A stretch of DNA of 61,620 nt from Lachnospiraceae bacterium. GTDB taxonomy: Bacteria; Bacillota; Clostridia; Lachnospirales; Lachnospiraceae. A program made the translations under genes and the position numbers. Each line of letters opens with the position of its first letter. Positions within the stretch are counted from its first letter, which is position 1. The notes beneath the pieces were generated by a model. It made no database searches, had not been told where the DNA came from, and saw only the letters and a list, made by a program, of their open reading frames with translations. Where the stretch lies: contig JAFXFO010000015.1 of NCBI GenBank assembly GCA_017520425.1, positions 1-61,620 of the forward strand, given 5' to 3'. Positions 1-61,620 of the stretch are shown here, piece by piece.

Positions 1-85
1 GCTCTTGAGAAGAAAAATCATATTCCATATCTAATTCTTTTCTTAACTCTGTATCATCAACTATTTTAATCTTTACTTTTGTCAT
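1..85 (-). CDS. Partial unknown gene, N-terminus only
   Basis: An ATG at 85 reads leftward off the window edge for 28 codons, giving a charged start (MTKVKIKIVDDTELRKELDM). A ribosome binding site, CAGGAG, lies about 8 bases ahead of the ATG. Too little is present to assign a family. It lies downstream of the anti-sigma terminator and appears to be a separate transcription unit. Confidence 0.55.
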   Translation of the reverse strand, partial: MTKVKIKIVDDTELRKELDMEYDFSSQE

Positions 86-210
86 CTGTTAGTCTCCTGC
101 AAACTGTAAAGTTAATCATTATTACAATCTTCGATAAATTCTTATTTATCCTAATCTCCATAATATTATATCATACAACGCAAGATATATCATTCCCTAT
201 TTCTTAACGC

Positions 211-239
211 AAAAAGAGAAGTTCCTTAACAGAACCTCC
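211..239 (-). terminator. Terminator of the ECF sigma/anti-sigma operon
   Basis: On the minus strand GGAGGTTC pairs with GAACTTCT (one G-U pair) around a 7-base loop and is followed by CTTTTT. It lies just after the anti-sigma stop codon at 267. Confidence 0.7.
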
Positions 240-266
240 CCCTTGCTAAATAAGCTTTATCACGCT

Positions 267-1037
267 TTAATCTATTGACTCGATAACTGCAAACAATTCC
301 TCTGCACTAATGTTTATCTGCTCAACTCCTACATAGATACCACCGTAATCTACATAGAACAGTCGACCATCTTGTTGCTCAATAAGTGATATTGTTACCT
401 CTTCCGGCTGATACACGGGCAAATCCGTATCCGGACGATGTCCCCATACCATCCAAAGAAAGGCCGTATCTTTGGCACTTTCAAAAGCCTTTTGCTCATT
501 CTCTGTATTAGGAACCGGAACTAAGCTCTGAACTCTGTCGTACGTTATGCGGAGCATATGGTATCGTGTACCATCCTTCATAGTTGTTTCATAATAACCG
601 GCCGTACCATACTGACATCCTTCCGGCAAAGTATTGGGAATATAATCTCCAAGTGTTTCAACAGCTCTCGCATCCTCCTCACTGATGGATACAGAAGTTG
701 CATCCGCAACCTCCCGCAAGTCCACACCGGCAGGACGAACCGCCAGGGATGCAACGATTGGGTCGACTCCTTCCGGAACAACACCATCATTGCCGCCCAT
801 GTCAATACCCGCACCGCTTCCCTGCTCCGAACCTGCACCTTTCTCCTGTTCCGAACCTACGTCGGATAATCCTCGGTTCATATTCATAAATCCCATAGCT
901 GCCACGAGACACAAACAGGCAGCCACAGTTCCCCACTTAACCCATGCATAGCTACTCTTTTTCACATTCTGCTCACTTCGTTCCAGTATATCATCATCAA
1001 TTTTATGAAAGCTCTGATACAAATCTTTTCTATTCAC
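267..1037 (-). CDS. Membrane-anchored anti-sigma factor-like protein
   Basis: This 256-residue protein has a short cytoplasmic N-terminus, one hydrophobic segment at about residues 33-54, then a Gly/Ser/Glu-rich linker and an extracellular domain. That is the layout of Clostridia proteins that hold an ECF sigma factor at the membrane. I see no zinc-binding HxxxCxxC motif, so it is not a classical ZAS anti-sigma factor. It begins with GTG at 1037, with AAAGGAGG upstream, and overlaps the end of the sigma gene by 8 bases, so the pair is translationally coupled. The anti-sigma role is inferred from position and topology; the extracellular domain is not one I can name. Confidence 0.65.
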   Translation of the reverse strand: MNRKDLYQSFHKIDDDILERSEQNVKKSSYAWVKWGTVAACLCLVAAMGFMNMNRGLSDVGSEQEKGAGSEQGSGAGIDMGGNDGVVPEGVDPIVASLAVRPAGVDLREVADATSVSISEEDARAVETLGDYIPNTLPEGCQYGTAGYYETTMKDGTRYHMLRITYDRVQSLVPVPNTENEQKAFESAKDTAFLWMVWGHRPDTDLPVYQPEEVTISLIEQQDGRLFYVDYGGIYVGVEQINISAEELFAVIESID

Positions 1038-1593
1038 TGAAATATCCCTCCTTTTCCAGATGTGCCTTCAGCTTCTTGCGGGTTCTGCTTAAAACTACCA
1101 TTACATGATTGTCGGTCATACCATATCTCCTTGCAATCGCTGCTACCGGCTCCGTAAAGAAGTATCGGCGTACAAATACATTCCCTTCCCGCTCCGGTAA
1201 ATTCCGGACAAATAACTTAATACACTGCCCCAGCTCTTTGGCAAGATATTCATTTTCCGTATCGGACTCATTTACAATACATTCTGCCAATTCATCCAAT
1301 ACAAGATGTATCTCCCCACCACCACGCTTCTTAGCAATCCGGGCGTTAAAGCGGTTAAAGGAAAGATTACGGGTAATTTTCGCAAGAAACATACGAAGCA
1401 TATTAGGTCTCTGAGGCGGCATTGTATTCCATGCACTAAGCCATGTATCGTTCACGCACTCCTCTGAGTCCTCTTTATTATGCAAAATACTATCTGCAAT
1501 GGCAAAACAATAAGAACCATACTTACTGTCGGTCTCTTTTATTGCATCTGTATTTCGTTGAAAATAAAGGTCTACAATCTGATTATCCTCCAT
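1030..1593 (-). CDS. ECF-family RNA polymerase sigma factor
   Basis: The 187-residue protein has a region 2 (about residues 20-75, with a SEECVNDTWLSAWN segment) and a C-terminal region 4 (about 125-180) ending in a helix-turn-helix with ARRYGMTDNHVMVVLSRTRKKL. That order and length fit an ECF (sigma-70 family, group 4) factor that directs RNA polymerase to a small regulon, usually for envelope stress. The start at 1593 is set by AAGGAGG five bases upstream. The next gene overlaps it and probably encodes its membrane inhibitor. The target promoters cannot be read from this window. Confidence 0.85.
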   Translation of the reverse strand: MEDNQIVDLYFQRNTDAIKETDSKYGSYCFAIADSILHNKEDSEECVNDTWLSAWNTMPPQRPNMLRMFLAKITRNLSFNRFNARIAKKRGGGEIHLVLDELAECIVNESDTENEYLAKELGQCIKLFVRNLPEREGNVFVRRYFFTEPVAAIARRYGMTDNHVMVVLSRTRKKLKAHLEKEGYFSE

Positions 1594-1605
1594 GCATGCC
1601 TCCTT

Positions 1606-1622
1606 ATTTTGCGAAGCAAAAT
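1606..1622. repeat. Short perfect palindrome ATTTTGC-GAA-GCAAAAT
   Basis: Seven-base arms flank GAA. Its core, TTGCGAAGCAA, resembles the core of the hairpin at 7168-7188 (ATTGCGAAGCAAT on the minus strand). It lies in the divergent gap between the ECF sigma gene and the phosphodiesterase gene. The rest of this 264-base gap holds no gene I can support. Confidence 0.45.
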
Positions 1623-1857
1623 GCCCATCCGCTTATGTTGGCAGAGGCATTTGTCTCCCGGTTTTGTTGTTCTAAAGTTCCCTTCATTCTATAAGACAGG
1701 AAAGTACAGTGAAACCTTACAGATAAAAAGGAGAAGTCTGTAAAACTTCTATGGTTTTACCTAATGCCTTAAAGAATACCACCATTTTGCTCTCCTTGAC
1801 AACTTATTTAAAAAAAGCTACTATTTTACCAGCAGTGTGTTATACATGGAGATTATT

Positions 1858-2868
1858 ATGAAAGCGAAAAAACATAGAATAAGATTTATATTACTTATAC
1901 TTTTGGTCCTATACATTATCATAGCCTTGCTACCCCGTCCCCAATCCATTCACATGGAAAATCCTTTTCGCGCGGACTCTTCCATGCCTATGTTGGTGGC
2001 CCATGGAGGTGGCAACGGAGAATTTCCGGACAATACTTTAGAGGCCTTTTACAATGCCTATAGTGTGGATCCGCGAGCCATGATGGAGACAGATGTGAAC
2101 TTAACGAAGGATGGTGTACTTATCCTTTCCCATGATACTACCCTGGACCGCAAAACCAATGTGACCGGCCCTATCTGTGAGTGGAATTATAGTGATCTGA
2201 TTGCAGAAAAAGTGGATTTTGGCTATGACAATCCTACCGTTGACGAAACACTTAACGGAGAACTCAAACGTTATAAGGATGGCAACGGCTTGGAAAAAAC
2301 GCCCTTGGATGTCACCTATCCGGAAGGCGTTTTGCCCAGGGACGAAACTGTATTCCTTGCCACTACACTGGAAGACCTGCTGCTTGCCTTTCCCCAAAAC
2401 CTTATCAGTGTGGAAATCAAACAAACCGGTGAGCTGGGGCAAAAGGCATTACAGGAAACACTTCGTCTGCTGAAAGAATATGATGCCTTTGATCGTGTGG
2501 TTATCGGCAGTTTCTATCCGGAGATTCATGACACATTGCAACAGCTTCAAAAAGACGGACAACTTCCGGCTGAATTGCTGTTTTCTGCCAATGAATCCCA
2601 TGTAACCAAATTTTTCATTTTACAATTATTAAAATTGGATGTCTTTTTTGATGATAAGATTTGTATTCTTCAGATACCCACGGAAGAATACGGTATCCCC
2701 CTGGACCTCAAAAGCCTGGTTAAAGCCGCACATAAGCATAATATTGCTGTTCAATATTGGACCATCAATGAGGAAGAGGAAATGCGACACATCATCGAAA
2801 TCGGCGCTGACGGAATCACAACGGATTATCCTCATCTTTTGAAAGAAGTATATGAAAATACCCCCTAG
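1858..2868 (+). CDS. Membrane-anchored glycerophosphodiester phosphodiesterase
   Basis: This protein hydrolyses glycerophosphodiesters to glycerol-3-phosphate and an alcohol. The GDPD catalytic signature is visible: AHGGGNGEFPDNTLEAF (His near residue 48), then ETDVNLTKDGVLILSHD with the metal-binding Glu/Asp and second His, and a C-terminal GADGITTDYP. A hydrophobic segment at about residues 7-25 anchors it in the membrane with the catalytic domain outside. The frame opens at GTG 1837, but ATG 1858 is preferred because GGAG sits six bases upstream; this gives 336 residues. It stands alone and converges on the lipoprotein gene. Confidence 0.85.
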   Translation: MKAKKHRIRFILLILLVLYIIIALLPRPQSIHMENPFRADSSMPMLVAHGGGNGEFPDNTLEAFYNAYSVDPRAMMETDVNLTKDGVLILSHDTTLDRKTNVTGPICEWNYSDLIAEKVDFGYDNPTVDETLNGELKRYKDGNGLEKTPLDVTYPEGVLPRDETVFLATTLEDLLLAFPQNLISVEIKQTGELGQKALQETLRLLKEYDAFDRVVIGSFYPEIHDTLQQLQKDGQLPAELLFSANESHVTKFFILQLLKLDVFFDDKICILQIPTEEYGIPLDLKSLVKAAHKHNIAVQYWTINEEEEMRHIIEIGADGITTDYPHLLKEVYENTP

Positions 2869-2877
2869 AAGGCATAA

Positions 2878-2898
2878 GCCCCGGCAATTTGCCGGGGC
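2878..2898. terminator. GC-rich hairpin between convergent genes
   Basis: GCCCCGGCAA and TTGCCGGGGC form a perfect 10-base inverted repeat with almost no loop. It follows the phosphodiesterase stop at 2868 and is followed by CAACTTTTACTC. The U-run is weak, so it may be a modest or bidirectional terminator. Confidence 0.6.
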
Positions 2899-2926
2899 CA
2901 ACTTTTACTCTATTACAAAATGAATC

Positions 2927-5227
2927 CTACTCCTCATTCTCAAACAAATATAGTTGCACTCTATTCTGAATAATTCCTGCCACTTCCGAAGCTGTCTTTT
3001 GTCCCTCAAAATAAGCCCCCGCTTCTTCACCTATGATTTCCCACATTTGATCCTCCAGCTGACCGGAAGCCACATGCTCCAAGAGTTCCATAAAAGTAGC
3101 AATTTCCTCCTCTGTAGCGGCATAAATCGTCGTCTCAAAGCTTCCTTGGCTCCAGGTACCCTTCGCCTTTTCTACCTCATTGCCATCTTCATCATACTTG
3201 TATTCAATCTTACCAGCTTCCTCAATTACCTTCTCAAAGTAATCCGCATAGGAAGGTAACATCCATTCTGACCCAAGCTCCTGTTTCATAAAGCTTTTCC
3301 AAAAAGCCCATGCCCCCTCCTTATTCTTACTATTTGCAGCGATAGCCAGCATTTCCTCTCCGGTCAGACATACCCGGCCCCCATCGCCTTGGCTCGGGAA
3401 ACCCACACTTACCCCTTCCTCACAAAACAGCTGACGATACATCTGCCATTGTGTCACATTATATATAGAAACCTGGGAAAAGAGTACCCTGTCCATCTTT
3501 ACATTGCTATACAAATCAAAATTTTGATTCTTTTGGGCACCCGCCCTTTTACACAACTCCAGAATATCTGTAAAGTCCTGACTTTCAAAATGACACTCAC
3601 CCGTCTCATAATCTATAAAAGTCACTCCACCATACTGCATACAATACATCAACAGCATATAGGAATTTCCCATATGCATCAAACTTGCTTCCGGATACTC
3701 CTCCTCCAGTTTTTTAATCGTATCTACATCCCATTGTGCCCGGCTCCCTACCACGGAAGCCTTTCCCATTATGGTTTCTATTACAAACCCCTTGGGTATG
3801 GTATAGCACCTGTCGTCCACTTCATAGGCCTTGACTACACTGTCCACAAAGTCCTCTTTTCGTAAATCCTGGGACATATAAGGTGTCAACTCCTCCAAAG
3901 CTCCCTTTCTTGCCAGATTTCTCCAATCCATGTTTTTCAGATTAATAATATCCCCCGCCTGTCCGCTGACCAGGTCAGCATGAAATCTGGTCAACGCATC
4001 TTCATAGCCTTCCGGAGTATATTTTGTCCCTTCATCAAAATAGCCCTTTATTTCTACCAGGTAACGGTTATTTTCTCGGTTAAACTTTGCTACCGCGTCC
4101 ATTAGATATTCATCCGATTGATAAAGGGTTGCCAGCGTAATCACTTCCCTTTGCACCACTTGAGAAGGACTCACCTTTGACAAATAGATTAAGCCGTATT
4201 GGGGAATCAGCGGATTGCTGTTATCCGTATTCACAAGGATGATGATTTCACCCTGTCCCGTCATATATAAGGATTTAATCCTATCCGAATTTACATACAT
4301 ATCCGTCCAATCAAAAAGCACCTTGGCTTCTTTCGTCTCCAAGTCAAACTCCCACAAGCTTCCGGTACGGTTCAGTAATATCTTGTTCTCCCTGCCGGCC
4401 CAAGCCTCCGTACAACCATAGGGTAGTCCGTCTATGGGTTCCTCTCTTTTACCCTCCTCTATGTTCAACTCCGCCAGTTTTAACTCATATCCTCCATCCG
4501 AACCCTTATCCATATAGTCTATGTATACCCGTCCGTCATCCCCAATCATCAATCCCGACATCTGACTGGTTCCCAACTTGATAGACTTCTCCAATTCCCC
4601 ATTTGCATCAAAAACATACATAATATTCTGGGAGCAGCCATAGAGTCTTCCGTTGTCATCCACCCACATCTTCCAAATACCGCTATTTAAATCATTCACC
4701 CAGATATCCGTCAATTCTTTGGTATAAACCAAATTATAGTCCTTGTCATATTTACTTAAGAAGTCCGTAGTATCATAGGACTTTTCACCCAGACGTTGCC
4801 AAGCCATGTAGAAATTGCCATCTCCATCGCAAGAACAGAGGCTGACATATTCATTCTCTCCCTGTGGAATTATGTCTTGGGGTAGTTCTGTCTTTTTGTC
4901 AAAATCCTCCGATTCACGGACAAATATATGTGTTTTTGCCGCTTGCTCCCCATTCTTCCATACCCGAAGATTGTACAGCACGTTTTCCCCTACCAGCTTC
5001 ACATCACTTAAAAGCATCCTATCCCCTTCTGCATCCTCATTCAGATTCAGCTCTGTAAATTCAGGTACGTATACAAAATCCGTTAATTCAGGATTCTGTA
5101 ATTCTGTCTCTTCCGTTGGTATCTTTCCACAGCCTGCCATTAGTACCAAAACCATCAGTAAAATCCCATACCGAAGAAAATTCCCGCCTCTTTTCCAAAT
5201 CATTTTTCCCTTATTTTTCTTGTGCAT
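2927..5227 (-). CDS. Large solute-binding lipoprotein
   Basis: A basic N-terminus, hydrophobic stretch and lipobox LMAGC (Cys near residue 33) mark an exported lipoprotein. The C-terminal half (from about residue 370) resembles family 1 extracellular solute-binding proteins, with segments such as DAVAKFNRENNRYLVEI and a later WAFWKSFM. The N-terminal half has repeated beta-rich segments (VNDLNSGIWKMWVDDNGRLYG, GLMIGDDGRVYID) that suggest a beta-propeller fused ahead of the binding domain. ATG 5227 is preferred over 5242 because AGGAGG (5234-5239) lies between them; this gives 766 residues. No permease or ATPase gene is adjacent, so the ligand and partner are unknown. It may sense rather than import. 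Confidence 0.75.
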   Translation of the reverse strand: MHKKNKGKMIWKRGGNFLRYGILLMVLVLMAGCGKIPTEETELQNPELTDFVYVPEFTELNLNEDAEGDRMLLSDVKLVGENVLYNLRVWKNGEQAAKTHIFVRESEDFDKKTELPQDIIPQGENEYVSLCSCDGDGNFYMAWQRLGEKSYDTTDFLSKYDKDYNLVYTKELTDIWVNDLNSGIWKMWVDDNGRLYGCSQNIMYVFDANGELEKSIKLGTSQMSGLMIGDDGRVYIDYMDKGSDGGYELKLAELNIEEGKREEPIDGLPYGCTEAWAGRENKILLNRTGSLWEFDLETKEAKVLFDWTDMYVNSDRIKSLYMTGQGEIIILVNTDNSNPLIPQYGLIYLSKVSPSQVVQREVITLATLYQSDEYLMDAVAKFNRENNRYLVEIKGYFDEGTKYTPEGYEDALTRFHADLVSGQAGDIINLKNMDWRNLARKGALEELTPYMSQDLRKEDFVDSVVKAYEVDDRCYTIPKGFVIETIMGKASVVGSRAQWDVDTIKKLEEEYPEASLMHMGNSYMLLMYCMQYGGVTFIDYETGECHFESQDFTDILELCKRAGAQKNQNFDLYSNVKMDRVLFSQVSIYNVTQWQMYRQLFCEEGVSVGFPSQGDGGRVCLTGEEMLAIAANSKNKEGAWAFWKSFMKQELGSEWMLPSYADYFEKVIEEAGKIEYKYDEDGNEVEKAKGTWSQGSFETTIYAATEEEIATFMELLEHVASGQLEDQMWEIIGEEAGAYFEGQKTASEVAGIIQNRVQLYLFENEE

Positions 5228-5351
5228 ACAGTACCTCCTCATTTGGATTTCGTACTATTATTTTATCATAGTCTTTCCTTGTTATTTCTTACATGTTTCT
5301 TACAATCTCTTGACGATTTTTGTAATCTATAGATAGCGTAATCACTACAAA

Positions 5352-5500
5352 CTAAATAAAGGATGTTTTCTATTGTTATACGAATCAATTTGTTCCGAAA
5401 ACATACGTTTGGAACAGGAAATCACATCTATTGAATCCATCCTCAATTCTTTACCCAAAGGCAAACTAATATGTGCACGGTGTGGCAAATATAAAAGGAG
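5352..5500 (+). pseudogene. Gene remnant with LPKGKLICARCGKYKR motif
   Basis: One plus-strand frame reads LYESICSENIRLEQEITSIE and then LNSLPKGKLICARCGKYKR. This looks like the N-terminal coiled segment plus the 'LPxGKLxCxxxGKYYKW' box of a small Lachnospiraceae protein family that I recall only by pattern. There is no good start codon or ribosome binding site, and the frame runs into the terminator and coding end of the spoVAC gene. I read it as a decayed fragment; a chance frame is possible. Confidence 0.35.
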
Positions 5501-5516
5501 TGGCTTACACCACTCC
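5493..5516 (-). terminator. Terminator of the spoVA operon
   Basis: On the minus strand GGAGTGG pairs with CCACTCC and is followed by TTTTAT. The 5' arm overlaps the last codons and stop of the spoVAC gene, so transcription ends right after the operon. Confidence 0.75.
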
Positions 5517-5972
5517 CCAAACCATACCAATATAGTAAAGCATACCCAGCACCCAACTGGTAAAAATACCGTACAGAATTACCGGGCCGGCTATGGTAAA
5601 TATCTTACAGCCGATACCAAATACCTGACCTTCTGTTTGGTACTCAATGGCCGGTGAAGCTACCGAATTGGCAAAGCCTGTGATAGGCACCAGCGCACCG
5701 GCACCGCCCCACTTTACAATGGATGGATAGATATTAAAACCGGTCAACAGTACCGAACACAATACCAGAATAATGGAACACCAGGTTCCTGCCGTCTTCT
5801 GGTCCAAGTCAAAGGAATTGATACCCACATTAATAATCACTTCTCCCAACACACAAATCACGCCTCCCACCAGAAAGGCTTTCAGCATTTGTAGACCCAG
5901 ATTGTGAGTGGGGGTGACCTCTTTCACATAATCTGCATACGCCTGTTGATTCTTCTCTAATTTCTTGTCCAT
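5505..5972 (-). CDS. spoVAC: Stage V sporulation protein AC
   Basis: SpoVAC is an inner-membrane protein of the SpoVA channel that moves dipicolinic acid into the forespore and out at germination. The 155-residue product has several hydrophobic helices and SpoVAC-like segments: LKAFLVGGVICVLGE, DQKTAGTW, GAGALVPITGFANSVASPAIEY and TEGQVFG. The last two separate it from SpoVAE, which lacks that EYxxEG stretch. ATG 5972 is chosen because GGAGGAG precedes it; the longer frame from 6005 includes that site. It follows spoVAB by 16 bases and ends the operon at a terminator. No spoVAD or spoVAE follows. Confidence 0.85.
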   Translation of the reverse strand: MDKKLEKNQQAYADYVKEVTPTHNLGLQMLKAFLVGGVICVLGEVIINVGINSFDLDQKTAGTWCSIILVLCSVLLTGFNIYPSIVKWGGAGALVPITGFANSVASPAIEYQTEGQVFGIGCKIFTIAGPVILYGIFTSWVLGMLYYIGMVWGVV

Positions 5973-5988
5973 CTGCATCTCCTCCATT

Positions 5989-6456
5989 CTAAACTGAAAA
6001 ATCATACCAAAAATATATCAATGCACCACAAAGTTTACCCAATGCGATACTTAACACCATACATCCCAATCCGTGTCGAAAGGATATTCTTCTGGTAAAA
6101 ATCGGAATACTGTCTAACATCTCCGCAATGGCCAGTGCCAAACAACCTACGAACATACCTCCAAAGCTTCCAACAAGAAGCTGGATTGCATACATGCTTA
6201 TCCTTGCTCCGGTCTCTGTCAAATATTCTGCCAGCCAGGGGCCCACATTCATCCGATGTGCAAATACACTGAACAGCCCTCCCAGAATAGTTCCCCATAT
6301 TACCATATCCTCGTAGAGCCAAAGCTCTTTCGCGGAATGGGTCTCTCCCACGAATCGGGGAATCAATCCTACCGCCGTCAGTACGGTGAATACTCCTGCT
6401 GCTGTCAATAAACCAAAACTGACACCTCCAAATGCCAGCACTAACAGTCTAAACAT
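5989..6456 (-). CDS. spoVAB: Stage V sporulation protein AB
   Basis: SpoVAB is a small multi-helix membrane protein needed, with SpoVAA and SpoVAC, for dipicolinate uptake into the developing spore. The product has four or five hydrophobic helices and the family-like stretch VGLIPRFVGETHSAKELWLYED, followed by a pore-like VGSFGGMFVGCLALAIAE. I chose ATG 6456 (MFRLLVLAFGG), which overlaps the end of spoVAA by 8 bases, giving 155 residues. The frame is open upstream to 6489, but those codons lie inside spoVAA. Assignment rests on sequence feel plus position between spoVAA and spoVAC. Confidence 0.8.
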   Translation of the reverse strand: MFRLLVLAFGGVSFGLLTAAGVFTVLTAVGLIPRFVGETHSAKELWLYEDMVIWGTILGGLFSVFAHRMNVGPWLAEYLTETGARISMYAIQLLVGSFGGMFVGCLALAIAEMLDSIPIFTRRISFRHGLGCMVLSIALGKLCGALIYFWYDFSV

Positions 6457-7072
6457 CCTCTTCCATCCCTTCTCTGTCCGCTGTTTCAATCAATGCCTGG
6501 TTCACATCTCTTTCATAATTTCGCATGGACACCTCGATAGGTGTAGGATCCTTGGTTATCCTTCGGCCTCCAATATGGTTAAAGAAAATGATAATACCTG
6601 CTGCCAGTCCCAGAGAGTAGGACAACTCCAGCAAACTGATTTCCGAGGCCTCTTCCGCTCCGAAAATATCATATATCCGTTCAAACACTCCGTTAATGCT
6701 GATATCATTGTTATAGGAGATAATCGTAAAAGCTGTACCAAAGAAGCTGATAAAGCATACCAGTACCACCTTCAGCCACTGTCTCCATCCTTTATTGGCT
6801 TTATCCTGCACTTTCTCGATTAAAATATCCCTCTCTCCCACGGATTGAACCAGAATACCGGGATATTTCAAGCTTATCAATTGAATTACTTTTAAGACAC
6901 TGATAACAAATCTGTCCTCTTGCTTTTCGAAATGATGTATTTTTATTTCCCTGCACTTTTCGCATACGCCCTCATCCGAACATTGCATAGTGGCAATGTC
7001 TTTCAGATAGACATCTGCCTTCCTTACCTCTACATCATCCTTACATTTCAAATACAATATCGGTTCTCTCAA
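6449..7072 (-). CDS. spoVAA: Stage V sporulation protein AA
   Basis: SpoVAA has a soluble N-terminal domain followed by membrane helices and belongs to the spore dipicolinate channel. The N-terminus begins ILYLKCKDDVEVRKADVYLKD, as expected for the family, followed by a CSDEGVCEKC pair of Cys motifs, and two hydrophobic helices lie in the last 110 residues. No ATG fits the start; a TTG at 7072 has AGGAAGGA (7083-7090) ten bases upstream and gives 207 residues, close to the usual length. The frame is open to 7183, but that stretch contains a terminator hairpin. It overlaps spoVAB. A TGTATA at 7129-7134 could be part of a sigma-G promoter, which is weak evidence. Confidence 0.8.
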   Translation of the reverse strand: MREPILYLKCKDDVEVRKADVYLKDIATMQCSDEGVCEKCREIKIHHFEKQEDRFVISVLKVIQLISLKYPGILVQSVGERDILIEKVQDKANKGWRQWLKVVLVCFISFFGTAFTIISYNNDISINGVFERIYDIFGAEEASEISLLELSYSLGLAAGIIIFFNHIGGRRITKDPTPIEVSMRNYERDVNQALIETADREGMEEDV

Positions 7073-7137
7073 AGCAGGTATTTCCTTCCTAAATTCTTTT
7101 TCATAGTTTTTGCAACTTAAACATAAAATATACACAT

Positions 7138-7165
7138 AAAAAAGCGGATACCCGCGTATCCGCTT
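7138..7165 (-). terminator. Second terminator between GH25 gene and spoVA operon
   Basis: On the minus strand AAGCGGATAC and GTATCCGCTT pair perfectly around GCGG and run into TTTT. With the one at 7231-7262 it isolates spoVA transcription from the sigF-GH25 unit. Confidence 0.8.
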
Positions 7166-7167
7166 GG

Positions 7168-7188
7168 GAGAATTGCTTCGCAATTCTC
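7168..7188. repeat. Perfect hairpin GAGAATTGC-TTC-GCAATTCTC
   Basis: Nine-base arms around TTC lie between the two terminators ahead of spoVA. The core resembles the palindrome at 1606-1622, so this may be a small dispersed palindromic repeat. Confidence 0.5.
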
Positions 7189-7230
7189 CTTAATCTCCAC
7201 TACTGTACTCGCGCAATTTCCTATAGTTTC

Positions 7231-7262
7231 AAAAAACAGCACCGGAAATTTCCGATGCTGTT
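7231..7262 (-). terminator. Terminator after the GH25 gene
   Basis: On the minus strand AACAGCATCGGA pairs with TCCGGTGCTGTT (one G-U pair) and is followed by TTTT. It starts about 15 bases after the GH25 stop codon. Confidence 0.85.
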
Positions 7263-7277
7263 CTGTCTTCAAAAATC

Positions 7278-8384
7278 TTAATCTTCCCACAAGGTAAAGG
7301 AAATATTCATATCCACATCCCCACTAATGCCGTCTACTTTTCCCTTATCCGAATACTGCCACACACTATATGCATAGGGATAATACAACTCTTTATTATA
7401 ATACGCAAACCATTTTTCATAGTCCTCAAGCTGTGTCATATCCATCTTCAAGGTAGCCATTTCCATGTTATGATAAAGCATGGTCTTGTATCCTGCAGCC
7501 TCTACTGCCTTTAAGAAAGTAAGGGTATTAGCAGTACGCTGTTCCTTGGATATCTTGTTCATACGTGCTTCGCTGTCAGATACCTTTTCCACATCCAGTA
7601 CAATGGGACAGGTAATCTTATAGGGTGCCACTCTTTCCAAAACATATCCGGCTTCCTCTAATGCTTCTTCTTCCGTAATCGCCTGGGAGAAGAAATACAC
7701 ACCTACACGGATACCATTGGAAATAGCACCTACTATATTGGCTTCAAACTGGGGGTCATCCACGATAGCACCGGAACCATAACCACGGTTACCCACACGG
7801 ATAAATGCAAACTCTACCCCATCTGCTGCCACCTTAGCCCAATCAATCTCTCCCTGATGCTTGGATACATCGATACCCTTATGGGATATCACTTTGCCGT
7901 CTTCCACATATTCTACCTGACCGTTCCCCAATATTTGCAGGTTCTCAGCAATATAAGAATTCATCTTCAAGTCCTTATTGATAGGCACGAAATGGTACGC
8001 ACCTTCGCTGGCTACCACTAAAGCATCCTTATACAAGGGACGAAGTGCAGTAGTTATGGAGGATGTTTGGTTAATGCTCTCTGCCAGCTCTTCCAGCACA
8101 GCGTCCGCGCCTTCTTTTCTGGCCTGCTCTAACAGCCTTTCCAGTTCTTCCTCGCTGATTGCTTCCACTTGTACGGCAATTGCTTCTGCCTCTTTGTCAC
8201 TTTCTTCCTGTATACTTTTATCCACCCAGATATACAATACAATACTTGCTGCTATTAATGTCAAAAACAAAAGTGCACAACCCACCCCTATCATGATGGT
8301 GGTATTCTTCCTCTTTTGTTGTTTCTTAATTTCTCTTAAACGTTCGGGTTGTTCGTATTCATTTGTCATTTCTTCTACTGACAT
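7278..8384 (-). CDS. Membrane-anchored GH25 lysozyme-like hydrolase
   Basis: GH25 enzymes cleave the N-acetylmuramyl-beta-1,4 bond of peptidoglycan. The C-terminal domain (about residues 165-365) starts KGIDVSKHQGEIDW, continues with AFIRVGNRGYG and CPIVLDVEKV carrying the catalytic Asp/Glu pair, and ends VDMNIS. A transmembrane helix at about 28-52 and a Glu-rich coiled segment (70-110) place the catalytic domain outside the membrane. It lies downstream of sigF with a 106-base gap, so a role in the forespore or engulfment is plausible but inferred. GAAGG lies directly ahead of ATG 8384; ATG 8369 is an alternative. Confidence 0.85.
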   Translation of the reverse strand: MSVEEMTNEYEQPERLREIKKQQKRKNTTIMIGVGCALLFLTLIAASIVLYIWVDKSIQEESDKEAEAIAVQVEAISEEELERLLEQARKEGADAVLEELAESINQTSSITTALRPLYKDALVVASEGAYHFVPINKDLKMNSYIAENLQILGNGQVEYVEDGKVISHKGIDVSKHQGEIDWAKVAADGVEFAFIRVGNRGYGSGAIVDDPQFEANIVGAISNGIRVGVYFFSQAITEEEALEEAGYVLERVAPYKITCPIVLDVEKVSDSEARMNKISKEQRTANTLTFLKAVEAAGYKTMLYHNMEMATLKMDMTQLEDYEKWFAYYNKELYYPYAYSVWQYSDKGKVDGISGDVDMNISFTLWED

Positions 8385-8490
8385 CCTTCGTAATACCTGC
8401 CCTTTCTATACTACGCATTATCAATTACGTATTCAGTATAAACAAAAACAGCGCTCTTGTGAAGTAGGAAAGCTCTTTCTTTATGAAAAC

Positions 8491-9219
8491 TTAACAAACG
8501 GGTTCACCTGCACATTTTCTCATGGACAATAATATCTTTTTTTCCAAACGGCTCACCTGTACCTGGCTGATTCCCATACATTTTGCCACTTCCGTCTGGG
8601 TCTTATCCTGGAAATAGCGCATCCGAATCAGCATACTCTCTTTTTCATCCAGTCTCCCCAGAAGCTGCTTTAACAGCATATGATTCAGTAGCTTCTCCTT
8701 TTCTGTATCCTCCTTGCCCAACATATCTGCCAACTCTACCTGACTGCCATCATTTTGATAAACCGGCGCATATATGGATTCTACCTGGCGCTCCGATTCC
8801 GTGGCCATAACAATTTCTTCCATGGACATGCCCGATTCCGCCTCCAGTTCTTTCAGGGTTGGCTCCCGTTTCAAATTCACCTGCATACTTCGGCGTATCA
8901 GGCCTAACCTTCTGCTTTGCTCCTTAAGTGTACGTGATACCTTTATCATACCGTCATCTCTCAGAAACCGCTTTATTTCGCCGGTAATCAAGGGAACCGC
9001 ATAAGTCGAAAACTTCACATCAAATTCTAAATCGAAATGGTCAACGGCTTTCATCAGACCTATTGTGCCGATTTGAAACAAATCCTCTGTCTCCACTCCT
9101 CTTCCCGTGAAACGTCTCACTATGGAATGCACCAGTCCTAAATTATTCTCTATCAGTACTTTTCTGGCTTCTTTATCTCCCTGTTGTGCATTTGCAATCA
9201 GTACTGACACCTCCTCCAT
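8491..9219 (-). CDS. sigF: Forespore-specific sigma factor SigF
   Basis: SigF is the first compartment-specific sigma factor of sporulation. The 242 residues show region 2 (LVHSIVRRFTGRGVETEDLFQIGTIGLMKAVDHFD), region 3 with EIKRFLRDDGMIKVSR, and region 4 ending in TQTEVAKCMGISQVQVSRLE. The length is right for the family. Although GGAGGAGG lies inside the first codons, ATG 9219 is kept because AGGCGGTG sits just upstream, overlapping the spoIIAB stop. It is the third gene of spoIIAA-spoIIAB-sigF, the universal switch: SpoIIAB binds SigF, and unphosphorylated SpoIIAA releases it. Confidence 0.97.
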   Translation of the reverse strand: MEEVSVLIANAQQGDKEARKVLIENNLGLVHSIVRRFTGRGVETEDLFQIGTIGLMKAVDHFDLEFDVKFSTYAVPLITGEIKRFLRDDGMIKVSRTLKEQSRRLGLIRRSMQVNLKREPTLKELEAESGMSMEEIVMATESERQVESIYAPVYQNDGSQVELADMLGKEDTEKEKLLNHMLLKQLLGRLDEKESMLIRMRYFQDKTQTEVAKCMGISQVQVSRLEKKILLSMRKCAGEPVC

Positions 9220-9229
9220 ATGTCACCGC

Positions 9230-9721
9230 CTAACATGCTTCAATCCAGGAGCCTGCACCGATTTTTTTCTGCATCTTAACAAGGGTTCCGCTTCCCTCTT
9301 CGCTAAACACCTCCAAATCGTCCATAAAAGCCTCCATAAAAGCAAATCCCATACCGGAACGATTATATTCGGGTTTCGTAGTAAACAATGGTTCCATGGC
9401 TTTTTCCACATCCGCCATGCCCTTCCCCTTGTCCTGTATGTCTATGTAAAAGGTATCTTTATTAATCCGGCAATGCATATAAACCTTTCCCTGATGCAGG
9501 GTCTCGTAAGCCGGTATCACATCCCCATGCTTTCCATATCCGTACATATTTTCATATCCGTGTATAATGGCATTGGTGACCGCCTCCGAAACAGCCGTCT
9601 TAATATCACTCAATTCCTCCATGGTAGGATTCATGGCAGACACAAAGGCTGCCACTGCCATTCTGGCAAACCCTTCATTCACTGATATTGCATCAAACTC
9701 CATCTTCATTTCGTTATTCAT
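9230..9721 (-). CDS. spoIIAB: Anti-sigma F factor and serine kinase SpoIIAB
   Basis: SpoIIAB holds SigF inactive and phosphorylates SpoIIAA. The 163-residue GHKL ATPase fold shows the N box SEAVTNAIIHGY (about 44-55), the G1 box DKGKGM, and the G2-like box RSGMGFAFME. The family usually has about 145 residues; the extra length is spread over an insert after the N box (YENMYGYGKHGDVIPAYETL) and the C-terminus. AAGGAGG lies seven bases before ATG 9721. It is spaced 11 bases from spoIIAA and 10 from sigF, consistent with one operon. Confidence 0.96.
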   Translation of the reverse strand: MNNEMKMEFDAISVNEGFARMAVAAFVSAMNPTMEELSDIKTAVSEAVTNAIIHGYENMYGYGKHGDVIPAYETLHQGKVYMHCRINKDTFYIDIQDKGKGMADVEKAMEPLFTTKPEYNRSGMGFAFMEAFMDDLEVFSEEGSGTLVKMQKKIGAGSWIEAC

Positions 9722-9732
9722 AACAAACCTCC

Positions 9733-10038
9733 TTACTCTACAATCTCAACCAAGTTTTGCATGCCTGCCATCAAAAGCATCCGCTTAATCTGCTTGTCCG
9801 GATGTAATACAAATACTTTTCCGCCGAAACATGTGATTTTCTTATACCTGCCCATAATAAGACCGATTCCCGAAGAATCCATAAATCGGGTTACTGCAAA
9901 ATCAAACACCACATGATCCACGTTTTTCTTTACAATATACCAATCCGCCTTTTCACAAATATAACCGGAGCGGTAATGATCGATTTCCTCCGGCAGCTTC
10001 ACCATCAGACAATTGTCAACAATCTGAAATTCTTCCAT
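9733..10038 (-). CDS. spoIIAA: Anti-sigma F factor antagonist SpoIIAA
   Basis: SpoIIAA is a STAS-domain protein; its dephosphorylated form binds SpoIIAB and frees SigF. The phosphorylated serine lies in MDSSGIGLIMGRYK, the defining motif. The product is 101 residues from ATG 10038, chosen because AGGAGG precedes it by seven bases; the frame from 10059 would swallow that site. It is the first gene of the operon. The gap upstream to the terminator at 10094-10121 is short, so the promoter must lie in about 60 bases; I could not identify a convincing sigma-H site there. Confidence 0.95.
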   Translation of the reverse strand: MEEFQIVDNCLMVKLPEEIDHYRSGYICEKADWYIVKKNVDHVVFDFAVTRFMDSSGIGLIMGRYKKITCFGGKVFVLHPDKQIKRMLLMAGMQNLVEIVE

Positions 10039-10093
10039 ACAATAACCTCCTGCATTCATTGTTTTAATAATTCTCCCTAAAGGAGGGCATGTT

Positions 10094-10121
10094 AAAAGGA
10101 CATATAGTTGCCTATATGTCC
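10094..10121 (-). terminator. Terminator of the zinc-ribbon/TPR gene
   Basis: GGACATATAG and CTATATGTCC form a perfect 10-base stem around four bases, and on the minus strand TTTTAA follows. It separates the upstream gene from spoIIAA. Confidence 0.8.
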
Positions 10122-10149
10122 CTCTCTTTAGTACTTTATATTCTTTTCT

Positions 10150-11556
10150 TTAGTTAGCCTGTAAACGCTTTAAATAATCCTTTGAATTTTTGACACGCTG
10201 GGCACCTTCCGGTCCTAACTCAATCACCTTCTTGTACGCCGCAATCGCTTCATCATTTCTTTCTAAGTGGCGACAGGACTGTCCGAAATAATAATACGCA
10301 TCGCCATTCGTTTCATCATACTGAATCACTCTTCCCAATAAATCAGCTGCCGTTTCATAATCCTTGGCGGTATATGCATCATATCCTTGCTCAAAACATA
10401 ACTCTACCACTTGTGGGGATATACTCTGGGTCAATGCATTATAAAGGTTGCGGAAGGTATTGCTTGTTTGCTCCAGCACCACCTCTGCTTTCAGCTTTTG
10501 CAATGCATCCGATGCCTTAATCACATCTTCACCGCTTAATACAAGCGTAGCAACCGCAATCAAATCTTCCATGCTCTTTAAGGTACCGTCCGTACCTGCA
10601 TAGCCGCTCAACTCGTCCTCCAGTGACTTCTTCGCAGACTGCAATTCCTTCACCTGATTCTCCAAATCCGTTATGATTGCATTTTTGGCATCTATCTGGT
10701 TGCCTATTTGGGCAACTTCCTCCATCTTTTCATTGGTTACATTGGTCTTTACTGCAGGTACCACTAAAAAGCAAGTCGCTGTCACACCAATAATCAGACC
10801 AAGTAACAAATTCAACAAGCCGCCTACACCGCTTCTTTTCGGCTCTCTGACACCCATGGGCTGTATAATAATTTCGTTATCACTCTGATAACGCACTGCA
10901 TCATCAGACTTTTTCTTCGCCGGCTTCACGCCGTCTTCCGGCGAAAGTATGCTGTCCACTTCCCGTAAATACACCAGTGTGGTCGTATTATTACGGTCCA
11001 ATGCAAGGCATTTGGTCAGCTCTCTCTTGGCCTTTTCCCACTGTTCCGCATCCATGTATAAAAGTGCCAAAAGCTGATGGGCACGGATAAACTTGGAATT
11101 CATGGACAAAACCTTTTTCAGCTGTATTACTGCCAAATCCTTACTTCCCTGCTGACAGTAGGAAAGTGCCTGATTGTACTTCTTAATGGTTTGATTAATG
11201 GCTTCCAATCTGGATGCGCTGGACTGAACATAGCTCAGATAATCATCTGCCACATTCTTCTCAGCCTTCAGATTCTTACTGATAATCCACTCACAAAGTG
11301 CTGCTACGGTCTCGCCCATTTCAAAGTAAACAAGACCCAGCAGGTTTCTGGCATCCACATTATTCTTATTAAACTTTAAACTCTGCCGTAAACTGGTAAC
11401 TGCACCGGTCAAATCCCTTACTCTTGCCTTATTCAAACCGTCATTGTAAAAGGCATTGGCCAGATACATGATTTTCTTATATCTTCCCACATCCACACCA
11501 CAGGATGTACAAAAATCATGGTCAGATAAACGGCAGCCACATTGATAACAATACAT
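10150..11556 (-). CDS. Zinc-ribbon and TPR membrane protein
   Basis: The 468-residue protein starts with a zinc ribbon (MYCYQCGCRLSDHDFCTSCG, two CxxC pairs), then TPR repeats (about 30-205), a linker, one transmembrane helix (about 245-270, LLLGLIIGVTATCFLVV), a coiled coil (about 275-320), and further TPRs (390-465, with AYYYFGQSCRHLERNDEAIAAY). The zinc ribbon and first TPRs should be cytoplasmic and the second TPR set outside. No catalytic motif is visible, so a scaffold role is likely. It lies between the folC unit and spoIIA with its own terminator. Function unknown. Confidence 0.75.
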   Translation of the reverse strand: MYCYQCGCRLSDHDFCTSCGVDVGRYKKIMYLANAFYNDGLNKARVRDLTGAVTSLRQSLKFNKNNVDARNLLGLVYFEMGETVAALCEWIISKNLKAEKNVADDYLSYVQSSASRLEAINQTIKKYNQALSYCQQGSKDLAVIQLKKVLSMNSKFIRAHQLLALLYMDAEQWEKAKRELTKCLALDRNNTTTLVYLREVDSILSPEDGVKPAKKKSDDAVRYQSDNEIIIQPMGVREPKRSGVGGLLNLLLGLIIGVTATCFLVVPAVKTNVTNEKMEEVAQIGNQIDAKNAIITDLENQVKELQSAKKSLEDELSGYAGTDGTLKSMEDLIAVATLVLSGEDVIKASDALQKLKAEVVLEQTSNTFRNLYNALTQSISPQVVELCFEQGYDAYTAKDYETAADLLGRVIQYDETNGDAYYYFGQSCRHLERNDEAIAAYKKVIELGPEGAQRVKNSKDYLKRLQAN

Positions 11557-11586
11557 AATCTTCTCTCCTGACTTATGTGCTACCGA

Positions 11587-11748
11587 CTATATCGTCTCTT
11601 CACTTTCTCGTTCTTCTTTTTCTTCCTTCACCAGCTTCACCAGCAAATCAGCCAAATCCGTCATGTCCTGATTGTATATGGTTTCCGTAATCTCCTCTAC
11701 CTCAGGGCTGGGATGAAATTTCTTCAATTCTTCCTCAAAATTAATCAT
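11587..11748 (-). CDS. Small acidic protein coupled to folC, 53 residues
   Basis: An ATG at 11748 overlaps the folC stop as ATGATTAA, with AAGGAG ten bases upstream, and opens a 53-codon frame ending in TAG at 11587. The product (MINFEEELKKFHPSPEVEEI...) is rich in Glu and Lys, with a hydrophobic DLADLLVKLV patch typical of a small helical protein. The overlap argues for translational coupling to folC. I do not recognise a named family. Confidence 0.7.
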   Translation of the reverse strand: MINFEEELKKFHPSPEVEEITETIYNQDMTDLADLLVKLVKEEKEERESEETI

Positions 11749-13057
11749 GGTTTACATACTCCTTTATTTCCCCTACCAAATACAGGGAACCGACTATATA
11801 CACACGTTCCTCTTCCTTCTTATCCCGTCTGACTGCGTCAAAGGCTTCCTTGACTGACTCATACAAGGATACCTGTCCGAAATAAGATTCCGGTAAATTA
11901 CGTTTCATTTCCTCCAATGATGTGGCACGATAATTGCCCATATGTGCAAGATATACTTTATCAAACAGGCCGGATTCTGCAATATTCCTTAACATCTGCG
12001 CATAATCCTTGTCCGAAACCACGCTGAACATAAGGCTTCTTTTTCCTTCAAATCCATCCTCGGAAACTGTTTCCAAAAAGGCTCTCACACCATCCGCATT
12101 GTGGGCACCGTCCACAAAAATCTCCGGCAATACTTCTTCCATTCTGCCGGGCCAAAAGGCCTTTCTCACACCCTCTTGCAATACCAGGGGCGAAATCTCT
12201 CTGTCCTTATCCAAAACCTCTATGGCTCTCAGTGCCAGAGTACAATTTTCTACCTGGTATTTTGCCAGTGTATTCAAGTGTACCATAACATTATAATCAT
12301 AACGAGAAATATAAGAAAAATCAATGGTTTTATTCTTAAAATTTAATAATGTATAGTCGGATTTCGACACGGGGAAACTATAACACGACAATTCCTTAGC
12401 CATTTCGAGAAAAACCGCTGTTGATTGCGCATCTGTGTCCGCAAAAACCACCGGTGTATTTTCCTTCATAATCCCTGCTTTCTCCCCTGCAATCAGCGCT
12501 ATCGTATCTCCTAAATACTCCGTATGCTCCAAACTGATACGTGTTATTACTGCCAGTTCCTTTTTCGAAACCGCATTGGTAGCATCCAATCTGCCGCCCA
12601 GTCCGGTTTCCAGAATACAGTAATCCGGCATCTCCTTCCGAAATATCAGCATGGCTATAAAAAACATATATTCAAAGAAGGTAGGATGGTAACCCTCTCC
12701 TGCCTCCAGTTCTTCCCAATTCAATTGATTATAAATGATTTGAAATGCCTCATAAAAAGCTTCCTTTTCAATCATTTCGCCATCTATCACAAAACGCTCT
12801 CTCACATCCACCAGATGGGGGGATGTAAACACTGCCACGCGCTTTCCGGCAGTTTCCAAAATACTGCGCATATACGCACAAACAGAACCCTTCCCATTGG
12901 TGCCTGCCACATGAATGATACGCAATTCCCGGTCCGGATTCCCTAACTTTTCTAAAAAGGCCTTAGTATCGGCCATGGTATTCTTTTTTGTAAAACGGGG
13001 CACATTGAAGATATACTCCACTGCCTCATCGTAGGAACTGATTGCCTGCTTCTCCAT
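11741..13057 (-). CDS. folC: Folylpolyglutamate synthase / dihydrofolate synthase
   Basis: FolC adds glutamate to dihydropteroate and to folates in the cytoplasm. The 438 residues carry the Mur-ligase ATP site VAGTNGKGSVCAYMRSIL (about 49-66), FTSPHL, the omega-loop region ETGLGGRLDATN, ITRISLEHTEYLGDT with the metal-binding His, and the C-terminal WPGRMEEV...DGAHN. All hallmark motifs are intact. AAGGAG lies upstream of ATG 13057. It follows a 343-base structured gap after valS and is coupled to the small acidic gene. Confidence 0.94.
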   Translation of the reverse strand: MEKQAISSYDEAVEYIFNVPRFTKKNTMADTKAFLEKLGNPDRELRIIHVAGTNGKGSVCAYMRSILETAGKRVAVFTSPHLVDVRERFVIDGEMIEKEAFYEAFQIIYNQLNWEELEAGEGYHPTFFEYMFFIAMLIFRKEMPDYCILETGLGGRLDATNAVSKKELAVITRISLEHTEYLGDTIALIAGEKAGIMKENTPVVFADTDAQSTAVFLEMAKELSCYSFPVSKSDYTLLNFKNKTIDFSYISRYDYNVMVHLNTLAKYQVENCTLALRAIEVLDKDREISPLVLQEGVRKAFWPGRMEEVLPEIFVDGAHNADGVRAFLETVSEDGFEGKRSLMFSVVSDKDYAQMLRNIAESGLFDKVYLAHMGNYRATSLEEMKRNLPESYFGQVSLYESVKEAFDAVRRDKKEEERVYIVGSLYLVGEIKEYVNHD

Positions 13058-13400
13058 GGGGGTTGCTCCTTAGTTTACGAATCAAGCATTATATCCATCA
13101 CACTCACACCGGTGAAAAAACATTCTCCTTATCCTGTATGCTTTCGGCCGGACATTGCAAGCATGTCCGCCGTCATCATACAGTCTTGCGTCGCCTGTGT
13201 TTTTCAACGTTGCAATTAGTGATAGATATAACGCTTGATTCTTACTTATTGGTAATCACCGGAGGCGCAGGCAATTGCGCTTTGCACATCCGCGATTATC
13301 TTTTTAACAGTTACAGTATGTGGATAGGCTTTGGGGGATACCTATCCCGTATATGCACACGGTGTGTGAGGGATAGGTATCCCCACGAAGCCAAAATCAG
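13058..13400. other. Structured intergenic region between valS and folC
   Basis: No gene is supported in these 343 bases. They hold a nested stem at 13134-13183: CTGTATG with CATACAG outside, GGC with GCC, and CGGACAT with ATGTCCG inside around a 7-base loop. They also hold the long inverted repeat at 13306-13412. I see no clear U-run or open frame. It could be a leader or a small structured RNA; either reading is speculative. Confidence 0.5.
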
Positions 13401-13412
13401 TTACTGTAACTG
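13306..13412. repeat. Long inverted repeat overlapping the valS 3' end
   Basis: The outer arms are CAGTTACAGTA (13306-13316) and TACTGTAACTG (13402-13412), and the inner arms are GGGGATACCTATCCC and GGGATAGGTATCCCC (15 bases, perfect), with GGCTT and AAGCC between them. The right outer arm encodes the last valS codons and stop. The structure probably marks the valS 3' end, but no good T-run follows on the minus strand. Confidence 0.7.
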
Positions 13413-16061
13413 TGCCAGTCGCTCCTTAACCTGTTCCATCATCTGGGTGTATTTGGCCAGCTTGGCTTTTTCTTCTTCGATTTTGGCTGCAGGTGCCTTG
13501 GAAACGAATTTCTCATTGGAAAGCATGCCGTTTACACGTGCAAGCTCGCCCTGAAGACGCTTCTCTTCCTTCTGTAAACGCTCGATTTCCTGAGCTATAT
13601 CAACCAATTCTGCGAAAGGAATGTAAATAACCGCACCGGGGATTACTACGGATACCGCATCCTGTGCGATACCTTCCTTATCAGACTGAATCAGTACTTC
13701 GTTTGCATAAGCTAAGGATGCAAAGAAGAGCTTACCTTCGGTGAAGGTGTTACGGATATCTTCGCTTTCACTTACTACGATACACATTGCCTTACGGCTG
13801 GGTGCTACGTTCATTTCACTACGGATATTACGGATACCGCGTACTGCTTCCTTGATGATTTCGATGTCCTTTTCTTCTTTTTCAAAGCTTCTGTCAGCGA
13901 TGAATTCTGGCCACTTGCTGATCATGATGGACTCTTCTTCGCTCTGTAAGGTACAGAAGATTTCTTCTGAGATGAAAGGCATATACGGATGTAATAATTT
14001 CAGTGCATCGATAAGTACATTCTTTAAAGTCCAGAGTGCTGCATTCTGGCTTACTGCATCGTCAGAATTGTAGAGACGAGGCTTAACCATTTCGATATAC
14101 CAGTCACAGAACTCATCCCAGATAAAGTCGTAAACCTTCTGTACTGCAATACCTAGTTCGAAGCTTTCCATATTGTCAGTGACATCCTTTACCAAGGTAT
14201 TTAACTTGGAAAGAATCCACTTATCTACAGGTGCCAATTCGTTTACTGCAGGAGTGGTTACATTCTTGCCTTCCATATTCATCATAATGAAACGGGACGC
14301 GTTCCAAACCTTATTTGCAAAGTTACGGCTGTTTTCTACTCTTTCGTAGTAGAAACGCATATCATTACCCGGTGCATTACCGGTGATTAAGGTCAAACGA
14401 AGTGCATCCGCACCATACTGCTCGATAATCTCCAGAGGGTCGATACCATTGCCCAAAGACTTAGACATCTTACGTCCCTGACTGTCACGAACCAAACCGT
14501 GGAACAATACAGTGGAGAAGGGCTTCTTACCCATCTGCTCAAAGCCTGAGAAAATCATACGAATTACCCAGAAGAAGATAATATCATAACCGGTTACCAA
14601 TACATCCGTAGGATAGAAATAATCCAAATCCTCGGTTTTGTCCGGCCAACCTAAAGTCTCAAAAGGCCACAACGCAGAAGAGAACCAGGTATCCAAAGTA
14701 TCAGGGTCCTGAGTCAAATGGGTACAACCACATTTAGGACATACGGTTACTTCTTCCTTAGCAACGGTTACTTCCCCACACTCGTCACAGTAGTACGCAG
14801 GAATTCTGTGTCCCCACCAAAGCTGACGGCTGATACACCAATCGCGAATGTTGTCAGTCCAGTTGTAATAGGTCTTTTCCATTCTTTCGGGAATCAGCTT
14901 AATCTCGCCGGTCTTAACCGCTTCTACAGCAGGCTTAATCAGCTCATCCATCTTTACAAACCACTGCTCTTTTACCATAGGCTCGATGGTGGTCTTACAT
15001 CTGTCATGGGTACCTACATTATGTGCATGGTCTTCAATCTTAACAAGAAGTCCCATAGCATCCAGCTCTTCTACGATAGCCTTGCGTGCATCGTAACGAG
15101 CCATGCCTTCGAACTTGCCACCGTTTTTGTTGATGGTAGCATCGTCATTCATTACGTTGATAATAGGCAGGTCATGTCTCTTACCAACTTCAAAGTCGTT
15201 AGGGTCATGTGCCGGAGTAATCTTTACTACACCGGTACCGAATTCCATATCTACATAGGTATCGGTTACGATGGGAATCACTCTGTTCATAAGAGGAAGC
15301 ATTACGCTCTTACCGATTAAGTGCTGATATCTTTCATCATCAGGATGAATTGCTACTGCAGTATCACCCAACATAGTCTCAGGTCTGGTGGTAGCAAAGG
15401 TCAAAAATTCTGTGGTACTGGGGGTACCGTCATCATTCATAATGGGGTACTTAATATGCCAGAAATGACCTGCCTGCTCCTCATAAACTACCTCTGCATC
15501 AGAGATAGAGGTATTACAAACAGGACACCAGTTGATAATTCTTGCGCCCTTGTAGATATATCCTTTTTCATGCATCTTTACGAATACTTCCGTAACCGCA
15601 TTGTTACAACCTTCGTCCATGGTGAAACGCTCTCTGTCCCAGTCACAGGAAGAACCCAGCTTCTTTAACTGGGAGATAATACGTCCGCCGTACTCCTTCT
15701 TCCACTCCCATGCACGCTCTAAGAATTTCTCACGGCCAAGCTCCCACTTGTCGATGCCTTCTTCCTTCAGCTTATCGATAATCTTTACTTCCGTTGCAAT
15801 ACTTGCATGGTCTGTACCGGGCTGCCAAAGAGCATTGTAACCCTGCATTCTCTTGAAACGAATCAGGATATCCTGCATGGTATTGTCCAAAGCATGTCCC
15901 ATGTGTAACTGTCCGGTAATATTCGGAGGGGGAATCACGATAGTAAAAGGTTTCTTGGTTCTGTCAACCTCAGCATGGAAATATTTCTTCTCCAGCCACT
16001 TCTGATACAATCTGTCTTCTATGCCCTGGGGGTCATAGGTTTTTGCTAATTCTTTGCTCAT
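13401..16061 (-). CDS. valS: Valyl-tRNA synthetase
   Basis: ValS charges tRNA-Val. The 886 residues show the class I HIGH motif as HMGH ([15 protein letters not shown]), the editing domain with [14 protein letters not shown] and [15 protein letters not shown], two CxxC zinc pairs (CDECGE, CPKCGC), KMSKS within [14 protein letters not shown], and a C-terminal coiled coil from about residue 820 ([22 protein letters not shown]). The length is normal. AAAGGAG precedes ATG 16061. The gene is controlled by the T-box leader upstream. Confidence 0.97.
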
Positions 16062-16083
16062 AGTAATTTGTCTCCTTTCTAAA

Positions 16084-16124
16084 CGTAAAGACGCCCTCTG
16101 CTAACCTAAGTTAGCAAAGGGCGT
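16084..16124 (-). terminator. T-box leader terminator
   Basis: On the minus strand GTTAGCAGAGGGCGT and its partner give a 15-base stem with one mismatch, followed by CTTTACGTTT. It lies just after the T-box sequence and just before valS, so it is the regulated terminator of the riboswitch. Confidence 0.8.
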
Positions 16125-16350
16125 TATATTCTACGCGGTACCACCTTTGTTCGTGGCATATGCCACCTCAGCGACTTCCATCAAAGTCCTATCCGTTAAC
16201 GGGGATAAATCGGGAACTCCTACTATTACTTCAGAGCTCCTGCTCAGAAGCTACCTTCCGCATCCCTTCCTTAAAGCCACCTCGCAGCACTATCCGTGGC
16301 TCTCTCTGATAAGGGGTAATCCGTACTCCTCTTCCTCATCGCAATTGCTA
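16090..16350 (-). promoter_or_regulatory. T-box riboswitch controlling valS
   Basis: The minus strand carries the T-box sequence AAGGTGGTACCGCG at 16134-16147, which pairs with the uncharged tRNA acceptor end. It also has a stem I with an AGAGAG element and a distal GCTGCGAGG region, and the terminator at 16084-16124. Uncharged tRNA-Val should stabilise the antiterminator and switch valS on. A GTA (valine) at 16227-16229, in GAAGTAA on the 3' side of stem I, is my candidate specifier codon; that assignment is by position only. Confidence 0.9.
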
Positions 16351-16360
16351 TATACTTAAG

Positions 16361-16389
16361 AATATAACCATGGGTTTATGATTTGTCAA
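16361..16389 (-). promoter_or_regulatory. Sigma-A promoter of the valS leader
   Basis: TTGACA (16384-16389) and TATATT (16361-16366) are separated by exactly 17 bases on the minus strand. Transcription would start near 16354, giving a leader of about 290 bases that contains the T-box. Confidence 0.8.
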
Positions 16390-16414
16390 GTGTTTTTGCA
16401 TTTCTTCCATACGC

Positions 16415-17368
16415 CTATTTCTTTAAAATACCCATTTCAAACGCTTCTACCGTCTCACTTCTTGCGGCAATTCTTAACCACTTCCTTAAAGTTTCCTCAT
16501 CTGTCTGTTGCACAATTAATGTACGCAATTCATCCGAAACATCTCCTAACTCTTCCAGCACTGCCAAGATAGACTGTGTAATTCCTTGTGTAATTCCTTG
16601 TGTAATTCCTTGTACAATACCCTGACTGATTCCACGCTCCAGTCCGTCGACCAATCCATCCTCATATCCTTCGCGTCTCACAGTCGCCAGATGCAATTCC
16701 TCGTTATACTCATATATACTCACTTTTATCGCCTCCGCCCTATTTTGCTTCAAGAAATCCTCCAAAATACCTTCCTTGATACACTCTGTAATGGTACGTT
16801 CCACTGCTTCAGCAATAGGCATCTGCGCTGCATAGCCTCGTACCCTCTCAATATATTGCATATATTCCCTTAAAGTCTTACATTTGCCCAAAAGCTCTGC
16901 ATTATTTCCCGCATTGATATTTAACACTGTCACTATCAACTCTAATTCCGGCTCATCCTGCTTCTTTGAAAACGCATCTGAAAGTTTATATACCCTACGT
17001 TCCGGTTGCTTTTCCTTACCATTATAAAAAACAATGAATCTGGGTGCCGGAATTTTCACGAGTCCTCTTCCATACAAATCTAAGTCCCTCACATAATTTT
17101 GTAACAAATCCGCCACATAAAACAAATCCCTAAGCGGCATATTCGGGTTCACCGTAGACTGTTGTTCGTAAAGATTCACCTGGAAATTAAAAAGAAATGA
17201 CACATCATTCTTAATGTTCATGTAAATCGCATTACGAAGTGTGTTAATCTCCAACTCTTCTGCATTTGTATAATGCGTTCCATTAACTGCATTATACAAA
17301 CTTAATAATTCCTTCCTGTCCAGATACAGCATCCGGAACATAGAATCCTTGTAGTTACTTTTTTCCAT
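16415..17368 (-). CDS. Rpn-like PD-(D/E)XK nuclease (transposase-related)
   Basis: Rpn proteins are recombination-promoting nucleases related to transposase_31. The N-terminal half shows the fold, with DVSFLFNFQVNLYEQQSTVNPNMPLR carrying the Asp and the ExQ-type catalytic motif, and ends in ARFIVFYNGKEKQPERRVYKLSD-like strands. The C-terminal half is helical and includes a short tandem repeat, QGITQGITQGIT, encoded by 12-base DNA repeats near 16576-16613, a possible slippage site. AAGGAGG precedes ATG 17368. Such genes are common, mobile-like accessory genes in Clostridia. Whether it is active is not known. Confidence 0.75.
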   Translation of the reverse strand: MEKSNYKDSMFRMLYLDRKELLSLYNAVNGTHYTNAEELEINTLRNAIYMNIKNDVSFLFNFQVNLYEQQSTVNPNMPLRDLFYVADLLQNYVRDLDLYGRGLVKIPAPRFIVFYNGKEKQPERRVYKLSDAFSKKQDEPELELIVTVLNINAGNNAELLGKCKTLREYMQYIERVRGYAAQMPIAEAVERTITECIKEGILEDFLKQNRAEAIKVSIYEYNEELHLATVRREGYEDGLVDGLERGISQGIVQGITQGITQGITQSILAVLEELGDVSDELRTLIVQQTDEETLRKWLRIAARSETVEAFEMGILKK

Positions 17369-17385
17369 ATTTTGTACCTCCTTCT

Positions 17386-17414
17386 CGCAGGAGTGTACCT
17401 TTAGAAACTCCTGC
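17386..17414. repeat. Inverted repeat upstream of the Rpn-like gene
   Basis: GCAGGAGT and ACTCCTGC form 8-base arms around 13 bases in the gap between the XRE regulator and the Rpn-like gene. It includes the region just upstream of the Rpn ribosome binding site. It may be a weak terminator for the regulator or an operator. Confidence 0.4.
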
Positions 17415-17572
17415 CTTAACTTTTTTGTGAATTAAAAGCACGAATTTCCCGAAAAATAGAATTTGAGATCCTTAGAATTTGAAAAGTTTTTCGCTTTTCT
17501 TTAAAGAAAATATGCTTTGCATTAAGTATAATGCATACATGTACAGAACACAAGTACAAATTAGACAGATTT

Positions 17573-18433
17573 CTACTTCTCCCCCCGTCTTCTTCCCATT
17601 GCCACATAAAAATTATCTTCCCTTTCCAACTGCTTTGCCACTGCCTCTATACGCCCTGCAATGGTAGCTTGTTCATTCTCGCGAACTTCGTGCTCTAATA
17701 ACTCCAACACTTTAGGAAAATATATCATCCCATTCCCACGTTTTAAGACACCTCTGGTTACATCCAAAATCAGTCCAAAGGACAGTTTCTGCGGAACAAT
17801 CCCATCAATTAGTGCGGGATAAATCCCCTTCAAATTTTCTACCAAATCCTTAATGATATCTATATTCAGTATCTCTGCATAATGCTGCCGCACAGTGTTC
17901 CGTAGTGCATCCATGAGATAGTCCAAAGTACCTCCATCTATGTGCTGAAATTCCTCAGTATATAAAACATTCTGATATGCAAGAATCATCACTTCTTTAG
18001 GATTCAACATAGGGTGGTCCATTACTCTGACTAGAGGCATCAAAATACCTTCCTTAGCCAGTTCAATCCTTATTCGAACAATTTCCTCCCGAAAGTCCTT
18101 CTCCATGAACACCGGCATTACATCACTTCCAAACACCAGCTCCAAGGGTTGGTAACCATCCCACAAATGCTTCCATATCTCATCCTGCTGAATCAGATTA
18201 CCATTCTCTACAATGGTCTTCCGCTTTTTCCCCACCAGATAATCCGCACTTACTTCCAAAATATCACATAATGATGTCAACATCTCCAAATCCGGGCTGC
18301 TTGCCCCCTTTTCCCATTTACTGAGAGCCTGAGGTGTTACACCCAGTCGATTGGCCAATTCCTCCTGTGTAAAGCCTGCACTCCGTCTGCTTTCCGCAAT
18401 TCGTTTCCCTATTTCAACTAAAATATGCCCCAT
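17573..18433 (-). CDS. XRE-family helix-turn-helix regulator
   Basis: The first 65 residues form a classical Cro/C1 helix-turn-helix: GFTQEELANRLGVTPQALSKWEKG, then SSPDLEMLTSLCDILEVSADYLVG. The remaining 220 residues contain no enzyme motif I recognise and probably form a helical sensor or dimerisation domain. AAGGAGG lies eight bases before ATG 18433. It stands between the AraC regulator and the Rpn-like gene, all in the same direction, but gaps of 70 and 200 bases argue against a tight operon. Targets unknown. Confidence 0.85.
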   Translation of the reverse strand: MGHILVEIGKRIAESRRSAGFTQEELANRLGVTPQALSKWEKGASSPDLEMLTSLCDILEVSADYLVGKKRKTIVENGNLIQQDEIWKHLWDGYQPLELVFGSDVMPVFMEKDFREEIVRIRIELAKEGILMPLVRVMDHPMLNPKEVMILAYQNVLYTEEFQHIDGGTLDYLMDALRNTVRQHYAEILNIDIIKDLVENLKGIYPALIDGIVPQKLSFGLILDVTRGVLKRGNGMIYFPKVLELLEHEVRENEQATIAGRIEAVAKQLEREDNFYVAMGRRRGEK

Positions 18434-18506
18434 GCTATGTACCTCCTTCTCTTACAGATATCATAGCAAAGGGCATCCTTTCTGTATAGCAACTTTCTGT
18501 TGTGAA

Positions 18507-19403
18507 TTATTCAACTACTTTCCTTACCGGTATCCAAAGCTCACAGAACAGGCCTTTTCTTCCCTTCTCAAAGTAGATTTCATAGTCCGTCTCTTCCGCC
18601 GCCTCATAGCCCATCTGGGGTAGGAACTCCTTGTAGAACTTCGCCCAGGTTTCCGTGATGCAGTCTCCGTCCTCACCCATGCAGTCAAATACCACATAGT
18701 TTCCGGGCTTCACATCCCAGACTATATAACCGGCCTTTTCCATTTCTGCGAGGTCAAATTCAGCTGTCTCTTCATCCACCAGGACACCGATTCCGTACGC
18801 AAATGTACCTTCGTCTTCCTTCGCCGGGGTACATAAACCATACAAGTCCCGCTTTCCATCCGGCCTCAAACCACAAAGCGGTCCTATCATATTTTTTGCA
18901 TTGCACTCCTCCCAAAAATCAGCCACATCATGATTGTCATCATCATTGATGATTTCGTTGGAAAAGTTTTTCACCACTGCTATAAACTTTTGTTCCTTTG
19001 TCTGTACTATTCTGTAATCCATACTCTTACCACCTTCCACGGTTATTTTAATGGCAAGAGGATTAAAAAGCGTAAGCTTGGCGGACTCTTCCCTGGCAAT
19101 TTTCGGCGCGATACCATGAAATCTGGTAAACGCCTTGGTAAAGCTCTCCGGGGTATCATAACCATACTTCAAAGCAATATCCGTTATTTTCGCATCCGTT
19201 TCCATAATTTCCTTGCCGGCTAAGGACAATCTCCGGTTCCGGATATAAGTATTGGCGGTCATCCCCGTAAGAAAACTAAAGGCTCTGTGAAATTCGTAGC
19301 TTGAAATATGCACAGCATCCGCTACATCCTCGTAGTTTATTTCCTCCATGAGATGCTCTTCCATGTATTCAATTGCCCGTTGTAAAGCTGTTATCCATTC
19401 CAT
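18507..19403 (-). CDS. AraC-family regulator with GyrI-like effector domain
   Basis: Residues 1-110 form the two helix-turn-helix motifs of AraC proteins (YEDVADAVHISSYEFHRAFSFLTGMT and ITDIALKYGYDTPESFTKAFTRFHGIAP). The C-terminal 180 residues form a GyrI/Rob-type effector-binding domain (DYRIVQTKEQKFIAVV...ETDYEIYFEK). This Rob-like layout usually senses small lipophilic or cationic compounds. AGGAGG precedes ATG 19403. The ABC exporter operon lies upstream on the same strand; control of it is possible but not shown. Confidence 0.88.
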   Translation of the reverse strand: MEWITALQRAIEYMEEHLMEEINYEDVADAVHISSYEFHRAFSFLTGMTANTYIRNRRLSLAGKEIMETDAKITDIALKYGYDTPESFTKAFTRFHGIAPKIAREESAKLTLFNPLAIKITVEGGKSMDYRIVQTKEQKFIAVVKNFSNEIINDDDNHDVADFWEECNAKNMIGPLCGLRPDGKRDLYGLCTPAKEDEGTFAYGIGVLVDEETAEFDLAEMEKAGYIVWDVKPGNYVVFDCMGEDGDCITETWAKFYKEFLPQMGYEAAEETDYEIYFEKGRKGLFCELWIPVRKVVE

Positions 19404-19540
19404 GCTTTCTTCCTCCTGTTATGATCCATTATAAAGGTGGAATTTGTTTCTTACATTTCCCGGCTTGCGCAAATTTGTCAGGAAAGGGGTTTTAGAGAAC
19501 TCAAAAAATTTCGCTAATAAATTCCTCTAATAGGCAGCCC

Positions 19541-20638
19541 TTACACTTCCCCACTACTCTTATGAATCGCCCGAAGCCTCAATAAAATACTGGGAATCAG
19601 TATCATGGCATTACATATCAGCCAGGAACCCAGTGCCCAGGGATGATAATAATACAGCTGCAAACCATCCTTGGCAAAGATGCAGACATTCAACAAAGTA
19701 ATCATTCCCATGGCAAGGGCAAGACCAAGTACCATACCCACAGCACTCATAATCACCAACTCGCCCACTACCTTCCGACGAATCTTTGATTTCGGAATAC
19801 CTATACTCTCATAAATCTGAAACTCTGACTTACGCTTATCATAGATTCCCACCAGCACTGCATTGATGGTGATGAAGAATACGCAGGTGACCACCACCAT
19901 AATACTTAAGAAAATCACAGCATTGATTTCAAAGTTCTCCCTTGCTCTCTTTACCCGCTCTGCATGGGTGTTAATATCAATTTCCTTATACTTCTCCTTT
20001 AACTCTGCCACCCGGCTCTCAAAGACTTCCCGGCTTCCCTTATCACTCCAGGTCAGTTGATAATACTCATTGGTAAGACACTCATTTGAAATCAGTATAT
20101 TACCAAAACCATCCCCCTCCATAATGTGTACCTCATAGGGACCCTCTCCAAAATAAAGGGACAACTTTTCACTATTATCACTATATAAATCTCCCTCTTT
20201 TACCCCCAAATAGGTGGCATAACGTTCGCTCACGAACAGGGTATTTTCTTCCACCAGAGAAGAATCTTCTACCCAGCCCATACGCTGATTTCTCCAAAGG
20301 AAGTCCTCCTTTGAGTAACAGAAGGAAGAATTTCCGTTGATAAAGGCAAGCACCGTAGGAAACTGAAATCCATTCACTCCTACAGGAATAAGCTGTAAGC
20401 TCTCATCCCTCCTTACCTCCTCCAAAAAGGCATCTTTGCCCTGCTCCGTACTCATGCCGTTCAAATTCACAAACGCCACATCTTTTTCAGGTTCATAGGT
20501 CTTTAAATATTCCACCTCGATATTGGATATATAACTTCCGCCCACATATAAAAGACCGGTCAGGGCAATCATAATAAACACGGTCATTACCTTTGAAAGA
20601 TTGTGGCGGACAAAATACATGGCCTGAAAGGGTTTCAT
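19541..20638 (-). CDS. ABC exporter permease, FtsX-like (second)
   Basis: The 365 residues have an N-terminal transmembrane helix, a large extracellular domain (about 40-225) and three C-terminal helices (about 235-355), the MacB/FtsX permease topology. The segment FQIYESIGIPKSKIRRKVVGELVIMS is the cytoplasmic coupling region. It starts 4 bases inside the ATPase gene (ATGA overlap). With the ATPase and the first permease it forms a three-gene exporter, probably of the antimicrobial-peptide resistance or lipid-linked type; the substrate is unknown. Confidence 0.8.
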   Translation of the reverse strand: MKPFQAMYFVRHNLSKVMTVFIMIALTGLLYVGGSYISNIEVEYLKTYEPEKDVAFVNLNGMSTEQGKDAFLEEVRRDESLQLIPVGVNGFQFPTVLAFINGNSSFCYSKEDFLWRNQRMGWVEDSSLVEENTLFVSERYATYLGVKEGDLYSDNSEKLSLYFGEGPYEVHIMEGDGFGNILISNECLTNEYYQLTWSDKGSREVFESRVAELKEKYKEIDINTHAERVKRARENFEINAVIFLSIMVVVTCVFFITINAVLVGIYDKRKSEFQIYESIGIPKSKIRRKVVGELVIMSAVGMVLGLALAMGMITLLNVCIFAKDGLQLYYYHPWALGSWLICNAMILIPSILLRLRAIHKSSGEV

Positions 20639-21306
20639 CCTACCGCCTCCTTTGTGGAAATCTCACCGTCCCAGATTTCAATGATACGATCCGCTCCTTC
20701 TAAGATGGAATGGTCATGGGTAATCACCAGCACCAGATGCTCCTTGGCATATTCTTTCAAATAATGCATCACACGAAATGCATTTTCATGGTCCAAAGAA
20801 GCAGTCGGTTCATCGGCAAACAATACCTTGGGCTCATTAATCAAAGCTCTGGCAATGGCACAGCGCTGACGCTGACCGCCGGACAGCTGTTTCGGCTTTT
20901 TCTTGCTTTCGCTCGGCTTAATCCGAAGTTGTTGCAAAAGCACTTCTGCACGTTTCTTGGTTTCGGGAGTTGTCTCCTTAGCCGCCACCATCACATTATC
21001 CATGGCACTCATATAGCCTACCAGGAAATGATGCTGGAACACAAAGCCGAACTGGTCCCTACGCAGTCTTTCCAGCTCCCTGCCGCTAAGCTCATTATAG
21101 TTTTTGCCATTGTAAACAATATCACCGTTTGTAGGCTTTTTTAAGGTGGACAGGCAGTACATAAGGGAGGATTTCCCGCTGCCGGAAGGGCCGATAATAC
21201 CAATCAGTCCGGTATCCGGCAAAGTAAGGCTTACATCATTTACCGCACACACTTTTTCTTCCTTGTCCATATCATATATCAAATTCAAATGACTCACTTC
21301 AAACAT
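20635..21306 (-). CDS. ABC exporter ATPase, MacB/LolD type
   Basis: This is a single nucleotide-binding domain of 223 residues: Walker A GPSGSGKSS (about 39-47), a Q-loop in FGFVFQHHF, signature LSGGQRQR, Walker B VLFADEPTA, and the H-loop VITHDH. It powers the two flanking permeases. The ATG follows the first permease's stop with no gap, and its own stop overlaps the second permease's start, so the three proteins are made together. Confidence 0.92.
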   Translation of the reverse strand: MFEVSHLNLIYDMDKEEKVCAVNDVSLTLPDTGLIGIIGPSGSGKSSLMYCLSTLKKPTNGDIVYNGKNYNELSGRELERLRRDQFGFVFQHHFLVGYMSAMDNVMVAAKETTPETKKRAEVLLQQLRIKPSESKKKPKQLSGGQRQRCAIARALINEPKVLFADEPTASLDHENAFRVMHYLKEYAKEHLVLVITHDHSILEGADRIIEIWDGEISTKEAVG

Positions 21307-22503
21307 TTATTCTTCCTCCATAGCATCAATGGTTTTAACCTTCTGCATCGCAATTACCACCGGAATCTGCATCAAACCTGCAAGCAGCGTTCCAATTCCC
21401 AGAATCTGTAACAGTACATGGGGCAACAAATATTCATAAAACATTCCCTTACTTCGCATGATTGCAGCACCTATGATACAAAGCATTGCGGTAATAATCG
21501 CTGCCAATCCCACACTAATCCCAATACAAATTCCAAACTCCCGGAATGCAAGGGAATATACGTCCTTTTGTGAATATCCCAATGAACGATACAGGCACCA
21601 TTCTCCATAGCGGTCCTGCACATGCAGGCGATATACGAAGAATAAGGTGAGTCCCAACACAAAAGCAATGGCATAAGTCATAACACTTAAAGGTGTCTGC
21701 AGCTCCTTGGAAAACTTCTCCACTTCTTTTATGGCATTCACTTGATCGGAATAGATTTCTATAGTACTGGATGATTCTATACCCGCTTCAATACCAAACT
21801 TTGCAAAATATTCTTTTAAATCCGGTATGGTACCATTATTTAAAAGGTATATTTGTCGATCCGGGTTTGCTCCATCTGCATAGTCAATCCCTGCTGCTAC
21901 GTAAGTATCATACTCCACAATACCAACCAGCTTGGTTTTCGAATCATACAAATAATCCCCTACGGTAAAGCCTCGGTTTTTTGCCATTCTTTCATCCATC
22001 AGAAACTCTCCCGGTTGCTCCGGCATCCGTCCCTCTGTTATCTTCAAATCCAGATACTCTGCAAAGGTAACTATTTCATCCTTTTTCAGCATGGGGGCAC
22101 TATAATAGCCGTCTCCTCCGAAGGAGCTGACATAGATACCGTAGCTGTTACATATAAATACATGCTCCGCCGTACCCTCCTCCTGTAAAAGCTTTGCAAA
22201 TCTGCCGGTTCCTTTGTTAATTTCTGCCACCATTTCTTCATAAGTTGCTCCGCTCTCTGCTTCAAACAAAGACGCATCCATCCCCAGATTCATGACTTCA
22301 TTTAACTTCAAATAACTTCTGATATAGCCGTTCTGCATCTTCTCTGCACCGCCCACGTAAATCATTTCATCCATATAAACGGAAGGGTGCATAAAAAACT
22401 GAACTCCATACAGCAGAACAAAGTACAGACCGAAGCTAAGTATCAATATGGCTGCCCGTTTTTTATTATTTTTCAGATAAAACCATGCACTCAATCGTTG
22501 CAT
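21307..22503 (-). CDS. ABC exporter permease, FtsX-like (first)
   Basis: The 398 residues begin with a transmembrane helix (about 14-36), continue with a large extracellular domain with features of a MacB periplasmic-type domain, and end with three helices (about 270-390) around LYRSLGYSQKDVYSLAFREFGICI. It is the first gene of the exporter operon; GAGGAG precedes ATG 22503. The extracellular domain probably recognises the cargo. The two-component genes immediately upstream suggest substrate-induced expression. Confidence 0.8.
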   Translation of the reverse strand: MQRLSAWFYLKNNKKRAAILILSFGLYFVLLYGVQFFMHPSVYMDEMIYVGGAEKMQNGYIRSYLKLNEVMNLGMDASLFEAESGATYEEMVAEINKGTGRFAKLLQEEGTAEHVFICNSYGIYVSSFGGDGYYSAPMLKKDEIVTFAEYLDLKITEGRMPEQPGEFLMDERMAKNRGFTVGDYLYDSKTKLVGIVEYDTYVAAGIDYADGANPDRQIYLLNNGTIPDLKEYFAKFGIEAGIESSSTIEIYSDQVNAIKEVEKFSKELQTPLSVMTYAIAFVLGLTLFFVYRLHVQDRYGEWCLYRSLGYSQKDVYSLAFREFGICIGISVGLAAIITAMLCIIGAAIMRSKGMFYEYLLPHVLLQILGIGTLLAGLMQIPVVIAMQKVKTIDAMEEE

Positions 22504-22568
22504 CTTTTATGTCTCCTCTCTTTTCCTTTGTCCTAAGTCTAGCAAATCCCTCTCCCCCAAAACAGTAG

Positions 22569-22616
22569 CAAAAGTCACAAAAAGGTCACAACGGAATTTC
22601 TTCCCCTGTGACTTCA
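22569..22616. promoter_or_regulatory. GTCACA/TGTGAC repeats upstream of the ABC operon
   Basis: On the plus strand GTCACAAAAAGGTCACAA carries two direct GTCACA copies spaced 11 bases apart, and an inverted TGTGAC lies about 20 bases on. They fall in the 120-base gap between the response regulator gene and the exporter operon. I propose them as binding sites for the adjacent NarL-type regulator, on position alone. Confidence 0.35.
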
Positions 22617-22623
22617 GTCATAC

Positions 22624-23271
22624 TTACGCTATAATGTCTTTTAAAAACAAAACCAGTGCGGTACGGTCATGAATATCGAACTTATCATAAATATTCATCA
22701 TATAATTTTTCACCGTACCCTCGGCTAAATAAAGTTCCTTTGCCAGGTCTGTATTGCTGTACCCCTTGGTAAGCAGTCCACAAATTTCCAACTCTCTGGG
22801 AGTCAAATCTTTTGGTAATGAAGCATGTGGTTCTTCCCTCTTCTCGGTCTGTCCTGCCATCATCCTGGTCAGGGCCTCCAGCACCTTTCCTGCCAACACG
22901 CTCTGTCCGGCTAACAACTGGTGAATAGCCTTTATAATCGTATCTCCCGCACTGTCCTTTAAGAGATACCCATCCGCACCGCCGGCAAAGGCCTCCGTAA
23001 TATAATGATTATCATAAAAAGTGGTCAGTACCAAAAGCTTCATGTCCGGATACTTTTCCTTCAGCTTTGGAATCAGCTCAATACCGCCCATGCCTTTCAT
23101 ATTCAAATCCACCAGCGCAATATCCGCAGACACCTGCTCCAACTTCTCCAGTGCTTCCTTACCGTCCTTGGCGATGCCAACTACATCCATCTGTCCCTTC
23201 ACAGTCAGGATGATTTCCATGCTTTCCGTGAGAAGTTCCTCATCATCTATCAAAAATACCCGAATGCCCAT
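22624..23271 (-). CDS. NarL/LuxR-type response regulator
   Basis: Residues 1-120 form a receiver domain with acidic pocket IDDEE, the phospho-acceptor in ADIALVDLNMKG, VLTTF and a LLKD lysine. Residues 148-210 form a LuxR-type helix-turn-helix (LTPRELEICGLLTKGYSNTDLAKELYLAEGTVKNYM). It is the partner of the overlapping histidine kinase: the kinase stop and this ATG share one base (TAATG). The divergence-free placement next to the ABC operon suggests that exporter as its target. Confidence 0.93.
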   Translation of the reverse strand: MGIRVFLIDDEELLTESMEIILTVKGQMDVVGIAKDGKEALEKLEQVSADIALVDLNMKGMGGIELIPKLKEKYPDMKLLVLTTFYDNHYITEAFAGGADGYLLKDSAGDTIIKAIHQLLAGQSVLAGKVLEALTRMMAGQTEKREEPHASLPKDLTPRELEICGLLTKGYSNTDLAKELYLAEGTVKNYMMNIYDKFDIHDRTALVLFLKDIIA

Positions 23272-24428
23272 TACTGTTCTCCTTTTTCTTCAGCCACGCC
23301 CGCCAAAGGCAGCTCTACCTGTACCCGGAAGCCATCCTCACCTTCCACCTCGAAGGTGCCTGCATGAGTCTGTACATACTCTTTTATTTTACGCAGTCCG
23401 TAACCGTTTTCCAAACGTCTCTTCTGTTCTGCATCCGACAATCCTGCCAAGCCCTTTCCATCGTCTGAAACCACCAGCTTTATATGAGCCGTATCATAGG
23501 TCAGATGCACAAAGAACTGTGTCGCCCCGCCATGGCGGATGCCATTGTTCAGGCACTCCGTCAACACGGAATGTAAAAATTCACAGGTGCACTTTTCCAC
23601 CCGTTGCTCCTTCTCATGACCTTCTGTAAAATTATGTACAATCTTAATCTCCGTATCCGTAGAAAACTTATCAGCTTCTGTAGCCAGCAAACTACAAAAA
23701 TCCTGCAAGCTGATATCCTCCGTCTCCGCATCCAGTACACGAACCGCCCGGCGGATTTCCTCCAGAGCCAGATGCATTCTTTCCGAAGTGGCAGAAAGCT
23801 TTCTCTCCGCTCTGTCAGGATCCGCTTCCTTCAGCACCTCATAGGCCTGCAGGGACACCAGTGCGGAAGTAATGGTATGTCCCACTACATTGTGGATATT
23901 GCGGGCAATATTCTCCCTCTCCTCCAATCTGGCATTCCGTTCTGCCACCTGGGAACGCAGAGAAATTTCACGATTCAGATTTTTCACCTTCTGTTCATTT
24001 AAAGCGGTATTTTCCATTTGATGATAAAGCTGTTTGTTTTTATACTGCATACTACGCACACTCAAATCCACTAATGCAAACAGTACCGTAAAGATTACTA
24101 CCAAAAGAACTTGGGATACCCCTTTTTCCGTCCCTCCATACGCCCTACAAAGCAAGGCCCCGCCAATAGGAAGCAAGGTCTGCAAGCTTAGAATACCGTA
24201 GCGCACACCCTTCGGCTCATACTTGGGATAAAAGACAAAGAACAGTACAAATGCCAACAAGGGAATCGGATACAACAGAAGTAAGCCCACTGTTACAATG
24301 AGCTTCCCTAGCACACAAAGGATATGCAATTTTCTCTCTTCCTTAACAATCACATGATAGCATTGCAGCATCAACCAAACACCCACTAATATCATGATAA
24401 AGTTTTCTTTAAAAAGCCATTGATTCAT
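23271..24428 (-). CDS. Sensor histidine kinase, HisKA_3 type
   Basis: An N-terminal membrane domain with about five helices (1-140) is followed by a coiled linker, a HisKA_3 dimerisation domain with the phospho-His in ARNIHNVVGHTITSALVSLQ, and a HATPase_c domain (LTECLNNGIRHGGAT N-box, VSDDGKGLAGL, NGYGLRKIKEYV). This is the NarX/LiaS-like class paired with NarL regulators. ATG 24428 is preferred (385 residues), as AGGTGG lies eight bases upstream; the frame opens at a TTG, 24488. The membrane sensor has few extracellular residues, as in intramembrane-sensing kinases. Confidence 0.9.
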   Translation of the reverse strand: MNQWLFKENFIMILVGVWLMLQCYHVIVKEERKLHILCVLGKLIVTVGLLLLYPIPLLAFVLFFVFYPKYEPKGVRYGILSLQTLLPIGGALLCRAYGGTEKGVSQVLLVVIFTVLFALVDLSVRSMQYKNKQLYHQMENTALNEQKVKNLNREISLRSQVAERNARLEERENIARNIHNVVGHTITSALVSLQAYEVLKEADPDRAERKLSATSERMHLALEEIRRAVRVLDAETEDISLQDFCSLLATEADKFSTDTEIKIVHNFTEGHEKEQRVEKCTCEFLHSVLTECLNNGIRHGGATQFFVHLTYDTAHIKLVVSDDGKGLAGLSDAEQKRRLENGYGLRKIKEYVQTHAGTFEVEGEDGFRVQVELPLAGVAEEKGEQ

Positions 24429-24532
24429 TTGTATGTCCACCTGAAATCTATATAGCTTAAGTATATCCCAAAGCCAAGCAGAACTCAATCTTTTTGTGCT
24501 CGCTCCAAACTGGTCCGTTCAAAAAAACTTAT

Positions 24533-24554
24533 TCTGGCACTTTTCACAATGCCA
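24533..24554. repeat. Hairpin CTGGCA...TGCCAG ahead of the vitamin transporter
   Basis: Six-base arms flank 10 bases in the divergent gap between the kinase and the ECF S component. It may be a weak terminator or an operator. No aptamer of a known class is visible in the gap. Confidence 0.3.
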
Positions 24555-24644
24555 GTTTTGTGTAAAACTATGGAAATGAAAACACGCAGTTGAAATGAAA
24601 TACATACTCTATCATAACTGCTTTACATAACAGGAGGATTAATC

Positions 24645-25550
24645 ATGAAACGAACCAAAAGCTTTACTCTGCTGATTGTTGCAGCATTTTTATTGTTACT
24701 CAGTATCATATTTGCCCTGGTTACTTATCGCAACAGCTATCAGAAGTCCGTGGCTACCGGTGAGGAACTTTCCGCAGTCAAGAAACAGATTACTGCCATA
24801 GAAGAAGGTACTGCCACCGGCGATTTAGATGCACTGCAGGAAGAAAAGACGGCACTCTCCGACCTCAAACTGAAGCAGGAGAAGCCCTATTCCTTCTCTC
24901 TGACCTTCCTTTTCTTAAGCATACTGCTTTTAATAAAAGGGCTTTACAACGCCTTCCACGGCATTAGCGAAGAATTTGGCAAAACCGACGCTGCCAAGCT
25001 GGCCCAGGCCGGACTCATGGCTGCACTGTGTTACATTGGCTTTGCCTTTTTAAAGCTTGATATCCCGGTAGGTCCGGAAAAGACCGCCTTCCATTTTGGT
25101 AATGTCTTCTGCGTCCTGGGGGCATTGCTCCTGGGCGGCTTCTGGGGCGGACTGGCAGGTGCCGTGGGCATGACCATTGGAGACTTAACCACCGCTTATG
25201 TAACAAGTGCTCCCAAAACCTTTGTATTAAAGCTGTGCATCGGCCTCATCGCAGGCTTTGTGGCACATACTCTATTCAAAATCAATAAGCGTCACACTAA
25301 AAAATATATTACGGTTGCTACCATTGTATCCTGTTCGGCAGGTATGGTCTTCAATATTTTTGCAGACCCTATCACCGGTTATTTCTATAAAACCTATTTG
25401 TTGGGTGTACCTCAGGACCTTTCCAAGGCCCTGGCGAAAATGGCTGCCGTAACCACCAGTGTAAACGCTGTAACCGCAGTTATTTTTGCATCCATCATTT
25501 TCCTGGCACTGCGTCCTGCATTGAAAAAAGCAGGCTTACTTATTAAGTAG
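24645..25550 (+). CDS. ECF transporter S component, probable vitamin B6
   Basis: The C-terminal 190 residues form a substrate-capturing S component of an energy-coupling-factor transporter, with FHFGNVFCVLGALLLGGFWGGLAGAVGMTIGDL. The N-terminal 105 residues are an uncommon extension: two hydrophobic helices (about 8-28 and 85-105) flank a coiled segment (35-80). A pyridoxine-type kinase follows nine bases downstream, so vitamin B6 is the likely cargo (PdxU-like), by context. AGGAGG precedes ATG 24645. The shared ECF ATPases and T component are not in this window. Confidence 0.8.
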   Translation: MKRTKSFTLLIVAAFLLLLSIIFALVTYRNSYQKSVATGEELSAVKKQITAIEEGTATGDLDALQEEKTALSDLKLKQEKPYSFSLTFLFLSILLLIKGLYNAFHGISEEFGKTDAAKLAQAGLMAALCYIGFAFLKLDIPVGPEKTAFHFGNVFCVLGALLLGGFWGGLAGAVGMTIGDLTTAYVTSAPKTFVLKLCIGLIAGFVAHTLFKINKRHTKKYITVATIVSCSAGMVFNIFADPITGYFYKTYLLGVPQDLSKALAKMAAVTTSVNAVTAVIFASIIFLALRPALKKAGLLIK

Positions 25551-25559
25551 GAGGAACCC

Positions 25560-26381
25560 ATGCATACACCACGTTTAGCCATGTTAAACAGCTTTGCCGG
25601 ATTCGGACGTATCTCCACCACCGTGGCACTGCCCATTATCAGTGTGATGCAGGTGCAGGTATGCCCCATTCCTACCAGTGTTTTGTCCAATCATTTGGCC
25701 TTTCCGAGTTGCGCCAAGCAGGATTTTACAGAACAGATTCGCCCCTTTCTGCAGGTTTGGGAACAGTTAGAATTACGCTTCGATGGCTTTTATTGCGGCT
25801 ACCTAAGCAACAAAGAGCAAATGGACAGCGTACAGTATTTCCTTAACAGTAAGTTGCTAAAGGAAGATGCTTCCATCATCATCGACCCGGTAATGGGGGA
25901 TAGCGGAAAGCCCTATCGCACCGTCACTCCTGAGCATATCGAACAAATGAAGGTACTTGTCAAGCAGGCCCATTTGATTACCCCTAATCTGACAGAGCTT
26001 TGTCTGCTGACGGATACCCCTTATACCGAAAAGGGATGGACTACCGAAAAACTCACCGCACTTTGCGCTTCTTTAGACCCGGAATGTGAAAAGCAGATTG
26101 TGGTTACGGGGATTGAAACCGGGCAGGAACTAATGGTATTTACCTGGAACAAAGGCAATCTGTCCGAAATCCGTTTCCCCTCCGCGGGTGCTGCCCGCCA
26201 CGGTACCGGAGACATTTTTGCCTCCATCCTCAGCGCCAATGCCTTAAAAAATATATCTCTCGAAACCAGCGTGCATCAAGCTGTTGACTTTATCTGCGCC
26301 TGTATTCGAGATAGCGAAGAAGCAAATCTTCCCATATTGGATGGAGTACTTTTTGAACAAAATTTGAGCCGACTCATTTGA
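25560..26381 (+). CDS. Pyridoxine/pyridoxal kinase-like protein
   Basis: The 273 residues belong to the ribokinase/PfkB-like pyridoxal kinase family, which phosphorylates B6 vitamers with ATP. Visible motifs are LNSFAGFGRISTTVALP at the N-terminus, IIDPVMGDSGKPY, TPNLTELCLLT and the catalytic GTGD in AARHGTGDIFAS. GTAGGAGG lies just upstream of ATG 25560. Uptake through the neighbouring S component and trapping by phosphorylation form a logical two-gene unit. The family is close to thiamine-phosphate kinases, so substrate choice is inferred. Confidence 0.85.
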   Translation: MHTPRLAMLNSFAGFGRISTTVALPIISVMQVQVCPIPTSVLSNHLAFPSCAKQDFTEQIRPFLQVWEQLELRFDGFYCGYLSNKEQMDSVQYFLNSKLLKEDASIIIDPVMGDSGKPYRTVTPEHIEQMKVLVKQAHLITPNLTELCLLTDTPYTEKGWTTEKLTALCASLDPECEKQIVVTGIETGQELMVFTWNKGNLSEIRFPSAGAARHGTGDIFASILSANALKNISLETSVHQAVDFICACIRDSEEANLPILDGVLFEQNLSRLI

Positions 26382-26399
26382 GTCGGCTTTTTGTTTTTC
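26367..26399 (+). terminator. Terminator after the kinase gene
   Basis: AGCCGACTC and GAGTCGGCT pair perfectly around ATTT and are followed by TTTTTGTTTTT. The stem overlaps the last codons of the kinase gene. Confidence 0.92.
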
Positions 26400-26478
26400 A
26401 TTGCCTACGCACCTTTTTCTTGCTATAATTATTACATAAAACTGTTATGAAACCAACATACAAATGAGGTGACCCAAT

Positions 26479-28122
26479 ATGAAAAAAATGTATATCGGAC
26501 GCTGCTTATTCCTCTTACTACTTACCCTTCTTTTTGTAACAGCAGCATTTTCTGCTTCCCGGTCCCAACCGGATTATTCGACTCCCATGAGTTTTGAGTA
26601 TTCACTCACCGAAGCCTATGTTACCGATACTCATGATGTCATCAAGCAATTGGAAACATACATTGACAACGAAAAAAACTCAAAAATAGAAAAAACCGTT
26701 GAACTTATAACGGATAAAACCAACTACATCTCTCACCAGTATGATGTAAGTAAGATGCTCTATTACGCTGATTTGGAAAATGAGGCTGCCTACAAAGCAT
26801 ATGTTTTCAGCGAGGATGCCTTTTTTGCAGTTGCAGAAGAAAGCTTACGTGTCCTCAAAAAACTGTATCTTTCTGATTTATCCTCCAAGAATAAGGTATT
26901 TGAAGATTGGACAGAAAAAGAATTGCGTGTTCTCACCCTTTCAAATGAAGAAATTTTTGACCTGGAAGCAAAACAAAATGATTTCGTACGTGAATATCTA
27001 TCTTTAGACAATCCCGGGTCTGAAGAATGGTCCGTTGCATTAGAAAATATTTACTATGAATATGTCAAAACCTCACAACAGATTGCCTTACTGAACGACT
27101 ATGAGAATTACTATGACTACTCCGCCACTGAAATCTATCTGCGGGAATACACCAAAGAACAACGGGAGGCCTTTCGCCAAAATGTAAGGGAGTATATTTT
27201 ACCCTTTTACTTCGAAACAGACTCTCTGTATCATGAAAAAAAGGCATTACTTAACGATGAACAGAAGGCCCTTTTTTCCTCCCTGCGCAAGGACACTTGT
27301 GAGCCGTCAAATGAATATCTTACCGGATATATTAACAGTTACCCCGAAGCTATGAAAACTTTTATGAATTATCTGTTTGACAGAAATGCTTTGATGTATA
27401 CCACCTCTGAGAATGCATATACCACCGGTTTTACAGACTTTTCGTATTACTGCGAGCAACCCTATGTGTTCCTTGGCAATCAGTGCCAGGATTTGCTTAC
27501 ACTGATTCATGAATTAGGTCATTATACAGCATTTTATCATTTCGAAGACAGCTTTTTGCCATATGATACCTGCGAAGTACATTCTCAGGGAAATGAATGG
27601 CTTATGCTCTGTTATCTTGACGGCAAATTCGACCCACAGGTTTATGAAATGTTTTTACTATGGCGCTTACGTTACGGATTAGATATTATCATATTGTCAA
27701 CTATCATTGATGAATATGAAGAAACCATCTATACTTGCGAAGGCCTTACTTCTCCGGAACAATTCTCAGGCATTATGGATGATATTCTAAGAGGCTACGA
27801 AAATATTGAATCCTTTATGTCAAAAGAGGAACTATATACCTATGCGCAGTATGTTACCATAGAGGCTCCCGTTTACTATTTAAGCTATGCCACCAGCGAG
27901 CTGGCATCTATGTCCCTATACTCCGTTGCAATACATCAGGATTATGAGACCGCACAAAGCATCTATACAAACCTTTGTCTTGAAACAGATATAGAGCAAT
28001 TTTTCTTTGATACCCTTATAGACGTGGGACTTCCGAATCCTTTTGATGTGGACACGGTGGAAGACATCATCTCATCCTTTGAAAACATTACTTCAAGCAA
28101 TATTGTAGTCCCTGCTGCATGA
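26479..28122 (+). CDS. Exported M3-like zinc metallopeptidase
   Basis: A signal peptide (MKKMYIGRCLFLLLLTLLFV) precedes a 520-residue helical protein. The M3 oligopeptidase zinc motif HELGH is at residues 344-348, with a candidate third ligand Glu in EVHSQ (366). This matches the PepF/thimet family fold by pattern, though the spacing between HExxH and that Glu is shorter than in PepF. M3 enzymes degrade short peptides; an exported member is less common. GAGGTGA precedes ATG 26479. It is a single-gene unit with a bidirectional terminator after it. Confidence 0.8.
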   Translation: MKKMYIGRCLFLLLLTLLFVTAAFSASRSQPDYSTPMSFEYSLTEAYVTDTHDVIKQLETYIDNEKNSKIEKTVELITDKTNYISHQYDVSKMLYYADLENEAAYKAYVFSEDAFFAVAEESLRVLKKLYLSDLSSKNKVFEDWTEKELRVLTLSNEEIFDLEAKQNDFVREYLSLDNPGSEEWSVALENIYYEYVKTSQQIALLNDYENYYDYSATEIYLREYTKEQREAFRQNVREYILPFYFETDSLYHEKKALLNDEQKALFSSLRKDTCEPSNEYLTGYINSYPEAMKTFMNYLFDRNALMYTTSENAYTTGFTDFSYYCEQPYVFLGNQCQDLLTLIHELGHYTAFYHFEDSFLPYDTCEVHSQGNEWLMLCYLDGKFDPQVYEMFLLWRLRYGLDIIILSTIIDEYEETIYTCEGLTSPEQFSGIMDDILRGYENIESFMSKEELYTYAQYVTIEAPVYYLSYATSELASMSLYSVAIHQDYETAQSIYTNLCLETDIEQFFFDTLIDVGLPNPFDVDTVEDIISSFENITSSNIVVPAA

Positions 28123-28154
28123 CTTCAAAGGACTGTTATTCTTTTACTTACTAA

Positions 28155-28209
28155 GAAAAACACTACTGACTAATGTGCATTTACACACTGTCAGTAGTGT
28201 TCGTTTTTT
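28155..28209. terminator. Bidirectional terminator
   Basis: AACACTACTGAC and GTCAGTAGTGTT form a perfect 12-base stem, with GTTTTTT on the plus side and TTTTT on the minus side. It serves both the peptidase gene and the TerB-like gene, which converge. Confidence 0.9.
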
Positions 28210-28221
28210 ATATGTATTTTA

Positions 28222-28677
28222 TTAACCCAACAACTCCTGCAGCTTTCTTACTTCTTCTCTCTCTGCTGCTGAGCTCATAATCATGTCATCACTGTCCATA
28301 GCTACCTGACCTGCCAAAAGAATTAATTCCTTGTAGCTGTCGGCCAAATCCATGTCCATATCCTTCAACAGCTGATATGCTTCATTCACACCGGTTTCAA
28401 ACATATCGCTGATACTATCCATACAGATTTCATAAACCTCTTCCAGCTCTTCCGGGTTGTAATCAAAACCAAATACTTCACCTAAAAACTCGGTCTCGCG
28501 CTCGGTAATCTGACCGTCTGCGGCAATGATTCTGGCGATAATACACACCAAATCATTCACATAATAAGCCTGCACATTGCCGTACTCCTCTTCCTCCCAC
28601 AGACCTCTTTCCTGTAAGGATTCACATGCCTCCAAAAAGGCTTCTACTTTTGTCTGAAATTGTTCTGCACTTGCCAT
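28222..28677 (-). CDS. TerB-like acidic helical protein
   Basis: The 151 residues are all-alpha and acidic. The segment IARIIAADGQITERETEFLGEVFG is the TerB-like signature (aAdGxIxxxExxfl). TerB-like domains bind metals or act in stress responses, but the role here is not known. GGAGGGG precedes ATG 28677. It is a single gene between two terminators. Confidence 0.6.
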   Translation of the reverse strand: MASAEQFQTKVEAFLEACESLQERGLWEEEEYGNVQAYYVNDLVCIIARIIAADGQITERETEFLGEVFGFDYNPEELEEVYEICMDSISDMFETGVNEAYQLLKDMDMDLADSYKELILLAGQVAMDSDDMIMSSAAEREEVRKLQELLG

Positions 28678-28803
28678 TTTATCCCCTCCGGTACGCTCTA
28701 AGTATTTTCATATGCCTTTTCGGCATGGATTTAGTATAGCATAGTATTGGAAAAAAATAAAGAATTCATAGAAAAATATGAAAAAACAATACAGCAGATT
28801 TCA

Positions 28804-29634
28804 CTATTTTTTCTTTCTTCCCCATAATACAACAAACAAACACACCAAGCTATACCCGATGACGGCTATCAGCGATGATTCTATTCCAAACTCTCCACCG
28901 GTCACCAAAAAGGATTTTGTATCCAATACATAACTATACAGGGAATATTCATCCATTTCTATACCAATCCACAAAATACCACCAATGATGATATTCCAAA
29001 AAGCATGAACAATCGCACTATTCCAAATGGATCCGGTCTCAGAAGCAATAAGAGAGAACATGACACCCACCATTGTACCGGCCACTACAACCAAGGTACA
29101 ACTTAAAAGGTCGAAACCCATACCTAAAATATGGACAAAACCAAACAATAAAGAGGGTACAAGAATCGCAATTTTTTTATTAAATCTTTTCTCTATGGCC
29201 CTCATCATGACACCACGAAAAACCATTTCCTCCACAATCCCTGCACCCAATCCTGTAAAGAAAATACCCGTCGACAAAATCTCCAACCTCTGATTCAAAT
29301 CTAAATCATTCTGCCGAAAGGAACCGGGAACAAATAATATGTAAAATGCAGTAACCAGAAGCGGCAACAGTAGTGCTACCATCCACCATTTCAAACCAAT
29401 CTTAAACGACGGTATATTAAAGTCACTCATATCCCCCTTCAAAAGTTTTTTGCACAGTAGCCATAACAGCAAATATGCAAAAATAATATATAAAATGCCT
29501 GTCACTATATTACCTATAAAGATTGGCATTTTCATAAGAACCACCATGTTTCCAAACAGACAGGCAACCCCTTGGGCCACTACCATTACCAAAAAACTTA
29601 AAATAATACTCAAAATCATTTTTCCTGTTTTCAT
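28804..29634 (-). CDS. CPBP-family intramembrane protease
   Basis: The 276 residues contain eight hydrophobic helices and the CPBP/Abi glutamyl protease motifs: EEMVFRG (EExxxR), FGFVH (FxxxH) and a later HAFWN (HxxxN). All four motif positions are intact, so an active enzyme is likely. Family members include Rce1-like proteases and bacteriocin-immunity proteins. GAGGAG precedes ATG 29634. The gene has no obvious partner. Confidence 0.85.
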   Translation of the reverse strand: MKTGKMILSIILSFLVMVVAQGVACLFGNMVVLMKMPIFIGNIVTGILYIIFAYLLLWLLCKKLLKGDMSDFNIPSFKIGLKWWMVALLLPLLVTAFYILFVPGSFRQNDLDLNQRLEILSTGIFFTGLGAGIVEEMVFRGVMMRAIEKRFNKKIAILVPSLLFGFVHILGMGFDLLSCTLVVVAGTMVGVMFSLIASETGSIWNSAIVHAFWNIIIGGILWIGIEMDEYSLYSYVLDTKSFLVTGGEFGIESSLIAVIGYSLVCLFVVLWGRKKK

Positions 29635-29699
29635 CTAAATTCTCCTCACACTGAAAATTCATGGGAACTAATAAAATTATCCATAACTATTCTGATAAT

Positions 29700-30161
29700 T
29701 TAATCCAAAACAAGATCCCCTATCGATTCTTCACCGGTCACTTTTTCCCCAAGAATATTGGCCCACTTCTCAGTAAAAAAAGCCCCATACGAAATCTGTT
29801 CATCTCTACGCTTTTTGCTGCCTGCAAATCCCCACAAGGTAGAGGGTATCCCAATCACAATCAGGTATAACGGTCCTAATATAATAGATTGTATGGTATG
29901 TCTGTATTCATGAACCAGCAAACGATTGGAAAGTTCCTCCGTACTTATCTTCCCTTCAAACTTCCTGGCAAAGTAAGGCTTGGCAGTAACAAATACAAAC
30001 AGCCCTAAGGACATACTGGATTCGTGCTCCCATACTGTAATAATTGCACCATGATAGAAAAAATGTTTATCTTTACAATGCATGAGAAAGATAACAACCC
30101 CCAGCATGGTCTGCAAAATTCCCCATGTACACTGTACTATCACGTAAAAAATGCTTTTCAC
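29700..30161 (-). CDS. Small membrane protein with HEYRH metalloprotease-like motif
   Basis: The 153-residue product has hydrophobic helices near its N-terminus and in the segment QSIILGPLYLIVIGIPS. The HExxH-like motif sits in LLVHEYRHTIQS and is followed by a downstream EKWAN. Similar short proteins with HExxHxxQS occur in Bacteroidetes and Clostridia as unclassified families. GTG 30161 is chosen because GGAGGA lies six bases upstream; the longer frame from 30182 includes that site. Whether it binds zinc is unknown. Confidence 0.6.
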   Translation of the reverse strand: MKSIFYVIVQCTWGILQTMLGVVIFLMHCKDKHFFYHGAIITVWEHESSMSLGLFVFVTAKPYFARKFEGKISTEELSNRLLVHEYRHTIQSIILGPLYLIVIGIPSTLWGFAGSKKRRDEQISYGAFFTEKWANILGEKVTGEESIGDLVLD

Positions 30162-30242
30162 AGTATTTCCTCCAATTCTCATAGAATTCCATTCACACAG
30201 TTCAATAACAGAAAATTTGCTTCCACTTATCCATTATTACCA

Positions 30243-30427
30243 TATTGGGCACTAGTTCATAAAAATCCACTTTTATGCCCAATAAACTACTTATAAGTCT
30301 GTAATAAATCCTAAATTCACATCTTTTGGGCATACAGAAGAAAAAACATGAAATGGTGCCCATAAAAACGCCTATTTTGTGGGCAGAAACACGCATTTTT
30401 TTGTTGCTATGCCCAAAGGTATGGAAA
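30243..30427. repeat. Cluster of TTGGGCA/TGCCCAA inverted repeats
   Basis: Three nested or adjacent inverted repeats share the same core. TATTGGGCA (30243-30251) pairs with TGCCCAATA (30276-30284). TTTGGGCATA (30325-30334) pairs with TATGCCCAAA (30418-30427). Inside the latter, TGCCCATAAAA (30357-30367) pairs with TTTTGTGGGCA (30375-30385) with one mismatch. The region separates the kinase gene from the metalloprotease-like gene and holds no supported gene. It may be a REP-like element or a set of operators. Confidence 0.6.
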
Positions 30428-30434
30428 TTCAAGT

Positions 30435-31724
30435 CTATTCCCTACTTCCCACTTCCGCCTTCAACCACACCGTAAATCTGGTGCCTATCTCCGGGCTGGA
30501 CAGCACCTCTATTTTGCCGTCATGGGCATCTACAATCCACTTAGCAATGGATAATCCCAGGCCGGAACCTCCGGTGTTGCCGTTACGAGCTTTATCGGAA
30601 CGGTAAAAGGGTTCAAAGATATGCACCACATCTTCCCCTTGCATACCAATACCTTCGTCCTGCACCACATAGCCCACCATATCTCCCTGTGTCTTTACAC
30701 GGAATTGTATGGTGGCCCCCTTCAAGGAATACTTGGCTGCATTCTGCACGAAGATTCGTACGGACTGCTTTATCATAGCCGCATCACCACTCATCATCAC
30801 AGGCGGTAAGATCAGATTGCCATCCTCATCAAAAGTATTTCCGCTATCACTTACAAATTCATATCGATGTTCCTCATCAATCATCAGGGATTCCTCCCAT
30901 ACCTCATGAATCACCTGACACAAGTCAAATTCCGAATAATGAAGGGTATTCTTTCCGTTCTCTCCACGGGCTAAAAATAATAGTTGCTCCACCAGTTCCT
31001 TCATATGGTCGGATTCGTGCTTCAGTGCCTCGATGGACTCCTCTAATACACTCTCATCCTCCTTGCCCCAGCGGTCCAGCATATTCACATAGCCCTGAAT
31101 CACCGCAATGGGCGTACGAAGCTCATGGGATGCATCCGATACAAATCTGGCCTGCTTTTTCTGACTTTCCCGCATCCGGTATATCAAGTTGTTCAGTGCC
31201 ACTTCGATGCTCTCCAGGTCCTTATCTCCGGTAGAAATCTTAGCATCCGGTGAATTGGGCGAAAGTTTCTCTATGGCCTGCTCCAAGCTCTCAAACTTGG
31301 AAGTATCCAAGGGTAAAGAACTAAGTTTCTCTGTCTTGATTGCCAAATCATTTAAGGGTTTTAACTTACGACGGATTTTGCCTGTACCAAATAGTCCCCC
31401 TATGATATCCACCCCCTGAAAGACCAGGATTACACCAAAGGGATATATCACATAATTCAAAAAAGGAAACATTGGATATGGGTATTCCACACCCACGGAA
31501 TCCACCAGAATAATTACCAAATCCTGATAGTTTTCCCCTCGTTCCAGCTCTACTCTGGTCACTGTCCTCGTTTCAGGAATCTGGTCCACTCTCCACTTGA
31601 AAAAGGCACCTACTATCAGTGCCGCAAGCAAAATATCCAAACATATAATTTTCCAGAACTGCTTAAGCCAGAAGCTCATATGAATCCTTCTGGCGATAGA
31701 TGTCATTTTATTATTTGCGTTCAC
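30435..31724 (-). CDS. Sensor histidine kinase, EnvZ/PhoR-like
   Basis: The 429 residues contain transmembrane helices at about 25-45 and 90-110 with a short extracellular loop, a cytoplasmic linker, the HisKA phospho-site SDASHELRTPIAVIQGYVNML, and a HATPase_c domain (VQNAAKYS, VQDEGIGMQGE, GGSGLGLSIAKWIV). It starts with GTG 31724, with AAGGAG five bases upstream; ATG 31706 is an alternative. It directly follows the OmpR-type regulator and should phosphorylate it. The stimulus is likely an envelope condition, given the cluster. Confidence 0.92.
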   Translation of the reverse strand: MNANNKMTSIARRIHMSFWLKQFWKIICLDILLAALIVGAFFKWRVDQIPETRTVTRVELERGENYQDLVIILVDSVGVEYPYPMFPFLNYVIYPFGVILVFQGVDIIGGLFGTGKIRRKLKPLNDLAIKTEKLSSLPLDTSKFESLEQAIEKLSPNSPDAKISTGDKDLESIEVALNNLIYRMRESQKKQARFVSDASHELRTPIAVIQGYVNMLDRWGKEDESVLEESIEALKHESDHMKELVEQLLFLARGENGKNTLHYSEFDLCQVIHEVWEESLMIDEEHRYEFVSDSGNTFDEDGNLILPPVMMSGDAAMIKQSVRIFVQNAAKYSLKGATIQFRVKTQGDMVGYVVQDEGIGMQGEDVVHIFEPFYRSDKARNGNTGGSGLGLSIAKWIVDAHDGKIEVLSSPEIGTRFTVWLKAEVGSRE

Positions 31725-31726
31725 AA

Positions 31727-32407
31727 TTACTCCTTCACTACATAACCCACTCCGCGTACGGTATGTATCAGTTTAATACCATAATGATCGTCTATTTTCG
31801 TCCGTAGATACCTTACATACACATCAATAATATTGGTCTCCCCTATGTAATCATAACCGCAGACCTCGTTCATGAGTTTTTCACGGTCCAGTACGATATT
31901 TTTATTCTTCATCAGCATACGAAGAAGTTCAAATTCCCTGTTGGTCAGCTCCACGTTTTCGCCGTTCACTTTCACCTCATAGCGTTCCTCGTCCAATGTG
32001 ACACCCTTAATGGACAAAGTATGAGTGGGTGCCGCTGCCACAGGTCCTCTTTTCTTTAAAGCCACACGGATTCTGGCAAGCAGCTCCTCAATGGCAAAGG
32101 GCTTGGTGATATAATCATCTGCCCCTGCATCCAATCCGGACACCTTATCCATCACGGCATCCCTGGCTGTCAGCATAATCACCGGCGTATCCTTTTCCAT
32201 TCGCAGACGACGCAATACTTCCAGCCCATTCAGCCCCGGAAGCATCACATCTAAAAGTATCAAATCAAAGCACCCGGAGAGGGCCTTTTCAAGACCCTCT
32301 CTACCATCAAATGCTTTCTCCACTTCATTCCCCTCATGCTTTAATTCCAATTCTACAAAACGTGCAATTTTTTCTTCATCCTCGATGATTAAAATACGAT
32401 TTGCCAT
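31727..32407 (-). CDS. OmpR/PhoB-type response regulator
   Basis: The 226 residues contain a receiver domain (IEDEEK, phospho-acceptor in LILLDVMLPG, VIMLTA, ADDYITKPF) and a winged-helix DNA-binding domain (ELTNREFELLRMLMKNKNIVLDREKLMNEVCGYDY, IDVYVRYLRTKID). It is the partner of the kinase three bases downstream. Direct repeats at 33067-33088 are candidate binding sites. GAAGGA precedes ATG 32407. Confidence 0.95.
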   Translation of the reverse strand: MANRILIIEDEEKIARFVELELKHEGNEVEKAFDGREGLEKALSGCFDLILLDVMLPGLNGLEVLRRLRMEKDTPVIMLTARDAVMDKVSGLDAGADDYITKPFAIEELLARIRVALKKRGPVAAAPTHTLSIKGVTLDEERYEVKVNGENVELTNREFELLRMLMKNKNIVLDREKLMNEVCGYDYIGETNIIDVYVRYLRTKIDDHYGIKLIHTVRGVGYVVKE

Positions 32408-32433
32408 AATCCCTATATTCCTTCTATGTCGCT

Positions 32434-32973
32434 TTATTTATTCTGAAAATCCTTCTTAATATTCTCACAGGTCTCAGAAGCCTTGTCACAAATCTGGTTG
32501 ATATCAATGGTTGTGGCATTTACTCCCTGAAAGGTATACTTACAATCATTGAATAAACCTACTATCAACAAAATGGCAACCAATCCGAACGAAATGAAAA
32601 ATGCCAAAATCAACACCAATACCGGAACCTTCAACACATCTCTGCCATTCTTTGTTATGCAGAAATCCACTTCCACTGACTTTTTAAATATATGTAAGCA
32701 CCATTTCAAAATCTTATCAATCACGGTACCCAAGGTAGTTCTCTGGCAGGAATCCTCATAGCTTTTCTGTGCCTGCTCAAATTCCTGTGAAGTGTCTGTA
32801 CCGGATGCAGTGGTGTAGCTTGCGGTACTTCCCGCATTAATCTTGCCCTGCTTCTCCAGATAACTCATGGCATCCAGCATATCAAAATTACATGCTTCCA
32901 TAGCCTGTCTTGCATCCTCATATGATACATTTGCTTTTACTCTTAATTCTTCAACTTTTTTCCAATCTTCCAT
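32434..32973 (-). CDS. DUF4342 protein with UBA-like domain and one membrane helix
   Basis: Residues 1-45 form a UBA-like helical domain (VEELRVKANVSYEDARQAMEACNFDMLDAMSYLEKQG), and residues 90-145 hold the DUF4342 segment with a transmembrane helix (VPVLVLILAFFISFGLVAILLIV) after a beta stretch. Such proteins recur in Firmicute envelope-stress clusters beside PadR, DUF1700 and DUF4097 genes. It precedes the two-component genes. GAAAGGG lies upstream of ATG 32973. Function unknown. Confidence 0.7.
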   Translation of the reverse strand: MEDWKKVEELRVKANVSYEDARQAMEACNFDMLDAMSYLEKQGKINAGSTASYTTASGTDTSQEFEQAQKSYEDSCQRTTLGTVIDKILKWCLHIFKKSVEVDFCITKNGRDVLKVPVLVLILAFFISFGLVAILLIVGLFNDCKYTFQGVNATTIDINQICDKASETCENIKKDFQNK

Positions 32974-33066
32974 TTTCTTTATCCCTTTCTGATTTCATCT
33001 CTTTTGTTTTTTGTTTCAGCTGATGATTCTATCCTACAACATCAAAATTAATCTAAAATGTGTAAA

Positions 33067-33088
33067 AGATTAAAATCAGATTAAAATT
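33067..33088. promoter_or_regulatory. Tandem 11-base repeats, candidate regulator site
   Basis: AGATTAAAATC and AGATTAAAATT lie head to tail (one helical turn apart) in the gap ahead of the DUF4342-regulator-kinase genes. Tandem repeats of about 10-11 bases are typical of OmpR-family sites. This suggests autoregulation, but no binding evidence is available. Confidence 0.4.
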
Positions 33089-33975
33089 TACTCAAAATTC
33101 ACTTGAATACTTCCCATGGCACATTCCAGTTCCATTTTTTTGTCCGCATCATTGTCTATTTCTTTCTCCTTAGCCAAACCGCTGTATTGCTGACCTCCTA
33201 AAGAAACACTTCCGGAAACTGCCTCAATTTTATAGTCGAAATCTTCCTCTTTGCCTTTCAATTTCAGTTCCAGACTTCCCATAGCACATTCCGCCTTTAA
33301 TTCATCGGTTATTTCACTCCAAATGGTACATTTTCCGGCACCTACTTCTACCTCTACCTTCCCAAGCTTGGTTGCTGTCAGGAACAGCTCGCCTGCACCT
33401 ATGCTGCTTTTCATCTCTTTGGCAATAAAACCACCGACCATTGCTTTTCCTGCTCCCAGCTCGATTTCTGCCTTATCCAGTTCAACCTCTGCAGGAATGT
33501 ATAGAGTAAAGCAATTTTCTTCATCAATGCTGATGTTACTGCTATTAAGAACCTTTACAAACAACTCATCTCCTTTTACATATGCCTGGCTTTTGCCTTT
33601 GCCCTTATATTCCACATAGTAAGCATCATCTTCAGAAAACTTTTCTACAAAATTGCAACCACCAAGCTCCAGATTCCAATTCTTTACAGAGTCAGAGGCC
33701 ACCTTGGTCTTTGGCACATCTCCCTGCCAGACTTTTTCGTCATCCGCAAACATATCGTTATCACCTATGTGAAAAATAGCATTCTTTTCCAGTGCAGTTT
33801 CCACCTTCGTAAAAACATCCCTATCAATGGAAATTCCGTCACCAAAGAATATCTTGTCGCCAACAAACCTCATATCAGGCCAATCCGTCATGGTTCCGCC
33901 CAGCAGCACTAAAACTATACCGCCCAAGAATAAAATCACGATCAACAATCCCAAAAATCGAGTTACTTTTTTCAT
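33088..33975 (-). CDS. DUF4097-family membrane-anchored adhesin-like protein
   Basis: The 295 residues begin with a transmembrane anchor (about 7-28) and continue as a beta-helical domain of repeating short strands (LDKAEIELGAGKAMVGGFIAKE, LGKVEVEVGAGKCTIWSE, LKAECAMGSLELKLKG), the DUF4097 pattern. The family sits in operons with PadR and DUF1700 genes and is thought to monitor or support the envelope. AAGGAG precedes ATG 33975, four bases after the DUF1700 gene. Confidence 0.78.
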   Translation of the reverse strand: MKKVTRFLGLLIVILFLGGIVLVLLGGTMTDWPDMRFVGDKIFFGDGISIDRDVFTKVETALEKNAIFHIGDNDMFADDEKVWQGDVPKTKVASDSVKNWNLELGGCNFVEKFSEDDAYYVEYKGKGKSQAYVKGDELFVKVLNSSNISIDEENCFTLYIPAEVELDKAEIELGAGKAMVGGFIAKEMKSSIGAGELFLTATKLGKVEVEVGAGKCTIWSEITDELKAECAMGSLELKLKGKEEDFDYKIEAVSGSVSLGGQQYSGLAKEKEIDNDADKKMELECAMGSIQVNFE

Positions 33976-33978
33976 ACC

Positions 33979-34680
33979 TTACATATGCTCCTTTCCAAGA
34001 TTTTTTATCTTATGAAAGATTTTTTTGATTCCTTTTATGATAGCAGGAGTCCACTTTTTTATTAACAGGTACTCTATCAAAATACCCAAAACACCAAAAG
34101 AGAGAACAATCATTCCGCCACCAACAAACAGCATCCCGATACCGGTACTTTCCACCCAAAATTTACAGCCCATTACAATGGCACAGATTCCGCCGATAGT
34201 ACATCCTACACCTACCGCCCCTGAGCCTAATAAGAAAGCCACCCACAACAGGAACCATAAACCAAGCGTTCCTACTACCGTTCCCAGCAAACTACCTAAA
34301 AAAGGAAAGGCACAAATTAAGATTACCACAATCAACCAGGTGGGCCATTTCTTTTTAACATTATTCTCCGGAACATAAGGTACCTCCACTATTTCCGGCG
34401 TGGGATGATACTCTGCGATTTCCTTTCCGGCCTCTACCTTGTCCGGCTCTGCCCCGTAATAACTCCGATTAATATCCCTTTTAATATTCTCCGCTATCTT
34501 TTCCGGACTTCCCAGGGACGCTATGACTTCCTGTTCATTTTCCGGACCTGCATCTTCAAAATAATCATTATAATATTGCAGTGCTTCTTCCTTTTCCTGT
34601 ATGGGTACAAATAGCAGCAACTGCTCCAACTGCCGCATAAACTCCTGTCTGTCCAACTTAGTATCCTTCCCTTCCCTCAT
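33979..34680 (-). CDS. DUF1700 (HAAS-domain) membrane protein
   Basis: The first 65 residues form the helical HAAS-type domain (DRQEFMRQLEQLLLFVPIQEKEEALQYYNDYFEDAG...IASLGSPEKIAENIK). Three or four membrane helices follow after residue 115. The gene always partners a PadR regulator in Firmicutes; it starts at once after the padR stop. The HAAS domain is thought to connect to the regulator. The role is inferred from the family. Confidence 0.82.
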   Translation of the reverse strand: MREGKDTKLDRQEFMRQLEQLLLFVPIQEKEEALQYYNDYFEDAGPENEQEVIASLGSPEKIAENIKRDINRSYYGAEPDKVEAGKEIAEYHPTPEIVEVPYVPENNVKKKWPTWLIVVILICAFPFLGSLLGTVVGTLGLWFLLWVAFLLGSGAVGVGCTIGGICAIVMGCKFWVESTGIGMLFVGGGMIVLSFGVLGILIEYLLIKKWTPAIIKGIKKIFHKIKNLGKEHM

Positions 34681-34998
34681 TTATATCCTACGTTCAAATA
34701 ATGAATTGACTTTTTCCGCATAACTGCGCCACTCACTTTCATAGAGTTGCAACTGTGCCCATCCTTTGCTTGTCACCTTGTAATAACGGCGGTTTCTGCC
34801 CGCAAATTCCATGTCATATACTTCCAGACATTCATCCTTCTGCAATCTTCTAAGCACCGGGTATAAAGTCGATTCCGAGCACTCTATAACCTGTCGCACA
34901 TCCTGTGTAATCTTATATCCATAGGTTCCTTCGGCTTCCTTGGATACTACTGCCAGTACAATCGCATCCAACAATGCCGCTCCTGTATTAAATACCAT
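34681..34998 (-). CDS. PadR-family transcriptional regulator
   Basis: The 105 residues form a PadR winged helix: LDAIVLAVVSKEAEGTYGYKITQDVRQVIECSESTLYPVLRRLQKDECLEVYD, with a C-terminal dimerisation helix. It is a one-domain repressor of the s-PadR type. It heads the operon and is preceded by two palindromic repeats overlapping its promoter (35018-35073), so autoregulation is likely. AGGTGG precedes ATG 34998. Confidence 0.93.
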   Translation of the reverse strand: MVFNTGAALLDAIVLAVVSKEAEGTYGYKITQDVRQVIECSESTLYPVLRRLQKDECLEVYDMEFAGRNRRYYKVTSKGWAQLQLYESEWRSYAEKVNSLFERRI

Positions 34999-35017
34999 TT
35001 AACCACCTGTCCTCTTC

Positions 35018-35081
35018 ATATACTATACGCCGTATAATATCCTATCGCACATACTATACGCTATATAATATTGTTTGTCAA
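35018..35081 (-). promoter_or_regulatory. padR promoter with two palindromic operators
   Basis: On the minus strand TTGACA (35076-35081) and TATAGT (35053-35058) are 17 bases apart. Two copies of ATACTATACG-x-CGTATAATAT-like palindromes (from 35020 and 35051, 31 bases or about three helical turns apart) overlap the -10 and the start region. The layout is typical of a PadR autorepression site. Confidence 0.75.
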
Positions 35082-35102
35082 GTAGCAAGGTGCAACTTTA
35101 TC

Positions 35103-35142
35103 CAAAAAGAAGCAGGTACGGAAATCCCGTACCTGCTTTTTG
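35103..35142 (-). terminator. Terminator of the DegV gene
   Basis: AAGCAGGTACGG and CCGTACCTGCTT form a perfect 12-base stem, followed on the minus strand by CTTTTTGG. It lies just after the DegV stop codon at 35159. Confidence 0.88.
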
Positions 35143-35158
35143 TCTATTTCTAATATAA

Positions 35159-36046
35159 TTAATCCACTCTTTCGTCTCCCCAGAAGAACAGTGCCACGGT
35201 ACCCGGACCGGTATGACTGCCAATGGTGGTACCAATATAGTTAATCAGCACCTTGCCCTTCATCTTAGGGAAATAAGCCTCTATTAAATCTGCCAGTGCT
35301 TTTGCATCCTCATAGCAGTCAGCATTTGTAATATAGCATTTTTCATTGTAATTGTCTCTATCCTGTGCGTACATCTTCATCTGTTCAAAGGTCTGCTGGA
35401 TAACCTTTTTCTTACCACGGATTTTGAATCGGGGAATCAGCTTTCCTTCATAACTTACATTTAACAGAGGACAAATACCTAAGATTCCTCCTACGAAGCC
35501 TGCCGTCTTGGAAACACGGCCACCCTTGATAAAGAAGGTCAAATCAGAGGTAAAGAACCAGTGGTGCATCTTCAACTTATTCTCCTCTGCCCACTGATAC
35601 AGCTCCTCTATGCTCATACCGCTGTCACGCATATCTGCTGCTTTATCCATAAGCAAACCAAAACCACCGGATGCTGCCAATGTATCTACAATATATATCT
35701 TTCTGTCCGGATATTTTTCTTCCAGCTCGTTCTTTGCAATATTTGCGGAATTCACTACACCGGTAATACCGGAAGACAAACAGAAATGGATAATATCCTT
35801 TCCTTCTTTCAAAAAGGGTTCAAAATATTCAGTAAACTCGGCTTCGTTAATCTGGGAGGTCTTGGTATCTGCACCGTCCCTCATAGCCTGATAAAAGTCT
35901 TCGAAACTCATGGACACACCCAAATCATCACTGTATTGCTTGCCATCCATCTCATAATGGAAGCATATGTACTTAATATTTCTTTCTTCAAAATGCTCCT
36001 TGGTCAAATCCGCTGTAGAACAACAACTCAGAATATATTCGCTCAT
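35159..36046 (-). CDS. DegV-family fatty-acid-binding protein
   Basis: DegV (FakB-like) proteins bind a fatty acid in a cleft and present it for phosphorylation by FakA. The sequence starts MSEYILSCCSTADLT and shows HFCLSSGITGVVNSANIA, the conserved Ser region, and YIGTTIGSHTGPGTVALFF near the C-terminus with the GSHxGPG motif. ATG 36046 gives 295 residues and matches usual DegV starts. The frame opens at a TTG (36064), and a GTG at 36061 has GAGG upstream, so the start is open. It is a single gene with its own terminator. Confidence 0.88.
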   Translation of the reverse strand: MSEYILSCCSTADLTKEHFEERNIKYICFHYEMDGKQYSDDLGVSMSFEDFYQAMRDGADTKTSQINEAEFTEYFEPFLKEGKDIIHFCLSSGITGVVNSANIAKNELEEKYPDRKIYIVDTLAASGGFGLLMDKAADMRDSGMSIEELYQWAEENKLKMHHWFFTSDLTFFIKGGRVSKTAGFVGGILGICPLLNVSYEGKLIPRFKIRGKKKVIQQTFEQMKMYAQDRDNYNEKCYITNADCYEDAKALADLIEAYFPKMKGKVLINYIGTTIGSHTGPGTVALFFWGDERVD

Positions 36047-36186
36047 CTTTGTACTTGGCACCAAATCCTCAGCGCCATACCCCTTTCTACTTATTTCAAG
36101 TTATTTCAACCCTTATATGTAGTTTTCATTACTACATTCTACATCACTTGCCACTTTTTGTAAATACCTTTATTGGATTTTCTCAC

Positions 36187-36212
36187 AAAAAAGAGGACAC
36201 CCTCGTGTCCTC
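36187..36212 (-). terminator. Terminator of the alpha-glucuronidase gene
   Basis: GAGGACAC and GTGTCCTC pair around four bases and run into TTTTTT on the minus strand. The same GAGGACAC/GTGTCCTC stem is reused after tyrA at 52952-52987. Confidence 0.9.
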
Positions 36213-36231
36213 TCAAAGAATTGCTTTTAGA

Positions 36232-38223
36232 TTAATATATCTTTCTGCCCTTTTCATCTGCAATGCCGCTTTTTCTGTAGAAATAGGTATTCACCTGATC
36301 CCGCCATTCCCTGGCATTCAGCAACTGCCTGTTGAAACGCTCCGTAACCACCGCAAAGATTTCTTCATCCACTTTATCCTTCAGAGTTGCCCAGGACGCT
36401 ATCATAGTCTCCACTTCTTCCACACCTTCAAAGTGAGTATCATAAATATGCTGAATCAAAGTCTTACCGGACTTTAATGTATATGTATAAGGAACATGGT
36501 GGAAAAACAATAATAGTTCCTCCGGGCAGGTTTCCATATTGTTGTACATGGATGCATTGGGCTCATAATACTGCTGTGCATAGCCGGTACCCTTGTCCGT
36601 ACGGTCCACACCCATTCCCAAATGGTCTGCACGATGATAGGTACCCCAACGAGAGTACTCATAACCGTCAACACTGGGACCATAATGTACATGTGGGGTT
36701 ACCATCCAACCGATACCAAGGGGTGTGGTATATTTTTCATAGGTAGTACGGGACTCCATGAGAATCTTAAGTACCTTCTCCACCACTTCCACATCATTAG
36801 ATAATGCCTGACGAATCCACTCCTCTGCAATTTTCTCTGCTGTCAGATTTGTATTATAAGCCAGACGTCCGAAACCATAGAAATTAGCTCCTGCCAAATC
36901 GTTTCCGGTCCAGTTTTTATCATTTCCTGTATTAACTACTGCGGCAAAGCCGGTATTTTTATTGCCCAAGGTTCGTCCGCTGATTACATCTGCAATGGTG
37001 TCATTTTCTTCCGCACAATAGGTCTTAAAACTTAAAATCTCCTTGAACATGGGAATCAGATAGCAAACATCAATCTGATGTCCGGTATATTCCTGTGCTA
37101 CCTGCACCTCCAACATCTGGTTGGTCTTCTTCAGTCCTCCCAACAAAGGCGAAATGGGCTCACGTACCTGAAAATCCATAGGGCCGTTCTTAATCTGCAG
37201 GATTACATTGTCATGATAATCACCATCCATTTGGATGAAATTATCGTATGCCGCACGGGCACGGTCGGTCTTGTAGTCCCTCCAGTCCTGCTGGCAATTG
37301 TATACAAAACATCTCCAGATAATGATACCGCCGTAAGGCTTGATAATATCCGCCAGCATATTGGCACCGTCCGCCTGAGTTCTTCCGTAAGTAAAAGGTC
37401 CCGGTCTTCCCTCGGAATCCGCCTTTACCAGAAAACCGCCTAAATTAGGGATTTTCGCATATACTTCTGCAATCTTTTGCTCCCACCAATTAATTACTTC
37501 CGAATCAAGGGGATCTGCACTGTTGGGTCCGCCCAGTTCGATGGCCGCCGCAAAATTCAGACTTAAAAACAGCTTGATTCCGTAACCTGCAAACAAATCC
37601 GTCATTTTTTTAACTTTATCCATATATCGCTCGGTAATCAGGTGGGTAGCAGGTCCTACCACGTTTACATTGTTGATTACTACTGCATTGATACCCACGC
37701 TGGCAATCAGTCTGCAATAATCTTTGGTACGTTCATTTACCACCACTTCCTCATTCTCAAAGAAGAAAGACTTTCCTGAATATCCTCGCTCAATGCTTCC
37801 GTCCATATTATCCCAGTGATTGTACATACGGAAGGGATTGGAGGGTTTTTCTGAAACTTTAATACCTGTCAGAGGTTTTTCCATGGAAATGCGACGAAGA
37901 AGCTCAAACATACCATATAAAAGACCATTCTCATCACTTGCACTAAGGGTCACCAACCCTTCCTTTTCCTCAATATCATATCCTTCTGCAGCAATTTCCT
38001 TATTCTTTGTGATACAGAGTCCCTTTGTCAGCTGTTCATCAAATACAATCTCCGGCTTTACGGATAACATGCCTGTTATACCATTATCCAGTTCGTTTAT
38101 GGCATTCTGAAGTATGATACTTTCCTTATCAAATCCCAGAACAGATATCTTTTCCACAAATTTATCATTGCCACTAACCTTCTTGGGACCATATACAAGC
38201 CATCCCTGAGTCCAATTCTTCAT
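36232..38223 (-). CDS. GH67 alpha-glucuronidase
   Basis: GH67 enzymes remove 4-O-methyl-glucuronic acid from the end of aldouronic acids released from glucuronoxylan. The 663 residues show FLVKADSEGRPGPFTYGR (general acid Glu271), ILQIKNGPMDFQVREP (Asp350) and VQVAQEYTGHQ (Glu378). These correspond to the known E285/D364/E392 triad with a constant offset. There is no signal peptide, so it acts inside the cell on imported oligosaccharides. AGGAGG lies seven bases upstream of ATG 38223. The promoter and cre-like site upstream suggest carbon catabolite control. No xylanase or transporter gene is adjacent. Confidence 0.95.
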   Translation of the reverse strand: MKNWTQGWLVYGPKKVSGNDKFVEKISVLGFDKESIILQNAINELDNGITGMLSVKPEIVFDEQLTKGLCITKNKEIAAEGYDIEEKEGLVTLSASDENGLLYGMFELLRRISMEKPLTGIKVSEKPSNPFRMYNHWDNMDGSIERGYSGKSFFFENEEVVVNERTKDYCRLIASVGINAVVINNVNVVGPATHLITERYMDKVKKMTDLFAGYGIKLFLSLNFAAAIELGGPNSADPLDSEVINWWEQKIAEVYAKIPNLGGFLVKADSEGRPGPFTYGRTQADGANMLADIIKPYGGIIIWRCFVYNCQQDWRDYKTDRARAAYDNFIQMDGDYHDNVILQIKNGPMDFQVREPISPLLGGLKKTNQMLEVQVAQEYTGHQIDVCYLIPMFKEILSFKTYCAEENDTIADVISGRTLGNKNTGFAAVVNTGNDKNWTGNDLAGANFYGFGRLAYNTNLTAEKIAEEWIRQALSNDVEVVEKVLKILMESRTTYEKYTTPLGIGWMVTPHVHYGPSVDGYEYSRWGTYHRADHLGMGVDRTDKGTGYAQQYYEPNASMYNNMETCPEELLLFFHHVPYTYTLKSGKTLIQHIYDTHFEGVEEVETMIASWATLKDKVDEEIFAVVTERFNRQLLNAREWRDQVNTYFYRKSGIADEKGRKIY

Positions 38224-38244
38224 AAAATAACCTCCTAAACAAAA

Positions 38245-38297
38245 TTGGTAGCGCTTACATTTTCTATCAGTTTATCCTATTCGTGAGGCTTTTGCAA
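38245..38297 (-). promoter_or_regulatory. Promoter and cre-like operator of the GH67 gene
   Basis: On the minus strand TTGCAA (38292-38297) and TAAACT (38269-38274) are 17 bases apart. Immediately downstream, TGTAAGCGCTACCAA (38245-38259) fits the CcpA cre or LacI-type operator pattern with one mismatch. A site over the start point should repress in the presence of preferred sugar or absence of inducer. Confidence 0.7.
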
Positions 38298-38468
38298 TAT
38301 ATTATTCTGTACAATTTGCAGGCAAAAGGCTGGATATTTTCTTCTCCAAAACAAGATTTTCTTTTCACAATTATAAAGCTATTAGTAGCAATCTCATAAA
38401 CAAATAGTTTACATAATGTTGTTGACTTTTTCAGTCATTTTGCAAGTGGAATTGCAAATGTAGATTTT

Positions 38469-38546
38469 TGTGGATAAAATCTGAAAATGTCATATTTTCT
38501 GTCACTTTCACATTTGATATCCACCATATCCACAGAGTTATCCACA
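38469..38546. promoter_or_regulatory. Cluster of DnaA-box sequences
   Basis: Two perfect boxes, TGTGGATAA (38469-38477, minus orientation) and TTATCCACA (38538-38546), flank two near-matches, ATATCCACC (38517-38525) and ATATCCACA (38526-38534). Three of the four are in tandem on the plus strand. An AT-rich stretch follows. No dnaA or dnaN gene is in the window. A DnaA-binding regulatory or titration site is possible. Confidence 0.55.
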
Positions 38547-38701
38547 TATACAACAGTGTCACCCCCCACCTATCTATGACGTCATTTTCGTATAAAATGC
38601 ATGTCAGTTTCTCAAAAATTGCAAAAAACGTATATGTGTTCGGTTTACATATTTTGTTTACCATAATTTGTATTATGTTTATTTGAAAATTTGTCAAAAA
38701 T

Positions 38702-38746
38702 AAAAAACAGGTTTTAAGTCTTTATTCAAAAAACTCAAAACCTGTT
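38702..38746 (-). terminator. Terminator of the helicase gene
   Basis: On the minus strand AACAGGTTTTGAG and CTTAAAACCTGTT pair (one G-U pair) and continue into TTTTTA. It follows the helicase stop codon at 38764. Confidence 0.82.
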
Positions 38747-38763
38747 TCAAATTCTTTCCTCTT

Positions 38764-41247
38764 CTATAGCCAGGAATCCCAAAAACGCTCGACTTTTTTC
38801 TCGATGGTAGCCATGCCCACCTCCTGATAATTCTCCCACTCTCTTGGGAAAAGACGAATATAAGAGTTCTGCTGGAACCGTTCATCTAAAAGTGCTATAA
38901 TTCCCACATCATCAGAAGTCCGAATCACGCGTCCGGCAGCCTGAAGAACCTTATTCATACCCGGGAAACGATAGGCATAATCAAATCCGTTTCCACCATT
39001 GTCATCAAAGTAATTTTTCAAGATTTCCCGCTCAAAACACACCTGCGGAAGGCCGGTTCCTATCACAATTGCACCAATCAAACTATCATGCTTTAAATCT
39101 ATACCTTCACTAAAGATGCCACCCAAAACGCAGAACCCAATCAAATATCTGTCTTCCTCATAGGAAACATCAAAATTCAACGCATTTTCTATATCTAATT
39201 CAACATTTCCTTCAAATAAGTGTAAAAACTCTTCCCTATCCGCTTCATTCATGATATCCGACTGCAATACACAGTCCATTTCTTCTGTGGCAAAGTATTC
39301 TGCAAATACCTGATACACCTCTTCCAGAAAAGCATAGGATGGACAAAATACCATATAATTCCCATGTCTTTTCGTGACAATCTGCTGAATATACTTGGCA
39401 ATTTTCATAAATTCTTCTTCTGAACGTCTGGTATACTTACTGGTTACATCATTTGCAACAAATAGTCCTCTCTTTTCCGGATCGAATACGGAATTGGCAT
39501 ATACTTCATAGTCCTTTTCTTCCCCTCCAAGCAGAGTTTTATAGTACTGTATGGGCAGGAATGTGGCAGAAAACAACACGCTGCTACGTCCTTTTTGCAT
39601 ACATTCCTTCAGATTGGTAGACGGGTCCACACAAAACAGCTTTACCAGGAAATCACCGTTTTCGCTTCTCTGAGAGTACTTCACATACTTGTCATCAACC
39701 AGCTCATATATCTCTAAAAAGTGCTTAATCTTGAAATACAAATCCAAAAGAGGTTCCTTTTCCGGCACTTCACCCTCTTCACTCTCCTCCAGATAGCTTT
39801 CCATCTTCTCCCTCAAACGTCCCAAAGGCAGAATCAGACGTTCCACACTATCCAGTATGCGACAATCCTCACATTCTTTCTTTAGTGCCAGCATTTCTTT
39901 GTTGCACTTTTCCAGCTGTTTGATCATGGCATAGGCATAGCCCTGTCCGAAAAGCACCGTTTTATGCGATACTCCGTGATTTCCCTTCTGCTCTTCAATA
40001 TCATCCGCACCATCCTGCAGAATCCGCTTCAGCTCCAGAAACTCCTCCTTCAGAAGGGTGGCACTATACATTTCCCTGCCTCTTTCCAGAAGATTGTGTG
40101 CCTCATCAATCAGAAAAACATAGTTCTTGCTACTGTTCTCCCCAAAGAAACGCTTCAGATACACATGGGGATCAAATAGATAGTTGTAATCCCCGATAAT
40201 CGCATCCGCATACAAGCTCATATCCAGACAGAACTCAAAAGGACATACCTTATGCTTGTGGGCATATTCCTCAATCTTTTCACGACTAAAGCTGTCCTCG
40301 TGGGTTAAAAGATCATACATAGCCTCATTGATACGGTCAAAATGGCCTTTGGCATATGGACAATGCTCGGGATTACACTGTGTCTCCTCCATAAAACAGA
40401 TTTTATCCTTAGCTGTCAGTATCACGCTTTTTAGCTGTAATCCCTGCTGTCTGAGTATCTCAAATGTCTGCTCTGCCACCGTACGCGTAATGGTCTTAGC
40501 CGTCAGATAGAACAACTTATCTCCCATGCCCTTTTCCATAGCTTTAATGGTCGGAAACACAGTAGAAATGGTCTTTCCAACACCTGTGGGTGCCTCCAGA
40601 AACAGCTTCCTCTTATGATAAATAGTCTGATACACATAGGTCACCAGCTCCTTCTGCCCTTCCCGATAAGGAAAGGGAAACTGTACCTGACGGATGGATT
40701 CGTTTCGTGTTTGCTTCCACTGATACTCATAGTCCGCCCACTTCACATACTCTTGCAGGACACCTTCGAACCATTTCTTCAGCTCCTCGAAAGTATACTC
40801 GGAAGTAAAATACCGAATCTCTTCCGTCTCTAAATGACAATAGGTCATACGTACCTGTATGACCGAAATCTCCTTTTGCAAGGCATATATATATGCATAA
40901 CATTTAGCCTGAGCCAAATGCACCGGGTTTGCTTCCTTCATACGAAACAGTTCCCGGTAAGTACCCTTGATTTCATCAATCACTTTTTCCTTAGGGGTAT
41001 CAATAATACCGTCCGCACGCCCCTCCACAACCAAATCATAATTTTCTGTAACATGGGTATAACGCAGTGTCACTTCTGCCTGATAATCCGGCCCCATCTG
41101 TTTCTGAATCATCCGGTGTATCCGGCTTCCATCCTGCATGGCAGTCTCCGAGGAGGCATGATGACGATTATCAATATCACCGCTTCGCAATATAAATTCT
41201 ACCAGATTTCTCACCGAAATCTTAATCTGCTCTCTAGATGTCTCCAT
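38764..41247 (-). CDS. Cas4-like nuclease fused to XPD/DinG-type helicase
   Basis: Residues 1-180 form a RecB/Cas4-like PD-(D/E)XK nuclease: GRADG with Asp79, DEIKG with Glu92 and Lys94, and the QAKCY motif at 113-117. Residues 190-827 form an iron-sulphur superfamily 2 helicase: Walker A APTGVGKT (219-226), four Cys suited to a 4Fe-4S cluster (about 284, 291, 296 and 335), DEAH (381-384) and the C-terminal box GRVIRTSDDVG. DinG/XPD helicases unwind 5'-to-3' and act in DNA repair. The nuclease fusion suggests coupled unwinding and trimming. The next repair genes are two genes upstream and behind SOS-like boxes. Confidence 0.88.
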   Translation of the reverse strand: METSREQIKISVRNLVEFILRSGDIDNRHHASSETAMQDGSRIHRMIQKQMGPDYQAEVTLRYTHVTENYDLVVEGRADGIIDTPKEKVIDEIKGTYRELFRMKEANPVHLAQAKCYAYIYALQKEISVIQVRMTYCHLETEEIRYFTSEYTFEELKKWFEGVLQEYVKWADYEYQWKQTRNESIRQVQFPFPYREGQKELVTYVYQTIYHKRKLFLEAPTGVGKTISTVFPTIKAMEKGMGDKLFYLTAKTITRTVAEQTFEILRQQGLQLKSVILTAKDKICFMEETQCNPEHCPYAKGHFDRINEAMYDLLTHEDSFSREKIEEYAHKHKVCPFEFCLDMSLYADAIIGDYNYLFDPHVYLKRFFGENSSKNYVFLIDEAHNLLERGREMYSATLLKEEFLELKRILQDGADDIEEQKGNHGVSHKTVLFGQGYAYAMIKQLEKCNKEMLALKKECEDCRILDSVERLILPLGRLREKMESYLEESEEGEVPEKEPLLDLYFKIKHFLEIYELVDDKYVKYSQRSENGDFLVKLFCVDPSTNLKECMQKGRSSVLFSATFLPIQYYKTLLGGEEKDYEVYANSVFDPEKRGLFVANDVTSKYTRRSEEEFMKIAKYIQQIVTKRHGNYMVFCPSYAFLEEVYQVFAEYFATEEMDCVLQSDIMNEADREEFLHLFEGNVELDIENALNFDVSYEEDRYLIGFCVLGGIFSEGIDLKHDSLIGAIVIGTGLPQVCFEREILKNYFDDNGGNGFDYAYRFPGMNKVLQAAGRVIRTSDDVGIIALLDERFQQNSYIRLFPREWENYQEVGMATIEKKVERFWDSWL

Positions 41248-41293
41248 CCGCCCGACTGCTCCTTACATTCTTTACTCTATTTCACCTTTCGGA

Positions 41294-41728
41294 TTACTTC
41301 CAAAACAGCAATAATATTGGTGTTGTAATAACACTAGTTATGGAATACAAAAATGCATAAAACCAAATAGACTCCATAATATAATAAATCCCATCTTTCC
41401 CAATAAATACCAAAGTAAATATTCCCAGATAAATGAACATATTGGTCAAGGCTGCACCGAACATAATCCAGCCTCTTGTAACCGGTTTTGTCTCCATATA
41501 GCGGTTCATTATTTTATTCCCAACAATCACACATACAGGCGTTATAATAGGGGTTGCCAATGAAATTATCATAAGCACTAACACAAGGCCACCAACAAGG
41601 TTCTTAATAATCCCCTCCGGCAACCCATCGACCTTAATCGTCAGTATAAAACCATTCAATAAAATAACAGTGAAAAATATGCCTAAGGAAACTGCAAATC
41701 GATACAATAATTTTCTTTCCTCACTCAT
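41294..41728 (-). CDS. Four-helix membrane protein of unknown function
   Basis: The 144 residues contain four hydrophobic helices separated by short loops (about 10-30, 38-66, 85-107 and 115-140). No enzymatic or transport motif is recognisable. GGAGGGG precedes ATG 41728. It sits between the helicase and the TIGR03915 gene on the same strand with gaps of 46 and 68 bases. Function unknown. Confidence 0.6.
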   Translation of the reverse strand: MSEERKLLYRFAVSLGIFFTVILLNGFILTIKVDGLPEGIIKNLVGGLVLVLMIISLATPIITPVCVIVGNKIMNRYMETKPVTRGWIMFGAALTNMFIYLGIFTLVFIGKDGIYYIMESIWFYAFLYSITSVITTPILLLFWK

Positions 41729-41796
41729 TCTGCCCCTCCATACGCTATGATACTATATGATTATAACACTAACTCATATAAAAGCGCAAATCAAGC

Positions 41797-42567
41797 CTAT
41801 GCTTTATCCCACTCCGTCATATAATCCCTGAAATATAAGGGCAGCATATTCATCTGTAGCCTGGGATTGGCACGTTCCTTAATGGTAATGGACTTACAAA
41901 AATGCCGAAACAGCTCTGCATATTTCTCTTCTGCATCCGAATAAGGTACTTCCCGGAACCGTTCCTCCAGTTTCTCCCCAGTGGCTAGAAACCATTGTCC
42001 CCGGTAGGGATGAATCCCGAAAATCTTCCTCTTTTCATCAAAGATTGCAAAATTCTCTGACGGGAAGCGGTCTGAAAAATGCTCCATCAGGTTATTCATT
42101 ATATGATTCTTGGGCGCTATCACCGCATACAGGATGCCATTCTCAAGTTCCCGAAAGCGCAGGAATCCCACCCAATGATGGGCTTCTCTGCAGGCTGTGG
42201 AAGACAGCTTAAAGGTCTTAAGCACATAATCATCTGTCAGATGGTCAAACAAATGCCCCGGTGCCGGCTTGGTCTCCAGTCCGTAAGCAATGGTCTTATA
42301 CACAGCCTGGGCCTTTTCCAAATCTCCGGTGGACAGGGCCATGCACAATCCGAAATAATCCTTCTCACCGAATTTCTGCTGACAAGTGCGCATGACTTTA
42401 ATTGCTCTTTCCTTATCCGTTTCTACACGGATATATTCCGCGAACAACAGATTCTCCTCCACCAAACTGATACGTGTTTCAAAAGCATGATGCTTATCCT
42501 CATAAATCCGATAAATAGCCGTGAAAATCCCCTCTAAAGTATCTTCACATTGATATACAAATGACAT
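41797..42567 (-). CDS. TIGR03915-family DNA-metabolism protein
   Basis: The 256 residues match my memory of TIGR03915, the constant partner of TIGR03916 radical-SAM proteins: an opening FVYQCEDTLEGIFTAIYRIYE, a middle EAHHWVGFLRFRELENGILYAVI and an ending WFLATGEKLEERF. The pair is thought to act on DNA lesions or modified bases, but no reaction is known to me. AGGAG precedes ATG 42567, 14 bases after the partner stop. It should share the LexA-like control upstream. Confidence 0.8.
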   Translation of the reverse strand: MSFVYQCEDTLEGIFTAIYRIYEDKHHAFETRISLVEENLLFAEYIRVETDKERAIKVMRTCQQKFGEKDYFGLCMALSTGDLEKAQAVYKTIAYGLETKPAPGHLFDHLTDDYVLKTFKLSSTACREAHHWVGFLRFRELENGILYAVIAPKNHIMNNLMEHFSDRFPSENFAIFDEKRKIFGIHPYRGQWFLATGEKLEERFREVPYSDAEEKYAELFRHFCKSITIKERANPRLQMNMLPLYFRDYMTEWDKA

Positions 42568-42581
42568 AATTTATTTTTCTC

Positions 42582-43970
42582 CTAAAACATCCCCACCGCG
42601 GAGCGGTATCGATCCTCTATTCCCACCACACCGGTAAACATATGATCATCAAACAAGCTCATCTGCTTGTAGCTCATGCCGTCACTTCCAAACTTGATAC
42701 GCTCCTTGTCCGTGGTCAGATTCCGCACGATGTAATCCTCCTCCAGCTTGGTGTTATACATCATCCTTCCATTGCAGGTAAGGAAATACAGCGCTCTTTT
42801 CAATACCACACCCATCTTCTTCAAATCCGGAAATGTCAGCTTGGCAGTGCGTCTGGCTTTCATAATCCGCTGGGCACTCTTTACCCCTACCCCCGGCACT
42901 CGCAACAGCATCTCATAAGAAGCTCTATTTACCTCCACCGGAAAACACTCCAAATGCCGCACAGCCCAGTCCTCCTTAGGATCCAGCATCACATTAAAAA
43001 AAGGGCGATTTTCATCCAAAAGCTCTGCCGCCTTAAATCCGTAAAAGCGAAGCAGCCAATCCGCCTGATACAGTCGGTGCTCACGCAGTAAGGGCGGTCC
43101 ACCCGGCAGACTGGGAAGCATCTTATCCTCGTTCACCTTTACAAAAGCCGAATAATAAACTCTCTTTAAATCAAACTTCCGGTACAGGCTCTCTGCTACA
43201 TTTAGTATCTGATAATCATTCTCCGGAGTAGCACCAATAATCATCTGGGTAGACTGACCACCTGCCACAAAGGAAGGCGCATTGCGATAAATGGCCAGCT
43301 CATTCTTATTCTGTGTAATACCGTTTTGAATCTGGCGCATGGGCGTCAGAATAGTTTTGCGATGCTTATTGGGTGCCAGGTTTTGCAAACCCTCCGCCGT
43401 AGGAAGCTCCAGATTTACACTCATTCTGTCTGCCAAGAACCCGGTCATACGAATCAGCTCCCCGTCCGCTCCCGGAATAGCCTTGATATGTACATAACCA
43501 TTAAAGTGATATTTATGACGTAGGAGATATAGTGTCCGATAAATCAGCTCCATGGTTCGGTTCGGATTGTCAATAATTCCGGAACTTAAAAACAATCCCT
43601 CTATATAATTTCTCCGATAAAACTCCATGGTCAGGGTGCAGATTTCCTCCGGTGTAAAAGTAGCTCGGGGTACGTCATTGGACTTGCGGTTGATACAGTA
43701 TTTACAATCATAAGTACATTCATTAGACATCAGAATCTTTAGCAACGATATGCATCTTCCGTCACCGGCAAAGCTATGGCAAATGCCGGCCTTATTACAG
43801 TTGCCCATGTCTTTGCCGTTGCCTCCCCTCTCCACGCCGCTGGAAGAACAGCTCACGTCATATTTAGCAGCGTCCGACAATATCTCCAGCTTCTCCATCA
43901 GGGACATAGTACCTTGCCGAAAAGGTGCCGCCCCATCCTTTTCACACACTATTTTATTCTGCAAAACCAT
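42582..43970 (-). CDS. TIGR03916-family radical-SAM DNA modification/repair protein
   Basis: The radical-SAM motif CTYDCKYC binds a 4Fe-4S cluster and S-adenosylmethionine. A helix-hairpin-helix (LLRVPGVGVKSAQRIMKAR), a non-specific DNA-binding motif, lies in the C-terminal half, supporting a DNA substrate. ATG 43970 is preferred (462 residues), because AGGA lies six bases upstream. ATG 44009 would lie inside the second LexA-like box with an 8-base leader, so it is unlikely. ATG 43907 (MSLMEKLEIL) is another candidate by family resemblance. It is the first gene of a two-gene operon. Confidence 0.82.
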   Translation of the reverse strand: MVLQNKIVCEKDGAAPFRQGTMSLMEKLEILSDAAKYDVSCSSSGVERGGNGKDMGNCNKAGICHSFAGDGRCISLLKILMSNECTYDCKYCINRKSNDVPRATFTPEEICTLTMEFYRRNYIEGLFLSSGIIDNPNRTMELIYRTLYLLRHKYHFNGYVHIKAIPGADGELIRMTGFLADRMSVNLELPTAEGLQNLAPNKHRKTILTPMRQIQNGITQNKNELAIYRNAPSFVAGGQSTQMIIGATPENDYQILNVAESLYRKFDLKRVYYSAFVKVNEDKMLPSLPGGPPLLREHRLYQADWLLRFYGFKAAELLDENRPFFNVMLDPKEDWAVRHLECFPVEVNRASYEMLLRVPGVGVKSAQRIMKARRTAKLTFPDLKKMGVVLKRALYFLTCNGRMMYNTKLEEDYIVRNLTTDKERIKFGSDGMSYKQMSLFDDHMFTGVVGIEDRYRSAVGMF

Positions 43971-44002
43971 CTCGTTTCCTGCCACTTTTTGCACCTCTTT
44001 CA

Positions 44003-44052
44003 CAAACATATGTTCTTTTGTTCAGAATAGCACATATGTTCGGTATTTTCAA
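44003..44052 (-). promoter_or_regulatory. SOS-type promoter: two LexA-like boxes
   Basis: On the minus strand TTGAAA (44047-44052) and TATTCT (44024-44029) are 17 bases apart. The spacer carries CGAACATATGTGCT (44029-44042), and AGAACATATGTTTG (44003-44016) lies just downstream over the start region. Both agree with the Gram-positive LexA consensus CGAACRNRYGTTYC at 12 of 14 positions. They should block the radical-SAM operon until DNA damage. Confidence 0.75.
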
Positions 44053-44074
44053 GCATATTTTATGCAAAAACCTC

Positions 44075-44140
44075 TTGCAAAATCCTGTAAAAAGAGGTTA
44101 AATAGATAGATGGAACGGAATAAATATTGCGTGTTCCGTT
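44075..44140 (+). promoter_or_regulatory. asnA promoter and leader hairpin
   Basis: TTGCAA (44075-44080) and TTAAAT (44098-44103) are 17 bases apart on the plus strand, divergent from the SOS-like promoter. Downstream AACGGAA (44114-44120) and TTCCGTT (44134-44140) pair and are followed by TTTGAG. This is a weak terminator-like hairpin in the asnA leader; regulation is speculative. Confidence 0.5.
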
Positions 44141-44180
44141 TTTGAGATTTACGTTCGCAAGCGTAAGAAGGGTTTTCCCT

Positions 44181-45191
44181 ATGGCGAAACCATCCATACC
44201 CAAAGATTACAAATCAAGCTTAAATTTATATGAGACACAGGTTGCCATCAAAACTGTTAAGGATTTCTTCCAGGATTTGCTGGCTGACCGTTTGAACTTG
44301 CTTCGCGTATCTGCGCCTTTGTTCGTAGATCCCGCGTCCGGACTCAATGACAACTTAAACGGTATCGAACGTCCCGTTCGCTTCGATATCAAGGAACAGA
44401 ATGCCCGTGATGCCGAAATCGTACAGTCTCTGGCTAAGTGGAAACGCTACGCATTAAAGAAATACGGTTTCTCTGCCGGTGAAGGTCTTTACACCGACAT
44501 GAGTGCCATCCGTCGTGATGAAGTAGTGGACAATATCCATTCCATCTATGTAGACCAGTGGGATTGGGAAAAGGTGATTACCCGCGAAGAGCGTACCATG
44601 GAAACCTTGATGAACACCGTTAGGGATGTTTACAAGGTCTTGAGAAAAACAGAGAAATATCTGGCCATTGAGTATGATTATATCCAGGAGATTCTTCCCA
44701 GAGATATTTTCTTCATCACCACTCAGGAGCTGGCAGATATGTTCCCCGACCACACTCCCAAAGAGAGAGAATACTACATAACCAAGGCGAAAGGTGCTGT
44801 GTGCCTGATGCAGATTGGTGATAAATTAGATAACGGTGAACCTCATGACGGACGTGCGCCGGACTACGATGACTGGTCCTTGAATGCAGATATCCTGGTG
44901 TACTATCCTGTTTTGGATATCGCTCTGGAGCTTTCATCCATGGGTGTACGTGTAGATAAGGACGCACTTTTAAGTCAGCTGAAGAAGGCCGGCTGCGAAG
45001 ACAGAGAGTCCCTTCCCTTCCAGCAGTCCATTATCAACGAGGAAGTACCCTTCACCATCGGTGGCGGTATCGGACAGTCCCGTATCTGTATGTTCTTTTT
45101 ACGTAAAGCTCACATCGGCGAGGTACAGTGCTCTCTGTGGCCTGATGAACTGATGAAGGAAGCCGAAGAAATCGGATTACAGTTATTATAA
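44181..45191 (+). CDS. asnA: Aspartate-ammonia ligase (asparagine synthetase A)
   Basis: AsnA makes asparagine from aspartate, ammonia and ATP and resembles class II aminoacyl-tRNA synthetases. The 336 residues show LNLLRVSAPLFVDPASGLNDNLNG, RDAEIVQSLAKWKRYALKKY, GEGLYTDMSAIRRDE, and the C-terminal TIGGGIGQSRICMFFLRKAHIGEVQCSLWPDE. ATG 44181 is set by GAAGGG eight bases upstream; the longer frame has no such site. It is a single-gene unit with its own terminator. Confidence 0.97.
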   Translation: MAKPSIPKDYKSSLNLYETQVAIKTVKDFFQDLLADRLNLLRVSAPLFVDPASGLNDNLNGIERPVRFDIKEQNARDAEIVQSLAKWKRYALKKYGFSAGEGLYTDMSAIRRDEVVDNIHSIYVDQWDWEKVITREERTMETLMNTVRDVYKVLRKTEKYLAIEYDYIQEILPRDIFFITTQELADMFPDHTPKEREYYITKAKGAVCLMQIGDKLDNGEPHDGRAPDYDDWSLNADILVYYPVLDIALELSSMGVRVDKDALLSQLKKAGCEDRESLPFQQSIINEEVPFTIGGGIGQSRICMFFLRKAHIGEVQCSLWPDELMKEAEEIGLQLL

Positions 45192-45202
45192 TCATAAATT
45201 TG

Positions 45203-45232
45203 AAAACCTTCCCAATCTTGGGAAGGTTTTTT
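45203..45232 (+). terminator. Terminator of asnA
   Basis: AAAACCTTCCCAA and TTGGGAAGGTTTT form a perfect 13-base stem around TC, followed by TT. It may work in both directions, since the minus side has TTTTC. Confidence 0.93.
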
Positions 45233-45248
45233 AGTCTAATATTCTTTT

Positions 45249-46016
45249 CTATAGCTTTCTGGCTTTAAAACAAACGGATATGGGAAGCATTTTTGCTTTC
45301 CTGCTTTTATCATCTGTACACTCTGCATTCATCACTGCTTCATCATTTTGTTCAACCATTTGTTCAATTACAAATCCTGCCTTCGCCAAAGCATTTACAT
45401 AGGTGGATATCTTTCTGTTACACAACACAATCTCGCCATCATGAACCGGCATCTTAAAATACTCTTCATCAAAATAGCTTTTATGAAATACCAGTTTATC
45501 ATCCTCTATCAAGTCCCTGCGTTCTTCACAGGACCATGCAACACAATAATGCAGAGTATGATGCCAACTAAAAATGAAGATGCCGTCTTTCTTTAGATAG
45601 GACGCTATTTTATCAAAAGTCCCCTGCAAATCCGTAGTCCACCCAATCCCATATATGGAATAAACATAATCGAAATACTCCTTGGGAACATCCAACTCTG
45701 CTTCCATGGGAGAACACAGAAACTTTGCCTGATATCCATTTTCCGCCAAATATGCTTTCGCATTATCCAGCTGCTTTTGGGATAAATCCACACCCCACAG
45801 TTCTCCTGCATTTCTATCCGCATGATATTTTAAGGAATGACCGCTTCCGCAACATATCTCCAGCAACCTTTTTCCTGATACATCACCAAACAAATGCAAG
45901 TCATCCTCTGTAACAAATCTTACACCATATTGTGGCAATGCTGTTGTACCAAACCACAGGTCGGCGTGATCATTCCAATATTTCTTATTCTTATCAATAA
46001 TCTGTTCGTCGTTCAT
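45249..46016 (-). CDS. Class I SAM-dependent methyltransferase
   Basis: The 255 residues contain the SAM-binding fold: LLEICCGSGHSLKYHADR (motif I), GVDLSQKQLDNAKAYL, CSPMEAELDVPKEYFDYVYSIYGIGW (motif IV) and IFIFSWHHTLH (motif V). It is of the methyltransferase type 11/25 kind that methylates small molecules; the acceptor is unknown. GGGGAGAAGG precedes ATG 46016. It converges on asnA. Confidence 0.87.
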   Translation of the reverse strand: MNDEQIIDKNKKYWNDHADLWFGTTALPQYGVRFVTEDDLHLFGDVSGKRLLEICCGSGHSLKYHADRNAGELWGVDLSQKQLDNAKAYLAENGYQAKFLCSPMEAELDVPKEYFDYVYSIYGIGWTTDLQGTFDKIASYLKKDGIFIFSWHHTLHYCVAWSCEERRDLIEDDKLVFHKSYFDEEYFKMPVHDGEIVLCNRKISTYVNALAKAGFVIEQMVEQNDEAVMNAECTDDKSRKAKMLPISVCFKARKL

Positions 46017-46117
46017 ACCTTCTCCCCTTCATTCCTTTGTTGCTAACTATCATTATACGAATTCCCATCTTCATTTTCAATTCCCATATCCCTGTTTTCT
46101 ACTTAAGTTCTTCATAA

Positions 46118-46409
46118 TTAAACCAATTTCTTCATTTCCCGGTTTTTGGCTTAGTTTTCCATGCTTTTTCTTCTCTTCACCCCTCAAATATTAAGCCACT
46201 TTTTTCATTTCTCGATTTTTGGCTTAATTTCTCATGCTTTTCCTTCTCTTCAGCCTTCAAATATTAAGCCACTTTTTCCATTTCTCGGTTTTTGGCTTAA
46301 TTTCTCATGCTTTTCCTTCTCTTCAGCCTTCAAATACTAAGCCACTTTTTCTGTTTCTCGATTTTTGGCTTAGTTTTTCAAGATTTCATTCACCTCATGC
46401 CTTAAATAT
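46118..46409. repeat. Tandem array of four 73-base units
   Basis: The marker TTTTTGGCTTA recurs at 46143, 46216, 46289 and 46362, exactly 73 bases apart. Units begin near 46118, 46191, 46264 and 46337. Units 2-4 are close copies, unit 1 is more diverged. Each carries TTAAGCCA ... TGGCTTAA-like arms that can fold. The plus strand is T/C rich. 73 is not a multiple of three and no frame stays open, so it is not coding. No spacers, so not CRISPR. Confidence 0.9.
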
Positions 46410-46456
46410 TTACCCCCTTTATTATTGGCTATAAATTTCATGAATCAATTCATCAT

Positions 46457-46493
46457 AAAACAGCCACCCTCCCGAAAAAACGAAAGGATGGCT
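46457..46493 (-). terminator. Terminator of the HAD-CPBP gene
   Basis: On the minus strand AGCCATCCTTTCG pairs with CGGGAGGGTGGCT over 13 positions, counting G-U pairs, around six Ts, and is followed by TGTTTTA. It follows the HAD-CPBP stop. Confidence 0.75.
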
Positions 46494-46511
46494 ACATAAA
46501 TTACAGAATAA

Positions 46512-47978
46512 TTATCTCACTTTCTTCTTCACCGCCAGCATAACCATAAAAAACGCACCAACCACCAGGCAAATAATGCACGCAGGCCAGCTGAACAAGG
46601 GGCTGGAACCGTTTCTGCAAGTCAATAAGTACATAAAGAAGGCTGACATGATATGAAGTATCACTGTCAATCTGAAAGAACCGAAATACTCATAGGTATA
46701 TCCCAGCAAAAGTCCCAATACCAAGCCATACAAAGCCATTCCGGGCTGGGTCTGATACATGGCAAACAGAAGTGCCGAACCTAAGATGGCAGGCATGGGC
46801 TTCATCTTCTCCCGTAAACCATTCTGCAGGATGCCGCGGAATACATAACTTTCCACCACCGGCAGAATCACCACCGTGCAAAGCATACCTATGGGCAATG
46901 ATACCGCATATTGTTCGGCATAAAAGCTTCGCATCAGTACTCCCCTAGCAAAAATCATATCATGGAATATCATACTGCGATGGGCCAGTTCTGTCTGATG
47001 CAGCAAGGCTATCATTCCGAAAAAGATTCCCAGAGAACCCAAAAGCAAATGCAACAATTGTGTATTGCTCTCCGGACGCAAATGCTGCAGATAACGGATA
47101 TCCTCTCCGCGTCCCAAATACCAGCGGGCGGTCCTCTTAAGCATCACACCGGCCAATAAAAAGGCTACACCTATCACCAACAGGTTTATATTGCCGTGAA
47201 ACAGCAAGCCGGTCATCCCGAACCAAACATGTCCCAAACGCTTCAGCAGGATTAACAGCATTACCGGCCCAAGCAAGGGTATCATACTACGAAAAAACGA
47301 CTCTCCCTCTCTGTCCGTCACCTCTCTGTATAAAAGATTCTCCAGCTCTCCCACTGTCCGTACGATATAGTCCGCACCTGCTTCCTTCAGTTCCTCAATG
47401 CTCCCATATCCGTAACTGACACCTACAGATTCCACTTCTTGCGCCCTAGCGCCCTCTATATCGAATTTTCTGTCGCCAATCATATAAACCTTAGCCCTAT
47501 CCACAAAACCGCCTGAAAAAAGCCGTGAAAGGGCTTCCTGCACCACTTCATCCTTATTCACACGACGTCCGTCCAGTTCACTGCCCACTACCACCTCAAA
47601 ATACTTTCGGATTTTGAAATGCTCCAGGATTCTCTCCACAAATACGGTGGGCTTACTGGAAGCTACTGCCAGATGCATTCCCTTCTTTTGCAAGGTACGC
47701 AGCATCTCCCGGATGCCGGAATAGATTTCATTCTCAAACAGGCCAATATCCTGAAAACGCTCCCGATATTTATCCACTGCCGCCTCTGCCTGCTTCTCAT
47801 CAAAGCCGTAAAACTGCATAAAGCTGTCTTTTAAGGGGGGACCAATAAAGGGTTCCAGCTTGTCCAAATCGGGTTCCTCAATCCCGAAGGACTGTAAAGC
47901 ATACTGCACACATGTGGTAATCCCAAGCTTCGGGTCCGTCAGGGTACCATCCAAATCGAACAACAAATACTCTTTCAT
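46512..47978 (-). CDS. HAD phosphatase fused to a degenerate CPBP membrane domain
   Basis: Residues 1-215 form a phosphoglycolate-phosphatase-like HAD hydrolase: LFDLDGTLTD (catalytic Asp pair), VASSKPT, and GDRKFDIEGA. Residues 230-488 form a membrane domain with about eight helices and a CPBP-like segment, VESYVFRGILQNGLREK. The protease motifs are altered: EExxxR reads ESYVFR, FxxxH reads FAMYQ, and the last is HIMSA rather than HxxxN. So the HAD part looks active and the CPBP part inactive. ATG 47978 overlaps the greA-like stop by one base (TGATG). A HAD-CPBP fusion is unusual. Confidence 0.85.
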   Translation of the reverse strand: MKEYLLFDLDGTLTDPKLGITTCVQYALQSFGIEEPDLDKLEPFIGPPLKDSFMQFYGFDEKQAEAAVDKYRERFQDIGLFENEIYSGIREMLRTLQKKGMHLAVASSKPTVFVERILEHFKIRKYFEVVVGSELDGRRVNKDEVVQEALSRLFSGGFVDRAKVYMIGDRKFDIEGARAQEVESVGVSYGYGSIEELKEAGADYIVRTVGELENLLYREVTDREGESFFRSMIPLLGPVMLLILLKRLGHVWFGMTGLLFHGNINLLVIGVAFLLAGVMLKRTARWYLGRGEDIRYLQHLRPESNTQLLHLLLGSLGIFFGMIALLHQTELAHRSMIFHDMIFARGVLMRSFYAEQYAVSLPIGMLCTVVILPVVESYVFRGILQNGLREKMKPMPAILGSALLFAMYQTQPGMALYGLVLGLLLGYTYEYFGSFRLTVILHIMSAFFMYLLTCRNGSSPLFSWPACIICLVVGAFFMVMLAVKKKVR

Positions 47979-48478
47979 CAAAATCTCCTTATTTTGTCCT
48001 CATCACCATCGGTATTCTCAATTTTCAAAATCTTTACATCATAGCCCACGGAAGGATTCACCTCCACATGCACCACATCCCCCACCTTATGACGAATAAG
48101 CGCCTTTCCCAAAGGGGACTCATTGGTAATCAACCCTGCCAGCGAATTGCCTCTGACCGTGGTCACAATCTTATAAACCTCTACCGTACCGTCATCCACA
48201 AACTCTACAGTCACTGTATTGTTCATGCCCACCTCATCCTCTGCAGAATCCTCGGAAATAATCTGGGCGGTACGAATCATACGATCCAGATAACGGATAC
48301 GGCTCTCATTCTGGTTCTTCGCTCTCTTAGCCGCATAATATTCGAAATTTTCACTCAAATCCCCGTGAGAGCGGGCCTCCTTCACATCCTCCAAAAGCTG
48401 AGGACGCAGGACCAGCTTACGATGTTCTATTTCTGCCTCCATCTTGGCGATGTCCTTGGCTGTTAATTTGTCAAACAT
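47978..48478 (-). CDS. greA: GreA-type transcription elongation factor
   Basis: GreA rescues backtracked RNA polymerase by stimulating transcript cleavage. The 166 residues have an N-terminal coiled coil whose tip carries the acidic pair in SHGDLSENFEYYAAKRA, and a C-terminal FKBP-like domain with VGDVVHVEVNPSVGYDVKILKIE. ATG 48478 is preferred, as AGGAGG lies six bases upstream; the longer frame from 48502 includes it. The family has paralogs, so this may be a second Gre factor. It is coupled to the HAD-CPBP gene. Confidence 0.88.
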   Translation of the reverse strand: MFDKLTAKDIAKMEAEIEHRKLVLRPQLLEDVKEARSHGDLSENFEYYAAKRAKNQNESRIRYLDRMIRTAQIISEDSAEDEVGMNNTVTVEFVDDGTVEVYKIVTTVRGNSLAGLITNESPLGKALIRHKVGDVVHVEVNPSVGYDVKILKIENTDGDEDKIRRF

Positions 48479-48513
48479 ATGAAACCTCCTGTCTACCTTC
48501 ACCTAGTATACCA

Positions 48514-48544
48514 CAAAAAAACGCTCCGGCACAAGTCGAAGCGT
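48514..48544 (-). terminator. Terminator of the oadB-like gene
   Basis: On the minus strand ACGCTTCG pairs with CGGAGCGT (one G-U pair) around eight bases and is followed by TTTTTTT. Confidence 0.85.
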
Positions 48545-48570
48545 CCTTTCCATTTCAAAACATATTGCCA

Positions 48571-49680
48571 CTAAAACAATCCCAACAATATCCCCCCGAT
48601 AATGGCGGAAGCCACCTGTCCGGACACATTGGCACCCACCGCCTGCATAAGGATGATATTCCCGGGTTTCTCTTCCCCGGCCATCTTCTGAACCACTCGG
48701 GAGGCCATTGGGAATGCTGAGATTCCGGCTGCACCAATCATGGGATTCATCTTTTGTCTGGTAAACAGGTTCATTATCTTTACTGCAAATACACCTCCGA
48801 CAGTATCGAAGATAAACGCCACCAACCCAATCATCATGATAAATAATGTTTCTACCTGAAGAAATTTATCCGCTGTCATGCTAAAGGAAATCGTAATCCC
48901 CAAAAGAAGCGTAATCAGGTTTACCAATACATCCTGCGCTGTTTTTGACAGAGTATCCAACACGCCACATTCTCTAATCAAATTGCCAAACATCAAAAAT
49001 CCCACCAAAGAAATGGACATGGGCGCCACAAAGCCCGCAATAATGGTTACAAAAATCGGGAACATAATCTTTGTTGTTTTGGATATCTTCTTACCCATCC
49101 GGATGGGCATGGTAAGCTGTCGTTCCTTTTTGGTGGTAATGACCTTTATGGTAGTAGGCATAATGATGGGAACAAGAGCCATATAAGAATACGCCACTAC
49201 TGCAATAGGCCCCATATAATTGCTATTCAAAATCTGAGACATTAATATTGCGGTGGGTCCATCCGCCGCACCGATAATACCGATGGAAAATGCATCCGCC
49301 GTGTTAAATCCAAGTAACAACGCCAGACCTATCGCCACAAAGATACCCAGATGTGCCGCAAAACCGTACAGCACCAATATAGGTCTTTGCAAAAGCGGTT
49401 CAAAATCAATCATGGCTCCTATACCGATAAACAGCAGGATAGGAAATGCCTCGGAAGCTTCAATTCCCACCTCATACAACCATTGAATGATACCCCTCAC
49501 CTCGCCGATTCCCGGCATCTGTTGATTTAGTACACCGGTATTGGGTAAATTCACCAATATGGCTCCAAAACCCATGGGTAACAATAAAGTCGGCTCATAC
49601 TCCTTCTTTACCGCCAGATAAATCAGCACAAAACCAATCAACCACATCACAACCATTTTCAGCATTTCTACAAGTTCCAT
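48571..49680 (-). CDS. oadB: Na+-translocating decarboxylase beta subunit
   Basis: This integral membrane subunit couples carboxylate decarboxylation to Na+ export. The 369 residues have about ten hydrophobic helices and the family-specific segments FNTADAFSIGIIGAADGPTAI (the conserved Asp and Pro-Thr), VAYSYMALVPI, and GAAGISAFPMASRVVQK near the C-terminus. ATG 49680 is set by AAGGAGG; the longer frame runs up through the leader hairpins. Alpha and gamma subunits are not next to it, so it is an orphan beta subunit in this window. Its leader has a riboswitch-like fold. Confidence 0.9.
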   Translation of the reverse strand: MELVEMLKMVVMWLIGFVLIYLAVKKEYEPTLLLPMGFGAILVNLPNTGVLNQQMPGIGEVRGIIQWLYEVGIEASEAFPILLFIGIGAMIDFEPLLQRPILVLYGFAAHLGIFVAIGLALLLGFNTADAFSIGIIGAADGPTAILMSQILNSNYMGPIAVVAYSYMALVPIIMPTTIKVITTKKERQLTMPIRMGKKISKTTKIMFPIFVTIIAGFVAPMSISLVGFLMFGNLIRECGVLDTLSKTAQDVLVNLITLLLGITISFSMTADKFLQVETLFIMMIGLVAFIFDTVGGVFAVKIMNLFTRQKMNPMIGAAGISAFPMASRVVQKMAGEEKPGNIILMQAVGANVSGQVASAIIGGILLGLF

Positions 49681-49822
49681 TCTGCAACCTCCTTTTTGTT
49701 TTGAACCTTCTGCTTTTCTTATCTTATGCACAGTGCGAGATACACTATGCGTATCTCGCACTGATGAGCGGTCGGCGAATACCATCTTATGCAAGCATGA
49801 TGGCATCCGCTTCGTCGCCATC
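49681..49822. other. Structured spacer between leader terminator and oadB-like gene
   Basis: Between the leader terminator and the oadB ATG lie a perfect 13-base hairpin, CAGTGCGAGATAC/GTATCTCGCACTG (49731-49763), GATGGC/GCCATC (49799-49822), and a direct repeat of ATCTTATGCA (49721 and 49789). No gene is supported. This stretch could add mRNA stability or hold another regulatory fold. Confidence 0.6.
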
Positions 49823-49823
49823 A

Positions 49824-49866
49824 CAAAAAAAGACTTTTGATGCATAGAAAATACGCATCAAAAGTC
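49824..49866 (-). terminator. Regulated leader terminator ahead of the oadB-like gene
   Basis: On the minus strand GACTTTTGATGC and GCATCAAAAGTC form a perfect 12-base stem, followed by TTTTTTT. Its 5' arm contains CTTTTGA, which is also the 3' strand of the P1 helix of the upstream fold, so the two are mutually exclusive. Confidence 0.9.
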
Positions 49867-49952
49867 TGGTACCCGTTTTCGGTATGTGTCACCAATTTGA
49901 AAGGAATTTCAAACGCGATTGTTGACAACACATTAAAACTACTCCCTCTTGA
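49858..49952 (-). promoter_or_regulatory. Riboswitch-like leader (metal-ion type candidate)
   Basis: Read on the minus strand, TCAAGAG pairs with CTTTTGA (P1, one G-U pair), and ATGTGT pairs with ACACAT. A TTTGAAA/TTTCAAA hairpin sits inside the second helix and a CCG-AAAA-CGG hairpin follows. The loop GGGAGTAG and the trailing ACATACC and CAGAC recall the Mn2+ yybP-ykoY riboswitch, but the P2 hairpin of that class is missing. Given the Na+ pump downstream, a Na+ riboswitch is an alternative. Ligand binding should hold P1 and prevent the terminator (an ON switch). Confidence 0.6.
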
Positions 49953-49964
49953 ATTAACACATTT

Positions 49965-49993
49965 ATTATAAAATTTGAATTTTTTCTTGTCAA
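49965..49993 (-). promoter_or_regulatory. Consensus promoter of the oadB leader
   Basis: TTGACA (49988-49993) and TATAAT (49965-49970) are separated by exactly 17 bases on the minus strand, a perfect sigma-A promoter. It lies after the MraY-like gene's stop at 50037, so the leader and oadB-like gene form their own unit. Confidence 0.9.
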
Positions 49994-50036
49994 TGCATCT
50001 GAAAATCAATCCATCGACTCTTTACAACATTTCTCG

Positions 50037-50999
50037 TTATTTTATCGCATAAACCGTCGCCACTGCCAAAATAATCTGGATAATAGCAAAGCGAAATACG
50101 GTCTGTGTATTGGACCAGTCCCACACCTTACGCACATGGTCGTGAAGGGGAGTACGGACATTCTTTAAAATATGAATCTTGCAGAAGCGGATCAGGGATA
50201 CCTTAAGGATACCCAATCCTCCGTCTAAAATCATCACCAGTGCCACCGGAATATACAGGAACGGTGAACCGGTTTTTAATATAGCGATACTGATAAAAAG
50301 GCCCATTGCTCTGGAACCTGCATCCCCCATCATCAAACGGCTGGGAGTAGCATTGTACCACAGATAACCCAGGATACAAACCGCAAACAAAAGAATCATA
50401 AAGGAGAACTCTCCCGCCACATCCTTGATTATGTCCACTGCATATATGGTCATAATGGTTATAATGGTCAGTGTACCGGAAAGACCGTCCACACCATCCG
50501 TGCAGTTGGTTACATTCACCGAGGTCCAAACCAATACCACCGTCAAAAGCGCAAATAACACCGGATGTATCGTAATTTCCGTATCAAACATGGAAAGCTC
50601 CACCACATTGGAATTGTAATGCAGAAAGGTCACAGCCACCATGGCTGCCACACAAAGATCCAGAAAACCTTTCTTATACTCGCCCCAGGGATTCTTAGCG
50701 GCATCATCCAAAAAGCCTGTCATCATACAAATCACAATCAGAATCAGATAGATGATATTCTCTGCCTGTATGGGCACAAAAAGTAAGGCTGCCAATACAA
50801 AGGCCAGTACAAAGATAATACCTGCACCCCTGGGCTTTCCTGCCGATTTTTTGCCGTCATGGGCAAACTCCCTGCCCGCATCCTTTGGTAAATAGGCACA
50901 CAGCTTATCCGTAGCAATGATGGTGGTCAGAAAGGCAAATAATATGCCTACAAAAGCTCCTATGGAAGCAAATTCATCCGGTAATAACTGAAAAATCAT
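50037..50999 (-). CDS. MraY-family phospho-N-acetylmuramoyl-pentapeptide transferase
   Basis: The 320 residues contain about ten hydrophobic helices and the polyprenyl-phosphate GlcNAc/MurNAc-1-P transferase motifs: GFLDDAAK, NCTDGVDGLSG (NxTDGxDG), LMMGDAGSRAMG and RTPLHDHVRK (in place of the HHHxE-type motif). MraY makes lipid I for peptidoglycan. The HDH motif and the lack of mur genes nearby leave room for a second, related enzyme making teichoic-acid or other lipid-linked sugars. AGGAGAG precedes ATG 50999. Gene symbol withheld for that reason. Confidence 0.85.
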   Translation of the reverse strand: MIFQLLPDEFASIGAFVGILFAFLTTIIATDKLCAYLPKDAGREFAHDGKKSAGKPRGAGIIFVLAFVLAALLFVPIQAENIIYLILIVICMMTGFLDDAAKNPWGEYKKGFLDLCVAAMVAVTFLHYNSNVVELSMFDTEITIHPVLFALLTVVLVWTSVNVTNCTDGVDGLSGTLTIITIMTIYAVDIIKDVAGEFSFMILLFAVCILGYLWYNATPSRLMMGDAGSRAMGLFISIAILKTGSPFLYIPVALVMILDGGLGILKVSLIRFCKIHILKNVRTPLHDHVRKVWDWSNTQTVFRFAIIQIILAVATVYAIK

Positions 51000-51069
51000 C
51001 TTAACTCTCCTGTGGTTTCTTTTTCAATACCTGTACTATTGAGAATATATGCAAGTACATCCTGTTATA

Positions 51070-51954
51070 TTATGCACCGGGCTTGCTTATGATAATCCTG
51101 TCACCCTGCATTTCCAATTTAAGCTTATTATCCTTCAAATCCAGTGTGTTCAAAAGTTCTCTGGGAATCTGCACACGCCCTGCCTTATCCATGATAACAT
51201 ACTCTTCCTGGGTATCTTCCGCACGCCAGTCAATGGACGCTTCCTTCAAACGGTCTGCATAGCTTTCCTTCAGGATACGCTCACTACTGATTTTACCGTC
51301 ACGGATTGCAATAACACGCTTTACCTTCTTGGAAAGTGCCACGTCATGGGTAACAATCAGAATGGTCTGTCCCTGCTTATTCAACTCGGTAAATACATCA
51401 AATATGTAATTGGCTGTCTTAGGGTCTACACTACCCGTAGGCTCATCCGCCAAGAGTAATTTCGGTGAGTTGGCCAATGCAATCGCAATCGCAATTCTCT
51501 GCTGTTCACCACCTGACAAGGTGTTCAAACGGCTGTGTTTCTTGCTGGAAAGTCCTACCAGCTCCAGTAGCTCCAATGCCTTATCTTTTTTCTTCTTGGC
51601 ACTGGATAAATGCATGGGAAGCATAATATTTTCCAAAGCGGACAAATAGGGCAATAAGTTTCTGGCATTGTTCTGCCATACGAAGCCTACGGTGTCACGC
51701 TTATAAACCACCAATTCCTTTTCTGTCATGGTGAACAGGTTCTTGCCTCCTACAATCAAAGAACCTGCACTGGGACGATCCAAACCGCCGATCATATTTA
51801 AGAAGGTGGACTTACCACTACCACTGTTACCAATCAGCGCTGTCAGCTCTCCTTCTTCCACTGTCAAATCCAAACCCTGGAGTGCCAGTACTTCGGTCTC
51901 CTTGGTCTTATAAATTTTTACCAGGCCTTCTGCCTGAATCATGTTTTCTGCCAT
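51070..51954 (-). CDS. ABC ATPase with C-terminal AbrB-like domain
   Basis: Residues 1-225 form a LolD/MacB-type ATPase: Walker A GNSGSGKST, Q-loop FVWQNNA, signature LSGGEQQR, Walker B LLLADEPTG and H-loop VTHD. Residues 250-294 look like an AbrB/SpoVT DNA-binding fold (VIMDKAGRVQIPRELLNTLDLKDNKLKLEM). ATG 51954 gives 294 residues with AAGGA upstream; the longer frame from 52023 lacks a site. No permease is adjacent. The fusion could let an ATPase bind DNA or use the swapped hairpin for assembly. Confidence 0.85.
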   Translation of the reverse strand: MAENMIQAEGLVKIYKTKETEVLALQGLDLTVEEGELTALIGNSGSGKSTFLNMIGGLDRPSAGSLIVGGKNLFTMTEKELVVYKRDTVGFVWQNNARNLLPYLSALENIMLPMHLSSAKKKKDKALELLELVGLSSKKHSRLNTLSGGEQQRIAIAIALANSPKLLLADEPTGSVDPKTANYIFDVFTELNKQGQTILIVTHDVALSKKVKRVIAIRDGKISSERILKESYADRLKEASIDWRAEDTQEEYVIMDKAGRVQIPRELLNTLDLKDNKLKLEMQGDRIIISKPGA

Positions 51955-52057
51955 AATCAAAATCCTTTCTCCGGTAAATCTTAATGGAGTTCGTGTATAC
52001 TCCCCCCGATGATTACACACCATTATAGTTTACAACTTTATTGGCATAATGTCTAGC

Positions 52058-52086
52058 TTGACAAGGAAAATTTTTTCTGTTATATT
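52058..52086 (+). promoter_or_regulatory. Promoter of the thiT leader
   Basis: TTGACA (52058-52063) and TATATT (52081-52086) are 17 bases apart on the plus strand. Transcription from here enters the TPP aptamer within about 20 bases. The remainder of the gap from 51955 to 52057 shows no gene. Confidence 0.85.
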
Positions 52087-52104
52087 GACTTTTGTAATTA
52101 AATA

Positions 52105-52195
52105 AACCGCTAGGGGAGCGCATCGCTGAGATTGAGGCCCACGGGCTTCTAACCCTCATTACTTGAACCGGGTAATACCGGCGTAAGGAAGCATT
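52105..52195 (+). promoter_or_regulatory. TPP riboswitch aptamer
   Basis: The THI-box is clear: CTAGGGGAGCG, then CGCTGAGATTG, ACCC, and the second half TTGAACCGGGTAATACCGGCGTAAGGAAGC. It senses thiamine pyrophosphate and controls the thiamine transporter downstream. Confidence 0.96.
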
Positions 52196-52251
52196 TAAAA
52201 GACAACCGTAATCTACTTTCACACCATGGTTTCTTTTAAGCAAGATGAGCC

Positions 52252-52282
52252 CCTCCTCGCGTAAGTCGAAGGAGGATTTTTT
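52252..52282 (+). promoter_or_regulatory. Hairpin hiding the thiT ribosome binding site
   Basis: CCTCCT (52252-52257) pairs with AGGAGG (52270-52275), which is the thiT ribosome binding site, and six Ts follow before ATG 52283. The hairpin can act as a terminator or block translation, and is the likely expression platform of the TPP riboswitch. Confidence 0.75.
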
Positions 52283-52945
52283 ATGTTCTACAATGTTGTT
52301 GTCAACGACTGGGGCGAAACTACTTATGTCCCCACCACACTGGGTAACCTATGCCTGGTTGTCCTGATTCTGGTTCTGCTTTTTATAGCAGCCGGCTTTC
52401 TTAAAAAGCGCAGCAAAAAGCTTTCTGCCCAGCAGCTGGCCTTTTGTGCTGTTGCCATCGCCTTAGGTACGGTGCTGTCCAATATCAAGGTGATCAGCTT
52501 CCCTTTCGGTGGCTCAGTTACTTTACTATCCATGCTGGTCATCTGTCTGCCCGGTTATTGGTTCGGTCTGGGTGCCGGCATCCTTACCGGTGTGGCTTAT
52601 GGTGTTCTGCAGATGCTCTTTGACCCCTACATACTGTTTCCTGCCCAGCTGGTAGTGGATTATCTGCTGGCCTTCGGTGCACTGGGTCTTTCCGGATTGT
52701 TCAGCAAGCGAAAATATGGACTGATTACGGGCTATATCGCAGCTGTTTTGGGGCGCTATGTCTTTACCGTATTGTCCGGCTGGCTCTTTTTCGGCATGTA
52801 CGCTTGGGAAGGCTGGAATCCCCTGCCTTACTCCCTGGTCTACAATGGTATCTATATCTTTGCGGAAGCCGTGGTGACCATCGTGGTACTTCTGTTGCCC
52901 CCGGTAAGAAAAGCGCTGGAACAGGTTAAGAAACAGATTTGCTGA
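52283..52945 (+). CDS. thiT: Thiamine ECF transporter S component ThiT
   Basis: ThiT binds thiamine at the membrane and works with the shared ECF module. The 220 residues contain six or seven hydrophobic helices and the ThiT-like LLSMLVICLPGYWFGLGAGILTGVAYGVLQMLFDPYILFPAQLVVDYLLAF region. An extra N-terminal helix (about 18-40) precedes it. AGGAGG lies seven bases before ATG 52283. The TPP riboswitch upstream confirms a thiamine role. Confidence 0.94.
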   Translation: MFYNVVVNDWGETTYVPTTLGNLCLVVLILVLLFIAAGFLKKRSKKLSAQQLAFCAVAIALGTVLSNIKVISFPFGGSVTLLSMLVICLPGYWFGLGAGILTGVAYGVLQMLFDPYILFPAQLVVDYLLAFGALGLSGLFSKRKYGLITGYIAAVLGRYVFTVLSGWLFFGMYAWEGWNPLPYSLVYNGIYIFAEAVVTIVVLLLPPVRKALEQVKKQIC

Positions 52946-52951
52946 TAATAC

Positions 52952-52987
52952 AAAAAGAGAGGACACAAACGTGTCCTCTTACTTTTT
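52952..52987. terminator. Bidirectional terminator between thiT and tyrA
   Basis: AGAGGACAC and GTGTCCTCT pair around AAAC. On the minus strand TCTTTTTG follows, giving a good terminator for the aromatic operon; the plus side (TACTTTTTG) is weaker. It overlaps the tyrA stop codon. Confidence 0.88.
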
Positions 52988-53836
52988 GTCAAATAATGCT
53001 CTGCGCTCCGTGGAATAACGCATCATCTTTTTCATGCCTTCCACATCTTCTTTCTCCAGCATTTCCTTTAATTCGGCAAATTTATCCATAAACAGATTCA
53101 TCTGTTCCAAAAGTGCTTCTTTGTTGGCTACAAACAGCTCACTCCACATCATTTCATTAATCCTTGCAATACGTGTCAGATCCCGGAAGGAGTCACCGGT
53201 GAACTTCTCCATATCCTCCTTTTCATTGCAGGTCATCAAAGTAATGGCAATGCAATGGGTCAATTGGGACAGGAAACCAATCATTTCATCATGTTCTTCC
53301 GGCGAAAGTGTGGTTACATTAGAAAAGCCAAGCAATCTTCCCAGCTCCATACAGGTTTGAATGGCTTCGGGGGTGTTTTTCTCCGTGGGTGTTACAATGT
53401 AGTTGGCCCCTGCAAAAATCTTATCCGTACTGTTCTCCACACCGGAAACCTCACGACCGGCCATAGGATGGGCCGGCACGAACTCCACATCCGGCCGTAA
53501 GATATCCTGGATACGATAAACAATGCTCCCCTTTACACCGGTTACATCCGTGATAATGGCACCACTTTTCAAAAGCCCCTGATTTTCCTCAATCCATTCC
53601 ACAAATATGTGAGGATAAAGTGCAAAGATTACCAGGTCCGCATCCCCGATGATTCTTTCATCAAGCTCTGTACTTCCCTCGTCAATGATCTTTTCCCCCA
53701 TGGCATAATCGATGGAGCTTTGATCCTTGGTAATAGCGCTGATATGAAAACCAAACCGCTTTAAAGCCCTGGCATAACTACCGCCCAAAAGGCCCAGTCC
53801 CACAATCAGTATTTTCTTGCTTACATCTACTATCAT
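52979..53836 (-). CDS. tyrA: Prephenate dehydrogenase
   Basis: TyrA oxidises and decarboxylates prephenate to 4-hydroxyphenylpyruvate, the tyrosine branch. The 285 residues have the NAD-binding GLGLLGGSYARAL, VIFALYPHIFVEW, ITDVTGVKGSI and the substrate region PAHPMAGREVSGVENS. No ACT domain follows, so feedback control, if any, lies elsewhere. GAGGG precedes ATG 53836, two bases after aroQ. It is the last gene of the aro operon. Confidence 0.94.
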   Translation of the reverse strand: MIVDVSKKILIVGLGLLGGSYARALKRFGFHISAITKDQSSIDYAMGEKIIDEGSTELDERIIGDADLVIFALYPHIFVEWIEENQGLLKSGAIITDVTGVKGSIVYRIQDILRPDVEFVPAHPMAGREVSGVENSTDKIFAGANYIVTPTEKNTPEAIQTCMELGRLLGFSNVTTLSPEEHDEMIGFLSQLTHCIAITLMTCNEKEDMEKFTGDSFRDLTRIARINEMMWSELFVANKEALLEQMNLFMDKFAELKEMLEKEDVEGMKKMMRYSTERRALFDKK

Positions 53837-53837
53837 T

Positions 53838-54266
53838 TTATTTACCCTCGCATAAATAGTCGATTGCTTCCAGATATCCGTCGGTTCCGTGACCGGTAAT
53901 GGTTTTCACACAGGCAAGGCGTATATAGCTAATCTGTCTGAAATCCTCCCGCTCTTCCACCTTGGAAATATGTACCTCCACCGTAGGAATATTAACTGAT
54001 TTTACGGCATCCAATATGGCAATGCTTGTATGGGTATAAGCTCCCGGATTGATGACGATTCCGTCCGCATCTCCATAGGCCTTTTGAATGGCATCCACCA
54101 AATCACCCTCATGATTGGATTGATATAATGCAACCTCTATCCCTTTCTTCTCACAGTGGTTTTGAATTTTGGTTACCAAGTCTCCATAGGTTTCCCTGCC
54201 GTAATGATCCGGCTCTCTGATTCCCAGCATATTAAGATTGGGACCGTTTATCACAAGAATTTTCAT
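53838..54266 (-). CDS. aroQ: Type II 3-dehydroquinate dehydratase
   Basis: AroQ converts 3-dehydroquinate to 3-dehydroshikimate. The 142 residues show GPNLNMLGIREPDHYG (with catalytic Tyr in the flexible loop region), NPGAYTHTSIAILDAV, EVHISKVEEREDFR with the conserved His/Arg and the end CVKTITGHGTDGY. Length is typical. Its ATG overlaps the aroE/K stop by four bases (ATGA). Confidence 0.96.
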   Translation of the reverse strand: MKILVINGPNLNMLGIREPDHYGRETYGDLVTKIQNHCEKKGIEVALYQSNHEGDLVDAIQKAYGDADGIVINPGAYTHTSIAILDAVKSVNIPTVEVHISKVEEREDFRQISYIRLACVKTITGHGTDGYLEAIDYLCEGK

Positions 54267-55510
54267 AGTATCAATTCCTCTCGTTTTGTCATAATGTAGT
54301 CTGCTTCAGCCTGCGCTGTGGCCATATCAGGCACGATTACATCCGCTGTTTTTTGGTAAATGGGCATTCGTTCCTCATACAGCTTCTTTAACTTGTCATA
54401 GGTATCTGACAAGGGTCTGTCATTGGTTGCACGCAAACGCTGAATATCCGCATTGATGAAAAACAGCTTTCCGTTTCTCTTTAGATTCCTTACGTTTTCC
54501 TCCCGAAGGATTGCACCGCCTCCGGTGGAAATAATGCGACTGCCGACACAGGATACCTCACTGATTACCTGCGTTTCCAAATCCCGGAAATAGGTCTCTC
54601 CTCTAGTCTTTATCAGTTCACTTATGGGACAACCGCAGCGTTTCTCTATCTCTGCATCCGTATCAATAAATTCGTAGCCTTCTATGTGCAACAGTCTGCC
54701 TACGGTGCTTTTTCCGCTTCCCGGCATACCGGTCAAAACAATATTCTCCTTGGATGCCATCACAGAGGCAAATACCCTGTCTGCTACATCTTTCTGCACG
54801 GAAGTATCCAAAAATCTCTCAACCGCCACTACTGCCTGCATTACCAGCATGTAGAGACCACCTTCTGACTTTATATCCCTTTCCTTTGCATCCAGCACCA
54901 GATTGGTACAAAGAGGATTATAGACAGCATCAATCACACCCTCTAACTTTCCGAAGCCGCTGATATCTATGGGCTTGGATCCACAATCCGGATACATACC
55001 GGAGGGCGTGGTATTGATGATTACATTTGCGTCAGAATGCTCACTTACTGCTTCTTCATAGGTGATGAATTCATCGGTTTTACGCCTACTTACGGTCAAT
55101 ACCTCAGAGGCACCCAAATCCTTTGCCAACACATTGGCGGTCTTGCTTGTTCCGCCCGTACCCAGTACCAGCACCTTCCTGCCGCCCACTTCAATCCCTA
55201 CTCTTTCCAGCAAGGCCTTCATTCCGTAATAGTCCGTATTGTAGCCATATAGCTTTCCGTCTTTATTTACAATGGTATTGACAGCTCCGATTCGGGATGC
55301 CACTTCACTTACCACATCCAAATAGGGGATAACCGTCTGCTTATAGGGTATGGTTACATTGATAGCCGCAAATTCCTTCTTTTCAAAGAAAGGGGCAATC
55401 TCCTCTTCCGTCAACTCTATTAATTCATAAGCATAATCCGCCAACTTTCCATGAATCTCCTTGGAGAAACTATGTGTCAACTTTTTGCCGATACAACCAT
55501 ATTTTTTCAT
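54263..55510 (-). CDS. Shikimate dehydrogenase-shikimate kinase fusion
   Basis: Residues 1-260 form AroE: shikimate-binding THSFSKEIHGKLA, catalytic Lys in NVTIPYK, NTDYYG, NADP-binding VLGTGGTSKTANVLAK, and a C-terminal MLVMQAV. Residues 268-415 form AroK: P-loop TGMPGSGKSTVGR, FIDTDAEIEKRCGCPISEL, FRDLE, STGGGAI and the lid RPLSD. Two consecutive pathway steps (dehydroshikimate to shikimate to shikimate-3-phosphate) are joined in one polypeptide. ATG 55510 is preferred, with GAAGGA upstream; the frame from 55558 overlaps aroC. Confidence 0.95.
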   Translation of the reverse strand: MKKYGCIGKKLTHSFSKEIHGKLADYAYELIELTEEEIAPFFEKKEFAAINVTIPYKQTVIPYLDVVSEVASRIGAVNTIVNKDGKLYGYNTDYYGMKALLERVGIEVGGRKVLVLGTGGTSKTANVLAKDLGASEVLTVSRRKTDEFITYEEAVSEHSDANVIINTTPSGMYPDCGSKPIDISGFGKLEGVIDAVYNPLCTNLVLDAKERDIKSEGGLYMLVMQAVVAVERFLDTSVQKDVADRVFASVMASKENIVLTGMPGSGKSTVGRLLHIEGYEFIDTDAEIEKRCGCPISELIKTRGETYFRDLETQVISEVSCVGSRIISTGGGAILREENVRNLKRNGKLFFINADIQRLRATNDRPLSDTYDKLKKLYEERMPIYQKTADVIVPDMATAQAEADYIMTKREELIL

Positions 55511-55535
55511 GGCTATATATTCCTTCTTTCTTTTT

Positions 55536-56624
55536 TTATCCAAGCCAATCCGTACCAAATCTCATGGCCAGGGCATCGCACATAACAATGGCTGCTGCCG
55601 CATCCTGGACGATTCTTGCTCTGTGTACAATGGCCGGGTCATGTCTGCCCTTAGGTGATAATACAGCTTCCTCCATTGCCCTGAAATCAATGGTATCCTG
55701 GGGCTTAAAGATGGTGGGCGTGGGCTTGATTGCCGTACGGAACACAATGGGCATACCATTGGTAATACCACCGTTGATACCGCCGTTATTGTTGGTGGTA
55801 GTCACCACCTTATTCTCCTCCAGCCGCATGGGGTCATTTGCCATGCTGCCTCGCATATCCACAATATCAAAGCCGGCTCCAAACTCGATACCCTTTACGG
55901 CAGGAATGGAGAACATCATATGGGAAAGCATACTTTCCACAGAGTCAAACCAAGGCTCTCCTACGCCTTCCGGCATACCAAGAATAACTGTTTCCAGCAC
56001 TCCGCCTACACTGTCTCCTTCCGAAGCTGCCTGCAGAATTGCTTCACGCATTGCCTCTCCCTTTTCTTCATCCAATACCGCAAAAACTTTTTCGTTCAAA
56101 TCCTTTACATCTTCTGACAGATTATCGAAATCCCTGTCTGAAACACCGCCACAACGTTTCACATGGGTTCCGATCAGAATATCCTTCTGTTCCAAAGCAT
56201 ATTTGCAGATGGCACCTGCTGCCACAAGTGCCGCCGTGATACGGCCGCTGAAATGTCCGCCGCCTCTGGAATCCTGAAATCCGTGATATTTGCATTCTGC
56301 CGTATAATCCGCATGGGAAGGACGGGCCACTGTTTTCATCTGAGAATAATCTCCGCTCTGTACATTCTCATTGGGAATCAGAATGGTGATGGGAGTACCG
56401 GTTGTTTTGTCATTCACCACACCGCTGACAATACGAAACTCATCCTTTTCCTTTCGGGGTGTGGATATCCTTCCGTCGGGACGACGAAGTGTAAGCATAT
56501 GTGCAATATATTCTCTGTTGATATCCAGGCCGGGTGCCAAACCGTCGATAACCGCTCCGATTGCTTCCCCGTGGCTTTCACCGAAAAGAGTCACTGCCAC
56601 GCTGTTACCAATTGTATTCTTCAT
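55536..56624 (-). CDS. aroC: Chorismate synthase
   Basis: AroC converts EPSP to chorismate with reduced FMN. The 362 residues include GNSVAVTLFGESHGEAIGAVIDGLAPGL, RRPDGRISTPRKEKDEFRIVSGV, GFQDSRGGGHFSGRITA and GGINGGITNGMPIVFRTAIKPTPTI, all signature stretches. AGGAGG precedes ATG 56624. It follows pheA by 51 bases. The upstream step enzymes AroA (EPSP synthase) and AroB are not in this window. Confidence 0.97.
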   Translation of the reverse strand: MKNTIGNSVAVTLFGESHGEAIGAVIDGLAPGLDINREYIAHMLTLRRPDGRISTPRKEKDEFRIVSGVVNDKTTGTPITILIPNENVQSGDYSQMKTVARPSHADYTAECKYHGFQDSRGGGHFSGRITAALVAAGAICKYALEQKDILIGTHVKRCGGVSDRDFDNLSEDVKDLNEKVFAVLDEEKGEAMREAILQAASEGDSVGGVLETVILGMPEGVGEPWFDSVESMLSHMMFSIPAVKGIEFGAGFDIVDMRGSMANDPMRLEENKVVTTTNNNGGINGGITNGMPIVFRTAIKPTPTIFKPQDTIDFRAMEEAVLSPKGRHDPAIVHRARIVQDAAAAIVMCDALAMRFGTDWLG

Positions 56625-56675
56625 GATTCTTCCTCCTCGAAATCTTACCCTTCCAAAGACTTCCTAAACATAACT

Positions 56676-57764
56676 TTATATCTCAACATGTGAAGCAAAG
56701 GTACCTGCCACCTTCAGTTTGTCACACACCTTGCTCAGTTCTTCCATCATTTGTTTGCCTTCAGCAGTTTCTGTGGAACCATCAATTTCCACATAGAAAT
56801 AATACTGCCATGAATGCTTTCTTAAAGGTCTGCTTCGCAGGGCAGTCATATTGTATCCGTATTTACCGATGATACTGATGGCCTGCGCAAGAGAACCTGC
56901 CTCATGCTTTACAGTAAACAACAATACCGAATTGGGAAGCGCCTCTGTATTTGCTTTGACTCTTGAAAGCACCGCAAATCGGGTGGTGTTTTCACTGCTC
57001 TTATTAATCTTACTCTCCAACACCTGCAGTCCGTAAATCTCAGCTGTTTCCACACTGGCAATGGCCGCCAGGGTTTTATCCTTTGCATCCGCCACGCTTT
57101 TTGCCGCAAGAGCCGTATTATTGGACTCTTCTGTCTCCAGCTTCTTAAGGGCTATGTAATCATGACACTGGCTGAGAGCCTGAGGATGGCTGATTACCTT
57201 CTTTACATCCTCCACGGCAGCTCCCGGAACACCCAGAAGATTCTGGTGGATTTCCAGTTCATAGATGCCGTTGATATAAAGGGAACCGGAAAAGATAAGG
57301 TCCATGGTTTGCCCTACTTCTCCTGCGTAGCTGTTCTCAATAGGTAGCACTGCCACGTCATTTTCACCATCCACAACCGAATCGTAGGTTGCCTTAAAAT
57401 CCTTGCAGGATATTCTTTCGCTTTCCGGATAAATCCTGCCGGCTGCTATATGGGCAAAAGCACCTTCCACTCCGCTGTATGCCACCTTCAGACCATTCTG
57501 CATTCTGTACTGATAGGCACGGGATACTGCCATTACATTTTTGATATAATCAATGTAATATCCCTTCAACACCTCATCTTCCACCAGTTCTGCATTCTTT
57601 TCAATGACTGCTGCCTCCCTGACAGCATCCAGAATCGGCAGACCCACCGTTTTCTTATGCTCGTAAACCATTTCGGCAGCCCGCATTCTCTTTATGAAAA
57701 GCTCTGCCATCTTCTCATCTACTTCGTTGATTATTTTTCTTGCTTCCTCTAATTTGTTTCCCAT
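56676..57764 (-). CDS. pheA: Chorismate mutase / prephenate dehydratase
   Basis: PheA turns chorismate into prephenate and then phenylpyruvate. Residues 1-85 form an AroQ-type mutase (KLEEARKIINEVDEKMAELFIKRM), residues 95-275 a prephenate dehydratase with YSGVEGAFAH, LPIENSYAGEVGQTMDL, HPQALSQC and ENTTRFAVL, and residues 280-362 an ACT domain with AGSLAQAISII and ALRSRPLRKHSWQYYFYVEI. The Phe-binding ESRP appears as RSRP, so feedback may be altered. ATG 57764 is preferred with AAGGA upstream; the frame from 57800 overlaps aroF. Confidence 0.95.
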   Translation of the reverse strand: MGNKLEEARKIINEVDEKMAELFIKRMRAAEMVYEHKKTVGLPILDAVREAAVIEKNAELVEDEVLKGYYIDYIKNVMAVSRAYQYRMQNGLKVAYSGVEGAFAHIAAGRIYPESERISCKDFKATYDSVVDGENDVAVLPIENSYAGEVGQTMDLIFSGSLYINGIYELEIHQNLLGVPGAAVEDVKKVISHPQALSQCHDYIALKKLETEESNNTALAAKSVADAKDKTLAAIASVETAEIYGLQVLESKINKSSENTTRFAVLSRVKANTEALPNSVLLFTVKHEAGSLAQAISIIGKYGYNMTALRSRPLRKHSWQYYFYVEIDGSTETAEGKQMMEELSKVCDKLKVAGTFASHVEI

Positions 57765-57777
57765 ATCCAAGCATCCT

Positions 57778-58806
57778 TTACAGTTTTTCAGCAATATCAA
57801 AGATTAATCTCTCGGTTTTTTCCCATCCAAGGCAGGGGTCCGTAATGGATTTGCCGAAGATATGCTCCCCGGCACCCTGTGCACCGTCTTCAATATAACT
57901 TTCTATCATTAAGCCCTTCACCAACTTCTTAATATCACTGTTTTGGTTACGGCTGTGCACAACATCCTTTGCAATACGAATCTGCTCCAAATATTTCTTT
58001 CCGGAATTGTTGTGGTTGGTATCCACGATAACAGAAGGATTGGTCAGGTTCATGGTATGATAAAGCTCTCCCACTCGTAACAAATCTTCATAATGATAGT
58101 TGGAAACGCTTCGACCGCTGTAATCCACGTAACCCCTCAAAATCGCATGGGCGAACTCATTACCCTCACTTGTTACTTCCCAACCTCGGTAAAGGAAGGT
58201 ATGACTGGACTGGGCTGCTACGATGGAATTCATCATAACCACCAAATCACCACCCGTAGGATTCTTCATACCAACAGGGATACCCAAGCCACTTGCTGTA
58301 AGTCTGTGCTGCTGGTTTTCCACGGAGCGGGCACCCACTGCCACATAGGAAAGAAGGTCCGAAAGATAACGATGATTCTCCGGATAAAGCATTTCATCCG
58401 CACAGGAGAAATCATAATCACGTAATGCCGACATATGAAGCTCACGGATGGAAATGATTCCTTTGTACATGTCCGTCTTGGCTTCCGGATCCGGCTGATG
58501 CAACATTCCCTTATACCCCTGACCGGTGGTTCTGGGCTTATTGGTATAAATCCTGGGAATAATAATAATCTTGTCCTTTACCTGATCTTCGATACAACGA
58601 AGTTTTGAAATATATTCCAGTACCGGTTCACTATGGTCCGCGGAACAGGGTCCGATTACCAGTATAAATTTATCCAAACTGCCGTCAAAGACTGCACGGA
58701 TGCTTTCATCCCGTGCATCTTTTACCTGCTTCATGCGCTCTGTCAGCGGAAATTCTTTCTTAACCTCCTGGGGAATGGGAAGTTTCCTGTGGAAATTCAT
58801 CTGCAT
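57778..58806 (-). CDS. aroF: DAHP synthase, first enzyme of the shikimate pathway
   Basis: It condenses phosphoenolpyruvate with erythrose-4-phosphate. The 342 residues fit the class I (AroFGH) type: ILVIGPCSADHSEPVLEYI, PRIYTNKPRTTGQGYKGMLHQPDP, ADEMLYPENHRYLSD, VGARSVENQQHRLTASGLGIPVGMKNPTGG and VDTNHNNSGKKYLEQ. ATG 58806 is chosen, with GAGGT upstream; the longer frame runs into the attenuator. It heads the operon aroF-pheA-aroC-aroE/K-aroQ-tyrA. Confidence 0.96.
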   Translation of the reverse strand: MQMNFHRKLPIPQEVKKEFPLTERMKQVKDARDESIRAVFDGSLDKFILVIGPCSADHSEPVLEYISKLRCIEDQVKDKIIIIPRIYTNKPRTTGQGYKGMLHQPDPEAKTDMYKGIISIRELHMSALRDYDFSCADEMLYPENHRYLSDLLSYVAVGARSVENQQHRLTASGLGIPVGMKNPTGGDLVVMMNSIVAAQSSHTFLYRGWEVTSEGNEFAHAILRGYVDYSGRSVSNYHYEDLLRVGELYHTMNLTNPSVIVDTNHNNSGKKYLEQIRIAKDVVHSRNQNSDIKKLVKGLMIESYIEDGAQGAGEHIFGKSITDPCLGWEKTERLIFDIAEKL

Positions 58807-58839
58807 TGTAGTTACCTCAACTTTCTTTATACGGCTTCC

Positions 58840-58890
58840 AAAATAAAAAGCCCGCACATGTTTACCATAAAAGCACAACAAATGCGGACT
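58840..58890 (-). terminator. Attenuator terminator ahead of aroF
   Basis: On the minus strand AGTCCGCA pairs with TGCGGGCT (one G-U pair) across a 26-base loop and is followed by TTTTTATTTT. It lies between the leader peptide stop (58925) and aroF ATG (58806). An alternative hairpin CGGAC-A-GTCCG just upstream shares its 5' arm and could be the antiterminator or pause fold. Confidence 0.85.
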
Positions 58891-58924
58891 GTCCGTTCTA
58901 TCACCAAAACCTTATTCTTTGGAA

Positions 58925-58984
58925 TCACATAGACGGGCAGCCCACATTAAAATAAAAGTAAAAATACAATACGTTATTCATCAT
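58925..58984 (-). CDS. Leader peptide with Tyr/Phe run (aro attenuation)
   Basis: A 19-codon frame encodes MMNNVLYFYFYFNVGCPSM, with six alternating Tyr and Phe codons in a row. AAAGGAGG lies eight bases before the ATG at 58984. It is followed by the terminator at 58840-58890 and then by aroF. The layout is the classical attenuation design: ribosome stalling at Tyr or Phe codons when those amino acids are scarce should favour an antiterminator and let the operon be transcribed. Confidence 0.88.
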   Translation of the reverse strand: MMNNVLYFYFYFNVGCPSM

Positions 58985-59007
58985 TTTAGCTGCCTCCTTT
59001 GTGATTT

Positions 59008-59041
59008 ATTATAGCATACTTTATCACATTGTTGTGATAAA
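59008..59041 (-). promoter_or_regulatory. aro promoter with a 22-base palindrome
   Basis: TATAAT (59008-59013) lies upstream of the leader peptide; the -35 is poor. A palindrome TTTATCACA-TTGT-TGTGATAAA (59020-59041) overlaps the -35 position. It is a likely operator, adding repressor or activator control to attenuation. No regulator gene for it is identifiable here. Confidence 0.65.
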
Positions 59042-59113
59042 GTCAAGCATCCTGCAAAAAAAAATTGACCTTGTACGTTTGAGTCTGCGAGACCGGATTG
59101 CAAAGGCCCTGTC

Positions 59114-59746
59114 TTATCTTTCCATAATTGCCATAAGTCTGTCAAATATCTCTTCTGCACTATATAAGGCAGGTTGCTTCCCTTCAAACAGCCCTTCTTG
59201 AATCAGTTCCTTTGCTGCTTCCACCCCTTTTGCATTATGTACGGAAAAATCAATCAGAATCCGTTCCAAACGTTCATTGTCTGTACTATACAACAGCTCT
59301 CTGAGTGTCTGAAATGCCCGTTGGATATCGCCGTATTGCTGAGGCATCCATGATATACTTATATTCTTGTTTCTAAGAAAAGTACTGTGCTCTATTAAAT
59401 GCATCGCCCCTCCGTGGGCATCCCTGGCACCAATTACAATCCTTCTGATTCCTCCCATCACCATGGTCCCCATGCACATGGGACAGGGCTCCAAAGAAGC
59501 ATATAATGTATAATTCTTGAGGTTCGGATATCTGTTAATGTCCAGGTTACGAATTGCTTCAACCTCCGCATGGGACACTCTCGGATTAGGGATGGACTCT
59601 TCGCCCACCTTATTTCTTCCTTCTGAAATGATTGTCCCATCATCGGATACAATCAGTGCCGCTATCGCTTTACTTCCTTCACACAAGGACATCCATTCCA
59701 GTTCAAATATTCTTTTCCAATAGAAATCAAGTTCCTGATATCGCAT
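59114..59746 (-). CDS. Nucleoside/cytidine deaminase-family protein
   Basis: The zinc-dependent deaminase motif is present: SHAEVEAI (HAE) and EPCPMCMGTM (PCxxC). The 210 residues resemble the TadA/guanine-deaminase group but have an extra C-terminal helical segment of about 55 residues (LERILIDFSVHNAKGVEAAKELIQEG). Typical TadA proteins have about 150-165 residues, so this is probably not the tRNA editing enzyme. Substrate not known. GGAGG precedes ATG 59746. Confidence 0.8.
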   Translation of the reverse strand: MRYQELDFYWKRIFELEWMSLCEGSKAIAALIVSDDGTIISEGRNKVGEESIPNPRVSHAEVEAIRNLDINRYPNLKNYTLYASLEPCPMCMGTMVMGGIRRIVIGARDAHGGAMHLIEHSTFLRNKNISISWMPQQYGDIQRAFQTLRELLYSTDNERLERILIDFSVHNAKGVEAAKELIQEGLFEGKQPALYSAEEIFDRLMAIMER

Positions 59747-59859
59747 ATTTCCTCCATCTGATAGGTGAGTGTGGGCATGGCGAGACTGCGTAGAACTGAA
59801 ATTTGTCTCTTTATATCAGTCCCCCAAATCACGATTATAATATTCCCTCAAAAATCGAA

Positions 59860-60330
59860 TCACAAATTAGTTTTTTCAAACTTCTGCCAATCATTCACAT
59901 TCTCAATAATTGGTAGTACGGAATCAATCATAAATTTTACTTTTTGAGTTGGCTTTGAATATCCATCAAAGATTGCTTTTCCCTTGATTTGAACACGAAT
60001 TCTATCGCCTTCCACGAAATCAACTATACGAATTTTGTAATTGATGAGGGGTTCACTTTCATAAATATAAAAGCTGTCTTCTCTTATTGCTGCATGAATA
60101 ATGTTATATACACGAAAACTTTTATTTTTCAATTGTTTTAAATCCTTTACATGAACTTTAAAACCATTGATACATATAGCTGGTGATATATTTTCTTCCT
60201 CGTATCTGCTGTCTTTAAAACTAATATCAAGACTACATACTATTTGCTTTTCCTGTTTGTGAACAAAAAAACATGACCCTCTGTGTGAAAAATCTTCTTG
60301 AAATTCAACTCCATTGATATATAAACTCAT
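59860..60330 (-). CDS. Unknown small protein in the right-end array
   Basis: The 156 residues have no signal or membrane segment and a high beta content (SLYINGVEFQEDFSHRGSCFFVH, VKVHVKDL-like strands). No family is recognised. ATG 60330 is chosen, with GGAGG eight bases upstream; the frame from 60354 has no site. The preceding 30 bases carry the repeated motif AAATTTGAAGTT seen before the next two genes. The region is visibly more AT-rich than the core genes to its left. Confidence 0.6.
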   Translation of the reverse strand: MSLYINGVEFQEDFSHRGSCFFVHKQEKQIVCSLDISFKDSRYEEENISPAICINGFKVHVKDLKQLKNKSFRVYNIIHAAIREDSFYIYESEPLINYKIRIVDFVEGDRIRVQIKGKAIFDGYSKPTQKVKFMIDSVLPIIENVNDWQKFEKTNL

Positions 60331-60346
60331 CACCTTTTCCTCCGTA

Positions 60347-60358
60347 AACTTCAAATTT
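60347..60358 (-). repeat. Junction motif copy A
   Basis: AAATTTGAAGTT on the minus strand lies 17 bases before ATG 60330. Copies occur at 61160-61171 and at the window edge 61612-61620, each just before the next gene. Copies A and B also share upstream TGCTAA and CGC. Confidence 0.55.
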
Positions 60359-60376
60359 GTGCGTGCTTGTTAGCAC

Positions 60377-61144
60377 TTAATTTGTAACTTTTATAATAGT
60401 ACATTCATCAGTTTTAAGAAATCCTAATTTTTCTGCCATTTTTTCAGACGCTACATTTTTATAGTGACACGCCCATACAGGATTCTTACCTTGCTCAAGA
60501 GCATAATTTATCATTCTATTTGCCACAATCATCCCTAGGCCTTTCTTTTTATACTTTGGATTCGTTTCTATACCAATGTCTATCTCTTTTGTACTTACAG
60601 CAGCAGAAAATGCCCAAGAAGCGATATCATCGCCGCAACTAATACAATACCCCTTCCCATTTTTCAAAAAATCATTATTATCCTTCCAAAAAAGTGAAGG
60701 GACAATCGTTCCAAAAATCTTTGCTAATAGGTCCCTATCTATTTCTTTTAATTCATATTCTGTAGGCAATTCAAGTACATTGTTTTTCCTTGCATACTTA
60801 AACAAATACCTTTCTTCCATACTAATATCATCTTTAGTCTTAAAAAAATCTAGTATATATTTATCTTTTGACATTAAAAGAAATCTTTTGTCGTCTGTTT
60901 TGCTTCTATTTATCATAAAGTCATAGATATCATTCAGAAAGCCCTCATCAATATTTCCCGAAAGATATGCAAATCCACTTTCCACCCAAAAAAGAATCTT
61001 ATTATAGTCCCCTTCTGAACCTGCGAAAATCTCTCCCTCTTGAATTCCTTCTGCAATCGAAAGAGGATAAACACATCCACAATCGTGAGTACTTGCAATA
61101 TCAATTAGTTTGGAATATTGTACCTTATTGAGTTTTTTTAACAT
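60377..61144 (-). CDS. GNAT-family N-acetyltransferase
   Basis: The C-terminal 120 residues form a GNAT fold: the acetyl-CoA loop IGIETNPKYKKKGLGMIVANRMINYALEQG and the final strand NVASEKMAEKLGFLKTDECTII. The N-terminal 130 residues form a second domain, probably a degenerate GNAT half, as in the FR47/GNAT pairs. Acceptor unknown. GAAGGAG precedes ATG 61144. It is part of the AT-rich accessory run. Confidence 0.82.
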   Translation of the reverse strand: MLKKLNKVQYSKLIDIASTHDCGCVYPLSIAEGIQEGEIFAGSEGDYNKILFWVESGFAYLSGNIDEGFLNDIYDFMINRSKTDDKRFLLMSKDKYILDFFKTKDDISMEERYLFKYARKNNVLELPTEYELKEIDRDLLAKIFGTIVPSLFWKDNNDFLKNGKGYCISCGDDIASWAFSAAVSTKEIDIGIETNPKYKKKGLGMIVANRMINYALEQGKNPVWACHYKNVASEKMAEKLGFLKTDECTIIKVTN

Positions 61145-61159
61145 CCTATATTCTCCTTC

Positions 61160-61171
61160 AACTTCAAATTT
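61160..61171 (-). repeat. Junction motif copy B
   Basis: AAATTTGAAGTT on the minus strand lies 16 bases before ATG 61144 and overlaps the stop codon of the upstream gene (CAA ATT TGA). Confidence 0.55.
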
Positions 61172-61598
61172 GCGTTTTTCTTTGTTTTAGCAATTTCATA
61201 CCCAAACAAAATACAAATACACCTAATACAATAAAAAATCCCCACACTATATTCCAATAAGGACTATTTACATCAAACATAAACAATAATAAATCATTCC
61301 ACACTTTCAACTCAATCGCTATTGCAAACAAGTCAAACAAGACGTAGCTTCCACCAAAAATGTATATCCATCTCCACCAATAATTATTTTTCTTATTCTT
61401 CCAAAATGTCACTATTCCACAAACACATAGAAAAGCTAAAATACCCATCAGTACAAAATAGAAAGCTCCTTTGTTCTCTAAAATCCCCAACCAGAAATCA
61501 GCATAGGATGTTCTGTCAATTAAACCCCATATTCTATGCAAATGAAACAATCCAAAAAACATAAAGAACCAAGGTTCCCAAGCATATATTTTCTTCAA
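61164..61598 (-). CDS. Four-helix membrane protein of unknown function
   Basis: The 144 residues contain hydrophobic helices at about 7-25, 43-62, 72-93 and 112-134 with Trp- and Tyr-rich ends (WWRWIYIFGGSY). No family is recognised. It starts with TTG 61598, as GGAGG lies about nine bases upstream. It belongs to the accessory run, and its stop overlaps junction motif B. Confidence 0.6.
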   Translation of the reverse strand: MKKIYAWEPWFFMFFGLFHLHRIWGLIDRTSYADFWLGILENKGAFYFVLMGILAFLCVCGIVTFWKNKKNNYWWRWIYIFGGSYVLFDLFAIAIELKVWNDLLLFMFDVNSPYWNIVWGFFIVLGVFVFCLGMKLLKQRKTQI

Positions 61599-61611
61599 TT
61601 ATCTATCCTCC

Positions 61612-61620
61612 AACTTCAAA
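61612..61620 (-). repeat. Junction motif copy C, cut by the window edge
   Basis: TTTGAAGTT on the minus strand lies 14 bases before TTG 61598. The window ends here, so its upstream part and the next gene cannot be seen. Confidence 0.5.

Follow-up and report, generated by a model that had tools for sequence, protein, structure and literature searches.

The window, by which we mean the whole 61,620-nucleotide stretch of Lachnospiraceae DNA analysed here, contains an operon for aromatic amino acid synthesis headed by a short open reading frame with a run of Tyr and Phe codons, and the question raised by this locus is how the operon is controlled. T-boxes are the expected control in clostridia. 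An Rfam 15 scan of positions 58780-59120 found no family at gathering score, T-box family RF00230 included, and a T-box, riboswitch or other catalogued RNA was therefore rejected as the identity of the leader. The single RF00230 match in the same window scan was at 16114-16348, a T-box leader ahead of a minus-strand gene, valS (13401-16061), in which Pfam finds the valyl-tRNA synthetase domain; T-box control is thus in use for a tRNA synthetase in this genome. The element in front of the aromatic operon is very probably a ribosome-mediated transcription attenuator of the classic leader-peptide type. An open reading frame with a ribosome-binding site, a Phe/Tyr run, a terminator and an antiterminator exclusive with it were all found and, by masked folding only, a balance between the two helices which shifts between a stalled and a finishing ribosome.

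A sequence-only reading of this DNA had proposed a well-translated 19-residue peptide with a YFYFYF run, a terminator and then the genes aroF-pheA-aroC-aroE/K-aroQ-tyrA. The peptide was borne out as an open reading frame behind a strong ribosome-binding site, its translation being predicted, and both the terminator and the gene order were confirmed by RNA folding and Pfam domains. The features of the leader gene and the operon are as follows.

59046-59018, minus strand: promoter-like TTGACT-17-TAAAGT with TG ahead of the second hexamer (promoter scan)
58999-58993, minus strand: AAGGAGG, strong ribosome-binding site of the leader, ATG 8 nt further on (sequence)
58984-58925, minus strand: leader peptide open reading frame, MMNNVLYFYFYFNVGCPSM followed by stop, 19 aa (sequence, translation)
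58966-58949, minus strand: YFYFYF run inside the leader open reading frame (sequence)
58927-58925, minus strand: leader stop codon (sequence)
57778-58806, minus strand: aroF, DAHP synthase, first operon gene (PF00793)
56676-57764, minus strand: pheA, chorismate mutase-prephenate dehydratase (PF01817, PF00800)
55536-56624, minus strand: aroC, chorismate synthase (PF01264)
54263-55510, minus strand: aroE-aroK fusion (PF08501, PF01202)
53838-54266, minus strand: aroQ, type II dehydroquinase (PF01220)
52979-53836, minus strand: tyrA, prephenate dehydrogenase, last operon gene (PF02153, PF20463)

Intergenic gaps within the operon are at most 51 nt. The earlier suggestion that one leader would tune both end branches stands in so far as pheA and tyrA are both present; its description of the operon as the complete common pathway was too strong, because aroB and aroA are absent from it. 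In the host genome, an assembly of 42 contigs that is 90% complete, no match to aroB (dehydroquinate synthase) exceeded the Pfam cut-off, which reflects either a missing contig or real absence of the gene. A second aroF in the same genome (L082, contig C4:84893-85918) is 83% identical to that of the window and has no leader within 1500 bases upstream; as judged by eye it resembles the third gene of an operon, after ACT-domain-like and CoA-ligase-like genes. Beyond tyrA and convergent with it lies a 220-aa open reading frame (52283-52945), probably a membrane protein, which is preceded by a TPP riboswitch on the plus strand (52102-52206).

A short open reading frame preceded by a Shine-Dalgarno sequence and containing six consecutive Phe/Tyr codons occurred once in the window and never in 60 dinucleotide-shuffled versions of it. 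As seven promoter-like sites were found in 1 kb where 2.1 were expected, the site at 59046-59018 is regarded as a candidate promoter; by eye, a TTGACT-17-TATAAT is present at the equivalent place in locus L001.

Folding of the leader RNA in the window gave three competing folds, with the following parts.

59006-58988, minus strand: segment 1, contains the ribosome-binding site; its partner is segment 2 (58942-58923) (fold)
58948-58929, minus strand: segment 2, antiterminator arm pairing with segment 3 (fold, covariation)
58922-58904, minus strand: small hairpin within the antiterminator loop (fold)
58901-58881, minus strand: segment 3, common to antiterminator and terminator (fold)
58890-58849, minus strand: intrinsic terminator hairpin, 3:4 (fold, covariation, RNAalifold unprompted)
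58849-58840, minus strand: T-rich tract after the terminator hairpin (sequence)

Segment 2 can pair with segment 1 or segment 3 and segment 3 with segment 2 or segment 4, each choice excluding the other. The 1:2 fold had an energy of -23.8 kcal/mol (z -3.3), the 2:3 fold (58948-58929 with 58901-58881) -28.3 kcal/mol (z -3.6) and the terminator stretch 58914-58841 -23.4 kcal/mol (z -3.7). When the stretch contained both 2:3 and 3:4 it adopted 2:3 (-32.8 kcal/mol, z -2.5), and the entire leader RNA (59010-58815) adopted 1:2 with 3:4 (z -3.65). In several relatives, read by eye, the stop codon lies within a small hairpin. A simple terminator scan gave no site in 58300-59300, since the bulges and long upper part of this hairpin fall outside its short-loop rule.

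Relatives of the window's AroF were scanned at 80 loci in 80 assemblies, and a leader was carried by 53 of the 80 genomes with a close aroF. Wherever downstream DNA was present the leader lay ahead of the first gene of the aromatic operon, and that gene varied, being aroF, pheA or an aminotransferase. At 19 loci the leader was immediately upstream of aroF, and at 10 further loci with another gene order it lay ahead of pheA or ahead of an aminotransferase gene preceding pheA (class I/II by Pfam in all eight cases tested of a gene separating leader and pheA). Two loci (L004:689-1040 and L017:7583-7955) have a tandem pair of Phe/Tyr leaders before one aroF, each leader with its own terminator-like hairpin. 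In the remaining 27 of the 80 genomes no leader was found; some of these genomes are fragmentary, and in some the aroF may be a leaderless copy such as L082. Locus L029, where aroF is at a contig end, was omitted from the upstream scans, and a search of the whole genome gave no verified leader; for L062, with only about 50 bases upstream, the whole-genome search showed a leader to be present.

For the element a covariance model, R1, was built with four loci, L008, L013, L046 and L048, left out of both the model and alignment A2, and it recovered all four of their leaders. When R1 was run on 40 genomes whose locus was leaderless by open reading frame scans, 23 had a match at E<=0.01 and 19 at E<=1.7e-6, and all 19 of the latter had a leader with Phe/Tyr or Phe codons, while the other four gave no verified leader. 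By tblastn, 17 of the 19 precede aroF or pheA, either adjacent to it or with one gene in between; of the other two, L144 was placed by eye and Pfam and L142 is at a contig end. Five more leaders were obtained (L070-L073 and L076), two of them at modest E-values of 2e-5 and 1e-4, and genome searches gave seven additional ones, for a total of 63 leaders with the window included. As L151 was missed by the terminator rule and is absent from alignment A3, 62 leaders were aligned. Weak matches were judged by open reading frame scan, part of them also by reading the DNA. True leaders before pheA were found at 39.0 (L124), 40.1 (L171) and 34.9 bits (L172), and since L118 scored 39.2 bits (E 3.8e-5) without a leader, R1 can give a false match at about 39 bits.

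Besides L118, the model matches not counted as leaders were L156 (37.5 bits), three R1 matches of 16-20 bits, the own-genome matches L113 and L114 (E 6-9), and L119, L125, L126, L128-L132, L136, L157-L161 and L173-L175. At L127:1477-1600 a peptide, MNRTNTACFYFYFIKGCVK, precedes a DAHP synthase of another type (ferredoxin-like domain, PF18152) with an aroB-like gene next by eye; its R1 score was 28.8 bits, it is not among the 63, and it is possibly an independent leader.

Both competing helices were supported by covariation. Among 62 leaders the antiterminator 2:3 was paired in 85.8% of cells with double changes in all 11 pairs, and the terminator 3:4 in 88.4% of cells with double changes in eight of nine pairs; in both cases the covariation score was reached by none of 500 shuffles. 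Because kinship among the sequences can inflate shuffle tests, a control in which partners were slid by 1-3 columns is important, and such slid partners paired in 27-47% of cells (27-42% for 2:3, 30-47% for 3:4). The first 32 leaders had given similar values for 2:3 (86.9% of cells paired, double changes in 8 of 11 pairs, 0/500 shuffles) and 3:4 (90.3%, 7 of 9 pairs, 0/500 shuffles). With a measure based on counting pair types, the observed value was reached by 9/500 (2:3) and 17/500 (3:4) shuffles with 32 leaders and by 1/500 and 0/500 with 62. One 2:3 pair (columns 72 and 142 of alignment A1) is mismatched in 23 of the 32 leaders. RNAalifold predicted 3:4 unprompted and left out 2:3, because a single nested structure cannot contain both helices. 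Against shuffled arms, the duplex z-score for 1:2 fell below -2 in 20 leaders of the 32, that for 2:3 in 27 and that for 3:4 in 31, and the 1:2 helix, being weak in 12 of 32, is less general.

Phe and Tyr codons were both present in 61 of the 63 leaders; two were Phe only (L124 and L149) and none was Tyr only. With the leader carried by 53 of 80 genomes and its helices covarying, the conservation of codon run and terminator in relatives, by which the sequence-only reading had wished to be checked, was upheld. The two Phe-only leaders lie before pheA (L124:1481) and before aroF-pheA (L149, minus strand, from 1649). Across the 63 there is only one Trp codon; it falls in L120, close to the end of that leader and not in the run. 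The median leader has four Phe and three Tyr codons, and the longest unbroken Phe/Tyr run has a median of six codons and is of at least four in 58 of 63 leaders.

For codon positions 61 leaders were aligned on a Gly/Asp-Cys pair that follows the run, so that the Cys is given by the alignment; L020 and L171 are not in this table. The motif begins with Gly or Asp, Cys comes second, and the residue after Cys is Pro in 34 of 61 leaders and Leu in 19 of 61; two leaders lack the motif. Five codons ahead of Gly/Asp-Cys the residue was Tyr in 54 and Phe in seven of 61 leaders, and three codons ahead it was Phe in 47 of 61. The leading edge of the ribosome is taken to lie 12 nt downstream of the first nucleotide of its A-site codon. 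Under this assumed footprint the fifth position is about the last stall site which would leave segment 2 free. Segment 2 would stay free in 61 of the 61 Tyr-containing leaders if the ribosome stalls at their first Tyr codon, and in 60 of 63 leaders if it stalls at their first Phe codon. Counted from residue 5 on, the distance to segment 2 is 14-29 nt for the first Tyr codon and 8-32 nt for the first Phe codon, with a median of 23 for each. The stop codon comes early in the window, 16 nt past the start of segment 2 as compared with a median of 31 among the leaders.

The effect of ribosome position was then estimated by masked folding, in which the RNA up to the footprint edge was left out, the remainder folded, and pairing averaged over six pairs per helix. 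In the window, a stall at the first Tyr codon gave 0.95 for the antiterminator and 0.08 for the terminator, a ribosome at the stop codon gave 1.00 for the terminator, and the ribosome-free whole leader gave 0.98. At equilibrium the terminator was above 0.5 in 57 of 62 leaders with the ribosome at the stop codon, in 42 of 62 with no ribosome (20 of 62 not exceeding that value) and in 26 of 62 with a stalled one, and the antiterminator was above 0.5 with the stall in 41 of 62. In those 26 leaders the terminator prevails at equilibrium despite the stall, so the switch there must be kinetic, set by the order of events; reliance on the order of events is usual for attenuators. When the RNA was made only to segment 3, the antiterminator was above 0.5 with the stall in all 62, a value to be read against a ribosome at the stop codon for which zero is built into the calculation.

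These observations suggest the following course of events. The open reading frame with its ribosome-binding site and codon run, the exclusive helices with their covariation, and the operon context come from sequence and comparison; stalling, read-through and the counting of Tyr besides Phe are inferred. If both tRNA-Phe and tRNA-Tyr are amply charged, the ribosome would reach the stop codon at 58927-58925 and cover segment 2, and the 3:4 terminator would form ahead of aroF. With either charged tRNA-Tyr or charged tRNA-Phe in short supply, the ribosome would stall early in YFYFYF and leave segment 2 free to pair with segment 3, and RNA polymerase would continue into aroF-pheA-aroC-aroEK-aroQ-tyrA. 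In a leader that is not translated, 1:2 pairing would hide the ribosome-binding site and the terminator would be free to form.

That the attenuator answers to both Phe and Tyr is predicted with somewhat better than balanced confidence. Neshat et al. in 2014 reportedly described a leader, AroR, before the aroF operon of Corynebacterium glutamicum. The passages of PMC11802643 and PMC4046766 on this leader describe a short Phe-Tyr-Phe peptide before a DAHP synthase gene, like that of the window, which acts by ribosome-mediated attenuation and answers to Phe and not Tyr. As that leader is said to answer to Phe alone, two-amino-acid sensing in the clostridial leaders is likely rather than proven, and a response to Phe alone with the Tyr codons merely tolerated is a real though lesser possibility, in keeping with the statement in PMC11802643 that Tyr availability does not matter and with our two Phe-only and no Tyr-only leaders. 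Against it, Tyr is kept in 61 of 63 leaders at a median of three codons to four of Phe, it predominates over Phe (54 to 7 of 61) at the position five codons ahead of Gly/Asp-Cys, and the operon of the window has tyrA besides pheA. As far as AroR is known by description, the clostridial leaders differ from it in their run of median six codons and in the Gly/Asp-Cys segment that follows; AroR is from Actinobacteria and, unlike the operon behind it, that of the window holds both pheA and tyrA.

Two further explanations were weighed, and we consider both improbable. A repressor or another cis element (T-box or riboswitch) could be the main control with the terminator constitutive, and a perfect palindrome, CTTTATCACA-ACAA-TGTGATAAAG at 59042-59019, does overlap the promoter-like site; its core had no further match within the window with up to three mismatches allowed, and an exact search of 176 loci returned the window's own copies only. 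The palindrome was for this reason rejected as a conserved control and could be an operator private to the genome of the window. The best of the weaker Rfam matches had E 0.18, at 22.1 bits where 55.5 were needed, which speaks against a known cis element, and this explanation has very little probability in our view. Still less credible is an active peptide working in trans or by binding something, with RNA pairing secondary: the widespread Gly/Asp-Cys motif with Pro (34) or Leu (19 of 61) after it would fit such a role, with the reservation that its Cys is given by the alignment, but the motif is coded by segment 2, where third codon positions equal the other two in conservation, changes in segment 2 are matched in segment 3, and L020, which lacks the motif, still has the 2:3 helix (duplex z -2.5). 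Ribosome-mediated attenuation is the reading we retain.

The element is rare in the sampled genus, family and class. At E<=0.01 one R1 match was found in the window's own genome, and matches were found in 5 of 101 genomes of the genus (4 verified), 6 of 397 of the family (4 verified) and 12 of 391 of the class (6 verified plus L127). In the family of G594 two of four genomes matched, both verified, and in the family of G597 two of 16, one verified; in the phylum, at E<=0.001, two of 398 matched and the one verified was the window. The taxon sets overlap, stricter filters were applied wherever more than 40 genomes were searched, and the verified counts are lower bounds. Incomplete assemblies can lose the element. 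The four carriers in the genus are the four genomes with an aroF sharing 80% identity or more with that of the window, the next full-length match being 60% identical. At 26 genus loci with a more distant aroF (L086-L111) no comparable Phe/Tyr run was found on either strand; L104 gave one weak candidate, MSRSFLLAVSFYLFFANRHPFAKF, upstream of aroF. An Rfam scan of 20 of these 26 loci found one T-box, also in L104, on the strand opposite to aroF and about 225 bases from its start. It may fairly be inferred that leader and operon were transferred together.

A broader reading, which we regard as evenly poised, joins three parts. In the either-or part, a lack of Phe or a lack of Tyr would each suffice to open the joint operon, since the constrained distance from segment 2 is the same for the first Phe codon as for the first Tyr codon. 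In the self-closing part, segment 2 would shut the ribosome-binding site of its own leader once a round of translation has ended. In the mobility part, the element would travel among gut clostridia with aromatic operons of differing gene order.

The leaders pheL, pheST and trpL of Escherichia coli follow the 1:2, 2:3 and 3:4 logic with runs of cognate codons, one amino acid each. The pairing logic is in common with the window leader, and no sequence relation is claimed. All three are named in PMC11802643. The description in PMC8632094 of the uORFC-13-1 motif, from Acholeplasma and unassigned environmental sequences, is of a candidate Phe uORF, containing one or more Phe codons, and of a terminator ahead of aroF, in these respects like the window leader; unlike it, Phe alone is mentioned there, the comparison being by description only. 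The sequence-only reading had held leader-peptide attenuation to be best known in Proteobacteria, a view that needs qualifying since the relevant passages already report amino-acid leaders in Firmicutes: regular His leader peptides (PMC2965389), His attenuators predicted in several groups (PMC9413887) and the tested branched-chain amino-acid attenuator Rli60 of Listeria (PMC5864092). A Leu-rich leader in Staphylococcus aureus is reported in PMC5794164. As far as these passages go, such leaders are likewise ribosome-mediated and concern other amino acids and operons than here. Given the reports from C. glutamicum and Firmicutes, the mechanism is already known, as is a Phe/Tyr leader ahead of aroF; among the matches listed in the open-access literature there was no Phe/Tyr leader in clostridia. 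An Rfam scan of 20 loci of the leader study returned a sole match, an L10 leader elsewhere in L141.

What is described here is a covarying family of leader peptides for aromatic synthesis in gut clostridia with no match in Rfam release 15, and it is ready for annotation at once. Whether a single run can report two amino acids could be tested on its codon runs and on the two Phe-only members, L124 and L149, which are natural comparisons for Tyr sensing.
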